From: a virus
IMG/VR virus record: IMGVR_UViG_3300025264_000125
Coordinates: 1 to 22,843 of that record
Direction: 5' to 3' (one strand)
DNA: 22,843 bases
Positions within the stretch are counted from its first letter, which is position 1; every line of letters begins with the position of its first letter. This document shows, piece after piece, positions 1 to 22,843 of the stretch. The translations under genes and the position numbers were made by a program. The notes beneath the pieces were generated by a model, which ran no database searches, was not told where the DNA came from, and was given only the letters and a program-made list of their open reading frames with translations.

Positions 1-186
1 TCTTCTTTGGTTCATTTCAGAAATATTATCATCTATGGTTTGGCTCCTGAACTCTATATCAGTCCGCTTTCCACGTTCTGTCCTTACAAAGCCATAAGGA
101 GATGAAACCTTTTTTACTTCCTCGCATTTGGGACAAGATTCTCCCTTGTAGTACCCATGAGAGGAGCAAATTCCAGCTATCTTCAA
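1..186 (-). CDS. Partial small protein with N-terminal Cys/His zinc-type motif
   Basis: The frame stays open from a TTG at 186-184 to the window edge, so the C-terminus is missing. The start overlaps the stop of the preceding gene as TTGA, a coupling seen repeatedly in this operon. The first residues read LKIAGICSSHGYYKGESCPK, giving C7, H10, C18 and C21, which fits a small zinc-binding knuckle; the rest is charged. Short proteins opening with a C-x2-HG-x7-C-P-x-C signature are common in phage structural operons, but I cannot assign a function. It follows the capsid genes and so may be a virion or head-completion component; that is inference from position only. Confidence 0.6.
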   Translation of the reverse strand, partial: MKIAGICSSHGYYKGESCPKCEEVKKVSSPYGFVRTERGKRTDIEFRSQTIDDNISEMNQRR

Positions 187-722
187 GCGTATCTTCCTGC
201 ACCCATCATAGGAGGAGCACCCATAGGCATTCTACCTCTAGGTCCCTGTCCCTGCTGCATCATGGCCAATAAAGCCATCATCTGAAGCTGGTTCGGACCC
301 CCTGCAGCACCTGCACCACCTACTCCTGGCATTCCCATTCCTGCACCCATCATAGGAGGCGGAGCCATCGGCATTCCCATTCCTGCACCCCTAGGTGGCA
401 TAGCAGCCAACCCTGGCTGTCCGCTAGGTCGCCTTCCTGCACCTGGAACACGTGGTTGAGCACCTACCCCTGGCTGTCCGCTAGGTCGCCTTCCTGCTTG
501 TGCCCTTGGGGGAACCTGTGTGCCCCTACGTGGGCCAACCCCTGGCATAAGAGCCGCCATTAAAGAACTTCCGCTAGGAAGTCGTTGCCCAGCACCTGTA
601 ATTGGTGCACCCTGTCCTTCCATGTATCCTTGCTTGTCTCCAAAAACTTGCAAAAGCTGATTCATCTTCATAGACTGAACCATTGGATTGTCCTGTACAG
701 GACCTGTACCAGCATACGGCAT
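183..722 (-). CDS. Gly/Met/Pro-rich low-complexity repeat protein
   Basis: A 179-residue product with ATG start and GAGAGG ribosome-binding site. Residues 1-50 are ordinary (ending near GDKQGYMEGQGAPITGAG). The rest is dominated by Gly, Met, Pro, Ala, Arg and Gln with internal repeats: AGRRPSGQPG occurs twice and PPMMGAG twice. At DNA level a 30-base unit is repeated exactly (411-440 and 468-497, in frame) and a 22-base unit occurs at 194-215 and 338-359. I see no transmembrane segment or enzyme motif. It lies directly after the capsid genes in the same operon, so a flexible virion-associated protein is possible. Function is unknown; the coding call rests on the clean start, the in-frame repeats and tight packing with its neighbours. 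Confidence 0.75.
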   Translation of the reverse strand: MPYAGTGPVQDNPMVQSMKMNQLLQVFGDKQGYMEGQGAPITGAGQRLPSGSSLMAALMPGVGPRRGTQVPPRAQAGRRPSGQPGVGAQPRVPGAGRRPSGQPGLAAMPPRGAGMGMPMAPPPMMGAGMGMPGVGGAGAAGGPNQLQMMALLAMMQQGQGPRGRMPMGAPPMMGAGRYA

Positions 723-734
723 AACTATTCCTCT

Positions 735-902
735 CTAGTTTCGTACCACTTGGGACGATTTCCCAAGAAATACAGTATTAACAAAATTACTAATATTATC
801 CATAGTAAACATTTCACCTAGCGGTGGAAAGAAGTATAACCCTCTAACCACCTTGTTTTTTAGGGGAAAGTCCTTTATACGACCTTCCCCCACAGCAAAC
901 AA
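735..902 (-). CDS. Candidate 55-residue ORF, TTG start
   Basis: The 206-base gap after the decoration-like gene contains one open minus-strand frame beginning just after a TAG. From TTG at 902 it encodes a 55-residue peptide including RIKDFPLKNKVVRGLYFFPP, which looks protein-like (mixed charged and aromatic residues). AAGGA lies about 10 bases upstream of the TTG. A shorter alternative starts at the internal ATG of GEMFTMDN, preceded by AGGTG. Against it: the N-terminal codons coincide with a strong hairpin (863-890), so this stretch may instead be a regulatory RNA element. No family is recognised. Confidence 0.4.
   Translation of the reverse strand: MFAVGEGRIKDFPLKNKVVRGLYFFPPLGEMFTMDNISNFVNTVFLGKSSQVVRN
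863..890. other. 10-bp hairpin downstream of the capsid/decoration genes
   Basis: On the minus strand GGGGAAGGTC pairs with GACTTTCCCC (nine Watson-Crick pairs and one G-U) around the 8-base loop GTATAAAG. The bases after it on that strand are TAAAAAAC, so it lacks the U-tract of an intrinsic terminator. It may be an RNA stabiliser or processing site after the highly expressed capsid genes. Confidence 0.5.
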
Positions 903-928
903 AAACTGCTAATCCTTATGAATTCGGA

Positions 929-1375
929 TTATGATGTGGTAACTGCGCCATCGGCAGCTGACGAACCAAACATCCAATATGCTCCAGCACTGAAGGACAT
1001 TTCAATGAAATCCCCTTTATGTGCCGAAGTGCCAATAATGACATTGGATACACCAGTTGCGGCTGAAGAACCTGGACTGTCATCGCCAGTGTCAACTTCA
1101 GTTTCGTTGACCTTGCCGAAAACAATCGCACTGCCAGCGGCAATCGTAATTGCTGCTGTCGGTGTATGTTCTTCTACCCAGAACTTGTAAGTGGTCCCAT
1201 CTAGACCTGTAGTAGCGGTGGGAAGCGTAATTGTATACGCACCACCAGCGGAATCTAACCTAAAGGTTTTTCCGCTATCCGTCTCAGCGTCTAGAGTTCT
1301 CGCAGCCTTGATTTGTTCCCAAGGCTGAAGAAATCCACCAGCTCCACTACTTTTACTAATATAGTCACTACGCAT
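929..1375 (-). CDS. Small beta-rich protein, probable capsid decoration/head protein
   Basis: A 148-residue product with ATG start preceded by GGGGATGA, 10 bases after the major capsid gene. The sequence is rich in Gly, Ala, Thr and Ser, with alternating strand-forming runs such as TFRLDSAGGAYTITLPTAT, AITIAAGSAIVFG and FIEMSFSAGAYWMFG, as expected for a beta-sandwich. There are no Cys, no signal peptide and no membrane segment. Proteins of this size and style directly follow the capsid gene in many tailed phages and are often annotated as decoration or uncharacterised virion proteins. Position plus composition support that role; no catalytic motif is visible. Confidence 0.65.
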   Translation of the reverse strand: MRSDYISKSSGAGGFLQPWEQIKAARTLDAETDSGKTFRLDSAGGAYTITLPTATTGLDGTTYKFWVEEHTPTAAITIAAGSAIVFGKVNETEVDTGDDSPGSSAATGVSNVIIGTSAHKGDFIEMSFSAGAYWMFGSSAADGAVTTS

Positions 1376-1385
1376 GATTCATCCC

Positions 1386-2771
1386 CTACAGACTTTCGAC
1401 GTTGTAAAGAGCATGGGTTTCAGGAAGCGTAACTTCCAGACCCGCTTCGGTCAGAATCATATCTTTCCGAAGGTCTTCGTCGTCGTTCTGTACGTTAGTA
1501 ATAACATGAGTATCACGATTGACACCGTTTCCGACAAGCGGACGGTAGGCAACGTTTTTCATATCAGCCATAAGCATGAAGCCGCTAGCAATACCACGGA
1601 AGAGTGGCTCCTTAACCAGATTCATTCGGCCATGGATACTATCAATAACCATGATTGAATGTCCAAAAGTACCCTGTCTTTCTTCGTAGTTCCAACGAAA
1701 TGGAGTAACAGCTGTAGTACCAGCCTGTAAAGACTCGTACAAGAAGTTCCCATCTCCTAGTTTATTAAAGAAAGAAACAACGGGCAATCCGCAAAGAACC
1801 AATCTGTCGCCACTGCCACCGCGAGCGGGGTCAAAAATAACCTCTAAGTCAGAAAGCATTCTGTCATAGGTTAATTCTGCCTGTGCTACGCTTCTGTAAT
1901 ATCCAGCACCTGATGTGTGGGATAAATCAGAATCGTCGGTAGTCGGATTCGTGTTTTTTACAATATGACCAACAAGGCCTTCAGTGTACTGAACGCCAGT
2001 TACACGAGCTTTCTGCCCAAAGAGCAAAGCCCGTTCAATGTCGACCTTATGTTCACGAAGCTTCTCAGCCCAAATACGCTGAAATTCATCAGAGTATCCC
2101 CTGAACCGAGTAGCTAGTGCAGTTCCTGACAATTCCGCAGCAGTTTTGAAAATCTGAGTATAACCGTAGTTATCCTCGATTTCCGCAGACCACACATCAG
2201 GTGCGCCGGAACCCTCAGCAAATGAGGTGCCGATAACCTGACATTGGTCGTTATCTGCTAATGTCGCATAGCCAGTTACGTTGGAGTTTGATACTTCAAC
2301 ACATTTACCTGTGAAGCTTGTATCAGCACCATTGTCTGACGGAGACGACTCAATTCGGAATATTGCCTGTGACCATCCAGCTGTACCATCAACCGTATTA
2401 ACGGAGAAGACCATGCCCTTCACAAGCCAGTCAATACTGCCTGGAGAAGAAGCTGCGTCATCAACCGTAAAAGCATAACTGGTTCCAGCAGTAACAGCAC
2501 CCGTTGGGGCACCATCAATATAGAAATTTCTGGAAGTCCAATTAATCTTAGTACGATTTTCTAGATACCTGAAGACTGAATCATCGGTAGGAACTTTGGC
2601 TACTTTGCTCAGGTAGACGAAAAATGGAGACTCTTCTGGAGCTAATTCAGCTACCCTGTCTCCAAAGTTATATAGTCGTCTACGGTCTGGAGCTTGTCCG
2701 ACATCGGCACTCGTCGCAGCAACAGTTATGTCACTTGATTTAAGTGTGCCAGTGTTATAAGTAACAGCCAT
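1386..2771 (-). CDS. Major capsid protein, HK97-like fold
   Basis: A 461-residue product with ATG start and an ideal AGGAGG site. It lies immediately after the scaffold-like gene and before the decoration-like gene, the standard capsid order. The N-terminal region (about residues 28-75) has RRRLYNFGDRVAELAPEESP, typical of capsid proteins of N4-gp56/SU10-type marine and environmental phages. The middle contains FRGYSDEFQRIWAEKLREHK, compatible with the long spine helix. The C-terminal third has IMVIDSIHGRM and VTLPETHALYNVESL. It would polymerise into the phage head. The assignment rests on gene order, size and capsid-like sequence; the exact capsid family needs a profile search. Confidence 0.85.
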   Translation of the reverse strand: MAVTYNTGTLKSSDITVAATSADVGQAPDRRRLYNFGDRVAELAPEESPFFVYLSKVAKVPTDDSVFRYLENRTKINWTSRNFYIDGAPTGAVTAGTSYAFTVDDAASSPGSIDWLVKGMVFSVNTVDGTAGWSQAIFRIESSPSDNGADTSFTGKCVEVSNSNVTGYATLADNDQCQVIGTSFAEGSGAPDVWSAEIEDNYGYTQIFKTAAELSGTALATRFRGYSDEFQRIWAEKLREHKVDIERALLFGQKARVTGVQYTEGLVGHIVKNTNPTTDDSDLSHTSGAGYYRSVAQAELTYDRMLSDLEVIFDPARGGSGDRLVLCGLPVVSFFNKLGDGNFLYESLQAGTTAVTPFRWNYEERQGTFGHSIMVIDSIHGRMNLVKEPLFRGIASGFMLMADMKNVAYRPLVGNGVNRDTHVITNVQNDDEDLRKDMILTEAGLEVTLPETHALYNVESL

Positions 2772-2781
2772 AGTTTACCTC

Positions 2782-3552
2782 CTAAGGTAATCTACCTGCA
2801 TTCGAACTCGCCATCACTGCATCCCAGACTTTATCCTCATCGCTCTTTCGAGCGGGGGCTTTGCCTTGCACAGCTCCGGCGGTCCTGGGAGCTGACTTTC
2901 CAGCTCGGACTGCATCCAGTGAAGAAGAAGGCTTCGACCCATCCTTTTTCTTTGTTTTCACGAATACGTCAACAAGTGCGTCAAGTGACAATTGCTCCTT
3001 CGGTTGCGCGTAAAATTGAAGAAACTCTTGTGTATCTTGTTCACCAAGCTTATAAACATTTTTTAGTTCGCTCACAAGATTGTTTACAAACACCTGTTCC
3101 TGGAGTGCTCCCATGTGTTGTTGTATAGCCTGATTTACCTTCCCATGTTCCTGTTGTTCACGAAACCTGAAAGAAGGGGAATCGGGCTTGAAATACGCAT
3201 CCCAAGGATTAAAATCCTCCTCAGAAACAGCATCTTGGCTAGCACTTACTTGTGAATTCAGATTTTCCTGTAATAGTTTTATCAAATCTGGTCTACTCTC
3301 CAAAAGGTCAACTAAGGGCTGATATTGGTTCCAACTAGTCAACTCGGCTTCCGCCTTGTCTTTCATAGATTGGAACTTTTTAGCCTCGGTTTCCCAGTCA
3401 ACGCCACTTGCGTCCGAAGTTAGCTCTTCAGCTTCTTCTGCGGGGGATTCGTAGTCCTCGCCCACAGATTCATCGCTGTCCGCAAATAAATCAACCGTAT
3501 CCTGTTCCTGTGAATCGATTACCTCATCGATTACGTTTTCTTCTGTTGCCAT
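2782..3552 (-). CDS. Probable head scaffolding protein
   Basis: A 256-residue product with ATG start and an AGGAGGT site, located between portal and major capsid protein where scaffolds normally lie. Residues 1-50 are strongly acidic, the middle is predicted helical/coiled (SMKDKAEAELTSWNQYQPLV, then a Gln-rich stretch), and the C-terminus is basic (KAPARKSDEDKVWDAV). An acidic, helical body with a basic C-terminal capsid-contacting tail is typical of scaffolding proteins. No protease motif is visible. Identity rests on position and physical character rather than a conserved motif. Confidence 0.7.
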   Translation of the reverse strand: MATEENVIDEVIDSQEQDTVDLFADSDESVGEDYESPAEEAEELTSDASGVDWETEAKKFQSMKDKAEAELTSWNQYQPLVDLLESRPDLIKLLQENLNSQVSASQDAVSEEDFNPWDAYFKPDSPSFRFREQQEHGKVNQAIQQHMGALQEQVFVNNLVSELKNVYKLGEQDTQEFLQFYAQPKEQLSLDALVDVFVKTKKKDGSKPSSSLDAVRAGKSAPRTAGAVQGKAPARKSDEDKVWDAVMASSNAGRLP

Positions 3553-3625
3553 AACCTACCTCCTGATGTCTTCAAACCGTGGACTGGACTCCTGTGGAAT
3601 CTCCCTGTCGAAGCGTCACCATATG

Positions 3626-5662
3626 TTATGTTTCCGATTTAGCTGCCGCTTTTTCCTGCTTTCCAAGCATATCAAGCTCTCTCTGAGAAAGCTTGACGGC
3701 AGCGTCCAATTTCGAAGCACGGACCTTTCGGTCTGCGTTCGCATTAGCCTCAATCTCTGTGAGATGAGACTTAAATTTTGAAAGTTCATTGTCTTGTTTG
3801 GCATGCATTGTTTCTCTCTGTGCTGTCTGTAAGTCACCACTCAAGTTTTGAATCTGTTCTTCGAGTTGTGCAACATAATCCCTCATTTGCTGCATTTCAT
3901 CCATTCTTTCCAAGACACCTTCTTTGTCAAAAATTTCTGGGTTTTTCTTTAATACTTCAATTCTGTCAATAAGCCCGAGCTGAAAAGCTTCAAGGTATAC
4001 ACCGAATGTCGCCCACTTGCTTTCTGGAAGAGTGCTTCCTGAAACAATTCTCACATCGTGCTGTCCCACGTTCAGCCTGTCTTTTTGTATATCATTTACA
4101 GCTTGAGAGGAATCGTCATACATATTAACCGTTATCTCGGTCATATTGTTATCAGCCTGTACTAGTGTGAACATTTTTGGAAATGTGTAATGTCCCTTTG
4201 ATATACCATACAATACTTTTCCCAATCGATTAATACTAAATTCTATATCACGTAACTTGGACTTCGGTCTATCGCTTCCAAGTGCTACCATACGTTCCGT
4301 TCCACGCACTGTATCAGGGGCCTTCTCTGGAAACCCGTGAGTCATCTCTGGAAGACCGAAGATAAAATCTATGTAGAACTCTGCCTGTTGAATCAGCCGA
4401 TAGAACTCAGAGGCTAATGGCTGTGGTGCAGGATAATGTGGCTCACCCTGTGTTGTATCAACTTCGATAACCGCATTTGGATTTGCCCACTCACGCTCTA
4501 GGTCATCAAGATTATCAACAGACCCAATCGGTACAATAAGCTTAAGACCTGCAGATGCCTGTGCATGAGAAAGAGCCAAAGACCATAAACGGTTTAAAAG
4601 CTTCTGCATAGGACGTGCACGAGATACATCCGATTTCGGATATGGTGTTCCTGTCCAAATATTTGGAAGTGGTACAATTGGATACATATCAGTATTCAAT
4701 ACAGATTCGTATAGCAGAACCTCTCCAATTGTTGCCGTTACTGCAATTCTTGGCTGTAAAACCTCTTCAAACTGCAAAAACCCCCTTTCAACCATTCCAG
4801 GGTTTTCCTGAAGCATAGTCTGAAAAGCCTGCTCGTCAAGAACGCTTTCCTCTCCAGAGCGTGCGTCAATAACCCGATAATAAGGAACCTTTACAGGATA
4901 AAACCTTTCGAGTATCTGGTATTTATCAGAAGTAAATGTATTAGAATAGCTCTTATCCTTTGTCTCAGCCGGCGTAAACACTTTCATTGAGTTTACATTC
5001 TGAGCGTCTGGATAATCTTCCTCGTTATACGTCGATAGCTCATGTATCACCCCAGGATAGACTTCCTGAGTTTCTGAATCTATCTGGTCACCTAATTGTG
5101 GGTAGAGGTTGACGACCTGTTCGCCTGTCAGTATAGTAGAAAGAATGATGCCCTCGGCATCAGCAAACCACCTGTCCCTGCAGTCAGGTGGGACATAAAC
5201 ACGGAAGGGATTAACATAGGTAAACTTGACATCACCTCTACCGAAATCTGATTCTGCATCAACATATGCATACATATATCCTAGACCCGTAACAGCATAA
5301 TCCGTGATAGCCTGCTTTATCTGATTATCACCGTCTGAAATGTCCCAGACATATCCTAGTATAGAGCGAAACACGGAAGCTACCTGTGCATCCGAGTCCT
5401 CTCTGGGAACCACTGTGAACACGGGGGGTCTTGCAGTAAGAACACTCTTTAGCTTATCAATTGCAGGAGATATCCTATCCATAGGAACATCTGCTTGATT
5501 TCTAGATGCAAGCTCATCTGACTCTTCTGAAGTAAAATGATTGCCAAGAAAAAAATCTAAGTCAGTTCTTGCTTCTGTATCCCAGTCTGTACGTGCATCA
5601 CGCCAGTTACGATAAAGTTCCTGGTTCTGTTCTGCTTCTGGTGCCTTCTCTATTTTAGCCAT
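3626..5662 (-). CDS. Portal protein, P22-like type
   Basis: A 678-residue product forming the dodecameric portal through which DNA is packed. Portal-like features include an N-terminal region with LYRNWRDARTDWDTEARTDL, NQADVPMDRISPAIDKL and VLTARPPVFTVVPREDSDAQ (a conserved wing-region style shared with P22-type portals), then VNPFRVYVPPDC. Residues 565-670 form a long charged coiled coil (MQQMRDYVAQLEEQIQNL). Its length suits large P22-like portals. The start overlaps the stop of the upstream 61-residue gene by 8 bases, and the scaffold gene follows after 73 bases. A C-terminal helix extension of about 100 residues may correspond to a barrel domain. Confidence 0.88.
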   Translation of the reverse strand: MAKIEKAPEAEQNQELYRNWRDARTDWDTEARTDLDFFLGNHFTSEESDELASRNQADVPMDRISPAIDKLKSVLTARPPVFTVVPREDSDAQVASVFRSILGYVWDISDGDNQIKQAITDYAVTGLGYMYAYVDAESDFGRGDVKFTYVNPFRVYVPPDCRDRWFADAEGIILSTILTGEQVVNLYPQLGDQIDSETQEVYPGVIHELSTYNEEDYPDAQNVNSMKVFTPAETKDKSYSNTFTSDKYQILERFYPVKVPYYRVIDARSGEESVLDEQAFQTMLQENPGMVERGFLQFEEVLQPRIAVTATIGEVLLYESVLNTDMYPIVPLPNIWTGTPYPKSDVSRARPMQKLLNRLWSLALSHAQASAGLKLIVPIGSVDNLDDLEREWANPNAVIEVDTTQGEPHYPAPQPLASEFYRLIQQAEFYIDFIFGLPEMTHGFPEKAPDTVRGTERMVALGSDRPKSKLRDIEFSINRLGKVLYGISKGHYTFPKMFTLVQADNNMTEITVNMYDDSSQAVNDIQKDRLNVGQHDVRIVSGSTLPESKWATFGVYLEAFQLGLIDRIEVLKKNPEIFDKEGVLERMDEMQQMRDYVAQLEEQIQNLSGDLQTAQRETMHAKQDNELSKFKSHLTEIEANANADRKVRASKLDAAVKLSQRELDMLGKQEKAAAKSET

Positions 5663-5840
5663 CTATATAATTCTTTACGCTTGCTGTTTCCTCTATTTTC
5701 TGCAATCTGGCTTCTATACCCTCAACAAGCCCTGCAAGCTCGTTGTAGTCTTTAGAAAAGTCATAAGGCTCGTGAGCGTTTTTTTCTAGCTCCTCAATTC
5801 GAGCCTGCAAGTCGGGTTTTTCTTCTTTTTTTGCTGCCAA
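5655..5840 (-). CDS. Small charged coiled-coil protein upstream of portal
   Basis: A 61-residue product. The first codon is TTG (5840-5838), since no ATG or GTG is available in the open frame. It is Glu/Lys-rich with heptad-like spacing (LQARIEELEKNAHEPYDFSK, LVEGIEARLQKIEE), consistent with a short coiled coil. It lies between terminase and portal, overlaps the portal start by 8 bases, and would be the first gene read from the strong promoter at 5867-5895. No family is recognised. A minor structural or head-assembly protein is the simplest guess. The weak GAGAG-type site about 15 bases upstream lowers confidence in the exact start. Confidence 0.6.
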   Translation of the reverse strand: MAAKKEEKPDLQARIEELEKNAHEPYDFSKDYNELAGLVEGIEARLQKIEETASVKNYIDG

Positions 5841-5866
5841 GGTATAATAGTAAATCTCTCTAAGAT

Positions 5867-5895
5867 AATATAAGGAAAAAAATGCCGTTTGTCAA
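5867..5895 (-). promoter_or_regulatory. Sigma70-type promoter before the portal/capsid genes
   Basis: On the minus strand a perfect TTGACA (5895-5890) is followed, after exactly 17 bases, by TATATT (5872-5867), one mismatch from TATAAT. The spacer carries a T7 run. Transcription would begin near 5859, about 19 bases before the TTG of the coiled-coil gene. It lies in the only gap between the large terminase and the portal block. Confidence 0.75.
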
Positions 5896-5914
5896 GAGTT
5901 TTTTTGCAGGAAAC

Positions 5915-7549
5915 CTATGTTCTTGCACCTGTAAGCCAGTTATACTTAAGATATTTTGCAGTTTTTCTACTTCCTTCATTAGCTGGAGAGTTAAAATCGT
6001 CTATATCCATAACTTTACTAGAAGGTGGTTTCTGCCACGCAAAGTAGTTTGCATAGTACAGTGCATCAAGAATATCATCATTCCTTGCCTTCGGGTGTTC
6101 AAATAATTCATCTGTCAATTCCGTCATAGTTCTCTTTATGTATAGCTTCTTTCCGTTTACTATGGGTCCCAATGCTGTTTCTAGCCTATCAGCCTTTTTT
6201 ATTCCTTTCGGTGGTTTAGCACCCTTAAATATTCCTGGAGCCAAACGCCTGTCTGCAAGAGATAACCTATCTGCCATATCTCTTACCATTTCCTGTGCAG
6301 CAACAGTTTCAATAGTAACTCGCCTTACAGGTCCATAATCTTTTGCAAGTTGTATAATCTTCTTTGGAACGTCGAAAGTTGGAATCCTTTCTCGAAAATA
6401 CTCTAGCACATAACGATTTTTATCAGAATCCATTCCCATAACAAGGATTACTTGATAGTCTGACGAAGAAGATGCTGTGTGTGCAACATCAACTCCGAGA
6501 TACACATAAATTGGAATAGCCTTATCATTCGTTATGAGATATGAGAAGTTGTTCTTAGCTTTGTGATGTCCGGCATAATACTGGACTCTGTCAATTTTGA
6601 ACGCTGCATTTGATATGTCACGTGCATCATTCATATATTCCTGTGCAAACTTGTTTACAAGCCCAGCCTCTATAAATTCTTTTTTCTTTTTCTTGAGCTT
6701 GTTATTTGAGAATTGTTCTAACCATATAGACTTCCCACCCTCTATAGCCTGATGAAACATTACATCCCACGGATATGAGCGATTCTCCTTCTTGGCTTCG
6801 GTATATGAGTCATATGTCATTTGAAGAAATGAGTCATAATGTACAATAGTACCAAGAAGCCAAATCCATCCTTCGTGACCAGGTGTCTCTTCAAGCGAGG
6901 GGTATACCGTGGAAACAATCCATCTTTTAATTTCGGCACGCCTTTCTGGTGTTTTGGTGTTTAACTCGGATTCAAAGTCATCCAATACAATGCCAGTGTA
7001 CCGCCTGTCAATCTCAGCACGACCACGCAGACGCTGAGTTGTGCCCTTTGCTATTATCCTATCCCCTTTGGATGTGATAATATCCTTCTCAGTCCATCGA
7101 TTGCCCACCAAGTCTCCGGCAAGGTCCCCAAAATAGTATCTAATGTATTTATTGTTTTCTATGTGTGACTTAATATATTTTAAATGGTCAATGGCCTGTC
7201 CCTGCTCTTCAGCCACCCAAGCAATAAAATGTGGGTCATCCTTTTGTCCGAAGCATATTTTGTGTAAAATGGCAGCTTTGGCAAGAACTGACTTCCCAAA
7301 GCCCCTAGGGACAATATTGCAAATTCTCTCTCCAGGTTGAGTAGATATAAGCTTTTGACCTATTTCATAGTGAAATGGCGGAGATTTGCTCTTTTTAAGG
7401 AAATCCTTAGGTAAAAAGGCTCTTCCAAAGAATATGAGGTCTTCATAGGCCTGCTTTAAAAGCTGGTCTTTTGCATTAAGACTTATCTCTTCTGGTCTTC
7501 TTAACGCCGCTTCTTCTTGTGTCTGTCTTGTTTTTGCTTTTTCTTCCAC
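5915..7549 (-). CDS. terL: Terminase large subunit (ATPase and nuclease)
   Basis: A 544-residue packaging motor. Walker A is VPRGFGKS (80-87), Walker B is TGIVLDDFE (185-193), and the coupling motif is LLGTIVHYDS (231-240). The C-terminal RNase H-like nuclease domain shows GVDVA (Asp354), IETVAAQE (Glu414) and NDDILDALYYANYF with acidic residues 491, 492 and 495. All parts of a functional TerL are present and the length is normal. The start is GTG at 7549, because an in-frame TAA lies four codons upstream and no other start codon follows nearby. The first 49 bases overlap the basic bS22-like ORF in another frame. A promoter follows the stop codon. Confidence 0.95.
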   Translation of the reverse strand: MEEKAKTRQTQEEAALRRPEEISLNAKDQLLKQAYEDLIFFGRAFLPKDFLKKSKSPPFHYEIGQKLISTQPGERICNIVPRGFGKSVLAKAAILHKICFGQKDDPHFIAWVAEEQGQAIDHLKYIKSHIENNKYIRYYFGDLAGDLVGNRWTEKDIITSKGDRIIAKGTTQRLRGRAEIDRRYTGIVLDDFESELNTKTPERRAEIKRWIVSTVYPSLEETPGHEGWIWLLGTIVHYDSFLQMTYDSYTEAKKENRSYPWDVMFHQAIEGGKSIWLEQFSNNKLKKKKKEFIEAGLVNKFAQEYMNDARDISNAAFKIDRVQYYAGHHKAKNNFSYLITNDKAIPIYVYLGVDVAHTASSSSDYQVILVMGMDSDKNRYVLEYFRERIPTFDVPKKIIQLAKDYGPVRRVTIETVAAQEMVRDMADRLSLADRRLAPGIFKGAKPPKGIKKADRLETALGPIVNGKKLYIKRTMTELTDELFEHPKARNDDILDALYYANYFAWQKPPSSKVMDIDDFNSPANEGSRKTAKYLKYNWLTGART

Positions 7550-7596
7550 CGATGTCTCTTAATCTTCTTCCTTCTTTTTTTAAGAACGCTTGACAC
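7501..7596 (-). CDS. 31-residue hyperbasic ORF resembling ribosomal protein bS22/mS38 (AURKAIP1/COX24 family)
   Basis: A frame from GTG (7596-7594) to TAA (7503-7501), too short for ordinary gene callers. The peptide starts VSSVLKKRRKKIKRHRWKKK and ends HKKKRR: 12 Lys and 7 Arg in 31 residues. It aligns without gaps to the AURKAIP1/COX24 pattern I recall for mycobacterial bS22 and mitochondrial mS38 (S-V-[LI]-K-K-R-R-K-[KR]-[MI]-x-[KR]-[HK]-[KR]), including the initial SV and the H-[RK]-aromatic-[KR]-K step. It starts 8 bases after the stop at 7605 and overlaps terL by 49 bases; the conserved half lies outside the overlap. The ribosome-binding site is weak (AGAAG). If real, it probably joins or competes at the host small ribosomal subunit. 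The family match is from memory, not a search. Confidence 0.6.
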   Translation of the reverse strand: MSSVLKKRRKKIKRHRWKKKQKQDRHKKKRR

Positions 7597-7604
7597 TCTT
7601 CTTT

Positions 7605-7817
7605 TTACCTGTTGGCTTCCATACGTGCTTTACACCCCGAAGAAGGCTTATCATGCTTTTTGCCTTGGCTACGCTCTTTGCCGTTGCCTTTTTCTTCCAT
7701 TTCCTGCTTTTCTTTACATAGACGGTCTTTCCTACTCTTTTGTATGGTATCGTACCCCTCCCAATTCACGATATCTATGTCAAGCCAGTCATCTAGCCAT
7801 CTCTCATGCTGAAGCAT
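7605..7817 (-). CDS. Small charged protein of unknown function
   Basis: A 70-residue product starting at an ATG that overlaps the end of the preceding zinc-ribbon gene by 14 bases. Residues 1-25 are acidic and Trp-rich (RWLDDWLDIDIVNWEGYDTI), and residues 26-70 are strongly basic with many Lys, Gly and Ser. No domain is recognised. Its place between the small and large terminase genes and its tight packing support coding, but the upstream ribosome-binding sequence is weak and the Lys-rich tail is low complexity. Confidence 0.5.
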   Translation of the reverse strand: MLQHERWLDDWLDIDIVNWEGYDTIQKSRKDRLCKEKQEMEEKGNGKERSQGKKHDKPSSGCKARMEANR

Positions 7818-8016
7818 AGTCTTCGTTCTCGTAGCCTCCTATGTATATAATATTGCTATCGGAATTGTATATAGTGTGGCATATGGGGCATCTCCACCCG
7901 TAAAACATTCCACCACTGTCAAAAATGGTGTTTTCCAAAACTATCTGAACCTGATTCTCACAAACGTCACACTCAAGCTGGAATTCTGGAAAGACTATTC
8001 GAACCTCACGTGTCAT
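7804..8016 (-). CDS. Zinc-ribbon protein
   Basis: A 70-residue product. Four cysteines in two CxxC pairs (C16-D-V-C19 and C43-P-I-C46) about 24 residues apart form a classic zinc ribbon, within FQLECDVCENQ and FYGWRCPICHTI. I place the start at ATG 8016 because GGAAG lies about 9 bases upstream. A TTG 8 codons earlier (8040) is also open. It overlaps the end of the TerS-like gene and the start of the next small gene, so translation is probably coupled. A nucleic-acid or protein contact role is likely, but the substrate is unknown. Confidence 0.7.
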   Translation of the reverse strand: MTREVRIVFPEFQLECDVCENQVQIVLENTIFDSGGMFYGWRCPICHTIYNSDSNIIYIGGYENEDYASA

Positions 8017-8770
8017 CAATCTCAGCTTCCGCCTGAGCAATCATCTTTGTTTCGCCATCGGATTTCAGTGTTTGTAGCTCTGCCGGGGTAAATCCTTGAA
8101 AGACAGTAAGCGTTTCGGACTTTTTCTCAGCATTCGGCATCATATCGGATACCTTTGCAAGTAGCTCAAGACAGCGAACACGAGAACTTGAGTTGTTCTC
8201 ATCCTCTTTGACTATTGACCATACCTGTTTCAGAATTTCCTCATGTGTGATACCTACTAAAGACAACGCATCTTTTACTTCTTTTCTTATCAACTTCATC
8301 ACCCTTTCTTGTTTTAGTAACGATTTCGACGCTACCTTGGCATATTCATGCTTATCTGTAGGGTAAGCCCTCAAATAGGCATCAGTCGGGTCAACACCCT
8401 TAACGACATACTGAGCAAAGATTAGCTCATTTGCATTAGCATCTCGGTCCGTGGCCTGAACTTCTTTGTGATTCTTGTCGCGAGAGAAGGAATAGAGGTT
8501 CTTTGGTATATTTCCCTCCATTGGTTCTTTGTTCTCGGCAACATAGGTACCTAGCAGTGTACGAACATAATGCTTGTCTTTTCCCGTATTAGCCTTAAAG
8601 GGGCTTTTTTTTAAGACCTGAACAACCTGCTCGTCATCTGTCTGGCACCATTCACCCTCCTCCGCATCCCTCCAGGACTCAATCAGCTTTACATTCTTAT
8701 GATAGAGCCTAAATTCTTTCTCATCCTTGTAAACAAAATGCCTTTTGTCTTTTATTGTCTTAGCCTTCAC
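8006..8770 (-). CDS. terS: Terminase small subunit-like protein
   Basis: A 254-residue product with GTG start. Residues 112-165 carry the small-terminase style helical DNA-binding segment (LIFAQYVVKGVDPTDAYLRA, then a helix with KVASKSLLKQERVMKLI). It resembles the 'F-x-x-x-Y-x-x-G-x-x-x-x-x-A-Y' signature of TerS-type helix-turn-helix regions. Residues 174-212 form another helical stretch (HEEILKQVWSIVKEDEN) that could oligomerise. The first 105 residues are an unusual lysine-rich extension of unknown role. It would recognise the packaging site and hand DNA to TerL, encoded three small genes downstream. Confidence 0.7.
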   Translation of the reverse strand: MKAKTIKDKRHFVYKDEKEFRLYHKNVKLIESWRDAEEGEWCQTDDEQVVQVLKKSPFKANTGKDKHYVRTLLGTYVAENKEPMEGNIPKNLYSFSRDKNHKEVQATDRDANANELIFAQYVVKGVDPTDAYLRAYPTDKHEYAKVASKSLLKQERVMKLIRKEVKDALSLVGITHEEILKQVWSIVKEDENNSSSRVRCLELLAKVSDMMPNAEKKSETLTVFQGFTPAELQTLKSDGETKMIAQAEAEIDDT

Positions 8771-8827
8771 TTCCCGTCCAAATAATTTAAGCTCCTAACC
8801 GCTTCCCCCCATGTGAAGGTAAGACCT

Positions 8828-9022
8828 CTATGAATACTCGTTTGGGTTCATTGTGCCTATAAGTTGTGGAACATCCAAGTTTTCTATTGTTTTTAAGATA
8901 TTTCTAATAATATCATGCTTTGCGTCTGTAGACTCTGGCGGGTCAAGTTTCTTTGTTTCGTCGTATTGCCACTTCAAAACCTTCAATTGTGCTATGTTAT
9001 CCGCCAAATTAAGTGTTTCCAT
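8828..9022 (-). CDS. Small helical protein of unknown function
   Basis: A 64-residue product. I choose ATG 9022 (GGGGGAAGC just upstream) over the TTG one codon earlier. The sequence is largely helical (NIAQLKVLKWQYDETKKL, HDIIRNILKTIENLDVP) and ends in MNPNEYS. It overlaps the end of the phosphoesterase gene by 14 bases and is followed by a 57-base gap before the TerS-like start. No domain is recognised. Confidence 0.65.
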   Translation of the reverse strand: METLNLADNIAQLKVLKWQYDETKKLDPPESTDAKHDIIRNILKTIENLDVPQLIGTMNPNEYS

Positions 9023-9797
9023 CAATTAGCTTCCCCCAAAGAAACGTTTTGCCTTTTGTGATATCAACAACATCGAGTCTAAAATCGCCATTGCTAAACC
9101 AATCCACAATGCCGAAAGCATGTCCCCAATTCGTTTTTCTGTTTTTAAGCCATGAGTTCGCTTCATCAGACATATCCTTAAGACATCCTAGGCTAAATCC
9201 TGCATGTGCTCCATCAACGTGAGTAACGCTGTGTCGCTGAATATCGTGCAAATGACCGTATACCACCGATTTGCCTAGATTTAATGCATGTGCACGTGTG
9301 TGGTATACTGAGCTGAAATGACCACCATGGTATATGTACAGCTTTCCAATTCTTAAATACTTTCCATAAGGGTAGTATTTATACCCTCTTTCCTTCAAAC
9401 GCATCGCATTTGGGAACAAATAGTCCTTTGCGAGGTATGGATGCTCTTCAACAAAGGAGTTCAGCCAAGCGTCATGGTTTCCCTCTATCATGTAACGCTC
9501 GCTACATCCTATCCTTTTCAGTACTTTGTCAAAAAGGTCGAGGCCTTCGTTGGCCGCTTTTATGTCCTCATCTATCTCTGGCAGTATAAATTCCAGAGGT
9601 GGCCGCTTTTGACGCTTGTATCTCCATCCAGAGGCACTGTGAAACTCACCTATGTCACCCAAACAGACAAAGATATTAGGCTTAACGAGGGTAATTGCCT
9701 TCAAAACACAGTTTATGGCAGCATCATCCTGCTCAGGAAAGTGTATATCCGGCACAATGACCGCTCTTTTGTGTTTTGGGACGGCTTTAGTCGCCAT
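9009..9797 (-). CDS. Calcineurin-like metallophosphoesterase
   Basis: A 262-residue enzyme with all five metallophosphoesterase motifs: PDIHF (D17, H19), CLGDIGEF (D48), GNHD (N107, H108), YHGGH (H157, H160) and YGHLHD (H182, H184). These bind two metals and hydrolyse phosphoesters; the substrate (cyclic nucleotide, DNA end or phosphoprotein) cannot be told from sequence. Length is normal for the stand-alone family. It sits in the early part of the packaging operon and overlaps both neighbours, the MazG-like gene by 11 bases. Many phages pair such enzymes with nucleotide-clearing proteins. Confidence 0.9.
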   Translation of the reverse strand: MATKAVPKHKRAVIVPDIHFPEQDDAAINCVLKAITLVKPNIFVCLGDIGEFHSASGWRYKRQKRPPLEFILPEIDEDIKAANEGLDLFDKVLKRIGCSERYMIEGNHDAWLNSFVEEHPYLAKDYLFPNAMRLKERGYKYYPYGKYLRIGKLYIYHGGHFSSVYHTRAHALNLGKSVVYGHLHDIQRHSVTHVDGAHAGFSLGCLKDMSDEANSWLKNRKTNWGHAFGIVDWFSNGDFRLDVVDITKGKTFLWGKLIDGNT

Positions 9798-10098
9798 TAC
9801 AGGTCGGACAAGCCGAAGACCAAGGGTTTGTTGGGTCTTCCATAGCTTCTCTTACGATACTAGACACATTATTTTCGTTATTTTCCCTTTTTACGTTCCA
9901 GCGACGGTTTTTTATGTGTATAATTTCCGCGGCAAGGTAAATTGAGAGGTCCAAAGCCTCTTCAAGGGCATCAACAAGGTCATATGTGCCATCAAGCGGC
10001 ATTTCGTTGCCATGCTTTTTCTTCGCCCAGTGCAATCTTCGGGCTATTAGAGATAAAACAGCTTTATTGTTCTCTGTTTCCACGAACTCGAACTTCAC
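9787..10098 (-). CDS. MazG-like nucleotide pyrophosphohydrolase-type protein
   Basis: A 103-residue all-helical protein. RLHWAKKKHG followed by TYDLVDALEEALDLSIYLAA resembles the short phage MazG-like group, in which acidic residues (here E46, E47, D50) coordinate Mg and the enzyme hydrolyses NTPs or alarmone-like nucleotides. Only part of the canonical ExxE...ExxD pattern is visible, so activity is unproven. The C-terminus has an unusual CPTC (C97, C100) followed by NGD, possibly half of a metal site. It starts at GTG 10098, which shares one base with the upstream TAG. The next gene, a phosphoesterase, overlaps it. Confidence 0.6.
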   Translation of the reverse strand: MKFEFVETENNKAVLSLIARRLHWAKKKHGNEMPLDGTYDLVDALEEALDLSIYLAAEIIHIKNRRWNVKRENNENNVSSIVREAMEDPTNPWSSACPTCNGD

Positions 10099-10283
10099 TA
10101 AGGCAAATATCCGTATCCGCCTGGTGGAACGCAGCGTGCCCTGTCGGGCTTTGAGAGTTCTTGATTCCTGAATTCATCAATAATCTCGGCTGCCTTCTTT
10201 TCCGCTTTAAAAAAATCCCTCGCTGAGTACCATTTCCCGCTAATTCTTATTCCTACCCGTCCTAGCCGCCGTTTCTTAGCCAT
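10098..10283 (-). CDS. Small basic protein of unknown function
   Basis: A 61-residue product from ATG 10283, chosen because CGGAAAG lies 7-8 bases upstream. An in-frame ATG at 10325 adds 14 residues but has a weak site. The sequence begins MAKKRRLGRVGIRISGKWYS, then a helix (DFFKAEKKAAEIIDEFRNQE) and a tail PGGYGYLP. The basic N-terminus and helical middle suggest nucleic-acid binding, but no family is recognised. The extended -10 promoter at 10356-10364 would place it first in the main leftward transcript. Confidence 0.6.
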   Translation of the reverse strand: MAKKRRLGRVGIRISGKWYSARDFFKAEKKAAEIIDEFRNQELSKPDRARCVPPGGYGYLP

Positions 10284-10355
10284 TGTTGCTTTCCGTAGTG
10301 GAAAATGTTTTTTCCTGTATTCCATATTGTTACCAACATTATTACGTAAAATGTG

Positions 10356-10364
10356 ATTATATCA
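10356..10364 (-). promoter_or_regulatory. Extended -10 promoter candidate for the leftward operon
   Basis: On the minus strand TTGATATAAT gives a perfect TATAAT (10361-10356) with an upstream TGn, the extended -10 form that tolerates a poor -35. The best -35 at 17 bases is TTAATG. A start near 10349 would lie about 65 bases before ATG 10283. The surrounding 10326-10427 gap is AT-rich and holds no gene. Confidence 0.5.
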
Positions 10365-10427
10365 ATTTTTTGTATGTACATTAACAATTCTATTGAAATC
10401 ACTGACAAAATCAGTAAAAGTACGAAT

Positions 10428-10640
10428 TTAGTGTTCATTTGATGGTATCCCTGGATGTACGATAGCTATGAAATAGTCACACTTTTCATCTGCAAAGCAC
10501 TTTTTTCCTGCATACTCAATATTCTGCCATAACATACCATTTGCAGCAATCATAATTCCTGCACATATTGCCAGGTTACTTCCTTTGCCATAATTTGCAC
10601 AATATCTTTTAGCTAGCCTACTGTTGGTTTTTGCAGTCAC
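10428..10640 (-). CDS. Small Cys-rich phage protein
   Basis: A 70-residue product with GTG start. Four cysteines (C14, C26, C48, C54) lie in RYCANYGKGSNLAICAG and KKCFADEKCDYFIAIVHPG. The 'CANY...C.G...C....C.YF..V.P' layout recalls a widespread family of tiny phage proteins thought to bind zinc; this is pattern memory, not a search. It is the outermost leftward gene. A TTGACT-17-TAAATT promoter (10646-10674) would start RNA almost exactly at the GTG, so the message may be leaderless or the true start may lie inside. No ribosome-binding site is visible. Confidence 0.6.
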   Translation of the reverse strand: MTAKTNSRLAKRYCANYGKGSNLAICAGIMIAANGMLWQNIEYAGKKCFADEKCDYFIAIVHPGIPSNEH

Positions 10641-10645
10641 AACAT

Positions 10646-10674
10646 AATTTACTACAATTTACAAGCAAAGTCAA
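10646..10674 (-). promoter_or_regulatory. Leftward promoter candidate TTGACT-17-TAAATT
   Basis: On the minus strand TTGACT (10674-10669) and TAAATT (10651-10646) are separated by 17 bases. The expected start point falls at about 10639, at the GTG of the Cys-rich gene. The -10 word, followed by AT, recurs at two rightward promoter candidates. Confidence 0.55.
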
Positions 10675-10699
10675 GGAAAAATTTGAAATAGCTACTATG

Positions 10700-10732
10700 T
10701 ATATATGTATATATATATATATATATTATATA
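10700..10732. repeat. Alternating TA tract
   Basis: A run of almost pure TA dinucleotides with a single TG interruption (TATATATGTATATATA...). Such DNA melts easily. A second long TA tract lies at 18881-18914, again beside a promoter. Confidence 0.8.
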
Positions 10733-10758
10733 CTAATACTAATATATCCATCAATACC

Positions 10759-10779
10759 GTATACGTATAATTCGTATAC
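10759..10779. promoter_or_regulatory. Operator-like inverted repeat around a TATAAT box
   Basis: GTATACG (10759-10765) and CGTATAC (10773-10779) are perfect inverted arms. The 7-base spacer TATAATT contains a consensus -10 hexamer. The layout suggests a dimeric repressor site masking a promoter, although no good -35 is seen 17 bases upstream. Confidence 0.45.
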
Positions 10780-10794
10780 ACGTATTGGGGAAAG

Positions 10795-10823
10795 TTGAAT
10801 TTGCAAAAAATAGGGTTTACAAT
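10795..10823 (+). promoter_or_regulatory. Rightward promoter candidate TTGAAT-17-TACAAT
   Basis: TTGAAT (10795-10800) and TACAAT (10818-10823, one mismatch from consensus) with 17-base spacing. It would give a leader of about 375 bases before the first rightward gene. Confidence 0.5.
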
Positions 10824-10926
10824 GTGTGTCTCCCTTTGATGGCCCAGGGGCACGGGGTCGGGTTATACGCTTTCTGTTCGCTTTCGTTGACAACCATTAA
10901 GCCCAAAAAGAAAGTGAAAAAAAAGC

Positions 10927-10955
10927 TTGCATGTTATGGGAGGACGTTGTAAATT
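10927..10955 (+). promoter_or_regulatory. Rightward promoter candidate TTGCAT-17-TAAATT
   Basis: TTGCAT (10927-10932) and TAAATT (10950-10955) with exactly 17 bases between. The -10 word and the AT after it match the promoter candidates at 10646 and 18996. The leader to ATG 11207 would be about 245 bases. Confidence 0.5.
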
Positions 10956-11135
10956 ATAGGATTTGCAATTTTCGGTTTTCGTTCCAGTTTAATAAATCTT
11001 TCAATTTACGAATGTTTTTTTATACAAGTCAAGTCCTTTATTTATTGGTAAAAAAACCGCTTGCACTATATGTTCTTTTATCCTTACCTTTGGGCAATGA
11101 ATCGTTTATCCTGTCAATTTTGTTCCTGCAGAAAA

Positions 11136-11175
11136 AATTCCTGTAAAAAGGAATTGCAGAAAGATGTTCTTTCTG
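11136..11175 (+). promoter_or_regulatory. Tandem leader hairpins before the first early gene
   Basis: AATTCC (11136-11141) pairs with GGAATT (11150-11155) around TGTAAAAA. Directly after, CAGAAAGA (11157-11164) pairs with TCTTTCTG (11168-11175) around TGT. No U-tract follows, so this is not a terminator. The second stem ends about 16 bases before the AAGGA of the next gene and could affect its translation or RNA stability. Confidence 0.55.
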
Positions 11176-11206
11176 TAACATTCAAAACAAAAAGGATAAA
11201 TACAAA

Positions 11207-11704
11207 ATGAATGCAGTAACAAACAACGCAACCGATAAGATGACAACTCTAGAATTCGTCAATACTGAAAAGGATAAAGGTGATGCTTCACTGTTTGCCT
11301 TTACTTTACAGGAAAACGAAACTAGTAAAGATAGAAAGATAATAGAACCAGAGCAAATGTCTGAATCTATTGATTTACTAGTGTCTGATGGATTACCCCT
11401 AGAAAAGGCTACAGAAAGCGTTCTCAGACATACTAGAGTTAGAACAACATCCGAAAAGTACACTTTGACCACTAGTGTGAAAGGTGCTATGAAAGAGATT
11501 GAAAACCTAGTTTTCGATGCTATTACTAAGGATGCCAAAACAGAAGCATCTATAGACGAAAACAGCGTCAAACGAGGTAATGACAACACTAGAACACTAG
11601 TGAAGTTCAATCAAATGATGGATGTTGACGGAAAGAACAAACCTGTACAAGTTGACCTTTCTCTAAACGTCAAAGTATGGAAGAAAAGGAACGCATCCGT
11701 ATAA
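11207..11704 (+). CDS. Early protein of unknown function
   Basis: A 165-residue product, first gene of the rightward block, with AAGGA 10 bases before ATG. It is rich in Thr, Asn, Asp and Lys, has no Cys, no signal peptide and no membrane segment. Residues 61-74 (DGLPLEKATESVLR) form a helix motif repeated in the next gene as EGFSLSEATEKAVR. The C-terminal part (PVQVDLSLNVKVWKKR) looks beta-structured and ends basic. No family is recognised. First position after the control region suggests an immediate-early host take-over or regulatory role; this is inference. The DNA is unusually dense in CTAG. Confidence 0.75.
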   Translation: MNAVTNNATDKMTTLEFVNTEKDKGDASLFAFTLQENETSKDRKIIEPEQMSESIDLLVSDGLPLEKATESVLRHTRVRTTSEKYTLTTSVKGAMKEIENLVFDAITKDAKTEASIDENSVKRGNDNTRTLVKFNQMMDVDGKNKPVQVDLSLNVKVWKKRNASV

Positions 11705-11722
11705 GGTTGCTTTTATGCAAAA

Positions 11723-11748
11723 AGGGAGTAGGTATCTACTTACTCCCT
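11723..11748. terminator. Hairpin between the two early genes
   Basis: AGGGAGTA (11723-11730) pairs with TACTCCCT (11741-11748) around a 10-base loop that can itself form AGTAG/CTACT. On the plus strand AAAATTTAG follows (no U-tract). On the minus strand TTTTT follows. It may stop antisense RNA, or act as an attenuator or processing site just before the next start codon. Confidence 0.45.
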
Positions 11749-11758
11749 AAAATTTAGA

Positions 11759-12208
11759 ATGAAAAAACAAGTGAAACTTACGACAGACAAAACAGCGAAA
11801 ATTCTAGTTGAGAAACAGAAGAAACTTTTCAGAATTCATTTGCAATTTGGGAAAGATTCAGAAATTATTTTTGCATCCTCTAAGCGTAAATCTGAGGAAA
11901 TTGCTAGAGGTTGGATTAATACCTTACCTAGTAAATATAAACGTCTTAAAATCGAATTTAACGGCATTATCAGAACGTTTAACAGGAACGTTCCTATTCC
12001 TCAAGAATTCCTCACAAAATTTCAAGATGACAGACTATTCGATTACTATTTTACTAATAATAGATATTTACCAAATGAATTGACTGTGATGAATACCGAA
12101 ACAATATCATTTAAACAAGATTTACAACTAGCATTTATTAGAGAGGGTTTTTCTCTTTCTGAAGCTACAGAAAAGGCGGTAAGACTAGCAAAAAAGCTTA
12201 ATATATAA
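11759..12208 (+). CDS. Early basic protein of unknown function
   Basis: A 149-residue product, strongly basic at the N-terminus (MKKQVKLTTDKTAKILVEKQ). Residues 85-110 are aromatic (LFDYYFTNNRYLPNELTV). The C-terminal helix EGFSLSEATEKAVRLAKKL (129-147) echoes residues 61-74 of the upstream product. The ATG sits 11 bases after a hairpin and has no recognisable Shine-Dalgarno sequence, so translation may be coupled or structure-dependent. An intrinsic terminator follows the stop. No known domain is recognised; its charge fits a nucleic-acid binding role. Confidence 0.7.
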   Translation: MKKQVKLTTDKTAKILVEKQKKLFRIHLQFGKDSEIIFASSKRKSEEIARGWINTLPSKYKRLKIEFNGIIRTFNRNVPIPQEFLTKFQDDRLFDYYFTNNRYLPNELTVMNTETISFKQDLQLAFIREGFSLSEATEKAVRLAKKLNI

Positions 12209-12227
12209 CAAAGTTACACAAACCAAG

Positions 12228-12264
12228 AAAAACCTGTAGTTTACCTTTTAAGCTACAGGTTTTT
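12228..12264 (+). terminator. Intrinsic terminator after the early pair
   Basis: AAAAACCTGTAG (12228-12239) and CTACAGGTTTTT (12253-12264) form a perfect 12-bp stem ending in a U-run, with a 13-base loop. The symmetrical A/T flanks would let it work in both directions. The right arm contains one copy of the AAGCTACAG repeat. Confidence 0.8.
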
Positions 12265-12285
12265 CACATTTAGAAAGGATACACA

Positions 12286-12417
12286 ATGACAATAAAAAAG
12301 GCGTTAAACCTACTAGAAAAGGCTTCAGATTTTATCTGTGAAGCTACTTTAACTTTCCTCTATTGTTCTATTTTCTACTTAGGAATTCACATAGTCGTTT
12401 TCTTAATCCGTCAATAG
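12286..12417 (+). CDS. 43-residue membrane peptide
   Basis: ATG at 12286 with AAAGGA 7 bases upstream. The product MTIKKALNLLEKASDFICEA continues into a hydrophobic stretch (LTFLYCSIFYLGIHIVVFLI, about residues 22-41) and ends RQ. One transmembrane helix is clear, with a charged amphipathic N-terminal segment. It stands alone between two terminator-like hairpins. Small inner-membrane peptides in phage early regions can act in exclusion or lysis timing, but nothing here decides between these. Confidence 0.65.
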   Translation: MTIKKALNLLEKASDFICEATLTFLYCSIFYLGIHIVVFLIRQ

Positions 12418-12436
12418 TTCAGAAAGTTTGGTTTTG

Positions 12437-12471
12437 TTTCCGAAAAGCCATTTTCAGAAATTGGTTTTTTT
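12437..12471 (+). terminator. Possible terminator after the membrane peptide
   Basis: TTTCCGAAAA (12437-12446) and TTTTCAGAAA (12451-12460) form a 10-bp stem with one mismatch around GCCA, followed by TTGGTTTTTTT. AT-rich, so weaker than the terminator at 12228. The gap 12418-12589 holds no other gene that I can support. Confidence 0.45.
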
Positions 12472-12589
12472 CCTGTTTTTTCAAGCTACAGGAGAACATC
12501 AAATTTGAAAAGTTTGTCTGGCAGGAAAATTTGAATTCTTAGATGAGATGATTACTAGAATAATACTACAGAATATTAGGAATACTTAG

Positions 12590-12715
12590 ATGAAGAGATT
12601 CTTGCAAAAACTTATGAAGCTACTGAATTCCAGGCGGAGCAGATTTCCAGTAAAGTATGAAAAGAAGTATTGTAAATGTTGTGGTAAAACATACAGAAGT
12701 AAAATAAAGGAGTAA
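12590..12715 (+). CDS. 41-residue basic Cys-motif peptide
   Basis: ATG at 12590 with TAGGA about 9 bases upstream. The product begins MKRFLQKLMKLLNSRRSRF and ends with KYCKCCGKTYRSKIKE. Its C-x-C-C-G-K segment resembles half of a zinc knuckle. It is followed immediately by the AAAGGAG of the next gene, whose bases form its last codons. Function unknown; nucleic-acid contact is plausible from charge. Confidence 0.55.
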   Translation: MKRFLQKLMKLLNSRRSRFPVKYEKKYCKCCGKTYRSKIKE

Positions 12716-12721
12716 GATAAA

Positions 12722-12997
12722 ATGAAATGTGCAGGTAACCTGAAGGAATCTTGCAGTAATGATGCTACTCATTACGCTTGGATTCCTGAACATATAGATG
12801 ATGAATTCGTAGATATAAAACCTTCACGCATCTGCAATGAGCACGCTACAGAAATAAAAGCATTCTCAGATGTTGTTTACATCACAGTAGTATCAATAGA
12901 TAATTTTACAGGTGATTGTGATTGCTGTCGTTATTATTGCGAAGACTGCGAATGTGAAGACTGTTTAATGAAACTAAAATGGATAAAGGAGAAGTAA
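12722..12997 (+). CDS. Cys-rich small protein, probable metal binder
   Basis: A 91-residue product with AAAGGAG site. N-terminal CAGNLKESCSNDATHYAW carries two Cys and a His, followed by ICNEH. The tail is dense in cysteine (CDCCRYYCEDCECEDC), enough for two or more zinc sites. It resembles phage treble-clef-like small proteins, without a specific family that I can name. It opens the long array of small genes sharing the AAAGGAG initiation cassette. Confidence 0.7.
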   Translation: MKCAGNLKESCSNDATHYAWIPEHIDDEFVDIKPSRICNEHATEIKAFSDVVYITVVSIDNFTGDCDCCRYYCEDCECEDCLMKLKWIKEK

Positions 12998-12998
12998 A

Positions 12999-13145
12999 AT
13001 GAGTAATTGGCAAATTCTAGAACCGTTTCTTGTATTCTTCGGAGTTATAATGGCTTGCATCTATTCAATACTATTTGCAGAAGAATTATCTAACTTATTT
13101 TGGAAGCTTGTAAATAATATTTATAATCTTGTAAGAAGAAAATAA
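12999..13145 (+). CDS. 48-residue single-pass membrane protein
   Basis: ATG at 12999 with AAAGGAG, directly after the previous stop. Residues about 7-27 (LEPFLVFFGVIMACIYSILF) form one transmembrane helix. The C-terminus is aromatic then basic (NLVRRK), suggesting an N-out/C-in topology. TAA at 13143 is followed directly by the ATG of the next gene. Unknown function. Confidence 0.65.
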   Translation: MSNWQILEPFLVFFGVIMACIYSILFAEELSNLFWKLVNNIYNLVRRK

Positions 13146-13325
13146 ATGTGGGATAAATTAGTAAGTGACGAAGAACATAGAAGACTATTGAAAGAGTGTG
13201 GTCTTCCTGTATCTATTGCTAAACATCCCAAATCAAGAGAAGAACTTGAAGAGATATATCCACACTTAAAGATGTCAGATGCAGAAAAAGAAGTAAGAAG
13301 AATAGTAAACAAAAAGGAGAAGTGA
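13146..13325 (+). CDS. 59-residue charged helical protein
   Basis: ATG directly follows the previous TAA (TAAATG), so translation is probably coupled; no separate ribosome-binding site is seen. The product MWDKLVSDEEHRRLLKECGL continues as a charged helical peptide with YPHLKMSDAEKEVRRIV. No domain is recognised. The end of the gene (KKEK) is formed by the AAAAAGGAG cassette of the next gene. Confidence 0.6.
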   Translation: MWDKLVSDEEHRRLLKECGLPVSIAKHPKSREELEEIYPHLKMSDAEKEVRRIVNKKEK

Positions 13326-13326
13326 G

Positions 13327-13497
13327 ATGAAATGGAGAATGCCTTTCAAATTCAGGAAGTGGATTGATATAGATATTGGTTGCAGGAAATCACACAAGTG
13401 GTTTGAATTTAGAATAAGAGGATATGGATTAGATGTATACTATACTGCAGGTGAAGGATTTGGTAGGTATCCATTTAAGAGTAAATCCATATACTAG
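13327..13497 (+). CDS. 56-residue basic beta-rich protein
   Basis: ATG at 13327, AAAAAGGAG upstream. The product contains FKFRKWIDIDIGCRKSHKWF and FRIRGYGLDVYYTAGEGFGR. It is aromatic and Arg/Lys-rich with alternating strands, perhaps a small beta-barrel. No family is recognised. Confidence 0.6.
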   Translation: MKWRMPFKFRKWIDIDIGCRKSHKWFEFRIRGYGLDVYYTAGEGFGRYPFKSKSIY

Positions 13498-13515
13498 AAA
13501 AAAAGGAGAAGTAAA

Positions 13516-13836
13516 ATGAATCCAGTAGAAAAAAGAACGTCAAGAGCGTTTTCTGAAAACGTACCTGTCGGGAAGTTTGGAGTAGACAGCGGTCAAATTA
13601 TTATTGTTGACCCTTGCTACCTGAATGAATGGCTGCACAATAGAATGGATGAAGAAAGTGCAGAAGAACTAAGTTGGAGTAATGTTTGCAGAACTACATT
13701 AGATGAAGAATTCCAAATTGGAGATTCGTGTGCAGTAGTATCTACTACAGGACACGGAGATGGACTTTATCCTGTATATGCAGACTTCGATGAAGCAGGA
13801 GCTGTGAAAGAGTTAAGAATAAGGTTCTTACGTTGA
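13516..13836 (+). CDS. Conserved phage/bacterial protein of the FGVDSGQ...GDGLYPVY type
   Basis: A 106-residue product with a strong AAAAAGGAG site. KFGVDSGQIIIVDPCYLNEW at the start and TTGHGDGLYPVYADF near the end match a family I recognise from phage and bacterial genomes, possibly related to DUF4241-like proteins, with no known activity. The two halves flank a short variable section. The C-terminus (VKELRIRFLR) is a final beta-strand. No membrane or secretion signal. The next gene starts inside its stop codon (TGATG). Confidence 0.65.
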   Translation: MNPVEKRTSRAFSENVPVGKFGVDSGQIIIVDPCYLNEWLHNRMDEESAEELSWSNVCRTTLDEEFQIGDSCAVVSTTGHGDGLYPVYADFDEAGAVKELRIRFLR

Positions 13837-14045
13837 TGACACCAATAAGTAACTCAAGCTACAGAAATATGATTAGTATCTTAAATGATACTGAAAACCA
13901 GGACAGGAAGATTGTTGATGCAGAAGCATGTCTAAGAGCATATGGAAGCTATAAAGACTTTGAAGTAGACACCTTCCTGAAAGATTGTGGCCTGATTAAC
14001 AATGAATATCTGCAACAAATAGCAACTGAGGTAAAAAGAATATGA
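13836..14045 (+). CDS. Small protein of unknown function
   Basis: A 69-residue product. ATG overlaps the previous TGA as TGATG, so translational coupling is likely; a TTG one codon earlier is also open. The sequence includes SYRNMISILNDTENQDRKIV and DAEACLRAYGSYKDFEVDTF, mainly helical. Its stop overlaps the next ATG (ATGA). Confidence 0.65.
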   Translation: MTPISNSSYRNMISILNDTENQDRKIVDAEACLRAYGSYKDFEVDTFLKDCGLINNEYLQQIATEVKRI

Positions 14046-14128
14046 TTCTATTCCTAAATGTAGTCGTTCTAGTAATATTAGTTGTTTGGATTATAATTGA
14101 CTGGAATAAATGGAGGTATCTAAAATGA
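14042..14128 (+). CDS. 28-residue membrane peptide
   Basis: ATG overlaps the preceding stop as ATGA, and its own TGA overlaps the next ATG in the same way. The product MILFLNVVVLVILVVWIIID continues WNKWRYLK: one transmembrane helix, then an aromatic, basic cytoplasmic tail. The double coupling supports translation despite its size. Confidence 0.6.
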   Translation: MILFLNVVVLVILVVWIIIDWNKWRYLK

Positions 14129-14853
14129 ATCATCCGTATTTAGGCAGGACTGAGTTGTTTACATATCCTGACAGTAGCCACAAAGCAGAAAAGGCTCTTC
14201 CTATGGAATATGCAAACTTTATAATGTATATGAAGCCATATAAGACAGAAATAGATGGTAAAGTAAGAAATGTTTGCAGTATGGCTAAAACCTGTATAAA
14301 ACCCTGTCTTGTAACAGCCGGCAGGGGTGCATTCGGTGCTGTAAAACAAGCAAGAAGGAAACGTACAAGATTTTATTGGCAGGACAGAACTGGATTCCTG
14401 GAATGTCTTGAACAATCAGTAGATAGAGCAGTAGGATGGGCAGAAAGAAGAAGTCTTACTCCTGTATTTAGATTAAATGGTACTTCTGACCTTCCATTTC
14501 ATAGAATGAATGTGATGCAGAACTTTTCCGATGTACAATTTTATGATTATACCAAAGTTTCTAGAAGATTAACGCAGAAATTGCCAGACAACTATCATCT
14601 TACTTTCAGCTATGATGGAACTAATATGGAATCCTGTATGGTGGCGTTACTGAATGGAATCAATGTTGCAGCCGTATTCAAGAATGAATTTCCTGCACAT
14701 CATACTATAGGCACAGAAACTGAAGTAGGAATATTTAAGGTAATAGATGGAGATAAGCACGATTTAAGATTTCTGGATGAATCTCCTGCAATAGTAGCAC
14801 TTTCACCGAAAGGTAAAGCAAGAAAGGATGATTCAGTATTTATCATTAACTAA
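14125..14853 (+). CDS. GP88-family protein (Gene product 88)
   Basis: A 242-residue product. I start it at ATG 14125 because GGAGG precedes it by 8 bases; an ATG five codons upstream lacks a site. Recognisable GP88-family blocks include C51, C57 and C61, then TAGRGAFGAVKQARRKRT, RLNGTSD (116-122), FYDYTK, YHLTFSYDGTN, DGDKHDLRFLDE and KGKARKDDS. This family is widespread in phages and has no proven activity; its three clustered cysteines hint at a metal or Fe-S site. It is the largest gene in the small-gene array. Confidence 0.8.
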   Translation: MNHPYLGRTELFTYPDSSHKAEKALPMEYANFIMYMKPYKTEIDGKVRNVCSMAKTCIKPCLVTAGRGAFGAVKQARRKRTRFYWQDRTGFLECLEQSVDRAVGWAERRSLTPVFRLNGTSDLPFHRMNVMQNFSDVQFYDYTKVSRRLTQKLPDNYHLTFSYDGTNMESCMVALLNGINVAAVFKNEFPAHHTIGTETEVGIFKVIDGDKHDLRFLDESPAIVALSPKGKARKDDSVFIIN

Positions 14854-14867
14854 AAAGGAGCAGGAAA

Positions 14868-15308
14868 ATGAGTAACAAACACGGAACTTTGTTTCCGTCA
14901 TATCTAAGAAATAGAGATGATGAAGGAAACTTAGTGATAGAAGTAGATGAATATGAAGTTATGTACAGGAATTATCCCCTGCAGGACATACCTCCAAGAG
15001 ATACAGGGTGTGCAATACCTGTTTCTAGAACTTGGGATAAAGATAAGCCACTAAGACAGTTTGCTGTTACTGTGCACAACTTACCACCAACTGTAAAATC
15101 ATATACTAGCAAGTTAGATGATTTTATAATATACTACAATTCCCTTAATAGAAATGAAGAAGAAGCTATAGACTCCTGCAAAGAATTACTTAAAGACCAT
15201 CCAGTATCTCCTCACAAGCTTCTTGCAGTGTGGGAACATACTAGAGGTGAAGGATGGAAGAAGATTAAGAATCTTGACATAACACTAACACAAAAAAAGG
15301 AGCAGTAA
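14868..15308 (+). CDS. Protein of unknown function
   Basis: A 146-residue product with AAAAAGGAG site. The N-terminal third is acidic (RDDEGNLVIEVDEYEVMYRN), followed by a proline-rich PLQDIPPRDTG and a helical part (NRNEEEAIDSCKELLKDHPV), ending Lys-rich. No family is recognised and there are no membrane segments. Confidence 0.7.
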   Translation: MSNKHGTLFPSYLRNRDDEGNLVIEVDEYEVMYRNYPLQDIPPRDTGCAIPVSRTWDKDKPLRQFAVTVHNLPPTVKSYTSKLDDFIIYYNSLNRNEEEAIDSCKELLKDHPVSPHKLLAVWEHTRGEGWKKIKNLDITLTQKKEQ

Positions 15309-15309
15309 G

Positions 15310-15543
15310 ATGAAACAGGAAGTATCTATGCACTATAGTGTAGAAACAGACACATCTTTGCAGTATACAGTCGACTCAGAAAAGGCTACTGTAATTTGTG
15401 TGCATACTCAAAGCTACAGGTCAGGAGATTACGAGATAATAGATGAAAAGCTATTTCCAAATTCTCCTGAAGGCATGAAAGATGCAGAGAAGTATGCAGA
15501 AGGGTTGTGTTCTAAATATAAAACTAGGTATGAATTCTATTAA
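15310..15543 (+). CDS. Small protein of unknown function
   Basis: A 77-residue product. The AAAAAAAGGAG of its site forms the last codons of the upstream gene. The first half is beta-like (MHYSVETDTSLQYTV, ATVICVHTQSYRSGDY), then a helix (EGMKDAEKYAEGLCSKYKT). The pattern of a short beta unit followed by 'DAEKYAEGL' recurs in small phage proteins, but the function is unknown. Confidence 0.65.
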   Translation: MKQEVSMHYSVETDTSLQYTVDSEKATVICVHTQSYRSGDYEIIDEKLFPNSPEGMKDAEKYAEGLCSKYKTRYEFY

Positions 15544-15563
15544 CATCAAAAAGGAGCAGAAAA

Positions 15564-15809
15564 ATGGGTGAACAATCACTACAGGGAATGAAAGAGATGT
15601 GTGGGCAGAATGAATATGCATTGTTATACTGGCACCTGCAATCAAATCACTTTCCTCCCATAGATACAGACTTTGTTGAGACTGCACAAAAAGCTTTGCA
15701 GTATGCAAGGGAAGAAGACTACGAACAACAGATAGAAATGCCTAATGGTAAAACTCTTGAAGTAAGAGAGATACTAGACGGAATGCACCTGTGGGAAATT
15801 ATTGAATAA
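15564..15809 (+). CDS. Small acidic protein of unknown function
   Basis: An 81-residue product, AAAAAGGAGCAG upstream. It is acidic, with HFPPIDTDFVETAQKALQYA, EDYEQQIEMPNGKTLEV and HLWEIIE. Acidic small proteins in phage early arrays are often host-protein inhibitors, but nothing specific is visible here. Confidence 0.65.
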   Translation: MGEQSLQGMKEMCGQNEYALLYWHLQSNHFPPIDTDFVETAQKALQYAREEDYEQQIEMPNGKTLEVREILDGMHLWEIIE

Positions 15810-15824
15810 TAAAGGAGATTCAGG

Positions 15825-16115
15825 ATGTCAAAAGTACAGAAAAGCCGTGTTGATAGAATCAATGCGATTATTGACACGCTAAAAAGCACAATAAGAGAAA
15901 GTGATAATGACGGATACTTCGAAGTTACTTCTGTACACAGAGGTGACTTGGAAGCTATAGGATATAACACTTCTAAGATAACAGATAGCGAGATGTTTTA
16001 TCTTGCCAAAAAGATGGCAGCAGCATATGTTGAGAATGGTTTCTGGCAAGACCTAGGAATTCTTGCAGAAACCTATATGGAAGACGGAACTCTATCAATA
16101 ACCAAGAAACAATAA
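15825..16115 (+). CDS. Small conserved phage protein
   Basis: A 96-residue product, AAAGGAG upstream. Residues 30-85 (VTSVHRGDLEAIGYNTSKIT, then a helix with MFYLAKKMAAAYVENGFWQD) match a phage family I have seen as hypothetical: 'DLEALGY..S...D..M..LA.KM...Y....FW'. It is likely all-helical after a short N-terminal coil. Function unknown. Confidence 0.65.
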   Translation: MSKVQKSRVDRINAIIDTLKSTIRESDNDGYFEVTSVHRGDLEAIGYNTSKITDSEMFYLAKKMAAAYVENGFWQDLGILAETYMEDGTLSITKKQ

Positions 16116-16133
16116 CCAAAAAGGAGAATAACG

Positions 16134-16532
16134 ATGGAAATAACAAGAAAAGCCCTGCGTGAATTCAGAGAAGAATTCAATGATGCGGTAAGCTCATTGC
16201 AGGAAAAACACGAAATAGCTATAGAAGCAGGAAGTATATCGTATAATGAAGATGGCTTCCGCTTTAAAGTTGAAGTAATAAATGGGAATGCAGAGGATGC
16301 AGAACGCAATAAGTTTATTGCAACAAGCAAGAAGTATAAGTGGAAGTATCCTCTCATCTCTCCTCAAGTATATGGTTTAGAAGTAGAACTAGAAGACCTA
16401 GGAGATTGCAGATTAGTAGGTATAAAACCTAGGTCAACGAAGTATCCTATGATTCTGAAACAGGTTTCTACAGGAAAAAAATACAAGTACTCATATAATG
16501 CACTTGCAAAGCACTTCAAAGGAATGTTTTAA
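16134..16532 (+). CDS. Conserved phage protein, helix plus beta-domain
   Basis: A 132-residue product with AAAAAGGAG site. The N-terminal helix (RKALREFREEFNDAVSSLQE) is followed by GSISYNEDGFRFKVEVINGN and a C-terminal beta region (CRLVGIKPRSTKYPMILKQ, KYKYSYNALAKHF). This arrangement is familiar from a phage hypothetical family ('ISY.....F..K......G...A....F' plus 'VGI..RS.KYPV'). It may bind a nucleic acid or protein; no catalytic residues are evident. Confidence 0.65.
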   Translation: MEITRKALREFREEFNDAVSSLQEKHEIAIEAGSISYNEDGFRFKVEVINGNAEDAERNKFIATSKKYKWKYPLISPQVYGLEVELEDLGDCRLVGIKPRSTKYPMILKQVSTGKKYKYSYNALAKHFKGMF

Positions 16533-16549
16533 ATAAAAGGAGAATAACA

Positions 16550-16831
16550 ATGAACAAGAAGATAAGTAGAGATACTGCACAGCAGTACATCTACGAAAGC
16601 AACGGCCAAATCTTCTCTGTAACCTTCCGCAAGAAGAACGGAGAGATTAGGCATATGAACTGCAGACGTGGTGTATCTAAATACGTTACAGGAGCAGGAC
16701 TCAAGTTTAATCCTGAGTCTAGAGGTCTTGTAGGTGTGTTTGATATGCAGAAACACGACTACAGGTTTATAAACCTAGAAACACTGCAAGAGTTGCGGTG
16801 TAAAGGCGACACGTACTCAGTGGAGCAGTAA
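16550..16831 (+). CDS. WYL_2-like (Sm-like SH3 beta-barrel) protein
   Basis: A 93-residue product, AAAAGGAG upstream. FSVTFRKKNGEIRHMNCRRG, then GLKFNPESRGLVGVFDMQKH and YRFINLETLQELR follow the WYL_2 pattern (PF10902, formerly DUF2693): strands of a small SH3-like barrel with a conserved Met-Asn-Cys-Arg and Asn-Pro segment. Members are common in phages and are thought to bind ligands or nucleic acids, without a proven role. The stop is followed after one base by the next ATG. Confidence 0.75.
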   Translation: MNKKISRDTAQQYIYESNGQIFSVTFRKKNGEIRHMNCRRGVSKYVTGAGLKFNPESRGLVGVFDMQKHDYRFINLETLQELRCKGDTYSVEQ

Positions 16832-16832
16832 G

Positions 16833-17087
16833 ATGTACAATCACATAGTAAACGACATACCAAATAATGCAGCTACTAGGTGGCTGATTGACAAAGCTAA
16901 TGCAAGAATGCGTTTATGCAAAAGTAAGCACGTTCTTGTAAAGCGATACCGTAAACCAAAAGAAGGAAAGAAATATGGATGGGGCGGAAGCCTGCGTTGC
17001 AAGAATGCAACACGTATTGCACTCTATCTATACGAACGACCAAATAGAGCAGTAACAAACTTCCAGAAACAGTTCTTTCCAAATTAA
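16833..17087 (+). CDS. Basic protein of unknown function
   Basis: An 84-residue product. GGAGCAG at the end of the upstream gene serves as the ribosome-binding site. It is rich in Arg/Lys with aromatic turns (KSKHVLVKRYRKPKEGKKYG, WGGSLRCKNATRIALYLYER). The 'C-K-x-A-x-R-x-A-x-Y' stretch resembles a helix seen in small phage proteins. DNA or RNA binding is plausible from charge; no family is certain. Confidence 0.65.
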   Translation: MYNHIVNDIPNNAATRWLIDKANARMRLCKSKHVLVKRYRKPKEGKKYGWGGSLRCKNATRIALYLYERPNRAVTNFQKQFFPN

Positions 17088-17101
17088 AAAGGAGAACAAT
17101 G

Positions 17102-17368
17102 ATGTTGACAAACGAAATAAAGAAGGGAACTACTGTAAGGATGAACCATCTTGGACCTCTTGTGTCAGGAACAATGCTTGACAGCAAGAAAGGTAATACT
17201 AGATTGGTTCAAATAGATGGCTCTAAGATAGGGCTGTTTAATGAAGCAGGTTCTGTGTATGCTTACAATATTGTAGAAGCACAGAACGCAGATGGACAGT
17301 GGGAGAAAGTAGAACACACAGAAGCTCAAAAGAAACTGGCAGTAACGATTTCTGCATTGGGGTTCTAA
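17102..17368 (+). CDS. Small SH3-like beta protein
   Basis: An 88-residue product. Two ATGs are adjacent; the second (17102) gives the 7-base spacing from GGAG used elsewhere in the array. IKKGTTVRMNHLGPLVSGTM followed by DSKKGNTRLVQIDG and GSVYAYNIVEAQNADGQWEK reads as a small beta-barrel of the 'K-G-T-x-V-x-[LM]' type found in phages. Possible nucleic-acid or ligand binding, unproven. Confidence 0.65.
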   Translation: MLTNEIKKGTTVRMNHLGPLVSGTMLDSKKGNTRLVQIDGSKIGLFNEAGSVYAYNIVEAQNADGQWEKVEHTEAQKKLAVTISALGF

Positions 17369-17388
17369 TAAAATAAAGGAGAATAGCT

Positions 17389-17949
17389 ATGGGTTTTAAT
17401 TTACACGGAAAGAATCCTGTAAACCCAACAGGTATAGATGAGCCACAGATTGATTGGGACAGGAATATCACAGATGAGGAGTGGAAAGAATACAGCAAGG
17501 AAATGAATGCATACGAGAAGGCTGTTCCTGGAAGTTCTTTCCACAGGAATGTGTGGCACTGGCGACCCATATGGACGTATGTTGCAGAAACCTGTAACAA
17601 TATACTTACACATAAGGATATAACAATGGGTCAGTTTAACGATGGGCACTTCATAAACAAGAATAAGTCGAAGCGTATTGCAAAGAGACTGCAGAAGCTT
17701 ATAGATGAAGGACATAGCACAGTATGGGAAAGCGAACACACCAAAGAAAGAGAGGACGCAGAAGAGATTCCTTGCAGGATATGTAAAGGAAAAGGAGTTA
17801 GAAACGACAGCGTGATAAAAGGTAAGTGCAATGTCTGTGAAGGAAAAGGCACTGAAAAGCCATTTTGGGTGTGGTATCCGTTTTATGTAGAGAATCTACA
17901 GGAGTTTACTAACTTCTGCAGGGATAGTGGAGGGTTCAATATATGTTGA
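17389..17949 (+). CDS. Phage protein with DnaJ-like zinc repeats
   Basis: A 186-residue product with AAAGGAG. It opens MGFNLHGKNPVNPTG, and the block FHRNVWHWRPIWTYVAETCN is a family hallmark in phages. A later segment has two CxxCxGKG repeats (C129-C132 and C147-C150), the DnaJ-type zinc-binding signature, apparently inserted before the aromatic C-terminal part (FWVWYPFYVENLQEFTNFCR). It probably holds one zinc and may contact other proteins. The function is unknown. Confidence 0.7.
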   Translation: MGFNLHGKNPVNPTGIDEPQIDWDRNITDEEWKEYSKEMNAYEKAVPGSSFHRNVWHWRPIWTYVAETCNNILTHKDITMGQFNDGHFINKNKSKRIAKRLQKLIDEGHSTVWESEHTKEREDAEEIPCRICKGKGVRNDSVIKGKCNVCEGKGTEKPFWVWYPFYVENLQEFTNFCRDSGGFNIC

Positions 17950-18140
17950 AGGACACGCCAAGAAGCATCGCCATCAACCTATTCGCAGACTTTGCAGTAG
18001 AATATGGCGATGCTGGGAACAGGGATACTCCTGTACAAAAAGAGATGTGGAAAATAATAGTCAACCTAAAAAAAGAGCTAAACAAAAAGGAGAATAGCTA
18101 TGATTATCAAAGACGAAGACGTACTGAAAGAAGCAATTAG
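17943..18140 (+). CDS. Small basic protein of unknown function
   Basis: A 65-residue product. Its ATG overlaps the preceding TGT TGA, and the last 14 codons run through the ribosome-binding site and start of the next gene (41-base overlap). It reads MLKDTPRSIAINLFADFAVE, then KEMWKIIVNLKKELNKK and an Arg-rich end. The body is coding-like; the tail may be an accident of overlap. Confidence 0.5.
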   Translation: MLKDTPRSIAINLFADFAVEYGDAGNRDTPVQKEMWKIIVNLKKELNKKENSYDYQRRRRTERSN

Positions 18141-18369
18141 GCTTATTACAGGACATAAAGCTGAAGAAGTACAGGTAGAAACAGGAGACGAACCTAACTG
18201 TTCTTTTCAGACAGATGATGGTACTTGGTTTGTAATGATGGTATATGACCTAGAAGAAGAATACGGAACATACCACGGAACAGACTTCAATAATAAGTCA
18301 ACAGTAAGAAACCCAGCAGCACTGAAAGAGTTCTGGGATGCACATCTAGGAACGGAGGAATCAGAATGA
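18100..18369 (+). CDS. Acidic protein of unknown function
   Basis: An 89-residue product. The site AAAAAGGAGAATAGCTATG is identical over 16 bases to that of the gene at 17389. The product is acidic (KAEEVQVETGDEPN, YDLEEEYGTYHGTD) with a mid-strand WFVMMVYD and a final helix. No family is recognised. Its stop overlaps the next ATG (ATGA). Confidence 0.65.
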   Translation: MIIKDEDVLKEAIRLITGHKAEEVQVETGDEPNCSFQTDDGTWFVMMVYDLEEEYGTYHGTDFNNKSTVRNPAALKEFWDAHLGTEESE

Positions 18370-18524
18370 CACTAATACTACGAAACGGACACTGTCCTGA
18401 ATGCAAGAAAAGTCCTGAGCTTATTGCGGTAGAAACTAGCCGAGAAGGTGAAGAAGTATACTGGTGCCCTGAGTGTGCAGCAACTTTTCCACTTGATGAT
18501 TTCGTTGATGTGCTAGAAGATTAG
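18366..18524 (+). CDS. 52-residue zinc-ribbon protein
   Basis: ATG overlaps the previous TGA; GGAGG lies 8 bases upstream. HCPECKKSPELIAVE and EEVYWCPECAATFPLDD give two CPEC pairs, 21 residues apart between their inner Cys, a textbook zinc ribbon, followed by an acidic tail. It may bind DNA, RNA polymerase or another protein. Confidence 0.7.
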   Translation: MTLILRNGHCPECKKSPELIAVETSREGEEVYWCPECAATFPLDDFVDVLED

Positions 18525-18529
18525 AACCC

Positions 18530-18555
18530 GTAAGTTTAGAACGTATTTAACTTAC
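18530..18555. repeat. Inverted repeat between zinc-ribbon genes
   Basis: GTAAGTT (18530-18536) and AACTTAC (18549-18555) are perfect 7-base arms around 12 bases. No U-tract follows. The loop contains TAGAACGTA, a word seen again at 21403-21410. Confidence 0.4.
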
Positions 18556-18579
18556 AGTAATGACATAAAGGAGAAAGAT

Positions 18580-18846
18580 ATGTCTACAGAGCTTACCATA
18601 GCAGGAAATCCTCCTGCAGATAAAGAGTACAGGAAAAGAAATAAGACTAGAGAAAGGAACAGGAGTAAGCCTAAGCGTATGTCAGAACCTTTCAAGTGCC
18701 CAGAGTGCAGAAAGGTTTGGCAGTACAAAACTATAAATGGAGGCGTAGGATACTCAAAAAGTTCAGAAGTTCCGCCAGATTACTTGGTAAGCTTTCCTAG
18801 CTATGGATGTACAGAATACATTTGTGTTATGTGTAAAAGTAAATAG
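18580..18846 (+). CDS. Basic zinc-finger protein
   Basis: An 88-residue product, AAAGGAG upstream. Residues 15-34 are very basic (EYRKRNKTRERNRSKPKR). CPEC (C40-C43) and CVMC (C82-C85) frame a zinc ribbon with KVWQYKTINGG between. The basic arm plus ribbon strongly suggests nucleic-acid binding. It is the last gene of the small array; a non-coding TA-rich gap follows. Confidence 0.7.
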   Translation: MSTELTIAGNPPADKEYRKRNKTRERNRSKPKRMSEPFKCPECRKVWQYKTINGGVGYSKSSEVPPDYLVSFPSYGCTEYICVMCKSK

Positions 18847-18880
18847 TAATATATTGATGAAATTATTAAAAATAGTATAT

Positions 18881-18914
18881 AATATATATATATATATATA
18901 CGTATATATATACG
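18881..18914. repeat. TA tract with a 22-bp perfect palindrome
   Basis: Ten bases of alternating TA (18891-18900), CG, then ten more (18903-18912) form a 22-bp perfect palindrome, preceded by more TA and followed by CG. It could extrude a cruciform or melt readily. It sits in the only plus-strand gap of more than 150 bases after 12600. Confidence 0.8.
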
Positions 18915-18972
18915 TTGTAACACCTCGATATGTCCAAAAGACCAAAAAACCATACTAGGGTCAAAAAAGTCC

Positions 18973-19001
18973 TTGTACGATTCTGTTATTGGGCTTAAAT
19001 T
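18973..19001 (+). promoter_or_regulatory. Promoter candidate TTGTAC-17-TAAATT for the replication module
   Basis: TTGTAC (18973-18978) and TAAATT (18996-19001) with 17-base spacing, ahead of the replication and recombination genes. The -10 word and following AT match those at 10646 and 10950. The -35 is a weak match to consensus. Confidence 0.45.
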
Positions 19002-19049
19002 ATCAAATGGGCACAGACTATGATATGGCTAACGGGACAGGAACTTTTA

Positions 19050-19355
19050 ATGAAACTAAAAACTGACTGGACAAAACTTGCAGAAACAAAACTTTTAGGA
19101 AAACAAATTACTCGTGTAGAATATATGACTGCAGAAGAAGCAGAGAGATTCGGATGGGATTACCGCCCACTCTGTTTGCAGCTTGATGAAGAACTCTGGA
19201 TATGGGCTTTAAGAGACGATGAGTGCAACGATGCAGGTGCAGTAATGTATGTCACCTGGGATGAAGAAGAAGACCCTATCGTCTTTCCTGTAGTTCATAA
19301 TGCAGACAAAATGGTTGAAGAACAAAATGGGAGTAGCAACAATGGAACAGAATAA
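19050..19355 (+). CDS. Conserved phage/bacterial protein of the 'GK.I..V.YMT.EEAE..GW' type
   Basis: A 101-residue product. ATG 19050 is preceded by AGGA at 8 bases; an ATG 10 codons earlier has no site. LLGKQITRVEYMTAEEAERF, then GWDYRPLCLQLDEELWI and ALRDDECNDAGAVMYV match a family I know from phages and proteobacteria, of unknown function. Acidic and mixed alpha/beta. It is first in the module controlled by the 18973 promoter and overlaps the next gene by 14 bases. Confidence 0.7.
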   Translation: MKLKTDWTKLAETKLLGKQITRVEYMTAEEAERFGWDYRPLCLQLDEELWIWALRDDECNDAGAVMYVTWDEEEDPIVFPVVHNADKMVEEQNGSSNNGTE

Positions 19356-19542
19356 CGGAATTGATAGTAGAGCAAGGGTTAAGGCAAATATGACAGAAAA
19401 TGCCCTTGCAGACTTTAAGGCTTTATGTGGCTTCAAGTCTCGCAAGCTTGAAGAATTTGCGGGAGAGATTATTTCCGAATACGTACAGTTAGAACTGCCA
19501 AGAGTATTCGAAGAAAAGGGCTATGTCTCAAACCCACGTTGA
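19342..19542 (+). CDS. Small protein, possible ribbon-helix-helix type
   Basis: A 66-residue product from ATG 19342, chosen for GGGAG 8 bases upstream. SRARVKANMTENALADFKAL (a short strand then a helix) and SRKLEEFAGEIISEYVQLEL (second helix) are arranged like a ribbon-helix-helix DNA-binding unit, though the family match is not firm. It overlaps both neighbours. If it binds DNA, it could regulate this module. Confidence 0.5.
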   Translation: MEQNNGIDSRARVKANMTENALADFKALCGFKSRKLEEFAGEIISEYVQLELPRVFEEKGYVSNPR

Positions 19543-20248
19543 AGACATATATGATTCCTACATAGATAGGCTTCGTGAAGCCAACGAAGTCACACGCTAT
19601 GCAGGAAGGTCCGAATGGTTTCACGCATCCTCTTCTGGACTCTGTACTCGAAAGATATATTTTCAAAGTATAGAAAACGCAGAACCTTCCCCTAGAGATA
19701 AAGATAGTTTACGCCTTTTTCGTTTAGGGGATTTAGTGCACACAGATATACAGACTGCAGTGACTGAGTATGCAAGAGAAACGGGTGCAAGGGTTTTAAT
19801 TGAGAAAGAGATTGTTCTTCCTAAGTTGGGAGTTCGTGGATTTCTTGACCTTGCCCTTCTTGATGACTCCCATTTAATTGATATAAAAACCTGCAACTCC
19901 TATAAGTGGAAGAATATGTTCGGAAAGAACGCACCTGCTAACACTTCCAAGAACTACGCCCTGCAGTTAGGAACTTATGGGATGTTCATAGACCAAAACT
20001 ACGAACACTTAAAGAAGTTATCTTTATTGTTTTACAATAAGAATACTTCACAAATGCGTGAGGTAGAGTTCTCTCGCTCCATTATGTTGGATGCAGAAAT
20101 CTACTGGCACGACGTAAACGAGAAGTTCGATGACGGACTACCGCCAATACGTTTAGGTGAGGCTCCTGCATACGGATGGGAGTGCAACCCTAAATACTGC
20201 TCATTCTTTGAGCATTGTGGTGGTGGGCTGAAACCTGAACTTCTATAA
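19523..20248 (+). CDS. Cas4/RecB-like Fe-S exonuclease (PD-(D/E)XK)
   Basis: A 241-residue product. The nuclease core shows GDLVHTDIQ (H73), GVRGFLDLALLDD (D109), LIDIKTC (D120, K122) and LQLGTYG (Q148), the RecB/Cas4 motif order. C41 in SGLCTRKIYFQ and C221, C226 and C232 near the end supply four cysteines for a 4Fe-4S cluster, as in Cas4/AddB-type enzymes. It would resect DNA ends to expose single strands for the annealing protein encoded next. There are no CRISPR genes nearby, so this is a phage recombination nuclease rather than an adaptation protein. Ribosome-binding site AAAAGGG is close to the ATG. Confidence 0.85.
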   Translation: MSQTHVEDIYDSYIDRLREANEVTRYAGRSEWFHASSSGLCTRKIYFQSIENAEPSPRDKDSLRLFRLGDLVHTDIQTAVTEYARETGARVLIEKEIVLPKLGVRGFLDLALLDDSHLIDIKTCNSYKWKNMFGKNAPANTSKNYALQLGTYGMFIDQNYEHLKKLSLLFYNKNTSQMREVEFSRSIMLDAEIYWHDVNEKFDDGLPPIRLGEAPAYGWECNPKYCSFFEHCGGGLKPELL

Positions 20249-20265
20249 CGGAAGGAAAACAGCAA

Positions 20266-20829
20266 ATGAGTGATACATTCAAAACGCTTAACAGCGTTGA
20301 CGTAAGTAGGAATACAGAACAGAAAGGTAATTTTACTTACTTGAGTTGGGCTTTTGCTGTAAGAGAGTTGCTAAAGGTAGTTCCTGAAGCAACTTGGGAC
20401 ATACACGAGTACGGCCCTGAAGATAACCGACGACCATATATGCAGACACCGGCAGGGTGTTTTGTAAAAGTTACTGTATATGTGGATGGAGTCGGAAGAA
20501 CGCAGGTGCATCCCGTGTTAGATAACCGAAACTCTACAGTAAATGAGCCTGATGCCTTTCAGATTAACACTTCTATAATGCGTTGTCTGACAAAGGCGAT
20601 TTCCCTGCACGGACTTGGACTCTACATATATGCAGGTGAGGACTTGCCTACAGTAGGTCTTACATCAGAACAACAATCACACCTGGAGCATGTTGTTCAG
20701 GAGCTTTCCAAGGTAGACTCAGATTCTGCAGGTAAGGTGGAAGACAATCTAAAGAACGGTGGAATTGATTCCACCAACTACAAGAAGACTGTCAATTGGA
20801 TGAACAGCAAGATAAATAATAGGAGTTAA
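20266..20829 (+). CDS. Sak3-type single-strand annealing protein (DUF1071/SSAP)
   Basis: A 187-residue product, GGAAGG upstream. FKTLNSVDVSRNTEQKGNFT and YLSWAFAVRELLKVVPEATW match the N-terminal signature of the DUF1071/Sak3 annealing proteins. MRCLTKAISLHGLGLYIYAG is the conserved central helix and GEDL loop of the Rad52-like fold. The C-terminal 45 residues look flexible and helical. It would anneal complementary strands produced by the neighbouring nuclease, with the downstream SSB-like protein as partner. Confidence 0.85.
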   Translation: MSDTFKTLNSVDVSRNTEQKGNFTYLSWAFAVRELLKVVPEATWDIHEYGPEDNRRPYMQTPAGCFVKVTVYVDGVGRTQVHPVLDNRNSTVNEPDAFQINTSIMRCLTKAISLHGLGLYIYAGEDLPTVGLTSEQQSHLEHVVQELSKVDSDSAGKVEDNLKNGGIDSTNYKKTVNWMNSKINNRS

Positions 20830-20835
20830 TTCACT

Positions 20836-21369
20836 ATGAGCGATATAGACAATATGTTATCAGGTAGCGATACCGCTACCTATTCACCATCTGATGAAGA
20901 ATACGTAATTGTATCAGAAGGTGAGTATCCTGCACATATAGTCGACCTTCGTGTAATCAGTACACAAATAAGAAAGACTGGCAATAAATGCGAAATCTTT
21001 AAACCTGTGTATGAGATTGCTAAAGAAGCAAGTGACTTTGCAGGTCGAAAGGTAAACAGCAATGGGGTGTTTCGTTATCATAACCCACCAAGCGAAGATG
21101 GCAAACAACCCACAACAGGAAATAGATACTACAAGAACTTCTTAGATATTGTTGGCGTATCTATGCAGGAAGACAAAGACCCGAACACGGGAAGAGTAAC
21201 CTACTCACTTCCAAAGGTCGAGAAAGACGACGTATATGGCGTTCCTGTAATGATTAGGGTGAAGCATCGCCCTTATGAATATCAGGGAAATCAGCGTACC
21301 GCAGCAGACGGAATACTTGTTTCCGCTTGGGGAGATGGTAAGAAATTAGAAATGGAAATACCTTTCTAG
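20836..21369 (+). CDS. DUF669-type/SSB-like single-strand DNA binding protein
   Basis: A 177-residue product, TAGGAG upstream. EGEYPAHIVDLRVISTQIRK followed by GNKCEIFKPVYEIA and ASDFAGRKVNSNGVFRYH resembles the DUF669 family found beside phage recombinases. It is OB-fold like (VPVMIRVKHRPYEYQGNQRT). The protein ends KKLEMEIPF, resembling the acidic IPF tip by which bacterial SSB recruits partners. It probably coats ssDNA for Sak3 and the helicase encoded after it. The catalytic and binding details are inference. Confidence 0.7.
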   Translation: MSDIDNMLSGSDTATYSPSDEEYVIVSEGEYPAHIVDLRVISTQIRKTGNKCEIFKPVYEIAKEASDFAGRKVNSNGVFRYHNPPSEDGKQPTTGNRYYKNFLDIVGVSMQEDKDPNTGRVTYSLPKVEKDDVYGVPVMIRVKHRPYEYQGNQRTAADGILVSAWGDGKKLEMEIPF

Positions 21370-21407
21370 ACAAACATATCCTTACATCTCAAATGAACGT
21401 CTAGAAC

Positions 21408-21476
21408 GTAGGGACTTGGTTGACCTTATTCTGCGAGTGGCAGGTCAATGAATTAACATCCACGCCAAGTCCTTAC
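21408..21476 (+). promoter_or_regulatory. Nested stem-loop element between SSB-like and helicase genes
   Basis: GTAGGGACTTGG (21408-21419) pairs with CCAAGTCCTTAC (21465-21476): 12 bp with one G-U. Stacked on it, TTGAC (21420-21424) pairs with GTCAA (21444-21448), and CTGC (21431-21434) with GCAG (21440-21443) around GAGTG. A 16-base single strand closes the loop and includes CCAC, able to pair with GTG of the hairpin loop. No U-tract follows, so it is not a simple terminator. It may be a structured RNA leader or a single-strand origin. Confidence 0.6.
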
Positions 21477-21498
21477 AAATATTTAAAAGGAGCACCTA

Positions 21499-21675
21499 GT
21501 GACAGAAATAGAAAAGCCCGATGTCCCATATATTCAGCAACTTAAGAAAAGAGTACACGATGCTGAACATGTGATAAAGGCAATACTAGTACGTGGTAGT
21601 CATGTAACACCAACGTACCTGTCTAGACTAGCACAAGACCATGCAGAAAAGTATAACATTACAGAAGAAAACTGA
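21499..21675 (+). CDS. 58-residue protein upstream of helicase
   Basis: GTG start at 21499 with AAAAGGAG 8 bases upstream. The product reads MTEIEKPDVPYIQQLKKRVH, then DAEHVIKAILVRGSHVTP and LSRLAQDHAEKYNI. It is helical and charged. Location between the SSB-like gene and the helicase, 19 bases from the latter, suggests an accessory of replication (for example a loader), but no family is recognised. Confidence 0.6.
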   Translation: MTEIEKPDVPYIQQLKKRVHDAEHVIKAILVRGSHVTPTYLSRLAQDHAEKYNITEEN

Positions 21676-21694
21676 AAGGAGAGTAGTTTAAATT

Positions 21695-22843
21695 GGAACA
21701 GGCTATGCCACACAGCAAAGAGGCTGAAGAATATCTACTAGGACAGGTTCTTCTAGAGCCACCTATAATACCACGTGTAATGGAATATATAAAGTCTCCA
21801 AAAGCATTTTACAACACGCACAACCGTACTATATGGAGCACCATTTTAAAGCTTCATAATAAAGGAAGAGATATAAACCTTGCAACGGTTGCAGACTCCC
21901 TTCCTGAAAGCCAGAAGAAGTACATAGAATCGTACTACATTAGCGGTCTTAGTGAACAGGTTATAAGTACTGCAAATTATATTTCTTATGCTAATGTTGT
22001 TCGTGAGAAGTGGCTTTTGCGTAAGATAGTTGAAGAGACTACACATATACAGGCAGAGGCATTTAAAAGCACCACAAAGGCACATGAAGCCTTGGAAGCG
22101 TTACAGGAAACTGTTACCAAGGCAATCAATATGCAGCCTACCAAAGAGTTTAATATGGAAAAGCTTCTGGACCAGACAACTAGCAAGATATATGACGAGA
22201 ACAATCTTATTAAGTTTGGATATGGTCAGCTTGACAACATTACAGGCGGAATGACACGTGGAGAGATTACCGTTATTGCAGGTCGCCCTTCTATGGGCAA
22301 AAGCACAGTAATGATAAACGTTGTAAGAAGGCTTATAGAAAACGGCATGAAGGTAATGGTGTTTAACCGTGAAATGACAAATGTTGAAATGATGAAGAAG
22401 CTGTTTGTTATAGAGTCGGGGAATATCTCCTACCGGCGATTGCGGTTAATGCAGGTTACAGACGAAGAGCGTTCAGAAATTGAGAGTGCCAAGAAATCTA
22501 TTTCCAAGAAATATAAAAACCTTATGATGTTTGATGATATTCGTGACCTTGCATCAGGTCTTGGACAGATTAATAAGTTTAAACCAGATGTTATTGTAGA
22601 CGATTATATACAGATGGTAAAGATACCCAACATAGAAGATAAGAGGTTGCAGATTGTAGAGGTAATGCAACACTATAAGTGGCTAGCAAAATCCCTAGAT
22701 GCATCAGTTATACTTCTCTCTCAACTTAATCGAGAACTTGAGAAGAAGGCTGATAAGCGACCTAGCCTGTCCAACCTCAGTGAGTCAGGCTCTATTGAAA
22801 CAGATGCCGAGACCGTAATATTCTTGTATTATCAGTGGAAGTA
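21695..22843 (+). CDS. dnaB: DnaB-type replicative helicase, C-terminus cut by window end
   Basis: 383 codons are present and the gene runs off the window. The start is TTG at 21695, with AAGGAGAG about 9-11 bases upstream; the first ATG (21707) lies too far from it. An N-terminal DnaB domain (about 1-140: SKEAEEYLLGQVLLEPP) leads to the RecA-like core: GRPSMGKS Walker A (197-204), FNREMTN (E227, catalytic Glu position), DVIVDDYIQM Walker B (299-308) and LLSQLNREL (341-349), then LSESGSIETDAETV. It would unwind DNA at the fork and recruit primase. The preceding small gene and the SSB-like protein probably act with it. Confidence 0.92.

Follow-up and report, generated by a model that had tools for sequence, protein, structure and literature searches.

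Genomic context of a 31-codon frame at the start of terL

The window, i.e. the whole stretch of viral DNA analysed (22,843 nucleotides, IMG/VR record IMGVR_UViG_3300025264_000125), carries a late operon on the minus strand that runs in the order terS, zinc-ribbon-like protein, small basic ORF, bS22 frame, terL, portal and, further on, major head protein. By coordinate, the features are as follows:

1386..2771, minus strand: major head protein (phrog_1328, E 1e-22)
3626..5662, minus strand: portal protein (phrog_156, E 1e-65)
5915..7549, minus strand: terL, terminase large subunit (PHROG phrog_38, E 7e-71), GTG start at 7549-7547
7501..7549, minus strand: 49-nt overlap of the bS22 gene with terL, in which the W17 codon TGG gives the TG of the terL start
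7501..7596, minus strand: bS22/mS38-family phage gene, 31 aa, GTG start at 7596-7594 and TAA stop at 7503-7501
7549..7596, minus strand: portion of the peptide gene not shared with terL, coding for the N-terminal half with the SSVLKKRRKKIKRH signature (residues 1-15, plus two bases of codon 16)
7580..7750, minus strand: small basic ORF upstream of the bS22 gene, 56 aa (IPYKRVGKTVYV...KRS), with a 17-nt overlap with the bS22 start
7804..8040, minus strand: zinc-ribbon-like small protein, CxxC...CxxC (PHROG matches weak only, best E 0.01)
8006..8770, minus strand: terS, terminase small subunit (phrog_51, E 6e-12; Pfam Terminase_2, E 7e-6)

The frame of 31 codons and a TAA stop lies at 7596..7501 (-), exactly where the first-pass annotation had put it, and encodes MSSVLKKRRKKIKRHRWKKKQKQDRHKKKRR. 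Its position between terS and terL, together with the portal and major head protein genes, places it in a genuine phage genome, and 24 contig matches share this context. The terL start codon is made up of the last base of peptide codon 16 followed by TG from TGG, the codon for W17. This arrangement is fixed: in 14 of 14 loci examined the terL start (ATG, GTG or TTG) lies at +47 and the peptide stop at +93. The invariance of W17 among the phage copies is probably due to the fact that TGG supplies the terL start.

The neighbouring small genes have features of their own. The zinc-ribbon-like protein between terS and the bS22 gene has one weak PHROG match annotated as ribosome-associated inhibitor A/zinc finger. 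The small basic ORF at 7580-7750 (IPYKRVGKTVYVKK...) has ATA as its first codon, preceded by a strong Shine-Dalgarno-like GGGAGGGG, and relatives L003-L006 have ATG at the same place; the window phage may use ATA as a start here or begin translation further in. Translational coupling between this ORF and the bS22 gene is possible. Elsewhere in the window, an ORF at 183-722 (-) adjoining the head genes encodes a low-complexity, Gly/Pro/Met-rich protein of 179 aa.

The frame is a conserved gene under purifying selection

We found the frame in about 25 viral contigs with terL identity down to 57%; it recurs in 35 loci, with 14 different DNA alleles and 11 variants of the peptide in all. When 2.9 million viral contigs were scanned with degenerate codons for SVxKKRRKK[IM], 27 stretches matched, 24 of which are this bS22 gene. 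The other three (L088/L090 and L099) we dismissed as chance matches, with the motif truncated or placed differently and, in the case of L088, no Pfam match. The peptide outlasts its neighbour's divergence: the window copy and that of L096 are identical at 29 of 31 residues, while terL of the L091/L096 group is only 57% identical.

Selection acts at the codon level. Codons 2-15, all outside terL, have a pS of 0.67 and a pN of 0.048 (pN/pS 0.07), whereas the same DNA read in the other two frames gives ratios of 3.9 and 10.8. In the overlap region N/S is 0.13 in the peptide frame versus 0.74 in the terL frame (offset +2), and the peptide frame is therefore the constrained one, with the terL N-terminus following from the peptide. 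This bears out the earlier claim that the conserved half lies outside the terL overlap and is no by-product of terminase codons: residues 1-15 are indeed outside, and the peptide frame is the more constrained even within the overlap. GTG and ATG alternate as the peptide start codon at an unchanged position. The Shine-Dalgarno sequence is good in some alleles (GGAG before ATG in L082 and L096, GGAGG in L100) and not in others.

A chance frame, or a by-product of terL or upstream codons, might be suspected from the terL overlap and from the ease with which A-rich DNA gives Lys and Arg codons. This reading is refuted by the codon-level selection, by a start, length and overlap that remain constant between loci with divergent terL genes, and by the homology to cellular genes described below; we give it practically no weight. 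The 31-codon frame is a real, conserved phage coding gene under strong purifying selection.

The expectation that related phages keep the frame was borne out in part. Eleven of 80 terL relatives in IMG/VR carry it at the same place (L001, L003-L007, L024, L025, L031, L047 and L079), but it is missing from L008, L009 and L011 despite terL genes that are 78-80% identical, which makes the bS22 gene an accessory one, gained or lost. Its presence is spread over several clades of the terL tree and has changed state at least three or four times. These absences do not undo the purifying selection seen where the gene is present.

The phage peptide belongs by sequence to the bS22/mS38 family

The Pfam COX24_C profile (PF08213) aligns residues 1-30 of the window peptide with profile positions 1-30 of 33 at 20.4 bits (E 4.8e-4), just below the curated cutoff of 23 bits. 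Sister copies reach 22.1, 23.1 and 24.3 bits, the latter two exceeding the cutoff, and none of 51 composition-matched shuffles of the peptide gives a match. The predicted profile match thus held up beyond Lys/Arg composition, although the window copy taken singly does not pass the cutoff as its sisters do. Equally basic phage peptides of the same region (MPNK... and MPKVGKKK...) have no COX24_C match in Pfam, and composition is therefore not the cause of the bS22 match. With an HMM of 73 cellular members, drawn among the matches listed from pattern-selected sequences that share the phage N-terminal motif and hence favouring the N-terminal block, the peptide scored 57.3 bits uncorrected (29.7 corrected), compared with 47.6 (15.2) for the best of 50,000 shuffles.

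Profile-profile comparison agrees. In hhalign the phage and cellular bS22 profiles align without gaps from residue 1 onwards, at a probability of 97.9 and an E of 4e-13. Against the PDB, the phage profile has as its best match Flavobacterium johnsoniae bS22 (7jil_5) at a weak E of 0.07, and the single peptide sequence has none in phmmer; the cellular bS22 profile recovers mycobacterial bS22 as well as human and yeast mS38, and this ties the phage and the ribosomal groups together.

The peptide also resembles its cellular counterparts in layout. The signature SV(I/L/V)KKRRKK(M/I)..H directly follows the start codon, as in cellular genes, and the length of 31 aa is the mode of the cellular family (28-34 aa, 73 distinct sequences among the matches listed). 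With few exceptions, S3, V4, K6, K7, R8, R9, K10, K11, H15, K19 and R25 are common to phage and cellular genes, along with start and length. Start position, length and the C-terminal half are evidence independent of the pattern selection, the tail being absent from the search pattern; compared with cellular tails, the L047-type C-terminal tail is beaten by 1 of 5000 shuffles and that of the window copy by 116 of 5000. The phage copies depart from the cellular consensus at a few positions: K16 is replaced by R, N or L, the mostly hydrophobic residues 20-21 by K/R and Q/R, and position 17 is W in all phage copies and in 0 of 73 cellular sequences among the matches listed (H or Y, with a few Q, K and I).

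A codon-pattern scan of 84,980 genomes recovered at least 119 family-encoding stretches (L113-L231), mostly free-standing and 28-34 aa long, e.g. MGSVIKKRRKKMRKHKHRKLLARTRHQRRKGK, from Desulfobacterota, Nitrospira, Chloroflexi, Myxococcota and others; in a PF08213 check on 12 genomes, 12 of 12 were above the cutoff. Free-standing bS22/COX24 genes are thus found in many genomes far outside the groups whose structures were considered here (Actinobacteria, Bacteroidota and spirochaetes).

The likeness to AURKAIP1/COX24 (mS38, bS22) noticed by the first-pass annotation is upheld by Pfam, profile-profile comparison, synteny and codon-level selection, and the PDB profile search points weakly the same way; the gapless alignment proposed there extends from the start codon on, against the free-standing 28-34 aa bS22 of Desulfobacterota, Nitrospira, Chloroflexi and others. 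We regard the 31-aa phage peptide as clearly related to the bS22/mS38 family and, by sequence, a member of it.

A second phage group and other peptides in the same slot

A scan with the actinobacterial form of the pattern identified five further contigs (L108-L112) encoding MGSV[VI]KKRRKRMAKKKHRKRLKRQRWA[RK]RNK, which exceed the Pfam cutoff. Two of these were tested for phage status with PHROGs: the 100.6-kb G040 encodes a portal, a head protease and tail proteins, and G043 a terminase and DnaB. A search for Gp23 in the second-group phages (L108-L112) came back empty; their phage identity is settled by the PHROGs portal, protease, tail and terminase matches. In G040 the bS22 gene adjoins genes for S-adenosylmethionine decarboxylase and thioredoxin, away from the terminase. 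The two alleles of this group have many synonymous differences and only two residue differences. G043 also carries a tryptophan-halogenase-like protein (phrog_2928, E 8e-92). This second phage group is unrelated to that of the window and encodes a canonical actinobacterial-type bS22. As we read the sample numbers, L108-L112 (G040-G044) come from fresh water and the window's group is marine, mostly from deep water. Scans of viral contigs for Bacteroidota-type bS22 and of viral sequences for the cellular H-K type pattern found none.

In 30 of the 80 terL relatives the bS22 slot is occupied by an unrelated Lys/Arg-rich peptide of the form MPN(K/S)..K.RKR..R(K/R)L..EN..RKR.AYKAR, located just upstream of terL in loci that include L015-L018, L020-L023, L027 and L032-L035. 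MPNK-type peptide and bS22 never occur together in one locus. The notion of a slot reserved for 30S proteins, in which MPNK would be a bS21-like tail, did not hold up: the bS21 score was no better than that of the best shuffles, hhalign gave a probability of 5.5 with a small test profile, and Pfam gave no match. Given this unrelated basic peptide in other relatives, the slot might conceivably serve a purpose other than a ribosomal one.

Both the position next to terL and the presence of MPNK...RKR... basic peptides in many relatives that lack bS22, never both at once, would suit a basic peptide that serves the terminase, DNA packaging or condensation, and whose likeness to bS22 arose by convergence through Lys/Arg richness. 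Such convergence is hard to reconcile with shuffles that never reach the match (0/51 and 0/50,000), MPNK and MPKV peptides that score nothing, non-basic signature residues and a start position in common with cellular bS22, and tails that match cellular tails beyond the shuffles. Furthermore, the second, freshwater phage group carries bS22 away from any terminase. We consider a packaging peptide improbable and favour homology to the ribosomal protein.

Why the gene would have been missed

The bS22 peptide has no match in PHROGs or NCBIfam, and in a self-test the BLAST low-complexity filter masked the whole peptide query. Since the query is wholly masked, an empty tblastn search against annotated phages says nothing on cultivated phages. 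Taken together, the blindness of PHROGs and NCBIfam to the peptide and the BLAST masking explain why the gene would be missed. The case shows that ribosomal genes go unannotated when they are ~30 codons long, begin with GTG and lie concealed in overlaps.

DISCUSSION

Here we describe a phage gene under purifying selection that is a member, by sequence, of the bS22/mS38 family and overlaps terL in a fixed manner. Our preferred reading, to which we assign a probability of about 75%, is that it encodes a phage-borne bS22/mS38 (AURKAIP1/COX24, PF08213) ribosomal protein that is translated with the late packaging genes and most likely docks in the bS22 pocket of host 30S subunits. The peptide would be made together with the late packaging genes, probably via coupling between the small upstream ORF and terL; because it is tied to terL, it is expected late in infection. 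The product would most likely occupy the 30S pocket formed by 16S h27, h44 and h45, which lies under the decoding centre and also at an intersubunit bridge. It would either fill the site or replace the host copy, and may there modulate initiation, decoding or the association of the subunits during late infection. Expression of the peptide, its timing, its incorporation into host 30S and the direction of its effect on translation are what we infer for this model. The finding suggests that these viruses alter protein synthesis in the cells they infect. As to the host, we searched by terL in a single Chloroflexi class around a Dehalococcoidia MAG (393 genomes), in the phylum of locus L168 (379 genomes) and in that of locus L152 (396 genomes), and retrieved no close terL.

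The same pocket could be targeted to a different end. A bS22 mimic might act as an inhibitor that floods the 30S pocket, or blocks translation as free peptide, and so shuts off the host late in infection instead of creating specialised ribosomes. Free C. acnes bS22 inhibits the growth of bacteria and, at 80 uM, cuts E. coli cell-free translation by ~80% (PMC10085706), and the phage copy is off the cellular consensus at positions 16, 17, 20 and 21. However, working ribosomes are required for late phage genes, and bS22 expression is linked to that of terL; the family's invariant residues are also retained, which fits normal docking. We regard inhibition as unlikely. It is also conceivable, at a very low probability, that the phage turned a bS22 homologue to non-ribosomal use, for example to bind other RNA: family membership is no proof of function, and both eL41 and bS22 have been reported to act outside ribosomes (PMC10085706), yet the extreme conservation across divergent phages fits the conserved rRNA pocket.

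Taking docking in the 30S pocket as our working model, we tentatively propose, while not holding it to be the likelier outcome, that at least two unrelated phage lineages remodel the region of the decoding centre and intersubunit bridge late in infection via their own bS22, giving a specialised ribosome that would favour phage mRNAs. In the marine lineage, the gene embedded across the terL start would lock this production to packaging.

Ribosomal proteins encoded by phages have been described before, and so has the bS22 family; for bS22 in viruses we found no earlier report in the literature searched. According to the main text of a survey, 14 kinds of ribosomal protein are found in viruses, and E. 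coli ribosomes take up the bS21 and bL12 encoded by phages (PMC6375957); phage-encoded examples described there and elsewhere include bS21, bL12, bL9, bL31 and bL33 (PMC6375957, PMC9723584). Neither S22 nor AURKAIP1 is mentioned in that main text (PMC6375957). A literature search combining bS22 with phage terms, incomplete in coverage, likewise returned no report of a phage bS22, in line with the first-pass annotation, which had named none. The new gene resembles the known phage ribosomal proteins in being carried by phage, under purifying selection, aquatic and probably late. The known ones are mostly loosely bound and exchangeable, whereas the bS22 pocket is buried beneath the decoding centre. 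To our knowledge, and according to the literature searched, phage bS22 would be the first aimed at this pocket.

Among the other occupants of the slot before terL, the MPNK... peptides are similarly small and Lys/Arg-rich, and differ in having no COX24_C match. The bacterial bS22 proteins of mycobacteria, C. acnes, F. johnsoniae and Borrelia are, like the phage gene product, free-standing, basic and ~30 aa long, with the same start and length and the signature M[G/S]SV[I/V/L]KKRRKK[M/I]..H. Borrelia bS22, a short, formerly unannotated essential-gene candidate, even shares with the phage gene the GUG start and the missed annotation (PMC10618245). Unlike bacterial bS22, the gene is phage-encoded, overlaps terL, and has W17 in place of H/Y and K/R plus Q/R at positions 20-21. 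In C. acnes, the cavity between 16S h27, h44 and h45 accommodates bS22, which forms an intersubunit bridge by contacting 23S H67 (PMC10085706). Mitochondrial mS38 (AURKAIP1/Cox24) belongs to the same Pfam family and has the same Lys/Arg-rich domain, placed C-terminally; it differs from phage bS22 in its long N-terminal extension and its organelle location. Yeast mS38 constrains upper h44, and in its absence initiation on COX1-3 mRNAs is selectively impaired (PMC6582356). Since mS38 selectively supports initiation on certain mRNAs, phage bS22 would present a concrete case for virus-specialised ribosomes.
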